Translations under genes and position numbers: made by a program | DNA from: Clostridia bacterium | GTDB taxonomy: Bacteria > Bacillota > Clostridia > UMGS1840 | Assembly (NCBI GenBank): GCA_017625695.1 | Contig: JAGAKI010000022.1 | Location: 1-47,864, forward strand | Length of the DNA stretch: 47,864 bases | Direction of reading: 5' to 3' | Part shown: positions 1 through 47,864 of the stretch, in pieces | How the letters are laid out: each line of letters begins with the position of its first letter | How positions within the stretch are numbered: position 1 is the stretch's first letter | The notes under the pieces: model-generated | Database searches by the model: none | What the model was told of the DNA's origin: nothing | Seen by the model: only the letters and a program-made list of their open reading frames with translations

Positions 1-35
1 CAGCGCTCTTCTATGGTAAGATGTTTATAGTTCAT
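1..35 (-). CDS. IS30-family transposase, N-terminal fragment cut by the window
   Basis: Only the first eleven complete codons are present, reading MNYKHLTIEER, a typical opening of IS30-family DDE transposases (short helix-turn-helix start of the form M-x-Y-x-H-L-T-x-E-E-R). A strong SD (AAAGGAGAG) sits six bases upstream of the ATG at 33-35. The rest lies to the left of the window, so whether the gene is intact cannot be seen. Confidence 0.6.
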   Translation of the reverse strand, partial: MNYKHLTIEER

Positions 36-139
36 ATGTTTCTCTCCTTTGTAGTTTGTGGTGTGGTAACCTTATTCTACCAGAGATTCATATGAACTTC
101 AATTTTTTTAGGGTGTTGCACTTAATAGTATAACTCACC
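1..139 (-). mobile_element. Edge of an IS30-type insertion sequence
   Basis: The window opens inside an insertion sequence. The 5' end of a transposase reads leftwards off the window, and about 75 bases upstream of its start lies an end-like sequence at 111-139 (GGGTGTTGCACTTAATAG followed by TATAACTCACC) of the type I associate with IS30-family termini. The opposite end is outside the window, so the inverted-repeat match and target duplication cannot be confirmed. The element lies just beyond the terminator of the neighbouring SLH operon. Confidence 0.55.
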
Positions 140-146
140 AATAAAT

Positions 147-181
147 GAAAAAAACTGCACTCTTCACGAGTGCAGTTTTTT
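147..181 (-). terminator. Rho-independent terminator of the SLH operon
   Basis: A 13-bp perfect stem (AAAAACTGCACTC with GAGTGCAGTTTTT) closes a five-base loop, with A and T tracts on both sides, so it could stop transcription in either direction. It lies just past the stop codon of the SLH gene and before the IS30-like end. Confidence 0.85.
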
Positions 182-194
182 GATTCACCTATAA

Positions 195-2426
195 TCAGGA
201 TACATTGAATCTTTCTAAGTAGAAAATGTCAAGCCAGTTTTCAGCGTTGTTCATATATTCATGATCGTGCCAGTTACTTGCTTCTAAGATGTCATAGTAT
301 GCCCAATGATCTTCAGTCAGATCAGGATAGGTCAGAACTTCATCGATATGATCTGCGATGTATGCTTTATCAGCAGAGCGGTTCAACATTCTGTTCACGA
401 TAGTAACCGCTTCGGAACGTTTAATAGGCTGATCAGGACGGAAGGTGCCATCTTCATAACCAACCAACCAACCTTTGATAACTGCAGAATCAATGTATTC
501 TTTTGCCCAATGAGTTGCAGAAACATCAGAGAAGTTATTATCATTTCCAGATTCTACATCAAAAAATCTGGAAGCAATTGTAGCAAATTCTGCACGAGTG
601 ATAGAATTGTGAGGACGGAAAGTTCCATCTTCATATCCTTGAACGATTTCCACACTATTTAAATATTTAATATAGGGAGTAGACCATTCACCATCAACTA
701 CATCAGAGAATTTGCTTGCACTCTCATCACGGAACACCATTTTCTTCACGATTAAACGAGAGAACATCGCAGAAACTTCTGCTCTGGTAACAAAATCGTC
801 TGCATCAAAGTTACCGGTATCTCTACCATGAACATATGCAATATGTTCGGAAGAGAAAGAAGGTACACTACCTGCATGGATATCAATGGTTTCAGTGGTT
901 ACATAACTGTCTGTCCAACCGGTTTTGGTTGCAAATGCTTTGATGGTAGTATCATCAGCTACATTGAAAGGTCCTTCATATTTGAGAGAATCTTTTGTAG
1001 GAGTAGAACCATCAGTAGTATAATAAATAGTAGCACCGGAAGTATTGGTTTCTAAAGTAACAGTGATGTTGTTCGCATCATCTACTTCATAAGTAATTGT
1101 GGGTGCTTCCACACGATGAGGAGTAGTAGGTGCGGGTCTGGAAGATGATGCTTTGGTTACTTTGATATCCAATTCCATAAACAGTTCTTTGGTGTTATCA
1201 TTCACTTCACCATCAAAGGATGCATCGGTATCTCTGTATAATTTTAAAATTCCGGTACCAGCGGAAGTACCTTTTAATTTAAGCATTCCGGTTTCTCTGG
1301 TAACAGTTGCAATGTCTTCCAAATTGTCTTCATCGTCAACAACACCTGCATCCAAGCTTGCAGATAAGCTGGGAACGAAAGTTAAGGAAGCTTCTTCCCC
1401 ACGTTCAAACAATTTTGCCAATTCGTCGGAAACAACCTTTAAGTATACGGTTTCACCAACTTTGAAATCAACAACTAAATTGTTGGGGTAAACATCTCTG
1501 AGTTTATCCAAACCAGCAACATCTGAATAAACTTCTACTTTGGCATCCATAACACCGGACATAATGGTGTTCATAACAGTTGCCATTACTTCTGCATTAT
1601 CTTCTTTTAATGCATCAATAGAAGCAATTAAAATGTTGATAAAGGGAGAATCAGTATTTACAGCACCAGCAGTAACAGTAACCATACCGTTGCCGATCAT
1701 TGCGTTGGTAGCCTGTGCAAGCTGATCTCCGGCAGGATTGGTTAATGCTGCAGCTGCTGCATTTCTAACGTAAGGAATGATCGCATCCACAAATGCATCA
1801 GCACCGGAAGTGCAATACGCAGTTAAGAAATCAGTAATATTACCTGCGGCTTGTCTTCTCAGATTTTTCTGAAAATCAATTACGAATGCACCCAGAGCAT
1901 GTTTGGTCATGTAACCATTTTCGTCTGCAGGATCGTCAAAAGTGATTTTGTTTAAAATATCAGCAGGTTTAGCAGTGGTAGTGCCAACAGTAACATCGGT
2001 ATAGAAAGTTGCTGCTGCTCTGTCGATATCTGCATCGCTGATATCGTTATCTTTGGTGTTGGGATTTGCTGCAGTTCCGTTCTTTGCATTGGGGAAAGTC
2101 ATTAACTTAATGAATCCGTATGCCAGAATCTGAGCTTCTTCATTGGAAATTACTTCTGCTTTGGGAGAAGTAATACCACTTACTACTGAAGTATCTACGT
2201 TGTTAAAATATGCTTTCATAGCATTTAACTGGTCAATAGATACGTTTCTGTATGCTCTGATTAAGTCTGCTCCGTAATCATTGTCGGTGGGATGTGTCTG
2301 CATACCTAACAGAACGTCTTTGAATTCTTGTTCCGTCATAGTGGGAACAGTGCCGGCAGCTTGAGATACCAATGTGAAAATCGGTAATATCATAATTGCC
2401 AAAAGTAAAGCAATTGTTCTTTTCAT
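195..2426 (-). CDS. SLH-domain surface protein with a chitobiase-like C-terminal domain
   Basis: Probable secreted, cell-wall-attached protein of 743 residues. The start is the ATG at 2426, because a clear SD (AAAAGGAG) precedes it and the protein then opens with a signal peptide (MKRTIALLLA, cleavage near SQA-A at residues 22-25). Residues 25-430 are unrecognised, with several alanine-rich stretches. Residues about 441-510 match the CHB_HEX_C type (A-T-I-Y-Y-T-T-D-G-S-T-P). Three SLH repeats follow at about 525-570, 572-628 and 630-690, with the usual F-S-D-V, Y-E-D-G-T-F-R-P and T-R-A-E-F signatures. SLH domains bind pyruvylated secondary cell-wall polymers. It follows another SLH gene by 46 bases and is probably cotranscribed with it. 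No enzymatic domain is recognisable. Confidence 0.85.
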   Translation of the reverse strand: MKRTIALLLAIMILPIFTLVSQAAGTVPTMTEQEFKDVLLGMQTHPTDNDYGADLIRAYRNVSIDQLNAMKAYFNNVDTSVVSGITSPKAEVISNEEAQILAYGFIKLMTFPNAKNGTAANPNTKDNDISDADIDRAAATFYTDVTVGTTTAKPADILNKITFDDPADENGYMTKHALGAFVIDFQKNLRRQAAGNITDFLTAYCTSGADAFVDAIIPYVRNAAAAALTNPAGDQLAQATNAMIGNGMVTVTAGAVNTDSPFINILIASIDALKEDNAEVMATVMNTIMSGVMDAKVEVYSDVAGLDKLRDVYPNNLVVDFKVGETVYLKVVSDELAKLFERGEEASLTFVPSLSASLDAGVVDDEDNLEDIATVTRETGMLKLKGTSAGTGILKLYRDTDASFDGEVNDNTKELFMELDIKVTKASSSRPAPTTPHRVEAPTITYEVDDANNITVTLETNTSGATIYYTTDGSTPTKDSLKYEGPFNVADDTTIKAFATKTGWTDSYVTTETIDIHAGSVPSFSSEHIAYVHGRDTGNFDADDFVTRAEVSAMFSRLIVKKMVFRDESASKFSDVVDGEWSTPYIKYLNSVEIVQGYEDGTFRPHNSITRAEFATIASRFFDVESGNDNNFSDVSATHWAKEYIDSAVIKGWLVGYEDGTFRPDQPIKRSEAVTIVNRMLNRSADKAYIADHIDEVLTYPDLTEDHWAYYDILEASNWHDHEYMNNAENWLDIFYLERFNVS

Positions 2427-2472
2427 TGTGCTTACTCCTTTTATTAAAATTATATTTTTAAACATATTTAGG

Positions 2473-3510
2473 CTATTTATTTGCAAATTGATAGCAACGG
2501 TACAACATCTGGGCAGCCTCTGCACGTGTTGCTGACAATGTGGGGTTGAAACAATTCAATTCATTTCCTTGGATTATACCGTTTTCTTTTAATGTAATAA
2601 CAGCAGTTTTTGCGTATGATGCGATATAACGGTCATCGTCGAAGCCGGATGATTTTGATGAACTTCTGTCAAACAATCCAAGAGTTTCACCCATTCGGAA
2701 CATCATAACCGCCATATCCTGCCTGGTGATATCCATACCGGAACCGAATTTTCCGTCTCCGATTCCTAAAATCAAATTTTGGCTTGCCATATTGGTAACA
2801 TAAGGATAAAACCAATCGCTTTCTGCTACATCAGAAAATACAGGTTTTGTTGATCCTGCCTCAACAACAAACGCAAGACACATCATCTTCGCAAATTGCT
2901 CGCGAGTAACATTGGAAGATGGCGAAAAAACAAAATCACTGACGCCATTCACGATATCACGGTTGAACAATTCGGTAATTGCTTCTTCCGCCCAACCATA
3001 ATTTGTTAAGTCATCAAATACATGAGACAGCTTACCATGTTCATCAAATCCTAAAATAATATAAGTTTCACTGACAAGTGCATTGTATAAGGGTTCAAAC
3101 TCTTTTGGAATTTCTCCATCCAAAAGGCTGGCAACTGATTCCGCTGAAAACGCATCCGTACAAAGAGCGATATACACAGCCTCCATAGAAGCTGCTGTGT
3201 TAATTGTAATCATTCTCATGCGTTGTTCAAAATTGTTTTTTCTTAAATTATTGATTTCCTTTTCTGCTTCAGCTATCGTCAATACTGAAAGAATTGTTTC
3301 CTTAAACTTAGCATCTACAGATTCATTTGTAACAGACAGTTCGTGATATAACGGAACTGCATTATATAATTGTGGCAAAAAGGTTGGGTCTTGATGCAAT
3401 TTCTTGAATACGCGCATAACATCCGCATTTGTAATGGCAAAAGCAGGTGTTGTACATAAAAATACAAACACAATACAAAAGCATAGCAGCCGTTTACAAA
3501 ACATTTTCAT
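2473..3510 (-). CDS. SLH-domain surface protein
   Basis: A 345-residue exported protein. It opens with a signal peptide (residues 1-25, ending PAFA), then about 130 residues of mostly helical unrecognised sequence, and ends with three SLH repeats at about 165-215, 220-270 and 280-343. The motifs V-T-R-E-Q-F-A-K-M, F-S-D-V and A-T-R-A-E-A-A mark them. The ATG at 3510 is preceded by GAGGT at ten bases; a second ATG lies two codons in. It is the first gene of the operon behind the promoter at 3571-3599 and is followed by the larger SLH protein. The pair probably forms part of the S-layer or outer wall. Confidence 0.82.
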   Translation of the reverse strand: MKMFCKRLLCFCIVFVFLCTTPAFAITNADVMRVFKKLHQDPTFLPQLYNAVPLYHELSVTNESVDAKFKETILSVLTIAEAEKEINNLRKNNFEQRMRMITINTAASMEAVYIALCTDAFSAESVASLLDGEIPKEFEPLYNALVSETYIILGFDEHGKLSHVFDDLTNYGWAEEAITELFNRDIVNGVSDFVFSPSSNVTREQFAKMMCLAFVVEAGSTKPVFSDVAESDWFYPYVTNMASQNLILGIGDGKFGSGMDITRQDMAVMMFRMGETLGLFDRSSSKSSGFDDDRYIASYAKTAVITLKENGIIQGNELNCFNPTLSATRAEAAQMLYRCYQFANK

Positions 3511-3570
3511 ACAAGAAATACCTCGTGTATCTCGACGGACACTTTTTGATTCTATTAAAATATCACTATA

Positions 3571-3599
3571 ATATTAACATAAAACTTTCTCAAAGTCAA
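3571..3599 (-). promoter_or_regulatory. Sigma-A type promoter of the SLH operon
   Basis: On the minus strand TTGACT and TAATAT are separated by exactly 17 bases, about 60 bases upstream of the SLH start codon. A second overlapping pair (TTGAGA, 17 bases, TATAGT) sits five bases further downstream. Confidence 0.6.
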
Positions 3600-3686
3600 G
3601 TTTTTTTACAAGAATCTGTAGTATTTTTTTAATATTTTTTATAAAACGAACAATCTTGAAAAAAGTGACAATCATAATACAGTAAA

Positions 3687-3923
3687 TTAGTTGATATCTA
3701 CCAAAACAATATCATCTCCGACTTTGACAATCGTTTCAAACGAAATGATGTGTTCCTCATATTTTCCAAAAAAACCTAAAAAACGATTTCGTTCGGGAAC
3801 AATCAACGATCCTACGGTACCGTTTTGCAAATCAATCTCGACATCATAAACAAAGCCAATCCGCTTCCCGCTGGAAATATTGATTACTTCTTTCTTCTGT
3901 AATTCTCCTACCCGTTCATACAT
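3687..3923 (-). CDS. YlmC/YmxH family PRC-barrel protein
   Basis: A 78-residue protein that is almost entirely one PRC-barrel domain, matching the YlmC/YmxH family annotated as sporulation-associated in Bacillus and Clostridia. Visible family features are the opening helix (V-G-E-L-Q-K-K-E-V-I-N), the G-K-R-I-G-F-V-Y-D strand and a closing hydrophobic strand. The biochemical role is not established; PRC barrels usually mediate RNA or protein contacts. The SD (AAAGGAG) is strong. It stands alone between the terminator of the MATE gene and the SLH promoter region. Confidence 0.8.
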   Translation of the reverse strand: MYERVGELQKKEVINISSGKRIGFVYDVEIDLQNGTVGSLIVPERNRFLGFFGKYEEHIISFETIVKVGDDIVLVDIN

Positions 3924-3971
3924 AAAAAAACTCCTTTCTTCTATCCATCATATGAAAGAAAGAATAAAGAT

Positions 3972-4009
3972 AAAACCGTTGAAGAAACATAAAATACTTC
4001 AACGGTTTT
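3972..4009 (-). terminator. Terminator after the MATE transporter gene
   Basis: A 13-bp stem (AAAACCGTTGAAG with CTTCAACGGTTTT) closes a 12-base loop directly after the stop codon of the transporter. The minus-strand T tract is interrupted, so termination may be partial with read-through into the ymxH-like gene. Confidence 0.65.
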
Positions 4010-4013
4010 GTTT

Positions 4014-5387
4014 TTACAGATTCATTATTTTCTGGCGGTAAATGTGCCTCATAAAAAAGACAGATAACACCAACGAAAGGATTTCCGCCAACGGGAATGA
4101 CCACCAAACAGCAGAATGTCCGAAATAATGTTCCAGAATCCACGCCGACGGAACCAATACAACAAGCTGTCGTCCCATAGAAACAAACAAACTGTATATA
4201 CTGGATCCAACCGCCTGAAACACGGAAAGAAAAATAATACAAACGCCTGCAAACAGATAGTGTAAACTGATAATCCGCAAAGCAGGAATCCCCATTACAA
4301 TCATATCATCAGATGCATTAAATAATTCCAGAAGAGTCTTTGGAAATGCATGGAAAATTATCATTCCGAAAAGCATGATTGTACACGCAAAAATACAACT
4401 TAAATAAACAGTCTCTTTAATACGCTTTTTATTTTTTGCACCATAATTATATGCAATAATGGGAACCATACCATTATTCAGACCACTGACCGGCATAATG
4501 AAAAAGCTCTGAAGCTTAAAATAAACGCCAAAAACTGCAACTGCGGCAGTAGATTCCTGTAAAATCTTATTCATGCACATCGTCATAACGGTACCGATGG
4601 ACATTAACAAGATAGAAGGAATTGCAATGGCATATATTGCACCAACAGTTTTCCAGTTAGGACAATAGCGAAACGGACGGATCGATATTTCACGGTTTAT
4701 CTTAATATTAATAGCAAGGCCTAAAATCATTGATACAATCTGTCCGCCAACCGTTGCGAAAGCTGCCCCTGTAATCCCCATTTTCGGAAATCCAAACCAA
4801 CCGAAAATTAAAATCGGGTCGAATATCAGATTGAAAATTGCACCTGCAAGCTGTACCACCATAGATAAAAATGCTCTGCCGGTAGCTTGTAGCAAACGTT
4901 CCATGGTAATTTGCATAAAAATCCCTACAGAGAATAAACAAATAACCCGCAGATATTCTGCACAGTATGCTACAATTTCCGGATCATTGCTCTGAAACTG
5001 CGCATAGGTTTTTACTCCAAAGATTCCAAATAAGAAAAACGCAAGAAAACTGAAAATTGCCAGATATATCCCGGTATTTGCAACACGATTTGCACCTTCA
5101 AAATTCTTTTCCCCTAAATTTCGGGATAACAACGCATTAATACCAACACCGGTTCCGGCTCCGACGGCAATCATCAGATTCTGAATGGGAAATGCAAGGC
5201 TGACTGCTGTAAAAGCTTTATTATATTCATCAATTCGTGACACAAAAATACTGTCAACGTTATTATAAAGCGCCTGTACCAACATTGAAATAATGATAGG
5301 AAGCGACATGCTGAGTAAGAGTTTCGGAATAGGCATAACTCCCATTTTATTTTCCGCTCTTTGATGTTCAACTACCGTTTCATTCAT
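4014..5387 (-). CDS. MATE family efflux transporter
   Basis: A 457-residue inner-membrane protein with about twelve hydrophobic helices in two homologous halves, as in the multidrug and toxin extrusion family, which exports cationic drugs or metabolites in exchange for Na+ or H+. The opening (P-K-L-L-L-S-M-S-L-P-I-I-I-S-M-L-V-Q-A-L-Y-N) is the typical MatE start, and the loop N-V-D-S-I-F-V-S-R-I is conserved. An SD (GGAGGTG) lies eight bases before the ATG. Its own promoter is at 5436-5464. Substrate cannot be told from sequence. Confidence 0.9.
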   Translation of the reverse strand: MNETVVEHQRAENKMGVMPIPKLLLSMSLPIIISMLVQALYNNVDSIFVSRIDEYNKAFTAVSLAFPIQNLMIAVGAGTGVGINALLSRNLGEKNFEGANRVANTGIYLAIFSFLAFFLFGIFGVKTYAQFQSNDPEIVAYCAEYLRVICLFSVGIFMQITMERLLQATGRAFLSMVVQLAGAIFNLIFDPILIFGWFGFPKMGITGAAFATVGGQIVSMILGLAINIKINREISIRPFRYCPNWKTVGAIYAIAIPSILLMSIGTVMTMCMNKILQESTAAVAVFGVYFKLQSFFIMPVSGLNNGMVPIIAYNYGAKNKKRIKETVYLSCIFACTIMLFGMIIFHAFPKTLLELFNASDDMIVMGIPALRIISLHYLFAGVCIIFLSVFQAVGSSIYSLFVSMGRQLVVLVPSAWILEHYFGHSAVWWSFPLAEILSLVLSVFFMRHIYRQKIMNL

Positions 5388-5435
5388 AAAATGACACCTC
5401 CGTTTTTATGATTCTCATTGAAAAACCAAAAACGG

Positions 5436-5464
5436 ATTATATCACATTGGATAAAAAAAGTCAA
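5436..5464 (-). promoter_or_regulatory. Promoter of the MATE gene
   Basis: TTGACT, a 17-base spacer and a perfect TATAAT on the minus strand place the transcript start near 5429, about 40 bases before the ATG. Confidence 0.7.
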
Positions 5465-5501
5465 TTCATTTGTCGAAAAGAATCGAATCTTTTAAAAAAA
5501 A

Positions 5502-6194
5502 CTATGGTGTCATTACAATTCCGTTAAAAATTGCATCAACCAGTAATTGTTGATACGTTTCTTCGCAAAGTTTCGCGGCTTCATCCTGATTTGAAATAAA
5601 TCCGCATTCCACTAAAACTGCAGGAACATTCAACTTGGAAAATGTTAGATTTTTATTAGGAAGAACCTTTTGTTGACGATGGTTCTCCGGATCTGTTTTT
5701 TTCAATTCTGCCATAATATTTTTTGCATACTGCTCCCCTGTTGGATCCTCTTTTTTATAAAACACCTGCGCACCTTTCACGTCGGAGGCTTCAAATTTAT
5801 TCATATGAATACTCACAAACAGTCCTGCTTTTTGTTCATTGGCAATCGAAGCCCGTTTTTTTAAATCAGCATTTTTCTGTTCACGAACCGTATTTTTTTC
5901 CTCGTCATGCAGCGAAATATCTTCACTTCGGGTCATAATTACCCGATATCCGTTTGCGGTTAGTTTTTGTTCTAACTTTTTTGCTATTTGTAAGTTTAAA
6001 TCTTTTTCCAAAATCCCATCAACACCAACACCGCCTCCATCCATACCGCCGTGTCCCGGATCAATTACAATCAGCTGTTGATTTAATCCTACTGTTGATA
6101 CTGTTTCCGGCAACAAGAATCCAAGAAGTAACACAAACATTGTTACTGCACATACAACACCAAGCAATGTTTTTTTCTGAAAAACCAAAAACAT
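5502..6194 (-). CDS. cwlD: N-acetylmuramoyl-L-alanine amidase, CwlD type
   Basis: Zinc amidase of the Amidase_3 family, 230 residues. CwlD removes peptide side chains from muramic acid during spore cortex synthesis, the first step to muramic-delta-lactam. The ATG at 6194 is preferred over an upstream one because a G-rich SD (AAAGGGTGG) precedes it and the protein then starts with one membrane anchor (about residues 9-28), as in B. subtilis CwlD (about 237 residues). Zinc and catalytic motifs are present: D-P-G-H-G-G at 45-50, the E of L-E-K-D-L-N near 63, S-I-H-M-N with H130, and V-E-C-G-F with the catalytic Glu near 195. It follows the MBL gene by 69 bases. Confidence 0.87.
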   Translation of the reverse strand: MFLVFQKKTLLGVVCAVTMFVLLLGFLLPETVSTVGLNQQLIVIDPGHGGMDGGGVGVDGILEKDLNLQIAKKLEQKLTANGYRVIMTRSEDISLHDEEKNTVREQKNADLKKRASIANEQKAGLFVSIHMNKFEASDVKGAQVFYKKEDPTGEQYAKNIMAELKKTDPENHRQQKVLPNKNLTFSKLNVPAVLVECGFISNQDEAAKLCEETYQQLLVDAIFNGIVMTP

Positions 6195-6263
6195 AAAAAT
6201 ATCCCCACCCTTTATATTGATAGTATAATATATCATAAAAAAGGCGGAGATATGAATTATTTA

Positions 6264-6902
6264 TCATGCTTCAGGTAATTTGGAAACAATTGTTATCTCT
6301 TGATTGACCAAAGGTTTAAAGCCGTCAAAATCTTCCGGTTTTCCAACTAAGGTCCCGTAATGTGTAGGAATCACATAAGAAGGACAGATTCTATTAACAC
6401 ATTCTGCAGCTTCTTTGAAATTCATGGTGTAGGTTCCTCCGATGGGTAACATTGCTACATCACAGGAAACCGTCGATTCTTCAGGCATCAAGTCGCAGTC
6501 ACCGGCAATATAAATCCGTTTTTCTTTTACAGTTACAACATATCCAAGCCAATCATTTTCTTTCGGATGCATGGGTTTTCCAACGTTGTAGGACGGTACC
6601 GCAGCAATTGTGACGCCTGACAATTCCAGTATGTTTCCCGGTTGCATCAAATAAATCTGATGTTCAGAGAATCCTGCGTGAACGGCATCTTCTTTCATAG
6701 ATTTCGGCATAACGTATCGGGTACTTTCTTTCGCGACTTTTTCGATATCTTCCGGTGAAAAATGGTCGTAGTGGGGATGTGTAATCAAAATGATATCCCC
6801 ATCATTTTTGTATTCCGGAATCCGGAACGGATCCACATAGATTACTTTGCTCCCTTCCAGACGAATACTACTGTGTTCATTTACAGTAATAAAATCCAAC
6901 AT
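6264..6902 (-). CDS. MBL-fold metallo-hydrolase (UlaG/UPF0173-like)
   Basis: A 212-residue metallo-beta-lactamase-fold hydrolase. The metal ligand motif H-P-H-Y-D-H sits at about residues 42-47, followed by I-A-G-D-C-D and T-H-Y-G-T further on, the order expected of the UlaG-like group. Substrate is unknown. The start at 6902 is set by an ideal SD (AAGGAGGT), which overlaps the stop codon of the upstream GTPase-nuclease gene; the two genes are 13 bases apart and are translationally adjacent. An in-frame ATG nine codons upstream lacks an SD. Confidence 0.82.
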   Translation of the reverse strand: MLDFITVNEHSSIRLEGSKVIYVDPFRIPEYKNDGDIILITHPHYDHFSPEDIEKVAKESTRYVMPKSMKEDAVHAGFSEHQIYLMQPGNILELSGVTIAAVPSYNVGKPMHPKENDWLGYVVTVKEKRIYIAGDCDLMPEESTVSCDVAMLPIGGTYTMNFKEAAECVNRICPSYVIPTHYGTLVGKPEDFDGFKPLVNQEITIVSKLPEA

Positions 6903-6915
6903 AAAACCGACCTCC

Positions 6916-9483
6916 TTATTTGGATTCAATTACGGCACGGATTTGTGCTTCTGCAGTTTCAACTTCTTTTAAAAACGCATCCGCTGATATTCGCAAAGCA
7001 CCCTGCCCCAAAATAATTAACTGTTCCAGGTTATCCGATGTGGCGACACGAACTTTGTGATGTTTTCCCAACTGATGGGTTGCTTTTTCAATATACATAT
7101 CAGCAGTTTCTGCTTCCTTGGTATAAACAACACTGATATTGTGAACCTTTTCCACTTCACCCGGATTATTTTTCACCTTATAGGCATCAAATACCAGAAT
7201 CAGTTCGCACTGGGTATATCCCTGATAATTACATAAACGGTCAATGAGTGCCTGACGTGCAGCTTCAAGACTTTGTTCTGCCAGTTTCTTGTATTCCTCC
7301 CAAGCAAATATGATGTTATACCCATCTACTAAAACATATTCAGTCCCATCGAAAACACGTTTTGGCATTTTGGATTTGTAAGGAGTTTGAACTTCTTTTT
7401 TAGGGGAATGAAACACCTCATATTCCCGACGCTTGATCGGACCATAGGTTCGTTCAAAAATCGCCAGCAGTTCCTCGTCGTTATAAACCTTTTCCAGGTA
7501 TCGGTTAGCTTTCACAGTCGGTTCCGGAGCTGCTTCCGGTTCACCAGAAAAAGAAAGTCCTGTATCAATATGCATATATTCACGGACCTGATCCCACTTT
7601 ACATTAAAGCCTGCACCGTGAGAACAAAATACAGAATCCGGAGTGTTCTCCAAATCACTTTCCCACTGGTATCCTATTTCAGAAATCACAGCTTCCGGTT
7701 CCTGACAAGGTTCATATCCTTTTACACGGCAAGCCAACCGTCCCAAACCATGGGTATAGCGTACCACTTCCAGGTGGTAATCCCGCATTTTCGCAACCGG
7801 AGCACTGCCGGAAAGATAACTGACAGATTCTACACAATGGGTCTGCTGACATTCACCGCCCATCCGGCTTACATCTGTCATTGCACGTCCGACACATTCA
7901 GCCGGAAGTTCCAAGTCAAACTCATACCAGGGTTCCAGCAAAACACTGGTGGCAGACATCAAGCCGTGCCGGACTGCCCGATAGGTTGCCTGGCGAAAAT
8001 CCCCGCCCTCTGTATGCTTTAAATGTGCCCTTCCCGCTATTAATGTGATTTTCATATCCGTAACAGGAGAACCGGTCAAAACCCCTAAATGTGTTTTTTC
8101 ATTGAGATGAGTCAAAATTAAACGTTGCCAGTTTTTATCCAGAACATCTTCGCTGCAATCGGAAGAAAAAACCAAACCACTGCCTGCAGGTAACGGTTCC
8201 ATTAGAAGATGTACTTCGGCGTAATGACGAAGCGGCTCGTAATGCCCGACTCCCTCAACCGGAGATTGAATCGTTTCTTTGTAGGCAATTCTTCCCTGAC
8301 TGAAAGAAACAGCAAACCCAAAGCGCTCCGCAATTACACGCTGCAAAACTTCAAGCTGGACTTCACCCATCAGCTGAACCTGAATTTCTTTCAATTGTTC
8401 ATTCCATAAAATCCGAAGTTCAGGGTCCTCTTCTTCTAAGATACGAAATTTAGAAAGTACCGTAGTAACATCCATCCCCGTTGGAAGAACAACCCGGTAA
8501 CTGAGAACCGGTTCGGTGTAAAGTGAACGAGCATCCCGCTCCACTCCAAGACCATTGCCGGGCAAAGCTTTTGTAATTCCGGTAACTGCGCAAACGTCTC
8601 CCGGATAAACTTCATCAACAGTCTGAAATTTCAATCCGGAATATAACCGAATCTGATTTACTTTTTCTTCCCAGCGTATCTGTTCGTTTTCTATTTTAGA
8701 AAGCAGCGATTTCACCTTCAGGCTGCCACCGGTAATTTTCAGATGGGTTAGTCGATTTCCCTGTTCATCTTCCGAAATTTTAAACACCCTTGCACCAAAT
8801 GTTTCTGGTGTTTCAGCTTCGTTGGTATAAGCAATGATTCCATCTGCAAGGTCGCAAATTCCATCCATTTTTAAGGCAGAACCAAAATAACAAGGAAACA
8901 GCTTCCTTTGAAAAACCGCAAGAGAAATTCCATCCTTTGACATACTGCCATTTTCTAAATATTCATTCAACAAATTTTCATCACAAACAGAAACCTCTTC
9001 TTCATCAAAACCATTGGTAAAAGAAACACAGGCTTCACTGAGCTTTTCTTTCAATTGTGCTTCTATGGCAGCTTGTTTGGCTCCCTCCAAATCCATTTTA
9101 TTGACGAAAATAAATGTAGGAACGTTGTAACGTTCCAATAAATTCCACAGTGTTCGGGTATGGCTTTGTACCCCGTCAGTACCGCTGATTACCAGAATCG
9201 CATAATCCAGAACATGTAATGTGCGCTCCATTTCAGCGGAAAAATCAATATGTCCCGGCGTATCCAATAAAGTAATGCGGGTATCTTCCCATTCCAAAAT
9301 AGCTTGCTTGGAAAAAATGGTGATTCCCCTGTCACGTTCAATACTATGGGTATCCAAAAAAGCATCCTTATGGTCAACTCGTCCCATTTTGCGGATGCTT
9401 CCGGCATGATATAACAATCCTTCGGAAAGTGTAGTTTTTCCTGAATCCACATGTGCTAAAATTCCAAATACAAATCTTCGCAT
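6916..9483 (-). CDS. Tet(M)-like translational GTPase fused to a Rae1/YacP-like NYN nuclease
   Basis: An 855-residue fusion. Residues 1-650 form an EF-G-like GTPase of the ribosomal-protection type: G1 A-H-V-D-S-G-K-T-T at 10-18, G3 D-T-P-G-H at 74-78, G4 N-K-M-D at 128-131, and a domain V segment (L-L-E-P-W-Y-E-F, then a tandem A-M-T-D) closer to Tet(M)/Tet(O) than to EF-G. A proline/glutamate-rich linker (about 650-710) leads to a C-terminal NYN domain (about 713-855) that follows B. subtilis Rae1 (YacP) closely: V-D-G-Y-N, V-F-D-A, T-K-E-A-E-T-A-D, V-A-T-S-D and G-Q-G-A-L-R. Rae1 enters the ribosomal A site and cuts mRNA; Tet(M) proteins also work at the A site. This is probably a ribosome-acting factor, not simply a tetracycline-resistance gene. 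It heads an operon with the MBL hydrolase behind a consensus promoter. Confidence 0.87.
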   Translation of the reverse strand: MRRFVFGILAHVDSGKTTLSEGLLYHAGSIRKMGRVDHKDAFLDTHSIERDRGITIFSKQAILEWEDTRITLLDTPGHIDFSAEMERTLHVLDYAILVISGTDGVQSHTRTLWNLLERYNVPTFIFVNKMDLEGAKQAAIEAQLKEKLSEACVSFTNGFDEEEVSVCDENLLNEYLENGSMSKDGISLAVFQRKLFPCYFGSALKMDGICDLADGIIAYTNEAETPETFGARVFKISEDEQGNRLTHLKITGGSLKVKSLLSKIENEQIRWEEKVNQIRLYSGLKFQTVDEVYPGDVCAVTGITKALPGNGLGVERDARSLYTEPVLSYRVVLPTGMDVTTVLSKFRILEEEDPELRILWNEQLKEIQVQLMGEVQLEVLQRVIAERFGFAVSFSQGRIAYKETIQSPVEGVGHYEPLRHYAEVHLLMEPLPAGSGLVFSSDCSEDVLDKNWQRLILTHLNEKTHLGVLTGSPVTDMKITLIAGRAHLKHTEGGDFRQATYRAVRHGLMSATSVLLEPWYEFDLELPAECVGRAMTDVSRMGGECQQTHCVESVSYLSGSAPVAKMRDYHLEVVRYTHGLGRLACRVKGYEPCQEPEAVISEIGYQWESDLENTPDSVFCSHGAGFNVKWDQVREYMHIDTGLSFSGEPEAAPEPTVKANRYLEKVYNDEELLAIFERTYGPIKRREYEVFHSPKKEVQTPYKSKMPKRVFDGTEYVLVDGYNIIFAWEEYKKLAEQSLEAARQALIDRLCNYQGYTQCELILVFDAYKVKNNPGEVEKVHNISVVYTKEAETADMYIEKATHQLGKHHKVRVATSDNLEQLIILGQGALRISADAFLKEVETAEAQIRAVIESK

Positions 9484-9518
9484 AGTTTTAAGTTCCTGTC
9501 AAAATTCTTTCTTATCAT

Positions 9519-9547
9519 ATTATACTAAAACACAGCCAAGCTGTCAA
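9519..9547 (-). promoter_or_regulatory. Consensus promoter of the GTPase-nuclease operon
   Basis: A perfect TTGACA, 17-base spacer and perfect TATAAT, 36 bases before the ATG. A small inverted repeat (ACAGC-CAA-GCTGT, 9532-9544) lies between the -35 and -10 boxes and could be an operator. Confidence 0.85.
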
Positions 9548-9589
9548 TAAAAAATTTTTTTCAAAAAAGCGGGAAAAGCAGATGTCCTA

Positions 9590-9618
9590 TTGATTTTTAT
9601 TTGAAAAAATGTTATAAT
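9590..9618 (+). promoter_or_regulatory. Promoter of addBA
   Basis: TTGATT, a 17-base spacer and TATAAT, 38 bases before the addB ATG. It is divergent from the GTPase promoter, with about 40 bases between the two -35 boxes. Confidence 0.75.
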
Positions 9619-9656
9619 AAATTATTCATTCTAATTCTAAGAGAGGGAAAATCGGT

Positions 9657-12600
9657 ATGTCTTTGGAAATTCTATACGGAACCCATTTACAGCATGAAAA
9701 CGATACAATTTTTCAAATGATGAAAAACTGTATTGACCGTGGAGAGAATGTGCTTTACATTGTTCCCGAACAGTATTCTTTTAATGCAGATAAAGTTCTC
9801 CTGGATACATTGGGAGAAAGATATTCTCATCTGACAGAAACTGTCAATTTTAAACGATTAGCGACAGCTGTCAACAAAAAATATCAACCAAATCAATTAA
9901 ACTACATTGATGAAGAAACCAAGCATCTGCTCCTTTATAAAATTATCCGGCAGAAAAAATCAGAACTTTCCACATTAAAAAACAGACAGCTTGGACCCGA
10001 CTCAGTTCTGCTTTTTAAGAACATTCTGTCGGAATGCAAAGGTTATCTCATGAACCACGAAACGTTTGAGCAAATTAAAAATAACTTATCGGTTCAATCG
10101 TCTTTGTATCAGAAAATCTGCGACTTGGATTTGATTTTTAATACCTATCAAAAAGAAATTGAAACCAAATTCCGTGATTTCGAGGATAGTTTCCTGGTGT
10201 TGGCAAATGATATCAAAGAATATGAGCTTTACCGGAATTATCAGATATTTATTGATCGATTCACCAATTTTTCTCCGGCAGAATTCGCTGTAATTTCTGC
10301 ACTATTAAACAATGCCAAGAATATGTCCGTTACTCTTTTAGCGGATGATTTTTCAAAAAAAGTGCCGGGAGATTTATTTTACTCAACCTACAAAACCTGT
10401 GAAACGCTCAAAAAAATTGCAAAAAGCCAACAAAAAAACGTAAAAGAAACGAAAATAGATACAAAAAAAGATCAGTTTTTCAAAGATATTTTCGACAATC
10501 CTAAAAAAGAAGCGACGAACAAAAACATTTCTCTTACCAATGCAAAAAACATAAAGGACGAAGTGCGGTTTGTAATCGATACCATCAAGCAGAAAACAGC
10601 ACAAGGTGCTTCTTATTCTGATTTCACAGTATTATCCGGAGATTTATCTCTTTACGAAACAGAAATCAGTCATGCATTTTCCCGTGCAGATATCCCCTGC
10701 TTTATGGATCAGAAATCTCCGCTTTTGGAAAATCCTATTGCCAGAATCTTTCTAAACTTATTTCAGATGGTTGTATCTGACTACGAAAAAAATGCAATCT
10801 TGGAATATTTAAAAAGCTTGTGTTCTGTTTTTCATATTCATAATGATGTTTGCATCTTTGAAGAATTACTTCATCGCTTTCATCTGCAAAAAAAAGATAT
10901 TTTTCATCTTGAACGATGGAGACAAAAGTGTGACTTTATAAAAACACAATCCAACTTCTTATCCCTTAATCTTTCTAAAATTAATACAGTATATGACTCT
11001 TTTCTGCTCCCGGTTATCCAAAATTTTAAAAAGCAGAAAAGCTACATGGAAGCATTTCGGTCTTATACGGATGCTGTCCATCTGGAAGAAGCTGTTAGAC
11101 TTTTTTTAGAACAAAAAGAAGCAGTGTTTCGTCAAGAAACCGTTACCGCATACAACACCATATTGGGTGCTATTAAAAAAATTGATTTATTAATTTCCGA
11201 AGAGACGATAGAGCCTTCGGATTATTGCCATATTTTAAAGCAGGCATTGCAATTGTATGAATCCGGTGTGGTTCCAAACACTGTTGATACTGTGACCGTT
11301 TCTGATATTGACCGTGGACGCTCCCTTTCTTCACCCTATGTTTTTATTTTGGGGATGAACGAAGGTGTGACACCAAAGGCCAACACCAATCACGGGTATC
11401 TTTCCGACTTGGAACGGGAAGCTATTTTTGATATCACCGGGATAGAACTCCCTACCTCCTTACAGCAAAACTGTGATTCCACACTTTCTCTGTACCGTGC
11501 ATTTATAACAGCAAGCTCCCATTTGTATCTATTAAAAAATGAAGCTGAAAATGAGCAATCCAAACGAATGCCGTGCTATCTTTGGAAACGTATGGAAGCA
11601 TTTTTCACCCCTTCAGACTTTCAGGCAAACTATGTGAGTTTATGCGAATACACCGAGCAAGCACTGATGGCTTATCAAAACCCCTATCAACAAAAGCTTT
11701 CCCCGAAAGTTCAACCCAAGGATTTCCTAAACGGTGAGGAAAAAGCAGAAATCTCAAAATTATGGTCTCAGATTGCACAAATGAAAGAAGAAGGCTACTA
11801 CCATACCGATAAAAAACTTTCCAAAAAAATCCTTGATATACAATATCAAAAACAGTTGAATGCTTCTGTTTCCCGTCTGGAAACCTATCAAAAATGCGGT
11901 TATGCATATTTTGTAAACTATCTCCTGAAAATTTCAGAACGCGAAGATGTCAACTACGATTTCAGAAAAACCGGTTCGATTGTACATAATTTATTTGAAC
12001 AGTTTTCCAAGAGTTTAAAAAAGCATCAGCTAACCTGGGAAACCTGTGACGACGCTTTTATCGAAAGGCAGATTGAATCTTTGGTTCCCAAAGAAATCCT
12101 GCGACTGTTTCCGGATTTATCTTTGTTTAATCCACGAACCAAATATCTGATTCACAAAATAAAACGATTGTTACGAAATGCAATTTCATTTATTAAGGAA
12201 CATTTCAACGAAGGTGAATTTATACCGGTTGGCTACGAAATACCCATCGGAGAAGAAGGTATTCCCCCTCTGACCATATCCCTGGAGGATGGTTCCGTAA
12301 TGCAGATGTTCGGTATCATCGACCGGTGCGATATTGCAAAACCGGACGACCGCCTCTTTGTAAGAATTGTGGATTATAAATCCAGCGCCAAAGAATTTAA
12401 TTTCGCACTGATTAAAGAAGGGATTCAGCTTCAACTGCTGACGTATTTACAAACTGTTATTAAAAATGGTGGTCAATACCTGGATTTTGAGGGTGAAATT
12501 TTGCCCGGTGCTGCTTTCTACACTAGTTTTGGCGATTCCTTACTTTCTTTCGCTGAACGTCCCGCACCCGATGAAATTGAAAAAGAAATCCGCAAAAAAT

Positions 12601-13001
12601 TTACTATGCGTGGTCTGGTGTTAAACGATGACAGCTTAATTCGTGCCATCGACAAACACTTAACGGAACTTCCCAATTATCAGTCGCTTGTCAGCGATAT
12701 TAAAACAGACAGCAAAGGAAATTTCAAGCTGAAAAACTTCTTGTTTTTCCAGGAATTCAACAAATTATTGTCTGACTGTGAATCTACACTGAAAAAAATC
12801 GGAAATCGTATGATGAAAGGCGAAATTGCCATCAAGCCGTATCGTTATGCCAAAGAAACCGGATGCGATTGGTGTCCTTACGCAAGTGTATGTATGTTTG
12901 ACCCAAAAATGCATCCCTACCGCAATATTTCAAAATTATCCAAAGAAGATTATTTTCAGCCTGAAACAGAAAAGAAAGAAGGTGACAATCGTGGCAATTA
13001 A
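9657..13001 (+). CDS. addB: ATP-dependent helicase/nuclease subunit B
   Basis: A 1114-residue AddB subunit of the AddAB helicase-nuclease, which resects double-strand breaks for RecA loading. The iron-sulfur ligands are present as C747 (Q-K-C-G-Y) and C1070, C1073 and C1079, matching the Cys...C-x2-C-x5-C layout of B. subtilis AddB. The nuclease motif V-D-Y-K-S has D906 and K908. The N-terminal Walker A found in most AddB proteins (G-x-x-G-x-G-K-S/T) is absent: the equivalent place near residue 8 reads G-T-H-L-Q-H-E-N. Its last 11 bases overlap the addA start, giving translational coupling. Confidence 0.9.
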   Translation: MSLEILYGTHLQHENDTIFQMMKNCIDRGENVLYIVPEQYSFNADKVLLDTLGERYSHLTETVNFKRLATAVNKKYQPNQLNYIDEETKHLLLYKIIRQKKSELSTLKNRQLGPDSVLLFKNILSECKGYLMNHETFEQIKNNLSVQSSLYQKICDLDLIFNTYQKEIETKFRDFEDSFLVLANDIKEYELYRNYQIFIDRFTNFSPAEFAVISALLNNAKNMSVTLLADDFSKKVPGDLFYSTYKTCETLKKIAKSQQKNVKETKIDTKKDQFFKDIFDNPKKEATNKNISLTNAKNIKDEVRFVIDTIKQKTAQGASYSDFTVLSGDLSLYETEISHAFSRADIPCFMDQKSPLLENPIARIFLNLFQMVVSDYEKNAILEYLKSLCSVFHIHNDVCIFEELLHRFHLQKKDIFHLERWRQKCDFIKTQSNFLSLNLSKINTVYDSFLLPVIQNFKKQKSYMEAFRSYTDAVHLEEAVRLFLEQKEAVFRQETVTAYNTILGAIKKIDLLISEETIEPSDYCHILKQALQLYESGVVPNTVDTVTVSDIDRGRSLSSPYVFILGMNEGVTPKANTNHGYLSDLEREAIFDITGIELPTSLQQNCDSTLSLYRAFITASSHLYLLKNEAENEQSKRMPCYLWKRMEAFFTPSDFQANYVSLCEYTEQALMAYQNPYQQKLSPKVQPKDFLNGEEKAEISKLWSQIAQMKEEGYYHTDKKLSKKILDIQYQKQLNASVSRLETYQKCGYAYFVNYLLKISEREDVNYDFRKTGSIVHNLFEQFSKSLKKHQLTWETCDDAFIERQIESLVPKEILRLFPDLSLFNPRTKYLIHKIKRLLRNAISFIKEHFNEGEFIPVGYEIPIGEEGIPPLTISLEDGSVMQMFGIIDRCDIAKPDDRLFVRIVDYKSSAKEFNFALIKEGIQLQLLTYLQTVIKNGGQYLDFEGEILPGAAFYTSFGDSLLSFAERPAPDEIEKEIRKKFTMRGLVLNDDSLIRAIDKHLTELPNYQSLVSDIKTDSKGNFKLKNFLFFQEFNKLLSDCESTLKKIGNRMMKGEIAIKPYRYAKETGCDWCPYASVCMFDPKMHPYRNISKLSKEDYFQPETEKKEGDNRGN

Positions 13002-16000
13002 TTATACCCCTGCCCAATCCCGTGCAATTTATGAGCAAAACAAATCTATTTTAGTTTCTGCTGCTGCCGGAAGCGGAAAAACTGCAGTATTGGTACAGCG
13101 TATTATTGAACTGATTTGCAAAGAAGATGGCATTGATATTGATAAACTCCTGGTTGTTACCTTCACCAATGCAGCAGCTGCCGAAATGAAAGATAAAATT
13201 TATAAAGAAATCATGAGCCGTATAGAAAAGGAACCGACTAACCCACATCTAAAACGTCAGCTTTTGTTGCTTTCCAATGCTCATATTCAAACAATGCATA
13301 GCTTTTGTCTGGACGTCATTAAAAATAATATTCATCGATTGGATATTCCCGTTCAATTCCGAATTGCTGACGAAACCGAATGTTCTATTCTGCAACAAAA
13401 ATGTCTGTCAGAACTGATTGAGGATTCCTACGAAGCAAATGACGAATCTTTTTTAATGTTGGCTGACACCTATGGTTACGGACGGGATGATAGCAAAATT
13501 GCAGATTTGATTTTAAAATGCTACCATTTCACCATTACCCTGTCCGACCCGCAGAAATATTTCGACCTTTGTCTCCGACAATCGCGACAAGTGGAGCAGG
13601 ATTTTTCATCTACGATATTTGCTTCTTTGATCATAGAACGTATCAAAGAAACGTTTTCCGATCACGAAAAGAATTATCAGTTTGCGTTAGAAGAAATGAC
13701 ACTCCGTCCTGATTTGCTTCCCTACGAAGAGTTATTCCGAGAAGAATTAGGCTTTATTCAAACAGTAAAAAACATCTCAGATTTTTGTGAACTTCAATTC
13801 CGGATGGAAACCTTTCAATTTGCTCCGTTGACAACCGTAAAAGGGGTCAAACGAGGAACTGACAACACCATGATCAAAGAGATTCGCCAACAATTCAAAG
13901 ACGATTTTGCAAAAGTTTTGCCGCTGATTGCAAATTCTGTTGAATCTGAACAAAAAGATGCGGCGACTGTTACCGAATTCATCGGAACGTTAATTGAATT
14001 AACAAAAGATTTTACCCGCCGTTACCAACTGGCAAAATTAAAAAAATCCCTGATAGATTTTTCTGATTTTGAACATTATGCCCTGCAGATACTATCAGAT
14101 GAAAACGGCAACCCGTCTGAAACGGCAGATAGCTACCGTGAAATTTTCTACGAAATTCTGATTGACGAATATCAGGATACCAACGACATTCAGGATCATC
14201 TGTTTCAACTGATTTCCAGAAATGGTGAAAATCTGTTTTTGGTGGGTGATGTAAAACAAAGTATTTACGGATTTCGCCATGCAAAACCGCAGATTTTTAT
14301 TGAAAAACAAGAAACCTACCAAGACGAAACCCACGAGGTAATTCTTCTTTCCAATAATTTCAGAAGCCGAACCGAAGTAGTGGATGCTGTCAACAGTGTA
14401 TTTATAAAAACAATGACTCCGCAAACCGGAAAAACTGATTACCAAAAAGAAGCTCTTGTACAAACTGCTCCATATCCCAATAATGAAGAGTCAGATTACA
14501 GCACAGAAATTTTACTGATCGACAAAGCACAAAAATTTGAAATTCCTGATGAAGATGCCGAGGATTTTAATCAGGAGGCTCTCTTAATTGCCAATCGAAT
14601 TCATAAACTTGTAAATGAGGATAAAATCAATGTCTACGATTTAAAATCACAAACTCTGCGGAAAGCAAACTACGGCGACATCGTAATATTGGTTCGCAGT
14701 ATGAAAGAGTTTTCCCGTACTCTATATGAAACCCTGACAGATTATGCAATCCCTGTAGATGCTGATTTTTCTGAAGACCTTTTTTCAGCAGTAGAAATTA
14801 AAGTACTGGTATCCGTTTTGGAAGCCATTGATAATCCATACAATGATTTATCACTTCTGAGTTTATTAAAATCTCCCCTGTTTCATTGGACAGAAGATCA
14901 GATTTTTACCGTAAGAAACTTGAAAATCAAAGAACCTTTCATTTGTTCCTTACAAGCGGATCCCGGTGAAGCCTCTCGGTCTGTATTATATTTTCTCGAA
15001 GAAATTAAGAAAATTGCATATACCAAAAAAATATCTGAACTGATAGAAATTTTATATTCCAAATATCATTGGAAAGATTTGTTTTGTGTTTATAAAAATC
15101 CGCAACAGCGAATGGAAAACTTAGATTTATTCTATCAGCTTGCACTGCAATATGACCAAAACCAAACTGCAGGTTTGAAAGGATTTTTGAATTTTCTCAC
15201 CAACTGTATGAAATCCCCGAAAAACATACCCGCCTTCCGTCAACGTCCCCCGAAAAATGCAGTACAAATTATCACAATGCACAAAAGCAAAGGGTTGGAA
15301 TATCCGATTGTATTTCTTGCCGGATTGGGTAGGAATTTTAGTCGTGATGATTCCAAACTTCCGGTTGTTTTTCATAAAGAATATGGAATCGCAGCAGACT
15401 ATATTGATAGAAAACACCGTTTTTCCTACCCTACATTAGCCAAAAAAGCATTGTTGGTTGCTTTGAAGAACGAAGCATTCAGCGAAGAACTCCGCACCTT
15501 GTACGTTGCAATGACACGTGCCAAGGAAAAGCTGATATTAACGGGTACTTTGTCCAATGCAGAAAAGAAACTTTCTTTTTGGGAATCTGTGCAAACAGTT
15601 TCCAGAATCACAAAAAACAGATTATATCATGCAAATTCTTACTTGGATTACATTATGCCCTCGGTTTTAGGTGAGGATGCTTTTCATATCGAAATCACCT
15701 CTTTGGAACAATTGTGGAACCAATGTACGAAAGAAGAAACGAAAGCTTCACAGGACGCTTCTGCCTTGGTAGAACCGAAGCACCTGTTTGTCCCCTACCA
15801 TCACAAAGAACTGACTCAGTTGCCGACCAAGATTGCAGTTACAGAAGCAAACCGAATGACAAAAGCAGAACCATCCGTTACTTCTTTCATTCTTTCAGAC
15901 TTGGAAACAATGGAAACAACCTACTCTCACAGCGAATACGGTACCTATTTTCATCAGATATTTGAACATTTGGATTTAGATGCCATTCGTCACGGAGTTT

Positions 16001-16419
16001 CAGCAAAAAAAGCAATCCGAGATACTGTCAACCTTTTGGGAGAACGGGAATACTCCAATGAAATTTCCGAAAAAATAGAAGCTTTTTTTCAGACAGATTT
16101 AGCACAACTAATGTTATCTGCCGAAAAAATTTACCGAGAAAAATCCTTTTTAGTGCGAATTCCGGCAAATATAATTTATCCGGTACAAACTGAAAAATGT
16201 ATTCTTCTGCAAGGAATTACTGACTGTTATTTTATCAAAAACAATGAAATTACTCTGTTGGACTTTAAAACTGACAGGAATCCCCAGGAAGAAAAAATCC
16301 GATCAAATTATACCAAACAAATGGAGCTTTACGGATATGCTTTGGAAAAACTGGAAGAAAAAAAGGTTATCCATAAATATATCTATACTGCTCATGACAA
16401 TCGTTTTCTTGAATTTTAA
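12991..16419 (+). CDS. addA: ATP-dependent helicase/nuclease subunit A
   Basis: A 1142-residue UvrD-type helicase with a C-terminal RecB-like nuclease, the motor and 3'-strand nuclease of AddAB. The start is the GTG at 12991 (M-A-I-N-Y-T-P-A-Q), with AGGTGA five bases upstream; the open frame extends further 5' only inside addB. Motifs: Walker A A-G-S-G-K-T at about 25-30, motif Ia T-F-T-N-A-A-A-A-E-M, Walker B D-E-Y-Q-D-T near 392, G-D-V-K-Q-S-I-Y-G-F, H-K-S-K-G-L-E-Y, V-A-M-T-R-A-K-E, and nuclease L-L-D-F-K-T-D with D1091 and K1093. All catalytic motifs look intact. Confidence 0.93.
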   Translation: MAINYTPAQSRAIYEQNKSILVSAAAGSGKTAVLVQRIIELICKEDGIDIDKLLVVTFTNAAAAEMKDKIYKEIMSRIEKEPTNPHLKRQLLLLSNAHIQTMHSFCLDVIKNNIHRLDIPVQFRIADETECSILQQKCLSELIEDSYEANDESFLMLADTYGYGRDDSKIADLILKCYHFTITLSDPQKYFDLCLRQSRQVEQDFSSTIFASLIIERIKETFSDHEKNYQFALEEMTLRPDLLPYEELFREELGFIQTVKNISDFCELQFRMETFQFAPLTTVKGVKRGTDNTMIKEIRQQFKDDFAKVLPLIANSVESEQKDAATVTEFIGTLIELTKDFTRRYQLAKLKKSLIDFSDFEHYALQILSDENGNPSETADSYREIFYEILIDEYQDTNDIQDHLFQLISRNGENLFLVGDVKQSIYGFRHAKPQIFIEKQETYQDETHEVILLSNNFRSRTEVVDAVNSVFIKTMTPQTGKTDYQKEALVQTAPYPNNEESDYSTEILLIDKAQKFEIPDEDAEDFNQEALLIANRIHKLVNEDKINVYDLKSQTLRKANYGDIVILVRSMKEFSRTLYETLTDYAIPVDADFSEDLFSAVEIKVLVSVLEAIDNPYNDLSLLSLLKSPLFHWTEDQIFTVRNLKIKEPFICSLQADPGEASRSVLYFLEEIKKIAYTKKISELIEILYSKYHWKDLFCVYKNPQQRMENLDLFYQLALQYDQNQTAGLKGFLNFLTNCMKSPKNIPAFRQRPPKNAVQIITMHKSKGLEYPIVFLAGLGRNFSRDDSKLPVVFHKEYGIAADYIDRKHRFSYPTLAKKALLVALKNEAFSEELRTLYVAMTRAKEKLILTGTLSNAEKKLSFWESVQTVSRITKNRLYHANSYLDYIMPSVLGEDAFHIEITSLEQLWNQCTKEETKASQDASALVEPKHLFVPYHHKELTQLPTKIAVTEANRMTKAEPSVTSFILSDLETMETTYSHSEYGTYFHQIFEHLDLDAIRHGVSAKKAIRDTVNLLGEREYSNEISEKIEAFFQTDLAQLMLSAEKIYREKSFLVRIPANIIYPVQTEKCILLQGITDCYFIKNNEITLLDFKTDRNPQEEKIRSNYTKQMELYGYALEKLEEKKVIHKYIYTAHDNRFLEF

Positions 16420-16441
16420 TCATAAGAAAGGTAAATAAAAA

Positions 16442-16690
16442 ATGAATTATTCCTACACGCCAAAAGGTGTCTGTTCCAGAAAAATCGAAATCACGATAGA
16501 AGATAACATCATTCAATCAGTACGATTCACCGGTGGATACCATGGCAATTCTCAAGGCGTCTCCCGATTAGCAGAAGGATACGAAGTTTCCGAGTCCATC
16601 CGCCGATTGGAAGGTATTGACTGTATGGGAAAAGGAACCTCTTGCCCCGACCAGTTGTCAAAAGCCCTAAAAGAAGCAATGAAAGAATAA
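16442..16690 (+). CDS. TSCPD domain protein (TIGR03905 type)
   Basis: A small protein of 82 residues consisting of one TSCPD domain, named for the motif seen here at residues 67-71 (G-T-S-C-P-D-Q-L). The same domain closes class II ribonucleotide reductases, where it may bind metal or nucleic acid; the free-standing form has no proven role. The conserved G-G-Y-H-G-N segment is present. It sits 22 bases after addA with an SD (GAAAGG) and ends the operon before a terminator. Confidence 0.85.
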   Translation: MNYSYTPKGVCSRKIEITIEDNIIQSVRFTGGYHGNSQGVSRLAEGYEVSESIRRLEGIDCMGKGTSCPDQLSKALKEAMKE

Positions 16691-16691
16691 C

Positions 16692-16725
16692 AAAAGAGCC
16701 GGAAGCATTGAAACTTCCGGCTTTT
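16692..16725 (+). terminator. Terminator of the addBA operon
   Basis: An eight-base stem (GCCGGAAG with CTTCCGGC) around an eight-base loop, followed by TTTT, directly after the TSCPD stop codon. The interval 16726-16933 beyond it shows no gene or repeat that I can support. Confidence 0.8.
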
Positions 16726-16933
16726 CACTAACAAAAAATTATAAAAAACTTTAAACTTTTTTCAGAAAAAGTATTGGCGCTTGACGCATTGCCAAGAGGC
16801 GTGTCGGAACCTTTCTCATATATTTTATTTTTTATTTTACCAACTTTTCATTGTTATCACTCCTTGCCTACATCTGAAAACCGAAAGTAATGCTATTCTA
16901 CCGATTTTGTGTTCATTCTTCAATTTGGGTATA

Positions 16934-16967
16934 AAAATACCACCTTACCATTCAGTAGGTGGTATTT
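16934..16967 (-). terminator. Terminator after the small minus-strand gene
   Basis: An 11-bp stem (AAATACCACCT with AGGTGGTATTT) whose minus-strand reading ends in a T tract. The stop codon of the 72-residue gene abuts it. Confidence 0.8.
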
Positions 16968-17184
16968 AGTTGAAGTTAATTGTTAAACCTTCTAATTTTT
17001 CTTTTGGAATTTTTGTATTAATTATGGCACTAAATGCTTGAGAACGCCCATTCTCTGAAGCTACTATTTCGACCTCACCTAATTTTGTGCGACCAATTTT
17101 CTTTACATAAGGAACAATATTATCATCAAAAAAAGCAACTATGTTTTTCTTTACATCGAATACTTTTTCAATTGTGCATGTCAT
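16966..17184 (-). CDS. Small hypothetical protein downstream of the phage remnant
   Basis: A 72-residue protein I do not recognise. It is soluble, with alternating beta-like stretches (V-E-I-V-A-S, L-T-I-N-F-N) and no membrane segment. The SD (AGAGGG) is clear and it ends on its own terminator. It starts 28 bases after the stop codon of a truncated capsid gene that has a toxin-like C-terminal domain. That position is where immunity genes of phage-borne polymorphic toxins usually sit, so an immunity role is possible, but this is inference from position only. Confidence 0.55.
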   Translation of the reverse strand: MTCTIEKVFDVKKNIVAFFDDNIVPYVKKIGRTKLGEVEIVASENGRSQAFSAIINTKIPKEKLEGLTINFN

Positions 17185-17212
17185 TTTTTATCCCTCTTTT
17201 CTGTCAGAACTC

Positions 17213-18103
17213 TTAATCGCCGTTTGGTATACTCAAATACGCTCTTTGATGTTTAATCATTTTTTGTGCTGCTTCTATTTCCAATTCATCAATTATGGAA
17301 GCATCTGCCAGCAATCTTCCGTCTCGAGATTGTTTCAAATGAATTATTTCCTCAAATACAGCGGAAGCAGATGGATTATCTCTAAAAAACATCATATTGC
17401 CCAATGAGGATGCTTCTATATATTCTTTTTCTTTCTCTGATTTACAATCCAAATATGCAATAGCTTCTTCTCCGGTTATTATATCAATCCCTTGTTTGCG
17501 TAAATTCTCAAACATTCTATTTCTACGCTCGACATCAAGAGGCTTGAAGTTTTTTGGAGAAGACACTCTATTCAATGCTATTATACCACCACTATTTCCA
17601 TTTGTCAACGGTTTTACGGCAGATTTCATCCGTTCCATTTTGGTAGGAAGTCCGCTTTCTTTGGATAATTTGGTATATTTATTGGTTAAAAGATTGAGTT
17701 TATACTGTGCTTCCCGGCGCATCATATCATTACCTGCAGCTTTGGCAATCACCGCACGGTCTTTTTGTCGACGGACTTCACTTTCAATCCGCTTCTGCAG
17801 TTGCCCCGCTTCGTATCGGGTGTATTCTTTCCCCTCAAATTCAAATTTGCGGTTATCCTCTGCCTTGAATTGTGCCAGCTGTTCCTTGGAATAGGCAGGG
17901 CGGGAACTTCCCAGCAGAATGGAGAATTTGAAGTGCAGACAACCAAATTCGTTCAGTAACGGTTCCGCCTTCTCCTCAAAGGACGGATAATACGTTCCAT
18001 TTACCCATCTGGCACCACCGATAGCAAACTGCTTTCCGCCCATATCGGCGTGGGACGGTCTTGGAATAGGTATGATATAAATCTCGTTGCCGTAGAACAA
18101 CAT
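17213..18103 (-). pseudogene. 5'-truncated phage minor capsid gene with a toxin-like C-terminal domain
   Basis: The 296-residue frame begins in mid-protein. Residues about 14-130 match the C-terminal part of phage minor capsid protein 2 (R-P-S-H-A-D, Y-P-S-F-E-E-K, the F-E-G-K-E-Y-T-R-Y-E-A segment and an R/K-rich helix); the N-terminal capsid part is missing. After a linker, residues about 185-296 form a separate domain with F-E-E-I-I-H-L-K-Q and a later E-I-E-A-A, resembling zincin-like C-terminal domains on phage head proteins. The first dozen codons come from the structured repeat at 18071-18153, whose boundary lies inside the frame, and the apparent start has no SD. Other prophage genes are absent, so this is a relic. 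The C-terminal domain plus the following small gene could still be functional. Confidence 0.7.
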
Positions 18104-18153
18104 ATCGAGTTAATTTTAACATATCGAAAATCTCGACAGAGATTTATATCGAG
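18071..18153. repeat. ATATCGA-type structured repeat, copy A (right half only)
   Basis: Shares its core with copies at 31749-31903 and 34120-34268: TATGATA, GTTGCCGTA, CAACATATCGAG and two more ATATCGA separators. Only the half whose separators read ATATCGA is present; the other half is replaced by the capsid gene. A terminator-like hairpin follows at once. Confidence 0.7.
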
Positions 18154-18189
18154 AAAAAAAGCGTACTGAAAAATCAGTACGCTTTTTTT
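18154..18189. terminator. Bidirectional terminator-like hairpin between the two repeats
   Basis: A 16-bp perfect stem of A7 plus GCGTACTGA pairing with TCAGTACGC plus T7, around AAAA. It has T tracts in both directions. No gene ends directly at it, so it may belong to the repeat or be a leftover prophage terminator. Confidence 0.7.
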
Positions 18190-18235
18190 GTGACTTTCAT
18201 GTTCATAATAGATGCAACAGATTTTAGCTAAATTT

Positions 18236-18395
18236 TGCAACTTGTTGCAAAGCGAAATTATTGCTTCGCAATAGCTAAATTGTTTCTAACGAAACAGCTA
18301 AATTAAATTCGCTTTTAGCTGACCAAAGGTCAATTTAGCTACGAAGTAATTTAACGTGCGTTAGTACATTTAGCTCGCAGAACGCGAATTTAGCT
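18236..18395. repeat. AATTTAGCT-type structured repeat, copy A
   Basis: An array of a constant nine-base separator alternating with small hairpins of differing sequence. The first half carries the separator as AGCTAAATT (four copies, one with a mismatch), the second half as its complement AATTTAGCT (five copies, some shortened). The hairpins between them include TTGCAAC/GTTGCAA, ATTGC/GCAAT, GTTTC/GAAAC, GACC/GGTC and CGC/GCG. The array lies between the hairpin at 18154-18189 and the tRNA terminator. No start codon, promoter or protein is evident in it. Copy B is at 33892-34081. Confidence 0.8.
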
Positions 18396-18397
18396 GA

Positions 18398-18435
18398 AAA
18401 AAAGACAGATTTCTTTGTCGAAATCTGTCTTTTTT
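18398..18435 (-). terminator. Terminator of tRNA-Pro
   Basis: A 16-bp perfect stem (AAAAAAGACAGATTTC with its complement) around TTTGTC, ending in T6, placed directly after the CCA end of the tRNA gene. Confidence 0.88.
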
Positions 18436-18436
18436 C

Positions 18437-18513
18437 TGGTCGGGATGACAAGATTCGAACTTGCGACCTCTTGAACCCCATTCAAGCACGCTACCAAGCT
18501 GCGCTACATCCCG
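18437..18513 (-). tRNA. tRNA-Pro (anticodon GGG)
   Basis: A 77-base cloverleaf: seven-base acceptor stem CGGGATG/CATCCCG, D arm with AGCTTGGTAGC, anticodon stem CTTGA/TCAAG around ATGGGGT (anticodon GGG), T arm with GTTCGAATC, and an encoded CCA end. It has its own consensus promoter and terminator. No copy of its 3' end is visible at the far side of the neighbouring phage relic, so there is no evidence that it served as an attachment site. Confidence 0.95.
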
Positions 18514-18524
18514 TTACCTCAGCT

Positions 18525-18553
18525 ATTATACAAGATTTCTTACTGTTTGTCAA
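18525..18553 (-). promoter_or_regulatory. Promoter of tRNA-Pro
   Basis: A perfect TTGACA, 17-base spacer and perfect TATAAT, eleven bases upstream of the mature tRNA 5' end. Confidence 0.88.
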
Positions 18554-18605
18554 GAGGAAAAATGAATTTTTTTTAATTTTTTTGAAGAAATTTATCCGAA
18601 TACTA

Positions 18606-18634
18606 TTGCATACATTCATTCCATTTGGTATAAT
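18606..18634 (+). promoter_or_regulatory. Promoter of the PHP gene
   Basis: TTGCAT, a 17-base spacer and TATAAT, 19 bases before the GTG start. Confidence 0.72.
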
Positions 18635-18653
18635 ATCTTCCGAGGTGATTATA

Positions 18654-19379
18654 GTGTATCGATATGAAACTCATTTACACACTTCTCCGGTCAGTAAGTG
18701 TGCAGTAATATCAGTCAGAAAGATGATGGAATTCTATAAAAAAATGCATTTTGACGGGATTTTTATTACCAATCATTTTTTAGATGGTAATATTCGCATT
18801 GATAAGAATCTCCCCTATGAAGAGAAAATTCAATTTTATTTTTCTGACTATGAAGAAGCATTAAAACTGCAAGATGAAATTGGAATCAAAGTATTTTGCG
18901 GTGTAGAGTCTTCTTATATTGACGGTACAGATTTTTTAATTTACGGGTTGGATAAACAATGGTTTTTAGAGCATCCTGAAATTGAAGATATGAAAAAAAG
19001 TCAGGTACTTCCCTACTATATGGAACATGGAGCATTGGTCATTCATGCACACCCCTTCCGGGAAGCCGGTTACATTGACCATATCCGTTTATTTCCCCGA
19101 TGCGTGCATGGGGTAGAGACCGTTAATGCATCCCGTACAGATTTTGAAAATGAAACGGCAGCTCTTTATGCAAAGCACTACAATTTACTTTCTTTTGCCG
19201 GTACCGATAATCACGGATTTACTACCGACTATCTGGCAGGAGTGTCGTCTGAAACCCCCGTCAAAAACGAACTGGATTTTGTAAAAAAAGTTTTAGCAAA
19301 AGAAATGCAGGTATTCACAGTATCTCTCGACGAACCCTATGCTAACGCTAACTTATCCACGTTTGAATCTTTCAAATAA
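18654..19379 (+). CDS. PHP-domain phosphoesterase
   Basis: A 241-residue protein of the polymerase and histidinol phosphatase (PHP) superfamily. The first metal motif H-L-H-T stands at residues 7-10, the second cluster I-H-A-H-P-F near 129, and the last G-T-D-N-H-G near 184, with C-G-V-E-S in between. Members are trinuclear metal phosphoesterases acting on nucleotides or phosphorylated metabolites; the substrate is not predictable here. The start is the GTG at 18654 (V-Y-R-Y-E-T), because the SD GAGGTG lies six bases upstream and the promoter is only 19 bases away; the longer open frame reads back through the tRNA gene. Confidence 0.82.
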   Translation: MYRYETHLHTSPVSKCAVISVRKMMEFYKKMHFDGIFITNHFLDGNIRIDKNLPYEEKIQFYFSDYEEALKLQDEIGIKVFCGVESSYIDGTDFLIYGLDKQWFLEHPEIEDMKKSQVLPYYMEHGALVIHAHPFREAGYIDHIRLFPRCVHGVETVNASRTDFENETAALYAKHYNLLSFAGTDNHGFTTDYLAGVSSETPVKNELDFVKKVLAKEMQVFTVSLDEPYANANLSTFESFK

Positions 19380-19419
19380 AAAATGGCTATCTCATCATGA
19401 TGAGATAGCCATTTTTTTA
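19378..19419. terminator. Shared terminator of the PHP and antiporter genes
   Basis: A perfect 34-base palindrome (19381-19414, arm AAATGGCTATCTCATCA) with A and T tracts on both sides, between two convergent genes. Confidence 0.9.
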
Positions 19420-19424
19420 TAAAA

Positions 19425-20351
19425 TTATAAAATCATTAAAAAATAAGCCACATAGCAAGCTAAGAAAAGAAAGCCACTCCAACGGGGCAGTTTTTTATCT
19501 TTTGCACAACAACCCCATAATAATACAATTGATCCAATTGCTACAACAGAATCAAAAATAAATCCACTTTGAAACGGAACCGGAGTAATTAAGGCTGAAA
19601 TACCAACAACAAACAAAATATTAAAGATATTACTTCCAACTATATTACCGATAGCAATATCTGCATTCCCTTTTCTTGCTGCAATTACCGAAGTGAAAAG
19701 TTCAGGTAACGAAGTACCTAAAGCAACGATAGTTAATCCGATAAAGCGCTCGCTCAATCCCCAGATTCTTGCTAATGCAGTTGCAGCATCTACAGTTACA
19801 TTACTTCCCCAAACAATTAAGACCAAACCAACAGCAGTAAGAAGTAATGCTTTCCAGATAGATAAGTTTTTTTCTTCTTCCTCTTTGGTTTCTTTGTTTT
19901 TGATTGCCTGAATCATCAGATAGGAAAGATACAAAACAAACACAACAAGTAACACAAGCCCGCAAATCCAGTTTAAGGTTCCACTCCAGCCCAAAATAAG
20001 TAACAAAGCAGAAGCCAAAAGAACAACAGGAATATCCACCCGAACTGTAGATTTTGCAACAGCTAACGGTGTAATTGCAGCAGATAAACCAAGAATAATT
20101 AAAACATTTAAAATATTACTGCCAACGATATTACCAACAGTAATATCTGCAGAACCTTTTAACGCTGCGGAAATGCTGACAGCTGCTTCAGGAGCACTGG
20201 TTCCCATTGCCACAATGGTTAAACCGATAATGAGTTGAGGAATTCCGAATTTTCTTGCAATGCCGGATGAACCGTCAACAAACCAATCAGCACCCTTTAC
20301 AAGCATCGTAAATCCTACTGCAACAAGCAGTAATTGAACTAAAACTTCCAT
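19425..20351 (-). CDS. Cation antiporter of the CaCA family, probably a Mn2+ or Ca2+ exporter
   Basis: A 308-residue membrane protein with about ten helices in two inverted halves, each carrying the CaCA alpha-repeat: G-T-S-A-P-E-A-A near residue 50 and G-T-S-L-P-E-L-F near 210, each followed by G-N-I-V-G-S-N. The family covers YrbG-type Na+/Ca2+ and related cation exchangers. The gene sits behind a yybP-ykoY-like manganese riboswitch with a terminator, which implies that expression rises when Mn2+ is high and that Mn2+ export is its likely job. The SD AAAGGAG is ideal. Confidence 0.88.
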   Translation of the reverse strand: MEVLVQLLLVAVGFTMLVKGADWFVDGSSGIARKFGIPQLIIGLTIVAMGTSAPEAAVSISAALKGSADITVGNIVGSNILNVLIILGLSAAITPLAVAKSTVRVDIPVVLLASALLLILGWSGTLNWICGLVLLVVFVLYLSYLMIQAIKNKETKEEEEKNLSIWKALLLTAVGLVLIVWGSNVTVDAATALARIWGLSERFIGLTIVALGTSLPELFTSVIAARKGNADIAIGNIVGSNIFNILFVVGISALITPVPFQSGFIFDSVVAIGSIVLLWGCCAKDKKLPRWSGFLFLACYVAYFLMIL

Positions 20352-20400
20352 TTTTTTCTCCTTTTTCTTTTTTTGGAAATTCGTATCGTAAGAAAGGCAT

Positions 20401-20447
20401 AAAAAAAGGCAGATCCTTCCTGTAAATACTTACAGAAAAGTCTTGCC
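20401..20447 (-). terminator. Regulated terminator of the riboswitch expression platform
   Basis: On the minus strand GGCAAGA pairs with TCTGCC and an inner stem CTGTAA/TTACAG extends it, followed by T7. It sits between the aptamer and the antiporter start codon, so folding of the aptamer can decide termination. Confidence 0.78.
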
Positions 20448-20535
20448 ATTTCATTACAAACCGGATATTGATAAATATCGTACTGACGGTATCGTAACCG
20501 TGATGCAACAGCATCACGCCAGCTACTCCCTTTTC
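20448..20535 (-). ncRNA. yybP-ykoY-like manganese riboswitch aptamer
   Basis: The minus-strand leader carries the two conserved internal loops of this class: AAAGGGAGTAGC (20522-20533) and CCGTCAGTACGA (20478-20489), joined by a perfect hairpin CGTGATGC-TGTT-GCATCACG. A second arm (ATATT/AATAT) follows. In known members Mn2+ docks the two loops and switches on metal exporters. The leader runs about 210 bases from promoter to start codon. Assigned by eye from the consensus; a covariance model search (Rfam RF00080) would settle it. Confidence 0.82.
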
Positions 20536-20570
20536 ATATTCCCAATATAATAAATATTTTCTATATTAAT

Positions 20571-20599
20571 ATTATATCGTAAACTTCCAAAATATGCAA
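20571..20599 (-). promoter_or_regulatory. Promoter of the riboswitch and antiporter
   Basis: TTGCAT, a 17-base spacer and TATAAT on the minus strand, about 30 bases upstream of the aptamer. Confidence 0.72.
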
Positions 20600-20639
20600 G
20601 TGTTTTTTTTATTTTTTTTAAGTTTCAACAAAGTCATCG

Positions 20640-20672
20640 AAAAAGTCCGCCCCATATCGGGACGGACTTTTT
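20640..20672 (-). terminator. Terminator of the ABC ATPase gene
   Basis: AAAAAGTCCG pairs with CGGACTTTTT, with further G-C pairs above, just after the stop codon at 20679-20681. Confidence 0.82.
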
Positions 20673-20678
20673 ATCCGA

Positions 20679-21791
20679 TTAATGAGTAATAGAAATCTCG
20701 GTGTCTTTATCAAAGATGTGCAATTTAGCTAAATCAAATGCCACTTTGATGCTATCACCGGTTTTAGCGGTAGTTCTGGGATTAACTCTTGCAGTAAATT
20801 TGTTGTTGTCTGCAAGCAGATACAGATAGGTTTCTGCACCCATCAATTCAGAGAAGTCAACATCAACATTGATAGTTGCATCCGGGAAAGTAGAGATGAA
20901 AGCTTCTTCATCGTGAATATCTTCCGGACGAATACCAAATACAACTTCTTTACCAACATGTTCTTTTACTGCATCATTGATCTTGCTTTCCGGTAATTTG
21001 ATTTTGTTGGAACCAAATTCCAGATATAAACCATCACCATTGCTGGTTAAGGTTGCACCAACCAGGTTCATCTGCGGGCTACCCATAAAGCCTGCAACAA
21101 ACATATTAACCGGTTTATCGTATAAATTCTGAGGAGTATCAACCTGCTGGATGATACCATCTTTCATAACAACGATTCTGGTACCCATGGTCATAGCTTC
21201 AGTCTGGTCATGAGTTACATAAATAAAGGTTGTCTGTAATCTCTGATGTAATTTACCGATTTCCGCTCTCATCTGAACACGGAGTTTCGCATCTAAGTTA
21301 GATAAAGGTTCGTCCATCAAGAATACTTTAGGTTCTCTAACGATTGCACGACCTAACGCAACCCTCTGTCTCTGACCACCGGAAAGAGCTTTCGGTTTTC
21401 TGTCTAACAAATGCTCAATATCCAGAATTTTTGCAGCTTCGGATACTCTTCTTTTGATTTCATCTTTGGGAACTTTTTTCAGTTTCAGACCGAATGCCAT
21501 ATTTTCAAATACGGTCATATGCGGATACAGAGCGTAGCTCTGGAATACCATCGCAATATCTCTGTCTTTCGGAGAAACATCGTTCACTAACTGCTCGCCG
21601 ATATACAGTTCACCGCTGGTGATTTCTTCCAGACCTGCAATCATTCTCAGGGTAGTAGATTTACCACAACCGGAAGGACCAACCAGGATAATGAACTCTT
21701 TATCTTCAATATCCAAGCAGAAATTGTCAACAGACTTCTGCTGACTGTTATCATAAATTTTTGTAAGATTCTTTAAAATCAAACCTGCCAT
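20679..21791 (-). CDS. Sugar ABC transporter ATP-binding protein, MsmK/UgpC type
   Basis: A 370-residue ATPase of the carbohydrate-uptake (CUT1) class. Walker A G-P-S-G-C-G-K-S-T is at about 38-46, the signature L-S-G-G-Q near 135, Walker B V-F-L-M-D-E-P near 157, and a C-terminal TOBE/OB region (about 240-370) that docks regulators and fits the MalK/MsmK length. The gene is monocistronic, with no permease or binding-protein gene nearby. Such orphan MsmK proteins energise several sugar and oligosaccharide importers in Gram-positive bacteria. The SD (GGGGGT) is usable. Confidence 0.9.
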   Translation of the reverse strand: MAGLILKNLTKIYDNSQQKSVDNFCLDIEDKEFIILVGPSGCGKSTTLRMIAGLEEITSGELYIGEQLVNDVSPKDRDIAMVFQSYALYPHMTVFENMAFGLKLKKVPKDEIKRRVSEAAKILDIEHLLDRKPKALSGGQRQRVALGRAIVREPKVFLMDEPLSNLDAKLRVQMRAEIGKLHQRLQTTFIYVTHDQTEAMTMGTRIVVMKDGIIQQVDTPQNLYDKPVNMFVAGFMGSPQMNLVGATLTSNGDGLYLEFGSNKIKLPESKINDAVKEHVGKEVVFGIRPEDIHDEEAFISTFPDATINVDVDFSELMGAETYLYLLADNNKFTARVNPRTTAKTGDSIKVAFDLAKLHIFDKDTEISITH

Positions 21792-21831
21792 TTACAATTT
21801 ACCCCCATAATATATTTTTAACTATGGGCAT

Positions 21832-21840
21832 ATTATAACA
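21832..21840 (-). promoter_or_regulatory. Extended -10 promoter of the ABC ATPase gene
   Basis: A perfect TATAAT preceded by TGT (extended -10) on the minus strand, 41 bases before the ATG. There is no good -35 box. Confidence 0.5.
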
Positions 21841-21926
21841 TAGTTTTTTCGGGAATGGAAGTGGATGATTGAACAAAATTAAAGAAAATATTTTATACAT
21901 TTTGCATAACGTGTAAAAAATAGGTC

Positions 21927-21955
21927 TTGAATTCAGATAATATTTGTGTTAAAAT
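21927..21955 (+). promoter_or_regulatory. Promoter of the RNA methyltransferase gene
   Basis: TTGAAT, a 17-base spacer and TAAAAT, leaving a leader of roughly 85 bases. Confidence 0.6.
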
Positions 21956-22045
21956 AACAAATACCAAGGAAATTTTTAACTTTTTCCTAAAATACCTGTC
22001 AGAAAGGATACCGGAGTTTTATTTGATTCTCTGTTTATATTTATA

Positions 22046-23419
22046 ATGTTAAAGAAGAATGATTGTATTACCATTACTGTTACAGACATTGCACATAACG
22101 GAAGCGGAATCGGAAAAACCAAAAACGGTTTCGTTTTGTTTGTACCGGGAATGTTGATTGGTGAAATTGCCGAAGTAAAGATATTAAAAGTATTAAAGCA
22201 TTGTGCTTATGCTAAGATGCTTTCTATGCTGCAGCCCTCCCCGTCCCGTCAGGCAAATAGCTGTCCGACTGCTCAACAATGCGGTGGTTGTTGTTTTCAT
22301 CATACTACCTATGAAAACGAATGTGAAATCAAACGTCAGCTCGTCAAAAATGCATTTTACCCATTAGGGAATCCATCGATTGAAATTCTCCCGGTCATCG
22401 GCTCTGAAAAAAGTTCTTCTTACCGTAATAAGATGCTGTTACCCGTCGGAACAAACAAAAACGGTAATCCCGTGGCTGGTTTTTACCGTGCACGCACCCA
22501 CGACATTATTCCCTGTAACGACTGTGTGATTACCTATCCGGAATTTTTCGCAATTACCGACTGTATTTTAGAACATTTAACAGAATTCAAAATTCCACCC
22601 TATTGTGAAGAAGCTCATAAAGGAATCCTTCGCCATATTTTTATTCGTCGCGGAGAACATACCGGTGAAATTATGGTCGGACTGGTTGTCAATCTTTCCA
22701 AAAACCCGGAAACTACACTACACGCCAAAGAATTAATTGAAAAGTTACTGTTTGTAAATCAGAATATCGTAAGTATTGCTATTAACATCAACACCAAAAA
22801 AACCAATGTTATTCTAGGAGAGCAAACAGTTACCGTACACGGAAAAAAATATCTCACCGATACTATGAACGGCATCCGTTTTGGCATTTCCCTTCCCTCT
22901 TTCTATCAGGTAAATACCCCGCAAGCAGAACGGCTTTATCAAAAAGCACTGGACCTTTTAGGCGACACCTATGAAACCGTATTTGATTTATATTGCGGTA
23001 TCGGAACTATTACTTTAAACCTTTCAAAAAAAGCGAAAAAAGTATACGGTATCGAGAGCTGTGAGCCAGCAGTGGAAGATGCAAAAATGAATCAACAGTT
23101 AAACGGAATCGAAAATGTTGACTTTATCTGCGGTACTGCGGAAGAGGAAGCACCCAAGTTAGTCCGGCGAGGAATCATCCCTGATGCAGTAGTTTTAGAC
23201 CCGCCACGAAGTGGGTGTGAGCAATCACTTTTGGAAATGCTTTGTGAAATTAAACCGAAAAAAATTGTATATATCAGCTGTAACCCCGCAACTCTTGCCC
23301 GTGATATGAAATATCTGATAGAAAACGGATACACAGCAAACGAAGTTCAACCATTTGATTTATTCCCACGGACATTCCACTGTGAATGTGTGGTTAAACT
23401 CCAATTAAAGAGTGACTAA
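22046..23419 (+). CDS. 23S rRNA (uracil-C5)-methyltransferase, RlmD/RlmCD family
   Basis: A 457-residue S-adenosylmethionine-dependent RNA m5U methyltransferase of the TrmA/RlmCD family. An N-terminal TRAM domain (about 1-60) binds RNA; the iron-sulfur motif C-P-T-A-Q-Q-C-G-G-C follows at about 73-82; the Rossmann methyltransferase holds F-D-L-Y-C-G-I-G-T (motif I), D-P-P-R-S-G-C and the catalytic Cys in Y-I-S-C-N-P-A-T. Firmicute members methylate U747 and U1939 of 23S rRNA; which is targeted here cannot be told. No convincing SD precedes the ATG, which is unusual for this window. Confidence 0.87.
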   Translation: MLKKNDCITITVTDIAHNGSGIGKTKNGFVLFVPGMLIGEIAEVKILKVLKHCAYAKMLSMLQPSPSRQANSCPTAQQCGGCCFHHTTYENECEIKRQLVKNAFYPLGNPSIEILPVIGSEKSSSYRNKMLLPVGTNKNGNPVAGFYRARTHDIIPCNDCVITYPEFFAITDCILEHLTEFKIPPYCEEAHKGILRHIFIRRGEHTGEIMVGLVVNLSKNPETTLHAKELIEKLLFVNQNIVSIAININTKKTNVILGEQTVTVHGKKYLTDTMNGIRFGISLPSFYQVNTPQAERLYQKALDLLGDTYETVFDLYCGIGTITLNLSKKAKKVYGIESCEPAVEDAKMNQQLNGIENVDFICGTAEEEAPKLVRRGIIPDAVVLDPPRSGCEQSLLEMLCEIKPKKIVYISCNPATLARDMKYLIENGYTANEVQPFDLFPRTFHCECVVKLQLKSD

Positions 23420-23455
23420 AAATAAACCGTTGCAATCCTGCAACGGTTTATTTTT
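23419..23455. terminator. Shared terminator of the methyltransferase and histidine kinase genes
   Basis: AATAAACCGTTGCA pairs with TGCAACGGTTTATT around a four-base loop, between convergent genes. Confidence 0.88.
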
Positions 23456-24848
23456 ATAATTGAATGAAAAATTCTACGCCGTCATCCTTATGGCGGAAGC
23501 CGCAAGGTTTCTTATGTGCATCCATAATGGCTTTTACAATGGATAAGCCAAGTCCGTTACCGGAGCTGACGTCACTTTTATAGAAGCTTGTCCAGATTTT
23601 TTCAGAATCCAAAATCTGATCGGTGGAGTTATAAACGCCGAAATATACCATTCCATCTTCCTTATAAAGAGAAATCTGCATTTGCTTTTTCTCATCAATA
23701 TGGTCAATGGCATTGCTGATATAATTGGTCATAACACGCTCAATCAAAAACTTATCTGCATGGACCACAACATTCTGCTCAATACTTTTTGTCAGATTAA
23801 TTTCTTTCTTTTCAAGATGGAGCTGAAATGAAGTTAATACGTCAGTCAGCAAGTCAGAAATATCAAATCCTTCCGGATTCACCTGCAGACTTTGAGATTC
23901 CAACTGTGCCATCCCTAAAAGGTTTTTCACAATGCTTCCCATTTTTTCGGTTTCTTCATAGATTACATTATAATAGTATTCTTTGTCCTCTTCTTCGGTA
24001 ATCATCTTATCCTTTAACATTTCTGTGTAGGAAGCAATCACGGAAATGGGCGTTTTCAACTCATGGGATGCATTTTGTAAAAATTCTTTTCGCATTTTTT
24101 CGACACGTTCTTTTTGTGATAAATCATTCTGCAATGCAGCGTTTGCCCGGGACAACATCAGAATGTTCTGTGACAATCGGTCCGACATAATGTTAATTTG
24201 CTCTCCCAGAATATTGATTTCATCATCCCCTCTTACCCGAAATTTTTTTGAGAAATCCAGATTGGTAATTCGTTTGGAAATATCCACCATTTCATAAATT
24301 GGCTTCACAAAGAAACTTCCGATTAAGAACATAATAATAGCACCAATCAGACCGATAACGATAATTGCTATCAGGAAAAATTCATTATAGATTTCGGTAC
24401 TTTTGGTAATAGAAGCAATCGGCTTGGTTAAAAACAGCTTACAATAGGGATTCAGTTCAGCAAACATCACAAGATGCTGAGACCCCGTCTGATCCTGAAT
24501 GGTTTTTATGGCATATTCTTCCCCCGGCGGAATCGGAAGAAGCTGTGCAAAATAAGCCAGCGCACTTCTACGGATATTGGTGCTGGAATAAAGCAAATTA
24601 TAATTATTATCAGTCACCACAATGGTCGTGGTGGAATTTGCAGAAATTTGAGATAAATAGTTAACAAGCTCGCTTGGCTTTTCTTCTGCAACCGCTCTGA
24701 TTCGTTCGTAAGTTGTGGTAAAGCCTGCTTTTTCCCGTTCGGTATAATAGGGTTCCAACAATACATTATTGGCAATAAACAACACCATTAACACCGAAAA
24801 AACAATGGTTAAAAGCATTAAAACCAGCTTTCCTTTTAAAGATTTCAA
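23454..24848 (-). CDS. Membrane sensor histidine kinase
   Basis: A 464-residue kinase of the HAMP-HisKA-HATPase type, the sensor partner of the OmpR regulator encoded 27 bases upstream. Two membrane helices (about 6-28 and 155-178) enclose an extracytoplasmic domain of about 125 residues. HAMP covers about 178-232. The phosphoacceptor is H262 in N-A-S-H-E-L-K-T-P. The ATP-binding domain has the N box (N-Y-I-S-N-A-I-D-H) and G box (G-N-G-L-G-L-S). Translation starts at a TTG (24846-24848) with AAGGATTGG upstream. The signal is unknown. Confidence 0.9.
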   Translation of the reverse strand: MKSLKGKLVLMLLTIVFSVLMVLFIANNVLLEPYYTEREKAGFTTTYERIRAVAEEKPSELVNYLSQISANSTTTIVVTDNNYNLLYSSTNIRRSALAYFAQLLPIPPGEEYAIKTIQDQTGSQHLVMFAELNPYCKLFLTKPIASITKSTEIYNEFFLIAIIVIGLIGAIIMFLIGSFFVKPIYEMVDISKRITNLDFSKKFRVRGDDEINILGEQINIMSDRLSQNILMLSRANAALQNDLSQKERVEKMRKEFLQNASHELKTPISVIASYTEMLKDKMITEEEDKEYYYNVIYEETEKMGSIVKNLLGMAQLESQSLQVNPEGFDISDLLTDVLTSFQLHLEKKEINLTKSIEQNVVVHADKFLIERVMTNYISNAIDHIDEKKQMQISLYKEDGMVYFGVYNSTDQILDSEKIWTSFYKSDVSSGNGLGLSIVKAIMDAHKKPCGFRHKDDGVEFFIQL

Positions 24849-24875
24849 GAAATATCCAATCCTTTTTATATAAAA

Positions 24876-25541
24876 TTACACTTCAAATTTATATCCAACG
24901 CTTCGTACTGTCTGAATATAGGTACCGCAATCCAACAGCTTTGCCCGCAGTTTTTTAATATGGGTATCGATGGTTCTGACATCCCCGAAATAATCATAAT
25001 GCCATACATTATTTAAAATATCGTCACGGGATAACACAATCCCTTTATTCAAAATCATATATCCCAAAAGTTCAAATTCTTTGTTGGTAAGTTCTACCTT
25101 TTCTCCTTTTACAGTGACTTCGTAAGTAGCTTTGTTATAGGTTAAGTCGCCAATCTGAACTTCTTCTGCCAAGGTGTTGGTACGACGCAAGAGAGCTGTC
25201 ACTCTTGCAGACAGAATTTTTAAATTAAACGGTTTCGCTACATACTCATCGGCATACAGCTCAAACCCTTTTAGTACATCATATTCTTCAGATTTTGCTG
25301 TGAGCATCACAATAGGAACATTGGAAATTTTACGAAGTTCTTTTAAGGTTTCGTATCCGTCCATCACCGGCATCATCACATCTAAAATCACGATATCAAT
25401 TTTATTTGCATAAAAAATATCGATGGCCTCTTCCCCGTTTTTTGCAAGCTTTACCTGAAAATTATTTTTAGAAAAATAATCAAACAACACTTTGCGGATT
25501 CTTTCCTCATCATCCACAATTAAAATGGTACATTGATTCAT
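24876..25541 (-). CDS. OmpR/PhoB-family response regulator
   Basis: A 221-residue regulator: receiver domain (acidic pair D10/D11, phosphoacceptor D54 in V-I-L-D-V-M-M-P, the switch T in M-L-T-A-K and the K in V-A-K-P-F) followed by a winged-helix DNA-binding domain from about 125. The ATG at 25541 is chosen because GGAGGTG lies upstream; the frame stays open 27 codons further without an SD. It is cotranscribed with the sensor kinase. A palindrome (CAACAA-ACCGG-TTGTTG, near 25571-25587) lies in its leader and might be an autoregulatory site. Confidence 0.92.
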   Translation of the reverse strand: MNQCTILIVDDEERIRKVLFDYFSKNNFQVKLAKNGEEAIDIFYANKIDIVILDVMMPVMDGYETLKELRKISNVPIVMLTAKSEEYDVLKGFELYADEYVAKPFNLKILSARVTALLRRTNTLAEEVQIGDLTYNKATYEVTVKGEKVELTNKEFELLGYMILNKGIVLSRDDILNNVWHYDYFGDVRTIDTHIKKLRAKLLDCGTYIQTVRSVGYKFEV

Positions 25542-25736
25542 TTTCCCACACCTCCGTACATCATTAAAACAACAAACCGGTTGTTGAATTCTATTAAAAA
25601 ATCTTTCATTTGACACGGTCACAGTTTCCTATCATCTGACGCTCTTGATTCTCTCTCCATATTATTTATGATTCTGAAGATTACAAATACATTGTTCTTC
25701 CTTACATCCTGCTAAGTTTATATCGTATCAAAAAAA

Positions 25737-26345
25737 TCATCCATGTCGTTTTTTCTTAACCAATAAGACTACGAAACATGCAACAAAGAAAACAACCCCC
25801 ACAGAAATACATACATTTCGAGCAATTCCGTCAGTAGGTTTATCAAGAAATGGCAACCTACCCATTGCGATAGGATCGTCAATCAAAAGCGGCAAATCCA
25901 GTTTCTGACGGCGTTCCTGTTCAGCACGAAAATAAGTACCGTCATTGATATTTCGCTCAAAACGTTCCCACATATCTCCTTCAATATGCTTCAGTTTGAT
26001 TCCTGTAAGTTCTCGATTTTCAGCTTCAAAGATATCGGTAGGATTGTTTTCATCAAAATAAGTAAATAGATATACCTTCCCTGGCTTCACCCGGAAATCT
26101 CCTATCGGATTCGGATTGAAAAAGGTTAGTTTCCCCCCAACGTTCACATCACCTTTAATCACATGCACCGGCGATACCTCAATATCCGGCTGTGCTTTGT
26201 CAGGATGATAATAACAAACTTCCGCAAAAAATATCTGTGCATCATCGGAATGAAGTAAATCCTCCGGAATACTCCCGGCACAAGTGGTTATTCCTGTAGA
26301 TAACAGAAGAAGTAACGCAAAAAAAAGGCACACAGACTTTTTCAT
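25737..26345 (-). CDS. Exported, membrane-anchored protein of unknown function
   Basis: A 202-residue protein with a signal peptide (about 1-24), an extracytoplasmic domain of about 145 residues and one C-terminal helix (about 176-196) followed by a basic K-K-K-R-H-G stop-transfer tail, giving type I topology. The ectodomain has a beta-rich opening (D-A-Q-I-F-F-A-E-V, V-H-V-I-K-G-D-V) that hints at an OB-like or tissue-inhibitor-like fold, but I cannot name a family. It has its own promoter and SD (AAAGGAG) and stands upstream of the two-component genes, 195 bases away. Confidence 0.75.
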   Translation of the reverse strand: MKKSVCLFFALLLLLSTGITTCAGSIPEDLLHSDDAQIFFAEVCYYHPDKAQPDIEVSPVHVIKGDVNVGGKLTFFNPNPIGDFRVKPGKVYLFTYFDENNPTDIFEAENRELTGIKLKHIEGDMWERFERNINDGTYFRAEQERRQKLDLPLLIDDPIAMGRLPFLDKPTDGIARNVCISVGVVFFVACFVVLLVKKKRHG

Positions 26346-26403
26346 AAAATGGCTCCTTTCAATGTGTTTCTGTTTCTCCGAGCACTAAACTTTTTCTGAT
26401 TTC

Positions 26404-26431
26404 ATTATAGCACAAATCAAAAAAAACGCAA
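26404..26431 (-). promoter_or_regulatory. Promoter of the anchored exported protein
   Basis: TTGCGT, a 16-base spacer and TATAAT with an extended -10 TG on the minus strand, about 58 bases before the ATG. Confidence 0.62.
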
Positions 26432-26598
26432 GCAGATTCACAAAAAATACAAAAATTAAGGGGATTAACAGAATTTCCCGCTTTATTTTGTTCATTTGGA
26501 AAATGTTTCAACTTCCCTTTTGGAATAAAATCCGTTATAATGATTACAGAGCCTTTTTTCATAGAATCCGGGTTCCTAAAAAGGAGGCAATGAAACAT

Positions 26599-27144
26599 GT
26601 GAAAATTGAACAAATTAATTCCTGTAAATTTAAAATAACGCTTTCGTGCACAGAAATCCTGGAAATGAATTCTGATGTTTATCCTGCTCATACTGCCAAG
26701 TTGATTCAAACCCTTTTAAAAACCTTGGAAGACGAGCATTGTTTTTCTATATTCAATCGAAAAATCCTGTTGGAAATGATTCCTTCTGTGAAAGACGGAT
26801 GTCATATTTTTCTCACAGCTCTTTATTCGGAACAAAACGACAACGAAAGAGGCAGCGATATTCTGATCGTTTCTCTCTCCCGATGGGAAACTGTAGCTCA
26901 CGCGTTGGAATTATTGGAAATAAACATACAAGAATACTGTGCTTTGTATCTTCTGGATGAAGTATATTACCTTGTAATACGTTCCGTAGAAGCGACACAT
27001 CTTAATCTGCAAACAAGATTGTCTGACCTTGGAGATTGTGTCAAGAATCCGAAAATGTTTGAATCAGTTCTATTGGAATATGCCTCGTTGATTGCTGAGG
27101 GAAAAACACTTCAGGCTTTTTATAAAAAAAGTATATTTTTCTAA
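26599..27144 (+). CDS. MecA-like adaptor protein
   Basis: About 181 residues resembling the MecA family, which delivers substrates such as ComK to ClpCP. The opening V-K-I-E-Q-I-N with a following K-I-T-L-S matches the MecA start, and the C-terminal half holds a hydrophobic beta-alpha pattern like the ClpC-binding domain (A-L-Y-L-L-D-E-V-Y-Y-L-V). Start choice is difficult: AGGAGG lies eleven bases before the GTG at 26599 but only two before the ATG at 26590. Homology favours the GTG. Divergence from classical MecA is high, so the role as a ClpC adaptor is inferred. Confidence 0.65.
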   Translation: MKIEQINSCKFKITLSCTEILEMNSDVYPAHTAKLIQTLLKTLEDEHCFSIFNRKILLEMIPSVKDGCHIFLTALYSEQNDNERGSDILIVSLSRWETVAHALELLEINIQEYCALYLLDEVYYLVIRSVEATHLNLQTRLSDLGDCVKNPKMFESVLLEYASLIAEGKTLQAFYKKSIFF

Positions 27145-27151
27145 AAAAATG

Positions 27152-27180
27152 ATGACAACTGAACGTTAATGTGTTATAAT
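27152..27180 (+). promoter_or_regulatory. Promoter of pyk
   Basis: ATGACA, a 17-base spacer and TATAAT with extended -10 TG, 44 bases before the pyk ATG. Confidence 0.75.
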
Positions 27181-27224
27181 AAAATATATTTGTTTATTTT
27201 TATTATAACTAGAGGAGTTCAGTC

Positions 27225-28634
27225 ATGCGTAAAACAAAAATTGTTTGTACCTTAGGTCCCGCAACCGATAATGAAAATGTACTTCGTCAGATGATGCTAG
27301 CAGGAATGAATACTGCCCGATTTAACTTTTCTCACGGAGATTACGAAAGCCATCAGAAACGGATTGATATGTTTAAAAAAATCCGTAATGAGATGGAGCT
27401 TCCTGTTGCGATGTTGTTAGATACCAAAGGTCCCGAAGTTCGCATCAAAACCTTTGAAAACGGAAAAATCACTTTAAAAGAAGGGCAGACCTTTACTTTG
27501 ACCACCCGTGATATCACCGGAAACGATACCATTGTTTCCGTTACCTACAAAAAGCTTCCCTTTGATTTGGCGGTTGGTAACAAAATCCTTTTGGATGATG
27601 GCAACATCGAAATGGTGGTTACTAAAATTAAAGATACCGAAATTATCTGTGAAGTATTAACCGGCGGTCCGTTAAGCGACAGAAAAAGTATGAATCTTCC
27701 CGGCATTGATTTATATATGCCCTATATGGACGATGTAGACAAGGAAGATTTGCTGTTCGGAATCAAAAACGATTTTGACTATATCGCTGCATCATTTGCA
27801 CGTCGTGCAGATGATATTGTATCTATGAGAAAATTTTTAGACGCAAACGGCGGTGAAGAAATTGAAATCATAGCAAAAATCGAAAACCGTGAAGGTGTAA
27901 ACAATATTGACGATATTTTAGCAGTTTCCAGCGGTATTATGGTTGCCCGAGGAGATATGGGAGTTGAAATCGACTTTGAAGAACTCCCCACCATCCAGAA
28001 AATGCTGATCAAAAAATGTTACAGTGCAGGAAAACGTGTAATTACCGCAACTCAGATGCTCGAATCGATGATTTCCAATCCCCGTCCCACCCGAGCAGAA
28101 ACCTCTGATGTTGCCAATGCTGTATACGACGGTACCAGTGCGATTATGTTATCCGGCGAAACTGCTGTTGGTAAATATCCTGTAGAAGCAGTAAAAGCAA
28201 TGTCCAGAATCGCAAGAAGTGCAGAAATGGATATCGACTACAAAAAACGTTTTACTCAGAGTACGTTGTCTGCTCCTACCATTCAGGATGCAATTTCCCA
28301 TGCCGCATGCACAACCGCTCACGACCTGAATGCAAGAGTTGTTATCGTGGTAACCAATTCCGGACAAACTGCAAGAATGGTTTCTAAATTCCGTCCCAAT
28401 ATGCCCATTGTTGCAGCAACGCCTAATGAAAAAACTTACCGTAAACTGGCTCTTTCCTGGGGCGTGTATCCTGTAAAAGCAGAATTACAGACCAATTCTG
28501 ATGCACTTTTCGCTCATGCAATCAAACGGGTTCACGAAGAAAACTTTATTACCAAAAATGATTTAGCAATTATTGCAGCAGGAATTCCTATGGGAGAAAG
28601 CACCAATACCCTGCGAGTAATCACGGTAAAATAA
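27225..28634 (+). CDS. pyk: Pyruvate kinase
   Basis: A 469-residue enzyme that makes pyruvate and ATP from phosphoenolpyruvate, the last step of glycolysis. It has the short (E. coli type) length and lacks the extra C-terminal PEP-utiliser domain of many Bacillus enzymes. Visible motifs: K-I-V-C-T-L-G-P-A at 4-12, N-F-S-H-G near 35, D-T-K-G-P-E near 68, the catalytic I-A-K-I-E-N near 219, the metal site A-R-G-D-M-G-V-E near 246, and T-A-T-Q-M-L-E-S-M near 280. The SD GAGGAG is seven bases from the ATG. It is monocistronic with its own promoter and terminator. Confidence 0.96.
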   Translation: MRKTKIVCTLGPATDNENVLRQMMLAGMNTARFNFSHGDYESHQKRIDMFKKIRNEMELPVAMLLDTKGPEVRIKTFENGKITLKEGQTFTLTTRDITGNDTIVSVTYKKLPFDLAVGNKILLDDGNIEMVVTKIKDTEIICEVLTGGPLSDRKSMNLPGIDLYMPYMDDVDKEDLLFGIKNDFDYIAASFARRADDIVSMRKFLDANGGEEIEIIAKIENREGVNNIDDILAVSSGIMVARGDMGVEIDFEELPTIQKMLIKKCYSAGKRVITATQMLESMISNPRPTRAETSDVANAVYDGTSAIMLSGETAVGKYPVEAVKAMSRIARSAEMDIDYKKRFTQSTLSAPTIQDAISHAACTTAHDLNARVVIVVTNSGQTARMVSKFRPNMPIVAATPNEKTYRKLALSWGVYPVKAELQTNSDALFAHAIKRVHEENFITKNDLAIIAAGIPMGESTNTLRVITVK

Positions 28635-28685
28635 CTGTAAATTGTAAAATCACTATCTGTATCCTCAGAATTTTAAATATGTCAG

Positions 28686-28730
28686 AAAGGGACCGTAAAA
28701 AACACCTTTGTTTTTTACGGTCCCTTTTTC
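28686..28730. terminator. Terminator between pyk and glnA
   Basis: A long stem (AAAGGGACCGTAAAAAAC with its complement) around a six-base loop, with T tracts usable in both directions between convergent genes. Confidence 0.9.
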
Positions 28731-28751
28731 ATTTTCAAAAAAATCTATTGT

Positions 28752-30176
28752 TTATAAATTATAATATTTTTCAAACTCTGCTGGATGCGGAATTTTGGAT
28801 AACTGACTGACTTCTTCCCGTTTGGATTGAATGAAGTTTTTCAATAATTCTTCGGGGAATACATTGCCGGCTGTTAAATAGTCATGGTCTTGTTCCAATG
28901 CGTCCAAGGCTTCTTCCAAAGAGGTTGGCAAATGTTTTAATTTTGCTTTTTCTTCTTCCGGCAAATGGAATAAATTCATATCATAAGGACCCCAACCGTT
29001 TTCATGGGGATCAATTTTGTTTTTAATACCGTCAATCCCTGCCATCAGAATTGCAGCGTAACAGAAATAAGGATTACAGGTAGCATCCGGATTACGGAGT
29101 TCAAACCGACGAAGTTTAGGTTCCTTGGCATAAGCGGGAATTCGGATAACTGCACTACGGTTTGAAGTTGCATATCCAACGGTAACCGGGGCTTCAAATC
29201 CGGGAACCAAACGTTTAAAGGAATTGGTACTGGGGTTGGTAATCGCACATAAAGAGGCAATATGTTTTAACAGCCCACCCATGAAATAATGTGCTTCTTT
29301 ACTTAAATTGGAATAACCATTATCATCCGAGAATACCGGTTCTCCATCTTTTAAAAGAAGCATATGAACGTGCATACCGTTGCCGGCTTCTCCCATGATG
29401 GGCTTTGGCATAAAGGTTGCAGACATTCCATATTTTCTTGCAGTGTTATGGATGATATATTTAATCATCATAGTAGCATCTGCCATTTCAGACATTTTGC
29501 CAAGTTCCGGTTCAATTTCAAACTGACCACCGGCACCCACTTCCGGATGATGATAATTCAGTGCAATTCCTGCATCTTCCATCAGCATACACATTTCGCT
29601 TCTTGCTTCGTAGGTAGTATCAAAGGGTTTTGCAATATGATAGTTTTTTTGCTTAGGCACTACATTTCCCAAACCTTCCTCGTAGCTGTTCCAATGTGCC
29701 TGAGCAGCGTCCAAAGAAAAACCGATAGAATTTGGAGCAACCTCCCAACCTACCCGGTCGAATAAATAGAACTCAAATTCCGGAAGAATCAGCATAGTGT
29801 CTGCAATACCGCTATCTTTTAAGTACTGCTCTGCAGCAAGAACGATATTTCTGGGGTACTGCGCCAACGGACGATGATTGGGACTGTCAATAATCATAGC
29901 ATTCCCTGTCATAGACAAGGTAGGAATTTCACAGAACGGATCAATCATAGCGGTATCCGGGTCCGGAATAAATACCATATCACTTTTTTCAACCACGGCA
30001 TATCCATAATTAGATGCATCAAAGCCAATTCCGTTTTTCAAGGTTTTTTCTGAAAAGTTCTTGGCGGGGATGGTAACATGGCGAAACTGTCCGTTAATGT
30101 CTACCATTTTAAAATCTACCATTTTAATATTGTTTTCAGAAATCAGAGTCAAGATATCCTGAACCGTTTTTTTCAT
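28752..30176 (-). CDS. glnA: Type I glutamine synthetase
   Basis: A 474-residue glutamine synthetase, making glutamine from glutamate, ammonia and ATP in the cytoplasm. The second ATG (30176) is chosen because AAGGAG lies eight bases upstream; the first ATG is only two bases away from it. Motifs: P-E-F-E-F-Y-L-F (metal) near 135, G-A-G-G-Q-F-E-I near 212, N-G-M-H-V-H near 263, and N-R-S-A-V-I-R-I-P near 336. The position of the adenylylated Tyr of the GSI-beta type reads N-L-F, so adenylylation is unlikely and the enzyme is probably of the GSI-alpha type. It is the last gene of an operon after an AEC carrier and an ECF S component. Confidence 0.92.
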   Translation of the reverse strand: MKKTVQDILTLISENNIKMVDFKMVDINGQFRHVTIPAKNFSEKTLKNGIGFDASNYGYAVVEKSDMVFIPDPDTAMIDPFCEIPTLSMTGNAMIIDSPNHRPLAQYPRNIVLAAEQYLKDSGIADTMLILPEFEFYLFDRVGWEVAPNSIGFSLDAAQAHWNSYEEGLGNVVPKQKNYHIAKPFDTTYEARSEMCMLMEDAGIALNYHHPEVGAGGQFEIEPELGKMSEMADATMMIKYIIHNTARKYGMSATFMPKPIMGEAGNGMHVHMLLLKDGEPVFSDDNGYSNLSKEAHYFMGGLLKHIASLCAITNPSTNSFKRLVPGFEAPVTVGYATSNRSAVIRIPAYAKEPKLRRFELRNPDATCNPYFCYAAILMAGIDGIKNKIDPHENGWGPYDMNLFHLPEEEKAKLKHLPTSLEEALDALEQDHDYLTAGNVFPEELLKNFIQSKREEVSQLSKIPHPAEFEKYYNL

Positions 30177-30191
30177 ATTCATTTCTCCTTT

Positions 30192-30707
30192 TTATTTTTT
30201 CTCTGTCAGTTTTATAATTGCAGGGATAAAAATTAATTGCAAAACAATGCCGGGGATTGCATCTATAAAACCACCCACAAGAAACGCTTCCATTGTAAAA
30301 GCTTTTCCCGATAGCCCCAATAATACAGATTTTACAACGCCCCATACAATCCGACCGGATATCATGGCGGTAAGTAAAGAAAAATACAAATACCACAATT
30401 TCTTTTCAAAAGAATTTCGGTACAACAATCCCGCTACCAGTCCGTAAGTGGCAAGCTCACACGCCATCCAGACAGCATTGGGATAAACGGGAGGCATCCC
30501 AAACAAAAAAGAACGTAAAAACGGTAATAACAGTCCAATGCCAAGCCCATACCAGGGACCCGCCAAAAATCCACATAACAATACAGGAAAATGCATCGGG
30601 AGCAGACTGTCACCAATTTCCTTAATCTGAGCGGTCAGAAACGGCAGCACCAGTCCGATTGCAAGGAGTAAACCGGATAGTATCATTGATTTATATTTTG
30701 GTTGCAT
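30192..30707 (-). CDS. ECF transporter S component
   Basis: A 171-residue integral membrane protein with about five or six helices, of the substrate-binding (S) type of energy-coupling-factor importers. The conserved L-P-M-H-F-P-V-L-L-C-G segment near residue 33, followed by G-P-W-Y-G-L, is typical. The substrate (often a vitamin) cannot be read from sequence, and the shared EcfAA'T module is not in the window. The start at 30707 follows an SD (CGGAGGATG); the longer frame is open but unsupported. It sits 25 bases after the AEC gene and 15 before glnA, so cotranscription is likely. Confidence 0.8.
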   Translation of the reverse strand: MQPKYKSMILSGLLLAIGLVLPFLTAQIKEIGDSLLPMHFPVLLCGFLAGPWYGLGIGLLLPFLRSFLFGMPPVYPNAVWMACELATYGLVAGLLYRNSFEKKLWYLYFSLLTAMISGRIVWGVVKSVLLGLSGKAFTMEAFLVGGFIDAIPGIVLQLIFIPAIIKLTEKK

Positions 30708-30732
30708 AACATCCTCCGATAACATCAAATTA

Positions 30733-31701
30733 TCACAGTAAAACAATGTAAATCAAATACATCACCGGTAATGTAATCATTGACAAGGTGCTGGAAACCA
30801 TAACCATGGACGCTCCGTTTTTCGGGTCTCCTCCAAATGCAGTAGGAAATACAATGGTATTTAAACCAATCGGAGTTGCAAAGGTAAAAAGGGCTAGCGT
30901 CATAATTTCTTTCGGCGTATGTAAGAGATCTAACACAAACAGAATCAAAGCGGGCAATAAAATCAGCCGGAACAAGGATAATAAATAAATTTTTGCGTTG
31001 GCAAATACCTGTTTCACATCATATCCGGCAATAATCACACCTGCCAAAATCATAGCCAACGGACCATAAACATCTCCGGCACTTTTCAAAGCAGACGACA
31101 CAAAGCCGGGAATCAATTTCGCCAGGCCTGTTAATCCGAGAATAATCCCGGAAAACAGTGCTATAATCTGCGGCTTTAACAATGCGTTTTTCAAATTTTG
31201 AAAGAATGATGCATTCTGGTCTTTGGGAACCAAGACGTACATCCCCCAAACCAAACAGACCATCTCAATCAAGGACGTAAACAAGGTATGTTTATAAAGC
31301 ATTTCCTCGCCAAACACAGATTTAATGATAAACATTCCCATAAATCCGTAATTTCCAAAAGTTAAGGCATATTTATAAATATTACGGGAATATTCTTTTT
31401 GCGCATCCCCTTTTGCTTTGGGGACAAATAATCCGGATAAAGGATAGGAAAGCAAGATTGCACAAACTGCAATGCAAAGTCCGTACAGTAAAAGAACATA
31501 ATCCTTTTGAAATGCTTCAATGGTACACTGAGAGGACTGCACATGTAATAATAAAGCCGGACCAAACACAAACGTTTCCAGTTTGGCGATGACTTTATCT
31601 GCATTGGGTGCAAGGTCTGTTTTTTTCCGAAGAACATAGCCTACTAAAATTAAAGTGAACATAGTCAACATTTGTTTGAGTGTTAATCCAAAGACGTCCA
31701 T
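30733..31701 (-). CDS. AEC (auxin efflux carrier) family transporter
   Basis: A 322-residue membrane protein with about ten helices in two inverted five-helix halves, the fold of the AEC/BASS group. Family hallmarks are the hydrophobic start, the F-G-N-Y-G-F-M-G crossover near residue 117 and the A-T-P-I-G-L-N crossover near 280. Bacterial members export or import organic acids such as malate, malonate or lactate. The SD AAGGAG is ideal. It is the first gene of the operon with the ECF S component and glnA; its promoter is not obvious because the ATATCGA repeat begins only 47 bases upstream. Confidence 0.86.
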   Translation of the reverse strand: MDVFGLTLKQMLTMFTLILVGYVLRKKTDLAPNADKVIAKLETFVFGPALLLHVQSSQCTIEAFQKDYVLLLYGLCIAVCAILLSYPLSGLFVPKAKGDAQKEYSRNIYKYALTFGNYGFMGMFIIKSVFGEEMLYKHTLFTSLIEMVCLVWGMYVLVPKDQNASFFQNLKNALLKPQIIALFSGIILGLTGLAKLIPGFVSSALKSAGDVYGPLAMILAGVIIAGYDVKQVFANAKIYLLSLFRLILLPALILFVLDLLHTPKEIMTLALFTFATPIGLNTIVFPTAFGGDPKNGASMVMVSSTLSMITLPVMYLIYIVLL

Positions 31702-31748
31702 TGTTTTCTCCTTAAAAATGTAAATTCATGTTGTCATTTGAGTTTTTT

Positions 31749-31903
31749 GATATGCAATCTTCAATTGCTCGAATTTGTTGCAAAAAGAATAATCAATATG
31801 TTTTCGCTACGCTCTAACTCGATATGATATGAATTCCTATCGCAGCAGCAACATATCGAGTCATTTATGACAGATCGAGAATTCTGACAAGCATTCATAT
31901 CGA
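31749..31903. repeat. ATATCGA-type structured repeat, copy B
   Basis: Same plan as copies A and C: GATAT/CGATAT separators first, then ATATCGA separators. The core CTCGATATG/CATATCGAG (31818-31860) is a nine-base inverted repeat, flanked by small hairpins such as GCAAT/ATTGC and GTCAT/ATGAC. A further nine-base hairpin (GATTTCAAG/CTTGAAATC) follows at 31906-31928. No gene is evident in 31702-32012. Confidence 0.75.
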
Positions 31904-31973
31904 CGATTTCAAGTAATGCTTGAAATCATTATATAATTAGGTGATAGAAAAGATGCAAATCATTCTACCAGGA

Positions 31974-32097
31974 GTAAAAATGCTTGCTTGCAAGGGCATT
32001 TTTACGACGCCGTCAATTGGCATACGCAGTCGAAAGACTGCAAGCGAGTTGCAAACTCGAAGAAGTTTTGCCAAGCAAAAATCCGTATATGCCAATT
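31974..32097. repeat. Third type of structured repeat
   Basis: A ten-base hairpin GTAAAAATGC/GCATTTTTAC (31974-32005) is followed by a long-range inverted repeat AATTGGCATA (32015) with TATGCCAATT (32088). Inside the latter are three perfect hairpins: GCAGTC/GACTGC, CGAGTT/AACTCG and TTTTGC/GCAAAA. It uses the same branched architecture as the other repeats with a different separator. The last third of the 32013-32294 frame lies inside it. Only one copy is in the window. Confidence 0.65.
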
Positions 32098-32294
32098 ATA
32101 TCACATGACATATGATTTGACAATAGATAATCGGAAAGATTCTTGATGTTTTTTATCACACTATCAAAACAATTACCAACTAAAAGTTTTTGTTCTTCAT
32201 AATCAGAGCAGCCTCTTCCGTTAATATAAGGTCTTACATAAGTATTGGCAATCCTTATATGTTCGGGATATTTTACCATAAGTTTTTTCAGCAA
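32013..32294 (-). pseudogene. Gene fragment running into a structured repeat
   Basis: An open frame of 93 codons that opens at a TTG without an SD, in the place where the shared upstream module would put a gene. About the first 65 codons look protein-like (helical, with Y-P-E-H-I-R-I-A-N and G-R-G-C-S-D-Y-E-E-Q), but I recognise no family. The remaining codons are repeat sequence. The module at 32311-32346 lacks the SD half here. The likeliest reading is the remnant of a gene truncated at both ends. Confidence 0.45.
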
Positions 32295-32310
32295 TTTAGT
32301 TTGGTTTAAT

Positions 32311-32346
32311 TCTTTTATATAAAGACTGTATCATCTGGATGCCAAT
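32311..32346 (-). promoter_or_regulatory. Shared upstream module, copy 1 (shortened)
   Basis: On the minus strand it holds TTGGCATCCAGATGATACAG and then TCTTTATATAAAAG, the core of the module found at 33829, 45191, 46122, 46714 and 47650. The ATGTCGAA part and the SD are missing, and the frame downstream is a fragment. Confidence 0.6.
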
Positions 32347-32384
32347 GTTTTTGCATCAGGCTCATGTCAAGGTAACTAACAAGA

Positions 32385-33821
32385 TTATGCATTAACTGAA
32401 TATTCCTTTTTAAATCCATGCGCTCCGAAAATTTGCCACTTACCTATGCCAAGTCTTTGCATAATTGCCTTTCGTTCTTCTGCACAAAGCTCAGGATTGG
32501 TATCAACAGATGTCATAAGTATTGGAGCATATTGGTTGTATTCTGCCTGCTCCTGAGTTAATCCGTGAGTGTTAATATAAATATCCCCTGTAATTGCAAT
32601 ATGATTTCGATAGTCAATCAGAACTATTTCCCCGGGAAGGTGTCCGCCCTGACCCTCATACACCTCAAAATGGAGTTCTCCAAAATCAAAAAAACCAATT
32701 TGTGTTAGGGGTTCTGCAGGATTTTCCACATCATCCCACAATACCGTAACCTTATCGGGATTTACCGTTTTGTATGAGGTAAGTAACTTGCATATATTAA
32801 TATAAGGTTTATGCAGGGGATTTTCCTCCCTGTACCCATTTTTTCCATTATGTTCTTTGTTTAAACACATTGCGGTTTTATGACTGGCAATCACCTCGTC
32901 AAATGCCGGCAAAAGTCCACAATGGTCAACATCGGCATGCGTTATAAGTATTGTTTTTTTCATCTCATTAAATTCAGGCATAATCTCATTAAATACTTTT
33001 AGCATTTCTTTTGTATAACAAGCATAACCGCTGTCTATAAACAAATATTTTTTGTCGCTGTTTATAATGATTGTATTACTTCCGCAAGGTGGTTCTATCA
33101 ATATGATCTCGGTTTTTTCGGTAATTTTGTGTTTCGTTATGCGCGGGGAAAAATTCCTTCCTTTTGAAGCACCAAGCAATTCTGCAAATTTGCTGATACT
33201 GTCAAAGGTGCGATATGGAGACAACCCCTGTTCGTCCAACGTCTGCATAGCAAGATTTACATTTACTAAAAGTTCTTTGCTTATATCGGTGGTTAAACCC
33301 ATAATCTGAGCCAGACCCATAACATATGTATTGTAAAAAATACTGTTATCATAAACCTTCTCTGAACTGTTATATGCTATCAATCGAACTTTGCATATTT
33401 TTTCAACTTCCTTCAAAAATTCAGATATTTTTTGCGAATCATCAACATACAAGCCCATCTTAAAATACTGATAATTTGTTCCATTTTCTTGTGAACTCAT
33501 ATATGATATGTTAAAATTGAATCTGTCAATAAGAGTCAAAACATCCGTGACACTTCCCGGAATATCTCTCAGACAGAACTCCAATAATACAATACTTGTT
33601 TTCAAATTATTATTTTGAAGATAGCCAATCTTTTCAAGTTCACTGTCTGCTTTTTTCAGCTGTTCCTCAGTTCCTTCTGCATCGATAAACAACATATGCG
33701 AATCTACTGCCTTGTTGTAACTTACACGAGTAATATTAATTCCTAATGCTGAAAAGCACTTACTCGCTTTTAAAAACGCGCCAATACGATTTGGCATTGA
33801 TGTTACATATGTTTTTTTCAT
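32385..33821 (-). CDS. Fusion of two ACT domains with an MBL-fold hydrolase
   Basis: A 478-residue protein. Residues 1-65 and about 72-145 look like two ACT domains (P-N-R-I-G-A-F-L-K-A and I-P-G-S-V-T-D-V-L-T), the amino-acid-sensing module. Residues about 210-478 form a metallo-beta-lactamase fold with T-H-A-D-V-D-H-C-G near 295, G-Q-G-G-H-L-P-G-E and I-T-G-D-I-Y further on. An allosterically controlled hydrolase responding to an amino acid is a reasonable guess, with no known substrate. The ATG at 33821 has an SD (AAAGGAG) at the end of the shared upstream module. Codon use and the absence of an operon suggest an acquired gene. Confidence 0.75.
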   Translation of the reverse strand: MKKTYVTSMPNRIGAFLKASKCFSALGINITRVSYNKAVDSHMLFIDAEGTEEQLKKADSELEKIGYLQNNNLKTSIVLLEFCLRDIPGSVTDVLTLIDRFNFNISYMSSQENGTNYQYFKMGLYVDDSQKISEFLKEVEKICKVRLIAYNSSEKVYDNSIFYNTYVMGLAQIMGLTTDISKELLVNVNLAMQTLDEQGLSPYRTFDSISKFAELLGASKGRNFSPRITKHKITEKTEIILIEPPCGSNTIIINSDKKYLFIDSGYACYTKEMLKVFNEIMPEFNEMKKTILITHADVDHCGLLPAFDEVIASHKTAMCLNKEHNGKNGYREENPLHKPYINICKLLTSYKTVNPDKVTVLWDDVENPAEPLTQIGFFDFGELHFEVYEGQGGHLPGEIVLIDYRNHIAITGDIYINTHGLTQEQAEYNQYAPILMTSVDTNPELCAEERKAIMQRLGIGKWQIFGAHGFKKEYSVNA

Positions 33822-33828
33822 ATATTTC

Positions 33829-33884
33829 TCCTTTCGCCAATATCCGACATTCTTACTATAAAGACTGTATAATCTTGATGCCAA
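33829..33884 (-). promoter_or_regulatory. Shared upstream module, copy 2
   Basis: Minus strand order: TTGGCATC, AAGATTATACAG, TCTTTATAGTAAG, AATGTCGGATATTG, CGAAAGGAG. TTGGCA and TATAGT lie 18 bases apart and could be a promoter; the TATAAAGACTG core (plus strand) starts about 37 bases from the start codon. An AATTTAGCT repeat abuts its outer end. Confidence 0.75.
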
Positions 33885-33891
33885 CCATTTA

Positions 33892-34081
33892 AGCTAAATT
33901 TTGCAACAAGTTGCAAAGCTAAATTATCCCGCTTCGCTTCATAGCTAAATAACTCCTTTGGAGTAGCTAAATTAAATTCGCCAAAAGCGTGCGAAGCACA
34001 TTTAGCTGCCACAGGCAATTTAGCTGAACTTGTTCAATTTAGCTCGCCGTAGGCGAATTTAGCTGCGGTGCTATGCACCGC
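33892..34081. repeat. AATTTAGCT-type structured repeat, copy B
   Basis: Four AGCTAAATT separators are followed by four AATTTAGCT separators. Hairpins between them: TTGCAAC/GTTGCAA (the same as in copy A), ACTCC/GGAGT, GTGC/GCAC, GCC/GGC, GAAC/GTTC, CGCC/GGCG and, at the edge, GCGGTGC/GCACCGC. Apart from the first, the hairpin sequences differ from those of copy A while staying perfectly paired. The array lies between a shared upstream module and copy C of the ATATCGA repeat. Confidence 0.85.
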
Positions 34082-34119
34082 ATATGATTTTGTCAAGTTA
34101 AGGACAAAAAATTTTTGTT

Positions 34120-34268
34120 GATATGCAAACTTTGTTTGCTCGATATATTTACTTCGTAAATTCGATAGGTTCTTCGTATCACTCAAAACTCGATATGATA
34201 GAAATCCCGTTGCCGTAAGGCAACATATCGAGTCTGCAAGACAGATCGAAAATCTTAAATTTATATCG
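34120..34268. repeat. ATATCGA-type structured repeat, copy C
   Basis: Separators GATAT, CGATAT, TCGAT and CGATAT are followed by ATATCGA, ATCGA and ATATCG. Perfect small hairpins between them include GCAAAC/GTTTGC, ATTTAC/GTAAAT and GTTGCC/GGCAAC. It lies 50 bases from the terminator of glgP. The whole interval 33822-34366 holds only the module, the two repeats and that terminator. Confidence 0.8.
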
Positions 34269-34321
34269 CTGCATTTAATTGTTATGCAATAAAACTTATT
34301 ATAACATATTTCTTCCAAAAA

Positions 34322-34360
34322 AGCAAGTAACCGCACAATTTTGTACGGTTACTTTTTTTA
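34322..34360 (-). terminator. Terminator of glgP
   Basis: AAGTAACCG and CGGTTACTT pair around a second inner stem (ACAA/TTGT), directly after the glgP stop codon. T tracts lie on both sides. Confidence 0.75.
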
Positions 34361-34366
34361 AAAATA

Positions 34367-36976
34367 TTATTTTAATTCATTTTCCTTTAAGAACCAGATT
34401 TCATTTGCATAGTTACGGATGGTTTCATCGGAAGAGAATCTACCTGCCATAGAGATATTGTAAGCAGACATAGATAACCATTTTTGTTGATTGGTACGAT
34501 ACAGATCCATCGCACGTTGCATGGTTTCTTTATAGGATGCAAAATCCGCCAACACGAAATATTCATCGTTCTGATGAATCAGAGAATCAAAGATTGGCAT
34601 AAATTCGCCGGGATGCGCATCTTTGAAGAAGTCACCTTTCAAGGTATCTAAGATACGACGGAGTTTGTAGTCAGATTCATAGAGATTCACACTATGATAA
34701 TCACGGTCTCTGTAGTGACAAAGCACCTCGCTGACAGACATACCGAAGGTGAAAATGTTATCATCTCCTACTGCTTCCGCAATTTCAATATTGGCGCCAT
34801 CCATAGTCCCCATGGTTAAAGCACCGTTTAACATAAATTTCATGTTACCGGTACCGCTGGCTTCTTTGGATGCGGTAGAAATCTGTTCGGATAAATCAGA
34901 TGCCGGGAAAATGTGCTGTGCAAAAGAAACATTGTAGTTTTCCAAGAACAGAACAGTCAAAATATCTTTGGTATCAGGATCGTTGTTTACCAGGTTTGCA
35001 ACAGAATTGATAAATTTAATCACCAATTTTGCATAGGCATAACCGGGTGCCGCTTTCCCACCGAATAAGAAGGTCATCGGCTGACGGACTTTGGTGGGGT
35101 TATCCTTGATGTCAAAATACATATCCAAAATCTGGAACGCTTTTAACAGCTGACGTTTGTAGGCATGAATACGTTTTACCTGAACGTCAAACAAGGTATC
35201 GGGATTTAACAAAAAGCCCTGTTTATCTTTAATAAAGTTTGCCAGTTTGATTTTATTGCGATATTTGATTTTGCCCAGTTCTTCTAAGAATGCAGAATCC
35301 TGATGCAATCCTTTTTCTACAATTTTGGAAAGTTCAAGCGGTTTTTTAATAAAATCAGAACCAATGTTTTTGGTAATCAGTTCAGTCAGTTCAGGGTTGG
35401 AATCCACCAGCCATCTTCTGTGGGTGATACCATTGGTTTTGTTGTTGAATTTTTCGGGAGTGGTCATATAGTAATCATGGAACAGTTCATCTTTTAAGAT
35501 CTGACTGTGAACAGCTGCAACCCCATTCACGCTGTGGCTGCCTGCAATTGCCATATTCGCCATATTTACCACACCGTTCTGAATGATTGCCATATAGGCA
35601 ACTTTTCCATCATCGCCGGGATAAATCCGATACAACTCTTCACACAGACGGCGGTTGATTTCTTCCGTAATCATAAAGATACGGGGCAAAAGCTCACGAT
35701 ACATATGAATGGGCCATTTTTCCAACGCTTCCGGCATAATGGTATGGTTGGTGTAGGACAAGGTTCTGGTGGTAATTCCCCATGCATCTTCCCACGGAAC
35801 TTCGTATTCATCCACCAGCAGTCGCATCAGTTCCGGTACACAAAGTGCAGGATGGGTATCGTTGATGTGAACAGAAACAAATTCATCTAATTTCCAGATA
35901 TCATTCCCCAACGCAACATAATCTCTTAAAATGGAAGTCAATCCCGCAGATACAAAGAAATACTGCTGTTTTAAACGGAGTAATTTATTGGAATAATTGG
36001 AATCATCGGGATACAATACGTCAGAAATTGCACGTACTGACTGACGGTATTCCACGGCACTGGAATATTCCCCGCGGGAGAACTTGGAAAAATCAAACTC
36101 ATCTTCCTTGGGTTCTGCACTCCAAAGACGAAGTGTGTTTACGATATTATTATCATATCCAATCATGGGAGTATCGTAAGGAACCGCCATAACCGGGTCA
36201 TAATTCACCTGAGAGTAATAGCATTTGCCGTTTCTTTCTTCGCATACTACATCACCGTAGAATTTTACTTCCACAGATTTGGAAGAACGGCGTGCTTCAT
36301 ACAAGTTTTCAGTATTCAGCCAGTTATCAGATTCTTCCACCTGATATCCATCCACAATTCTCTGTTTAAACAGACCGTGTCTGTAACGGATACCGTTACC
36401 GTGACCGGCATAACCGCAAGCTGCAAGTGAATCAAGAAAACAAGCAGCAAGTCTTCCCAAACCACCGTTGCCCAGACCTGCATCAGGTTCAATATGGGTT
36501 ACACGGGTAATGTCAAAACCAAGTTCTTTTAAAATGTCGGTCATATCATTTAAGATATTTAATCTTCTCAAGTCTTTACGGAGCGCTTTCCCCATCAAGA
36601 ATTCCAGAGAAAAATAGTAAACCTGTTTTACATTATTTTCTTTGTAATACTTTTTGGTTTTTACCCATTCTTTTCCGATGAGTTCTCTTACCAAAGTTCC
36701 CAGTGCAAAATACATATCACGTTCGGTAGCATCCTCTACGGATACATTTCTCACACCTTCTAACTTGTTGATTAATGCTTCTTTTAATTCCGCTTTTGTC
36801 ATCTTTTTAGCAGTAGTTGCAGTTTCCTTTTTAGGAGTGGCTTTTTTCGCAGGCGCTTTCTTTTCTGCTTTTGGTGCTGTGGCTTTCACAGCAGTCTTTT
36901 TGGTGGTTTCTTTCACGGTTTCTTTTACAGATTTTTTTACCGCAGAAACTTTGCTTTCTTCTTTTTTGTTGCTCAT
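34367..36976 (-). CDS. glgP: Glycogen phosphorylase with a lysine/alanine-rich N-terminal extension
   Basis: An 869-residue alpha-glucan phosphorylase (GT35) that releases glucose-1-phosphate from glycogen. The pyridoxal phosphate lysine stands near residue 713 in G-T-G-N-M-K-F, and the N-terminal catalytic region starts at about 65. The family is usually about 800-830 residues; here the first 60 residues are an unusual low-complexity tail of K, A, T and E with repeats like K-K-A-P-A-K-K-A-T-P-K-K, similar to histone H1 tails. SD AAGGAGG lies inside the end of the upstream GH13 gene, five bases away, so the two are coupled. Confidence 0.93.
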   Translation of the reverse strand: MSNKKEESKVSAVKKSVKETVKETTKKTAVKATAPKAEKKAPAKKATPKKETATTAKKMTKAELKEALINKLEGVRNVSVEDATERDMYFALGTLVRELIGKEWVKTKKYYKENNVKQVYYFSLEFLMGKALRKDLRRLNILNDMTDILKELGFDITRVTHIEPDAGLGNGGLGRLAACFLDSLAACGYAGHGNGIRYRHGLFKQRIVDGYQVEESDNWLNTENLYEARRSSKSVEVKFYGDVVCEERNGKCYYSQVNYDPVMAVPYDTPMIGYDNNIVNTLRLWSAEPKEDEFDFSKFSRGEYSSAVEYRQSVRAISDVLYPDDSNYSNKLLRLKQQYFFVSAGLTSILRDYVALGNDIWKLDEFVSVHINDTHPALCVPELMRLLVDEYEVPWEDAWGITTRTLSYTNHTIMPEALEKWPIHMYRELLPRIFMITEEINRRLCEELYRIYPGDDGKVAYMAIIQNGVVNMANMAIAGSHSVNGVAAVHSQILKDELFHDYYMTTPEKFNNKTNGITHRRWLVDSNPELTELITKNIGSDFIKKPLELSKIVEKGLHQDSAFLEELGKIKYRNKIKLANFIKDKQGFLLNPDTLFDVQVKRIHAYKRQLLKAFQILDMYFDIKDNPTKVRQPMTFLFGGKAAPGYAYAKLVIKFINSVANLVNNDPDTKDILTVLFLENYNVSFAQHIFPASDLSEQISTASKEASGTGNMKFMLNGALTMGTMDGANIEIAEAVGDDNIFTFGMSVSEVLCHYRDRDYHSVNLYESDYKLRRILDTLKGDFFKDAHPGEFMPIFDSLIHQNDEYFVLADFASYKETMQRAMDLYRTNQQKWLSMSAYNISMAGRFSSDETIRNYANEIWFLKENELK

Positions 36977-36981
36977 TTATG

Positions 36982-38814
36982 TTAGTCCTCCTTAAGATTT
37001 CCAAAGATAATATAAGATTTTGGCGGCATCAAAATGCCGTATTCATTATATAAAACACTTTCATGAGAAAATACCGATTTCCCCATAACAATTTCTTTCC
37101 AAAGAGCTGTTTCCTCTCCCCCGTTGACCAACACCGTAAGTTCTCCCCGTTTGAAAGAGAGAATACTGTCTGTGTGTGTAATCTCGGTCAGTGGTGTTTT
37201 GAAATCCTCTTCATATGCGGTTTTCAATTTTCCAATTTGCTGATAGAATTCCAAAAGGTCGGAATCCTCTTTTCCATAAGGGTAGGTTCCTCTGCAATAA
37301 GGGTCTGCAAAGCCTTGCAATCCCACTTCATCCCCATAGTAAATACACGGGATTCCGGGCAAAGTAAACTGCAGTACCGTGGCAAGCTTCAGAAGTTTTT
37401 TTGCAGTCCGGTATTCTTCTTCGTTCATACGGTAAGTCCCTTGCTCATGCAACGGGATTTCCGTCAAAACTCCAAGTTCTGTCAGACTTCGCCGGGTATC
37501 GTGGGTACTCAGCGAATTCATCAGTACCGATAAAACTTCCTGAGGATAGTTTTCCAAAATCGGCATCACAGAATTGATAAAACGCTCGGCATCGCAGTGC
37601 TTCACATATTCAAGAATAGCAGTACGGAAAGGATAATTCATCACACTATCCAACTGGTCACCCAACAGATACCGGCGTTTTATGCCATAGCTTTCCTTGT
37701 TGGAAGCATCCTCCCATACTTCACCAATGACAAACCCGTCGGGATTCAACTCTTTCACTGTCTGCCTGAGACGGTCAATAAACACGTCAGGCAATTCGTC
37801 CGCTACATCCAGGCGCCATCCGTCCACTCCACGATCGTGCCAAAATTTCAGCACTCCGTTTTCCGGATTGGTGATAAAATCCAGATAACATTCATTCTCT
37901 TCCCGAACATTGGGAAGATTTTTAAATCCCCACCAGCTTTCATAGGAATCAGGAAACCGTTGAAAACAATACCAGGGATAATAGGGAGAATCCGTACTCT
38001 GATACGCTCCCACCGAGTCATAGTGCCCGTATTTATTAAAGTAAACGCTGTCGGCTCCCGTGTGACTGAATACTCCGTCTAAAATCACGTGAATTCCGCA
38101 TTTTTTACAAGCCTTGGTAAATGCAACAAAATCTTTTTCTGTCCCCAGATAGGGATCAATTTTTTTATAATCAGCAGTGCTGTACCGATGGTTTTCACCG
38201 CTTTCAAACACAGGATTCAAATAAATAATACCGACACCCAGTTTTTTCAAATAATCTAACTGTTCGGTAATTCCCTTTAAATTACCGCCGAAATAATCAT
38301 TGGCAAGATAAGGATTCTGTTGTGGCAAAAAGATAGGAACATCATCCCAGTTTTCATGCAGAATCCGTTCATTTTTAACCGTGGGAAGTATTACTTTGTC
38401 ACTCCGTTTAAAACGGTCCGGAAAAATTTGATACATAATCTTCCCTTTTGCCCAGTCAGGAGTCGAAAATCCCTTTTTATATACCGTTTGCTGAAACATG
38501 GGAAGCGTTTCATCCAGCACCAGTTTTCCGTTCTGATTTCTGCCAACAAAACCACCGTGTTCCGTCTGAATATGAAACTCATAAAACAAAGCTTCTGCTG
38601 TAGGAAAAGCAACCTGCAATTGATACCGGCTGTAGTCACCCTGGCATCCCTCATAGGAAAAATCATACCGCTCCCCTTTGGCAGTTACCAAAGAAACTTT
38701 TTCCACATAAACATCATTGAAAATAAAAATCCGAAACAAAACCTCACGGTTGACCATAACGGCACCGAAAGGATTTTTACAGAGAATATCGCGAGAATTA
38801 TAATAAATGTTCAA
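36982..38814 (-). CDS. GH13 alpha-glycosidase (neopullulanase/maltodextrinase-like)
   Basis: An enzyme of about 610 residues acting on alpha-glucans. An N-terminal beta domain (about 1-120) precedes the GH13 barrel: D-G-V-F-S-H-T-G, nucleophile D in G-W-R-L-D-V-A-D-E near 335, acid E in I-G-E-V-W-E-D near 365, and S-T-H-D-T-R. It probably trims branched dextrins next to glycogen phosphorylase. The TTG at 38814 is preferred as start: AAGGAG lies nine bases upstream, related proteins begin with the same I-Y-Y-N-S-R-D segment, and the -10 box of a perfect promoter leaves the furthest upstream ATG (38856) outside the transcript. An ATG at 38832 is the other candidate. Confidence 0.85.
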   Translation of the reverse strand: MNIYYNSRDILCKNPFGAVMVNREVLFRIFIFNDVYVEKVSLVTAKGERYDFSYEGCQGDYSRYQLQVAFPTAEALFYEFHIQTEHGGFVGRNQNGKLVLDETLPMFQQTVYKKGFSTPDWAKGKIMYQIFPDRFKRSDKVILPTVKNERILHENWDDVPIFLPQQNPYLANDYFGGNLKGITEQLDYLKKLGVGIIYLNPVFESGENHRYSTADYKKIDPYLGTEKDFVAFTKACKKCGIHVILDGVFSHTGADSVYFNKYGHYDSVGAYQSTDSPYYPWYCFQRFPDSYESWWGFKNLPNVREENECYLDFITNPENGVLKFWHDRGVDGWRLDVADELPDVFIDRLRQTVKELNPDGFVIGEVWEDASNKESYGIKRRYLLGDQLDSVMNYPFRTAILEYVKHCDAERFINSVMPILENYPQEVLSVLMNSLSTHDTRRSLTELGVLTEIPLHEQGTYRMNEEEYRTAKKLLKLATVLQFTLPGIPCIYYGDEVGLQGFADPYCRGTYPYGKEDSDLLEFYQQIGKLKTAYEEDFKTPLTEITHTDSILSFKRGELTVLVNGGEETALWKEIVMGKSVFSHESVLYNEYGILMPPKSYIIFGNLKED

Positions 38815-38859
38815 CTGCTTTTTCTCCTTCATAATGTGAGGCATAAAAATGCCCAATAC

Positions 38860-38888
38860 ATTATACCCTTTTTTCTCTCGTTTGTCAA
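38860..38888 (-). promoter_or_regulatory. Consensus promoter of the GH13-glgP operon
   Basis: A perfect TTGACA, 17-base spacer and perfect TATAAT. Transcription should start near 38853, and a small hairpin (GGCAT/ATGCC) would lie at the very 5' end of the RNA. Confidence 0.87.
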
Positions 38889-39015
38889 CTGACAGAACAG
38901 TAAGGATTTTGTTTCATAATTGCCATATTTTTATGGATAATGACCAATTAAACTTTCCAAATTTTGTAAATTAACACAGACTTTCATTTTTTTATATATT
39001 TTTTACAAAAAACAC

Positions 39016-39044
39016 TTTATTTTTCATTTGCTTTATGTTATAAT
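39016..39044 (+). promoter_or_regulatory. Extended -10 promoter of glgBCDA
   Basis: TATAAT with an extended TG (TGTTATAAT) and a weak TTTATT at 17 bases. The leader from here to glgB is about 128 bases. The stretch 38889-39015 between the divergent promoters is A/T-rich and otherwise featureless. Confidence 0.6.
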
Positions 39045-39059
39045 ATAACAAAGTTACAA

Positions 39060-39136
39060 GTTCCGACATCAATCCGCCCCATTTTCGGATTGTCCAAAGG
39101 AACCGCAACTCGATATCCGGCGGAGTAATCCCGCCG
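39060..39136 (+). promoter_or_regulatory. Structured leader of the glycogen synthesis operon
   Basis: Two stable hairpins lie between promoter and SD: GTTCC/GGAAC enclosing CAATCCG/CGGATTG (39060-39103), and CGGCGG/CCGCCG (39118-39136). Neither is followed by a T tract, so this is not a simple terminator; the second ends 27 bases before the SD. It may modulate translation or mRNA stability. It does not match any riboswitch class I can recall. Confidence 0.5.
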
Positions 39137-39178
39137 ATTTTGTCGTGTTTTCAGCAAATATCAGGAGGCAACAACAGT

Positions 39179-41068
39179 ATGCAGACATCCAGAAATCAAA
39201 TGGCAGAATACCTGTTTCACCAAGGAACCAACAGCCGTGCCTACGACTTTTTAGGTGCACACCTTCAAGGGAAAAAATGTGTGTTTCGCACATGGGCACC
39301 CAAGGCAAAGGCGGTCTTTGTGACAGGTTCTTTTTGTAATTGGGATTATAACGCACATCAGGCTGTCAGAATTACTGACGGCGGGTTATACGAATGTATC
39401 ATTGACAATGTGCAGGAATTTGATGCTTATAAATTTGTAATTATTACCCAGTCCGGAGAAACTCTGTTAAAAGCTGACCCATACGGGTATCACACCGAAA
39501 CCCGCCCCGGGGATGCATCCAAAGTATACAATTTGTCTGGCTACCGATGGCATGATAAAAAATGGATGGCAAATCGGGAAGCACCTTATCAGAAACCAAT
39601 GAACATTTATGAGGTGCATTTTGGTTCTTGGAAACGATATGCCGACGGAAACAATTTTTCCTATCGGAAAATGGCAGAGGAACTCATTCCCTACGTCAAA
39701 GAAATGGGATATACCCACCTTGAACTCATGCCTATGAGCGAATATCCCTACGACAAATCCTGGGGATATCAGGTAACAGGTTATTATGCACCTACCTCCC
39801 GTTATGGAGAACCCAAAGATTTTATGTATTTCATTGATGAATGTCATAAAAATAATATCGGCGTTATTTTGGATTGGGTGCCTGCTCACTTCCCCAAAGA
39901 TGCCCAGGGCTTATATGAATTTGACGGAAGCTATTGTTACGAATATGAAAGTCCCTACAAGCGGGAACATAAAGACTGGGGTACCCGCATCTTTGACTAC
40001 GGCAAAAACGAAGTGATTTCGTTTCTGATTTCCAATGCTTGTTTCTGGCTGGAGCAGTATCACATTGACGGATTGCGTGTCGATGCAGTTGCTTCCATGC
40101 TATACTTAGACTACGGCAAGCAGGACGGAGAGTGGGAACAGAACAAATACGGTGGAAACGGAAATTTAGAAGCTGTGGAATTCTTTAAAAAACTAAATAC
40201 CCGTGTATTTTCCGATTTCCCCGGAATTATGATGATCGCTGAAGAATCCACTGCATGGCCTATGATTACCTATCCCGTGGAAGATGGCGGATTAGGATTC
40301 AACTACAAATGGAATATGGGATGGATGAACGATTCACTCCGGTATATGGCAACCGACCCCTTCTTCCGTAAAGGCGTCCACAACAATATGACATTTTCTT
40401 TAACCTATGCATTTTCTGAAAATTTCGTTCTCCCCTTGTCTCACGACGAGGTAGTTCACGAAAAATGCTCTCTCTTATATAAAATGCCGGGTTACCTTCA
40501 CGATAAATTTGCAAATCTTCGCACTTATCTTACTTATATGTTTACTCATCCGGGTAAAAAGCTGACCTTTATGGGTGCTGAACTTGCTCAACAGAGCGAA
40601 TGGAACGAGGAAGCCCAGCTTTCCTGGGAACTGCTCCAATATCCTGAACATCAGAAGCACCAGATATTTGTGAAAGCTTTAAACGCCTTCTATCAGAAGG
40701 AACCTGCTCTGTGGGAAAAGGATGACAGTTGGGAGGGATTCCATTGGGCGAGTGCAGATGATTGCAACAATAATGTTTATGCTTTCTGGAGAATAGACAA
40801 AAAAGGAAACAAACTACTCAGCATTTTTAATTTCTCTTCCAACCGCTATGAGGGATATCGAATCGGAGTTCCCAACCGCGGAAACTATACAGAGGTATTT
40901 TCGACTGACCGGGAAGAATTCGGTGGAAACGGAACACCGCCACAAAAGCTCACGTCAAAACCCGGAGAAATGCACGGTCAGAAACAACATATTGAGCTTA
41001 CGATCCCTCCATTCTCGGCAATATGCTTTTACAAAAAGGCAACACCGAAACGAACCAAGAAAGCATAA
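39179..41068 (+). CDS. glgB: 1,4-alpha-glucan branching enzyme
   Basis: A 629-residue glycogen branching enzyme (GH13_9), which cuts alpha-1,4 chains and transfers them to alpha-1,6 positions. A CBM48 domain (about 25-115, with F-R-T-W-A-P-K-A) precedes the barrel, which holds D-W-V-P-A-H-F, nucleophile D302 in L-R-V-D-A-V-A, acid E355 in I-A-E-E-S-T, and L-S-H-D-E-V-V-H. The ATG at 39179 follows an AGGAGG at ten bases; an in-frame ATG 13 codons upstream has no SD. First gene of glgB-glgC-glgD-glgA. Confidence 0.94.
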   Translation: MQTSRNQMAEYLFHQGTNSRAYDFLGAHLQGKKCVFRTWAPKAKAVFVTGSFCNWDYNAHQAVRITDGGLYECIIDNVQEFDAYKFVIITQSGETLLKADPYGYHTETRPGDASKVYNLSGYRWHDKKWMANREAPYQKPMNIYEVHFGSWKRYADGNNFSYRKMAEELIPYVKEMGYTHLELMPMSEYPYDKSWGYQVTGYYAPTSRYGEPKDFMYFIDECHKNNIGVILDWVPAHFPKDAQGLYEFDGSYCYEYESPYKREHKDWGTRIFDYGKNEVISFLISNACFWLEQYHIDGLRVDAVASMLYLDYGKQDGEWEQNKYGGNGNLEAVEFFKKLNTRVFSDFPGIMMIAEESTAWPMITYPVEDGGLGFNYKWNMGWMNDSLRYMATDPFFRKGVHNNMTFSLTYAFSENFVLPLSHDEVVHEKCSLLYKMPGYLHDKFANLRTYLTYMFTHPGKKLTFMGAELAQQSEWNEEAQLSWELLQYPEHQKHQIFVKALNAFYQKEPALWEKDDSWEGFHWASADDCNNNVYAFWRIDKKGNKLLSIFNFSSNRYEGYRIGVPNRGNYTEVFSTDREEFGGNGTPPQKLTSKPGEMHGQKQHIELTIPPFSAICFYKKATPKRTKKA

Positions 41069-41172
41069 TTTTCTCCGAATCAGAATATTGTTTAGCGAGG
41101 AAGTTTCGCTTCATTAAACTGTATTTAAATTTCAGCATATAAAATGCAACACAACAAGAAAGGATAATTCTT

Positions 41173-42360
41173 ATGATTGCAAAAAAAGAAATGGTCGCAA
41201 TGTTACTTGCAGGCGGTGCCGGCAACCGTTTGTACGTCTTGACAAAAGAACGTGCAAAACCGGCAGTTCCTTTTGGAGGAAAATATAAAATTATTGACTT
41301 CCCCATCTCCAACTGTGTAAATTCCGGCGTGGATACCGTGGGCGTGTTAACTCAGTATCAGCCATTGGAATTAAATACCTACATCGGAAACGGGCAGCCT
41401 TGGGACTTAGACAGAATGTATGGCGGTGTGCATATCCTGCCTCCCTACCTTGCAGGAGCAACCGGAGAATGGTATAAAGGAACCGCTAATGCCATTTATC
41501 AGAATTTGCACTTTATGGATCAGTTTGATCCTGAATATGTGCTGATTTTGTCCGGAGACCATATTTATAAAATGGACTACGCCAAAATGCTGCAGTTTCA
41601 CAAGGAAAAAAATGCAGACCTTACCATTGCGGTATTGAATGTTACCATGGAAGAAGCAACCCGATTCGGAATTTTAAATACCAATCCCGATTTATCGGTT
41701 TATGAATTTGAAGAAAAACCTGCAAAACCGAAATCCACCAATGCTTCTATGGGGATTTACATTTTTAACTATAAAAAATTAAAAGAATATCTCATAAAAG
41801 ACGAAGAAAACCCCGCATCCTCCAATGACTTCGGAAAAGACGTTATCCCTGCAATGTTAAATGACAAGTGCAAGCTGTTCGCCTTCCCCTTTGAAGGTTA
41901 CTGGAAAGATGTAGGAACCATTGACTCTCTGTGGGAGGCCAATATGGATTTGTTAAACCCCAAACTTCCTCTGAATCTGAGCGACCCCTTATGGAGAATC
42001 TACAGCCGCCACAATGCCACCACACCGCATTATATTGATGAAAAAGCAACTGTGGCTGATTCCATTATTTCTTCTGCTTGTGAAATCTACGGCAACGTAT
42101 CACAAAGCGTGATTTTTGCCAATACTACTGTAGGAGAAGGAACCAATCTTGAGTACTCGGTCATTATGCCCAATGTAAAAATTGGTAAAAATGCCAAAAT
42201 CCAGTATGCGATTATTGCTGACGATGCTGTCATTGAAGATGGTGCTATCATCGGTGCAGACCCCAGAGATTGCAAAGAAGGCGAATGGGGTATCGCCGTT
42301 ATTGGTCAGGGTGCAGTCATTAAATCCGGTCAGGTAGTACTGCCCAAACAGATTGTATAA
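41173..42360 (+). CDS. glgC: Glucose-1-phosphate adenylyltransferase, catalytic subunit
   Basis: A 395-residue ADP-glucose pyrophosphorylase making ADP-glucose from glucose-1-phosphate and ATP, the committed step of glycogen synthesis. The nucleotide loop G-G-A-G-N-R-L and the [14 protein letters not shown] segment at the N terminus are intact, S-G-D-H-I-Y-K-M-D follows near 135, and a left-handed beta-helix tail begins near 290. SD AGAAAGGA. It probably pairs with the GlgD subunit encoded next, as in other Clostridia and Bacillus. Confidence 0.95.
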
Positions 42361-42414
42361 TTTTTTTTGAAACTAAGATTTCCAAAAGAAACAGAGAAAG
42401 AAGGATAGAATACA

Positions 42415-43524
42415 ATGAATGCCTTTAGCATATTATTTTCAGATACCTTTTATTACGACAGAATCGGCGAGCTGACCAAAAACCGCAATCTGGCGTCTGT
42501 CCCCTTTGGCGGAAGATACCGGCTGGTAGATTTTGTGCTTTCCTCTCTGGTCAAAGCACATGTACCAAACGTAGGCGTTATCACCCGTAATAACTACAGC
42601 TCTTTAGTAGACCACTTAGGAAGCGGGAAAGACTGGGACTTGGACCGCAAAAACGGCGGATTAAAAATTCTGACTCCCTTTGCCAATAATATGGGAAACG
42701 GTTCCTCCAAAAACAAATTTGAAGCCTTAAACAGCATAAAAACCTACATCCGGCACAATCTGCCCGATTATGCAATATTGGCAGATACCAATATCATTTG
42801 CAATATTGATTTCAAAGCAATGATTCAGTATCATAAAGACGTCAATGCAGATGTGGTTTGCTTATATAAAAAGAGAGATATTTACGAAGGAAGTACCAGT
42901 ATCGCAGTCAGTGAAAACGGTCAGATTACCGGTTCCCGTTATCACGGAATTGCCAACGGCGAACAGGATAATTTTGTATTAAAAGTTTACGTAATGAAAA
43001 AAGACTTCCTCTTAAATTTAATCGACACCGGTATTACCTACGGCTGGGAAGAATTCAATCGTGATTTCATTACCAAGCATTACTTCAACTACCGTATTTT
43101 CGCTATGGAGCAAAAAGGCTACTGCAAAGTGCTGCGAAATATCAACGATTATTACCAGGCAAATATGGATTTATTAAATCCTGAAATCCGTCGGGAAATT
43201 TTCCAGTCCGACACTAATATTTTAACCAAAATTAAAGACAGCGTTCCCACCATGTACGGTTCCAATTCTAAGGTGAAAAACAGCCTGATTGCAGACGGTT
43301 GTAAAATTGACGGTACCGTAGAAAATTGTGTGGTTTTCCGTGATGTACAGATCAAAAAAGGTGCTGTAGTGAAAAACTCCATTATTATGCAAGGTGCAGA
43401 AATCGCAGAAAACTGCCAGATTACCAATGTAATTGCTGATAAAGGTATGTCCTTAAATGAAGGTGTAGTGCTGACAGGTTCAGAATCTTTCCCCTTCATC
43501 ATTGCAAAGAACACCAAAATCTAA
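42415..43524 (+). CDS. glgD: Glucose-1-phosphate adenylyltransferase, GlgD subunit
   Basis: A 369-residue GlgC paralogue. It keeps the sugar-nucleotide fold and beta-helix tail but lacks the G-G-G-x-G-x-R-L loop at its N terminus, where the sequence reads F-S-D-T-F-Y-Y-D-R-I-G-E-L-T; P-F-G-G-R-Y-R-L-V-D-F is present. In Firmicutes GlgD is catalytically weak or inactive and changes the activity and regulation of GlgC in a GlgCD heterotetramer. It starts 54 bases after glgC with SD GAAGGA. Confidence 0.94.
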   Translation: MNAFSILFSDTFYYDRIGELTKNRNLASVPFGGRYRLVDFVLSSLVKAHVPNVGVITRNNYSSLVDHLGSGKDWDLDRKNGGLKILTPFANNMGNGSSKNKFEALNSIKTYIRHNLPDYAILADTNIICNIDFKAMIQYHKDVNADVVCLYKKRDIYEGSTSIAVSENGQITGSRYHGIANGEQDNFVLKVYVMKKDFLLNLIDTGITYGWEEFNRDFITKHYFNYRIFAMEQKGYCKVLRNINDYYQANMDLLNPEIRREIFQSDTNILTKIKDSVPTMYGSNSKVKNSLIADGCKIDGTVENCVVFRDVQIKKGAVVKNSIIMQGAEIAENCQITNVIADKGMSLNEGVVLTGSESFPFIIAKNTKI

Positions 43525-43549
43525 AATCCCAGAAAGGTAGCTAAACGAT

Positions 43550-44977
43550 ATGAAAATTTTATATGCAGCAGCAGAGGCCACTCCTTTTATCAAGGTTGGC
43601 GGTTTAGGTGACGTTATGGGTGGACTCCCCAAAGCTCTTTGTGAGCTGGGAGTTGATGCCAGAGTTATGTTACCTTTGTATTCCAAAATCAAGGAAAAAT
43701 TCGGCGACCAATTGGAATTTGTTGCCGAGCTGGGAATTCCGTTAGGATGGAGAATGTGCTATTGCGGTATTTTTCAGACAAAAGTGGGAAAAGTGACCTA
43801 CTATTTTATCGATAACGAACAGTTTTTTAAAAGAGAAAATGTGTATGGAGAATTTGACGATGCAGAACGGTTTGCGTATTTCTCCAAAGCTGTGCTGGAA
43901 GCGTTGCCTCATATAGACTTCTATCCTGATGTCATCAATGCCAACGACTGGCACACTGCTATGGTTCCCCTGTATTTGGATGCTTTTTACAGAAGCATTC
44001 CTGAATATATGTTTATAAAAACGGTTCTCTCCATTCACAATATTGAATTTCAGGGACAGTATGACCCGCTGATTATGGGCAATGTGTTCGGTCTTGATGT
44101 GTCTTACCGTAACATTATGATGTATGACGGTTGCTTAAATGTGTTGAAAGCAGGGATTGAATCTGCAAACTTAGTCACCACCGTATCCGAAACCTATGCC
44201 AAAGAAATTTTAGATCCCTATTTCTCCCATAATCTGCACAACATTTTAATTCCCCGTCAGTATAAATTGAAAGGAATTATCAACGGTATTGATACCGAGG
44301 TGTTCAATCCCAAAACCGATAAAGCACTTCCCTATCATTATGACTATTCTTCCATCCGTATGAAATCCATGAACAAAACTGCATTGCAAAAAGAACTTGG
44401 ATTAGAAGTGGATGCAAAGAAACCCTTGATTGGTATGGTAACCCGATTAACCCCGCAGAAAGGTCTGGATTTGGTTCGTGAAGTAATGGGAGAACTGACC
44501 AAACACGACATTCAACTGGTCGTTTTAGGAACAGGCTATCCCGAATACGAACAGTGCTTCAGAGACTGGGAAACCGTTTGCCATGAAAAAGTGCGTGGCA
44601 TCATCAAATTTTCAGGCGAGTTAGCATCTAAAATTTATTCAGCCGCAGACTTATTCTTAATGCCCTCTCACGCAGAACCCTGCGGACTGGCACAGATGAT
44701 TTCCATGCGTTACGGCACCATTCCGATTGTGCATACTGTAGGCGGCTTAAAAGACAGCGTGACTCCCTACAATTCCGAAACCAAAGAAGGAAACGGCATT
44801 ACCTTCCAGTCCTACAATGCCTGGGATATGTATGATGCCATTATGCGTGCATTGACACTGTACCACGACAAAAATCACTGGAGACAGCTTCGTAAGAATG
44901 CAATGCATACCGACTTCAGTTGGGAAAACTCTGCAAAGATTTATAAACAATCTTACGAAGATTTATTAAATCAATAG
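43550..44977 (+). CDS. glgA: Glycogen synthase (ADP-glucose)
   Basis: A 475-residue GT5 glycogen synthase that adds glucose from ADP-glucose to the growing chain. The substrate loop near residue 15 reads K-V-G-G-L-G-D-V (commonly K-T-G-G-L-A-D-V). Further motifs: N-D-W-H-T-A near 128, N-G-I-D-T-E-V-F-N-P near 245, T-P-Q-K-G-L-D near 300 and the E-P-C-G-L-A-Q donor-site motif near 378. It follows glgD by 25 bases and ends the operon at a strong terminator. Confidence 0.95.
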   Translation: MKILYAAAEATPFIKVGGLGDVMGGLPKALCELGVDARVMLPLYSKIKEKFGDQLEFVAELGIPLGWRMCYCGIFQTKVGKVTYYFIDNEQFFKRENVYGEFDDAERFAYFSKAVLEALPHIDFYPDVINANDWHTAMVPLYLDAFYRSIPEYMFIKTVLSIHNIEFQGQYDPLIMGNVFGLDVSYRNIMMYDGCLNVLKAGIESANLVTTVSETYAKEILDPYFSHNLHNILIPRQYKLKGIINGIDTEVFNPKTDKALPYHYDYSSIRMKSMNKTALQKELGLEVDAKKPLIGMVTRLTPQKGLDLVREVMGELTKHDIQLVVLGTGYPEYEQCFRDWETVCHEKVRGIIKFSGELASKIYSAADLFLMPSHAEPCGLAQMISMRYGTIPIVHTVGGLKDSVTPYNSETKEGNGITFQSYNAWDMYDAIMRALTLYHDKNHWRQLRKNAMHTDFSWENSAKIYKQSYEDLLNQ

Positions 44978-44988
44978 CTGAAACAAGT

Positions 44989-45023
44989 AAAAAGGAGCTG
45001 ATTTTCATAATCAGCTCCTTTTT
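44989..45023 (+). terminator. Terminator of glgBCDA
   Basis: AAAAAGGAGCTGATT pairs with AATCAGCTCCTTTTT around a short loop, immediately after glgA. Confidence 0.92.
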
Positions 45024-45085
45024 ATATAAAAAATTTGTCACTCGACTCAATTCAAAAAACATTAAATATTCAGCAAACTATTTTT

Positions 45086-45184
45086 CTAAACAGTATTGTT
45101 AGTTGCAAGAATATCCCTGATTTTTGATTGAATTGTTATGTCGTAGGTAATGATAAGTTGCCTTCTGTTGAATATGGTAATCAT
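45086..45184 (-). pseudogene. Broken duplicate of the small gene at 46254-46448
   Basis: A 32-codon frame (M-I-T-I-F-N-R-R-Q ... D-I-L-A-T-N-N) identical in its first 30 residues to the 64-residue protein encoded at 46254-46448. After A-T-N-N it reads T-V and stops, where the full copy continues V-D-Y-T-I-N. It keeps its SD (AAAGGAGG) and the complete upstream module, so it may still be expressed as a short peptide. Confidence 0.75.
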
Positions 45185-45201
45185 TTGTTTTCCTCCTTTC
45201 G
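45095..45201. repeat. 107-base direct repeat (second copy at 46359-46465)
   Basis: The two segments agree except at three positions, all single substitutions. The shared part spans the SD and the first half of the small gene and lies in the same orientation 1264 bases apart, bracketing the TIM-barrel gene. Confidence 0.85.
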
Positions 45202-45274
45202 ACATTATTCGACACTCTTCCTATAAAGACTGTATAATCTGAATGTCGGTCTTTTAGGCGATATTTCGTGTTAA
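45191..45274 (-). promoter_or_regulatory. Shared upstream module, copy 3
   Basis: Minus strand: TTAACACGAA (outermost), AAAAGAC, CGACATTCAGATTATACAG, TCTTTATAGGAAG, AGTGTCGAATAATGTCG, AAAGGAGG. AAAGAC and GTCTTT form an inverted repeat around the core. It leads the broken small gene. Confidence 0.7.
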
Positions 45275-45329
45275 TTTAAAACAAAAAACACAAGCAAATT
45301 TCAATATTACAAATATAAATTATTTCATT

Positions 45330-46118
45330 TTACACCATCAAGCTCTTCAATCTGTTGTAAGATAGTTCTGCAAACTCTTCAAATGACATGTTACGATATG
45401 TATAACTATGAAAACAAGACAGCTCTAAATTAAAGGTTCCGGCATAACCGATTTTTTCCATCATAAAAAAATAATTCTTCCAATCAAAAATACCATCATA
45501 AGGCAAAAAATGCAAATCCGAACCGTTCCCAAAGTTATCATGAATATGAGTATACCGAATTTTATTGCCATAAGCGCTCAAATAATCTTTATCAGGAGTG
45601 TAGCACAACTGATGTCCAATATCGTGACATATTCCATGAAAACCGCCTACATTATTGGCAACAGCTTCAAAAAGCTCTGGCGTGTTTGCATTTTCGTAAC
45701 AAAGAGATACATTTTTTCGCTCTGCATAATTTTCCAAATTATGCCAAAATTCAATTCCGATTTGAGTTGGACGCAGTAAAGAGTTGGTTCCCGTGTGTAA
45801 AACCAATTTTGAAATCTCTCCGATGCTACAATAATCTATAATTTTCTCGGTCCTCTTCCTATAAAATTCCGTCTCATCGCATTTCGACCAGACATAATCT
45901 ACCATATAGGAAGGAGCATGTACCGCTTCAAAACATATATTAAGATTTTTTGCATATTTTGACCAATAAGGTATTCGCTCGTATTGCTCTGTAACTCCAC
46001 AACTTAAAAAGAAACTTTCAAATCCAATATCTGCAAAAATTTCAAGTTGTTGTTCAATTGTTTTTTGTTCGGGATGGGATATCAAAGCCGACATACCTAT
46101 ACGATTTCTTGTTTTCAT
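45330..46118 (-). CDS. Sugar-phosphate isomerase/epimerase-like TIM-barrel protein
   Basis: A 262-residue protein of the xylose isomerase-like TIM barrel (AP endonuclease 2) superfamily. Candidate metal ligands fall where expected: E in L-C-Y-E-N-A-N near 155, D and H in I-C-H-D-I-G-H near 178, H in T-H-I-H-D-N near 205, and E in N-L-E-L near 240. Members isomerise or epimerise keto-sugars or act on inositol derivatives; the substrate here is open. The ATG at 46118 has an SD (GAAGGGAG) inside the shared upstream module. The longer frame reads back through the module and is unlikely to be translated. Confidence 0.82.
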   Translation of the reverse strand: MKTRNRIGMSALISHPEQKTIEQQLEIFADIGFESFFLSCGVTEQYERIPYWSKYAKNLNICFEAVHAPSYMVDYVWSKCDETEFYRKRTEKIIDYCSIGEISKLVLHTGTNSLLRPTQIGIEFWHNLENYAERKNVSLCYENANTPELFEAVANNVGGFHGICHDIGHQLCYTPDKDYLSAYGNKIRYTHIHDNFGNGSDLHFLPYDGIFDWKNYFFMMEKIGYAGTFNLELSCFHSYTYRNMSFEEFAELSYNRLKSLMV

Positions 46119-46121
46119 ATT

Positions 46122-46220
46122 ACTGCTCCCTTCAACAATATTTGACATCCTTGCCATAAAGACTATATTGCGATACATAAGGTTTAGATGCAAACCTTTT
46201 TGCTGTCAAGTTCGTGTTAA
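46122..46220 (-). promoter_or_regulatory. Shared upstream module, copy 4 (divergent)
   Basis: Minus strand: TTAACACGAA, then a hairpin AAGGTTT-GCATCT-AAACCTT, AATATAGTCTTTATGGCAAG, GATGTCAAATATTGT, GAAGGGAG. The stem around GCATCT has changed sequence relative to copy 7 but is still paired. The core lies about 38 bases from the start codon. Confidence 0.65.
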
Positions 46221-46253
46221 GTTAGTAAAAAAATTATCTAAATACATCTTTCA

Positions 46254-46448
46254 TTAAAAAACAAGCATGTTCATAATCTTTTTTCTCACATATATTTTAT
46301 ATTCTGCAGGTGTATATGCACGGACAGAAAACATTATCGGATTGATTGTATAGTCAACATTGTTAGTTGCAAGAATATCCCTGATTTTTGATTGAATTGT
46401 TATGTCGTATGTAATGATCAGTTGTCTTCTGTTGAATATGGTAATCAT
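46254..46448 (-). CDS. Small protein of unknown function (64 residues), possibly DUF2007-like
   Basis: Begins M-I-T-I-F-N-R-R-Q-L-I-I-T-Y-D, has I-R-D-I-L-A-T-N-N-V-D-Y near 22-33, and ends with a basic tail. The alternation of a strand, a helix and a strand resembles small DUF2007-type putative signalling proteins, but I am not certain. SD GGAGG is strong. Its leader keeps only the inner half of the shared module (46455-46485); the outer half (46714-46782) has been separated from it by the 195-base element at 46515-46709. A truncated duplicate lies at 45086-45184. Confidence 0.65.
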   Translation of the reverse strand: MITIFNRRQLIITYDITIQSKIRDILATNNVDYTINPIMFSVRAYTPAEYKIYVRKKIMNMLVF

Positions 46449-46514
46449 TTGTTTTCCTCCTTTCGGTTTCGACAATCTTACTATGCTCATATGATATTAG
46501 AGACTAAATTTTTT

Positions 46515-46709
46515 AAAGGCTTCCCCTTGAGGGGAAGCTGTCACGCAGTGACTGATGAGGTGTCAATTTCATTCAGTATATCTTCGCAAACACTTTCTGT
46601 CGATTGACTGTTCTAGGTAAGGTTTTTAAAAAGTCATACCAAATTTGTTTGATTCATTTCCACCTCATCCACCGCAAGCGGTCCCCCTTCCCCTCAAGGG
46701 GAAGGCTTT
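46515..46709. repeat. MITE-like element with TTCCCCTTGAGGGGAA ends
   Basis: A 195-base element without a coding frame. Both ends carry the hairpin CTTCCCC-TTGA-GGGGAAG. Inward of these are further hairpins that differ between ends (GTCAC-GCA-GTGAC on the left, CCGC-AA-GCGG on the right) and inverted copies of GATGAGGTG/CACCTCATC. I recall this end sequence as a common dispersed repeat in gut Clostridia. It splits the shared upstream module before the small gene at 46448. The interval 46449-46803 contains nothing else. Confidence 0.75.
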
Positions 46710-46713
46710 CATA

Positions 46714-46782
46714 TTTCGACATCCTTTATATAAAGACTGTACAATCTAGATGCCAATGTTTTTATCGGTAGTTCGTGTTAAG
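46714..46782 (-). promoter_or_regulatory. Shared upstream module, copy 6 (cut off by the MITE-like element)
   Basis: Minus strand: TTAACACGAA, TTGGCATCTAGATTGTACAG, TCTTTATATAAAGGATGTCG. The SD half is replaced by the element at 46515-46709. Confidence 0.7.
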
Positions 46783-46803
46783 ATAGTTCAAAGACTTAAC
46801 TAG

Positions 46804-47643
46804 TTATAAAACTTTATTTTTATCTTCCCCTAACAAACTAATTAGTTCTGGTTGATGCTCGCTAAATTGTTTTATAGTATTATCAACCTGTAATTTTTCT
46901 ATCGGACTTGTATTAACTCTAGAATTACTTAACCAAGAAAATACAACCTCCACATTATCTTGCGGAAACAATTTGCATGGCGGAATTGTATTCTCATTTA
47001 TATTACCACTAGTCCTCTTACTATTAGGATTGTGTAACCATGCTATCTCTTGTTCTAGTTTTGTTTCAAACCATTGTCCAAGTATATTTTTTGAGAAAAC
47101 CTTAATTACAAAATCTGTTCCTCTATAATGATTCAAATAAGGGTTTGTCCTTATCCTCTCCATATTTTTAAAATGACAAACTTCTAAATCATCCAGCAAA
47201 TATTTTATCTCTTTATTTTCAAAATCAAGGGATATTGTTTTATCTTCATTTGCAGCCAAACTTGGCAAATATACTATTGGACTACTCATAGGAACTATGT
47301 CGCTATCATTATTAGATGTATACTTTAGTTTAAAGTAACAAACAGAAAAAACTGAAATTGCAGGCGATAAACCAATATTTTTTAAGTTAAACTCCATTGT
47401 TAACCATCTTCTACCAGTATCTAACGCAGCGTCTGAAGACCCTTTTACAATGCTAGGTAAAACACAGGGTTGTTCTTGTAAACTTAATTGATTTTTCATA
47501 ACATTAACTGATTTTTCTGTAAACTTCATTTGTTTATATGTAAAAATTACATATATGAGAGTTATTGCTCCTGTAACAAACGAAATTAACATAGTTAAAA
47601 CCGCAGCATAATCATTATTTATTGTTTTTAATATTTCAAGCAT
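46804..47643 (-). CDS. Single-helix membrane protein of unknown function
   Basis: A 279-residue protein. One hydrophobic helix (about 12-36) follows a short N-terminal segment; the rest is a soluble domain of about 240 residues, beta-rich in the middle (W-L-T-M-E-F-N-L-K-N-I-G, I-S-L-D-F), with no family that I recognise. The topology resembles many small accessory-island membrane proteins. The ATG at 47643 has GGGAGAG upstream. The in-frame ATG at 47658 has a poorer SD but lies at the spacing (39 bases) that the shared module has in the other genes. Low-GC codon use and island position suggest acquisition. Confidence 0.65.
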   Translation of the reverse strand: MLEILKTINNDYAAVLTMLISFVTGAITLIYVIFTYKQMKFTEKSVNVMKNQLSLQEQPCVLPSIVKGSSDAALDTGRRWLTMEFNLKNIGLSPAISVFSVCYFKLKYTSNNDSDIVPMSSPIVYLPSLAANEDKTISLDFENKEIKYLLDDLEVCHFKNMERIRTNPYLNHYRGTDFVIKVFSKNILGQWFETKLEQEIAWLHNPNSKRTSGNINENTIPPCKLFPQDNVEVVFSWLSNSRVNTSPIEKLQVDNTIKQFSEHQPELISLLGEDKNKVL

Positions 47644-47649
47644 ATTTAA

Positions 47650-47727
47650 CTCTCCCATTAATCTTTATCTTTCGACAACATTCGACATTCCTTACTATAA
47701 AGACTGTATAATCTAGATGCCAGTCTT
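47650..47727 (-). promoter_or_regulatory. Shared upstream module, copy 7
   Basis: Minus strand: AAAGACTG, GCATCTAGATTATA, CAGTCTTTATAGTAAGG, ATGTCGAATGTTGTCGAAAG. AAAGACTG and CAGTCTTT form a perfect eight-base inverted repeat around the core. Beyond it, 47728-47864 shows no gene that I can support. Confidence 0.72.
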
Positions 47728-47864
47728 TTTTAATGAGTCTTCATGTCGAGTTGGAACCAAAAAGAGATTCTATTAACGAAAGAATTGAATTGGCATTCTC
47801 TGCTGAAACAACAACATAATTCAGATGCACTTTATTTCAGGCTACAATTAACCCATTATAATTC

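Follow-up and report, generated by a model that had tools for sequence, protein, structure and literature searches.

A solo hairpin array from a Clostridia bacterium and its probable origin in mobile elements bearing an S23/IVP gene

The intervening sequences (IVSs) of 23S rRNA are excised from the rRNA by RNase III. PF05635 (S23/IVP) proteins have been known since these IVSs were described; pentamer structures have been solved, the function is not known, and Xanthomonas S23p forms a homopentamer (PMC4990558). The Coxiella IVS carries tandem heptamers upstream of the S23p ORF (PMC4990558), and work cited there suggested that IVSs are mobile elements whose ORF is needed for movement. Here, we analyzed a 47,864-nt stretch of DNA from a Clostridia bacterium (contig JAGAKI010000022.1; the window) with two copies, A and B, of an array of short hairpins. 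Copy B probably represents, in solo and non-autonomous form, the 5′ region of a PF05635-bearing mobile element, in which the protein would recognize the array and host enzymes would help. That the array is the 5′ part of such an element had escaped a previous reading of the sequence alone (the sequence-only reading).

Hairpin arrays in the window and in related genomes

Copy B combines an array with a terminal hairpin (Table 1). On the plus strand, four AGCTAAATT-type separators are followed by four of the AATTTAGCT type; seven hairpins lie in between and an eighth (GCGGTGC..GCACCGC) stands at the right. Direct reading bore out the alternation of constant separators and variable hairpins claimed in the sequence-only reading, together with all six arm pairs that it named, and added the pair TTGCAAC/GTTGCAA (33901-33916). 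The hairpins had also been called perfectly paired; in one unit, 33926-33942, outer and inner pairs flank a 3x3 mismatch. The complementarity of the centre to the last unit recurs as GGC/GCC in three other loci (L080, L089 and L140; L numbers denote loci and G numbers genomes), seen by inspection and without statistics. The left-end hairpin also precedes arrays in G007 copies and L090, and the right end recurs in L090, L146, L164 and L189. Copy A (18191-18436 overall) has the same plan. Both copies are intergenic, each is adjoined by an ATATCG-family array and an Rfam scan gave no rRNA match in the window. The start (MLFYGNEIYIIPIPR..) of the minus-strand ORF 17213-18103 is read from ATATCG array sequence, and its N terminus is probably an artefact, a truncated array fused to the gene. 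In relatives, a separate PF05635 clade accompanies the ATATCG family (L248-L253, L316, L318, L324).

Table 1 Features of copies A and B and their surroundings (positions in the window)
Feature	Position	Strand	Remarks
Partial ATATCG-family array	18073..18153	-	Lies past copy A and extends into the start of an ORF
Copy A right end	18191..18225	-	AAAATCTGTTGCATCTATTATGAACATGAAAGTCA
Copy A bipartite array	18226..18395	-	Same family as copy B
Copy A left end	18396..18436	-	Terminator-like hairpin, starting immediately 3′ of the tRNA CCA
tRNA-Pro	18437..18513	-	Copy A inserted directly after its 3′ CCA
Host gene downstream of copy B	32385..33821	-	ACT-like N-terminal region and further C-terminal region, read from sequence
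Copy B right end	33856..33891	-	TAAATGGTTGGCATCAAGATTATACAGTCTTTATAG; promoter-like, reading towards the next gene
Copy B bipartite hairpin array	33892..34064	-	AGCTAAATT family; sense (element) strand is minus
Copy B left separators	33892-33900, 33917-33925, 33943-33950, 33965-33973		33943-33950 matches 8/9 letters
Copy B centre	33974..33982	+	AAATTCGCC, complementary to GGCGAATTT of the last unit (by inspection)
Copy B right separators	34000-34007, 34017-34025, 34036-34044, 34056-34064		34000-34007 matches 8/9 letters
Copy B left-end hairpin	34065..34081	-	GCGGTGC AT GCACCGC on the minus strand
Second solo array	34119..34289	-	ATATCG-separator family, in tandem upstream of copy B

The window contains 12 occurrences of the motif AATTTAGCT where 0.96 would be expected, and 0/100 shuffles reached this count. 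The pattern separator-N(5-30)-separator gave 24 matches in the 1.97-Mb host genome and none for the reversed control; the genome holds ~14 arrays. Further copies were collected by pattern search of genomes. Such a search of related genomes, proposed in the sequence-only reading, yielded the same arrays, often near-identical, in 9/60 relatives, distributed patchily across Clostridia families, and arrays also occur in many rumen and gut Clostridia metagenome-assembled genomes. Outside Clostridia, the pattern gave many isolated hits (in Nostoc, Flavobacterium and others); these resemble chance occurrences or repeats of another kind, and we left them out of the bipartite counts. Some arrays of up to 11 units are one-directional and lack the inverted half (L065, L068, L095, L029); no gene was seen adjoining these four. 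Others are tandemly duplicated (L144, L190, L113), with the left-end hairpin included in the repeat of L144, and may help to fix the element ends.

The linked PF05635 gene and insertion sites

Many bipartite arrays sit immediately upstream of one small gene, assigned to PF05635 (23S_rRNA_IVP/S23; E=1.9e-28). Around 89 PF05635 genes from the class, we scored an array where two or more palindromic units were flanked by copies of one 6-mer. Arrays lay upstream of 44/89 genes, compared with 0/267 shuffles and 8/86 downstream regions, and about half of the genes had none by this score. One PF05635 clade without separator arrays (L224-L227, L244, L246, L255) has a long TTCACTATTC-type inverted repeat behind tRNA genes instead. 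The strongest Pfam matches (L256-L258) had no Rfam match within 1.5 kb and, therefore, offered no 23S IVS comparison. In two unannotated human-gut ‘phage’ scaffolds, MT835815.1 (L364) and MT835590.1 (L365), a PF05635 gene likewise follows an array, in one case immediately 3′ of a tRNA. PF05635 is not known to contain a catalytic domain. An AlphaFold model of the protein (pLDDT 95) is a four-helix bundle of the Avd fold, closest to 2RLD (TM 0.91) and also similar to 2GSC (about 0.74), PDB entries with five chains each; matches to Avd of diversity-generating retroelements (DGRs; 4DWL, TM 0.79; 8UB7, TM 0.77) had weaker E-values.

Full-length copies run from a left-end hairpin through the bipartite array and the PF05635 gene to a small variable cargo ORF and a right end, the last two being present in those copies read through. 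The cargo encodes DUF4288 in L018 and, joined to a truncated gene start, NUDIX in L196, with other ORFs in L147, L188 and L191. Where read that far, the right end carries GGCATCTAAA or a close relative, with the general form T(T/G)GCATCTAAA. In the solo copies A and B, a related right end stands directly behind the array; lacking the PF05635 gene, they look like non-autonomous derivatives.

Separators vary with the PF05635 clade (ATTTAGC, ATTTCAC, ATATCGA, ATATCGC, ATATCAT, ATATCAC, ACATCAT, CTTCAC and AATTCA) and look like variants of one motif, usually laid out as four inverted and four direct copies. Mapped on the protein tree, the separator label requires 15 changes (minimum 9; shuffled mean 44.4; 0/200 as low), and the AGCTAAATT label is confined to one side of a branch. 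This match would be expected from linkage alone as well as from recognition.

Insertion sites were compared with their counterparts in congeners. At the site of copy A, the same tRNA-Pro in G002 runs straight into the terminator found past the right end of the element in the window; the site is also empty in G001, while G003 holds a AATATCAC-family array there. The full-length L018 sits immediately 3′ of a promoter −10 box, and array, gene and cargo form one inserted block; G002 and G003 have this promoter without interruption. The L013 promoter is empty in the same two genomes. No array is present at the L008 promoter in G003 and G004, and the array of G001 there belongs to the ATATCGC family and shares this type of right end. 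Besides copy A, which follows a tRNA CCA, three copies were inserted after a −10 box. Close relatives have both occupied and empty sites, as is generally expected of mobile elements, and mobility is well supported. Target duplications are clear in some copies only (L018, TAGAATAGA; L008, TATAATGAATTC; read by eye). A same-strand tRNA lies within 480 nt upstream of 29/85 PF05635 genes and downstream of 2/83. TANAAT boxes did not separate left from right flanks (14 versus 15) and the right-end motif was present in 23/57; these counts being uninformative, the promoter preference is drawn from the four sites compared in detail.

At the site of copy B, the G001 orthologue of the downstream host gene has a decayed short array upstream, so solo copies need not be maintained. 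We dropped this locus as a clean empty site, given the decayed array in G001 and a different element in G050. The latter belongs to another interspersed type (AGCCCTCC..GGAGGG; L171 1-1500, L149 flank), which precedes the orthologue of the copy-B gene in G050 and adjoins an array in G004.

We propose that the array is a cis-acting recognition region of an element in which PF05635 is the sole constant gene. By homology to the family pentamers, the S23/IVP protein may bind the units of separator and hairpin in DNA that is single-stranded or extruded. Once bound, it would mark the element for mobilization with assistance from host enzymes; arrays without the gene, such as A and B, would be moved in trans and then decay. 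We infer both recognition by the protein and the chemistry of movement. Against this proposal, no movement was observed, the helper enzyme is postulated and solo arrays may have host roles. With a terminator or hairpin contributed at the left end and a tail resembling a promoter or CCA at the right, neighboring host genes may stay expressed, and elements in promoters and behind tRNAs apparently allow this.

Arm pairing, loop types and the folded form

Among 315 distinct units from all loci, 1,354/1,883 pairs counted from the ends inward were Watson-Crick, against 524 after shuffling. When the 3′ arms of 57 bipartite copies were shuffled 200 times, no shuffle reached the pairing observed at any of the six unit positions, and each position had 5 to 15 additional Watson-Crick pair types. 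The arms, therefore, do change and still pair, as first noticed in copy B. Covariation by itself is no proof of the selection on structure that was read from this, since hairpin template switching (quasi-palindrome correction) also keeps arms paired. The further suggestion that left separators pair with right ones in a trunk did not survive as a selected structure: 20 substitutions included no compensated one, and such a trunk is impossible in one-directional arrays.

Pairing as a mere by-product of template switching, free of selection on structure, would fit this difference, as the uncompensated long-range trunk lies outside the reach of the process, and it would also fit the decay of at least one solo copy. 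It leaves aside, however, that the 4+4 layout, the separator motif and the loop polarity are kept beside the gene across protein clades of quite different sequence, and we judge it improbable.

The loops are strongly biased. On the AATTTAGCT strand, 54/94 triloops are GNA, with the complement seen once, and 37/70 tetraloops are GNNA, with the complement never seen; C-G closes the loop in 143/173 hairpins. GNA or GNNA loops with at least two G-C pairs form extraordinarily stable DNA mini-hairpins (PMC4686876). GNA/GNNA loops occupy the sense strand within the 3′ half, and in the 5′ half they occupy the antisense strand. Other separator families show the same polarity (3′ half, GnA 32 versus TnC 1; 5′ half, TnC 19 versus GnA 0). 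Well-paired units contain 16 G-U and 16 A-C pairs; counted by half on the sense strand, the figures are 4 versus 4 in the 5′ half and 11 versus 3 in the 3′ half. Together, loop types and these counts point to DNA rather than RNA as the folded form, without proving it.

Folding copy B in both forms, another suggestion of the sequence-only reading, gave results beyond shuffles for RNA (z −4.0 minus, −3.7 plus) and for DNA (z about −4.6, both strands). The RNA values are among the reasons to consider that the array might act through its fold as a structured regulatory or non-coding RNA, a leader or sRNA, with dispersal being secondary. Several arrays do lie between promoter and gene, and the G-U excess over A-C in the sense-strand 3′ half agrees with an RNA. 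Nevertheless, we regard this explanation as unlikely: the DNA folds score equally well or better, loop polarity follows the separator and not the transcript, GNYA loops (23) outnumber GNRA (14), the array at the copy-B orthologous site is decayed in a congener and one site is occupied by different array families in different genomes.

Relation to described systems

The view that the array is the opposite of a CRISPR holds: constant palindromic repeats with variable spacers are replaced by variable palindromes between constant separators. The sequence-only reading knew of no named element with this plan; correspondingly, no Rfam family was matched at its gathering score, and open-licence PMC papers yielded no description of such arrays. 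On the basis of this open-licence literature, we rate the element class as new, its protein family and the 23S IVSs being already known. Miniature inverted-repeat transposable elements (MITEs) are likewise small, interspersed and intergenic with gene-less copies, but the parent here carries PF05635, and among the loci read we met no parent insertion sequence with matching ends.

REP/BIME and REPIN-RAYT systems share interspersed palindromic arrays, inverted layout, intergenic sites and gene-less copies relying on a protein whose gene lies elsewhere. Y1_Tnp matches in 11/12 genomes would agree with short palindromes of this kind being moved in trans by a Y1 (RAYT/IS200-type) transposase. This origin is nonetheless very improbable, as the constant linked gene is PF05635 rather than a Y1 transposase, and G006, a draft, has array and PF05635 genes without a Y1 (PF01797) match. 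The stems also vary around a constant separator, the reverse of REP, and no conserved tetranucleotide foot was identified.

DGRs resemble the elements through Avd, a protein that shares the four-helix-bundle pentamer fold (4DWL, 8UB7). A retroelement route, in which a reverse transcriptase copies the element RNA and the PF05635 protein plays the part of Avd, would draw on the fold match to Avd within the reverse-transcriptase complex (8UB7). By inserting after CCA or a −10 box, the element would provide its RNA with a defined 5′ end, and the insertion points coincide with such expected ends. The route is unlikely: PF00078 (RVT_1) was matched in 2/12 genomes only, and the ten without a match include G007, which has many arrays and seven PF05635 matches, although drafts may miss genes and a host enzyme could come transiently. 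Reading the elements, we noticed no template/variable repeat pair. Weak, Avd-like PF05635 matches do lie beside a reverse transcriptase in a DGR-like setting in the host (G000:C7:4283-5765) and a congener (G004:C19:19023-20505). With reverse transcriptase undetected in 10/12 genomes and Y1 undetected in G006, all drafts, neither known route is required by the data.

The 23S rRNA IVSs of Coxiella and Leptospira are alike in being small selfish elements with a PF05635/S23 gene, which full-length copies carry and copies A and B lack. The elements described here differ in lying outside rRNA genes, location within 23S rRNA being what defines an IVS, in their 4+4 separator-hairpin arrays and cargo ORFs, and in occurring in many copies at tRNA ends and promoters, some of them gene-less. 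They are present with their cargo genes in several families of gut and rumen Clostridia. The linked arrays, empty sites and coexisting full and solo copies make S23/IVP function directly testable, through binding of the protein to its own unit and its need for movement. We give an even chance to a broader unification, under which many bacterial mobile elements would form one large, so far unrecognized class: a small S23/IVP pentamer that lacks a known catalytic site would recognize extra-stable DNA mini-hairpin arrays with a cognate separator and direct insertion after tRNA CCA ends and promoter −10 boxes, with the 23S rRNA IVSs as a specialized branch.
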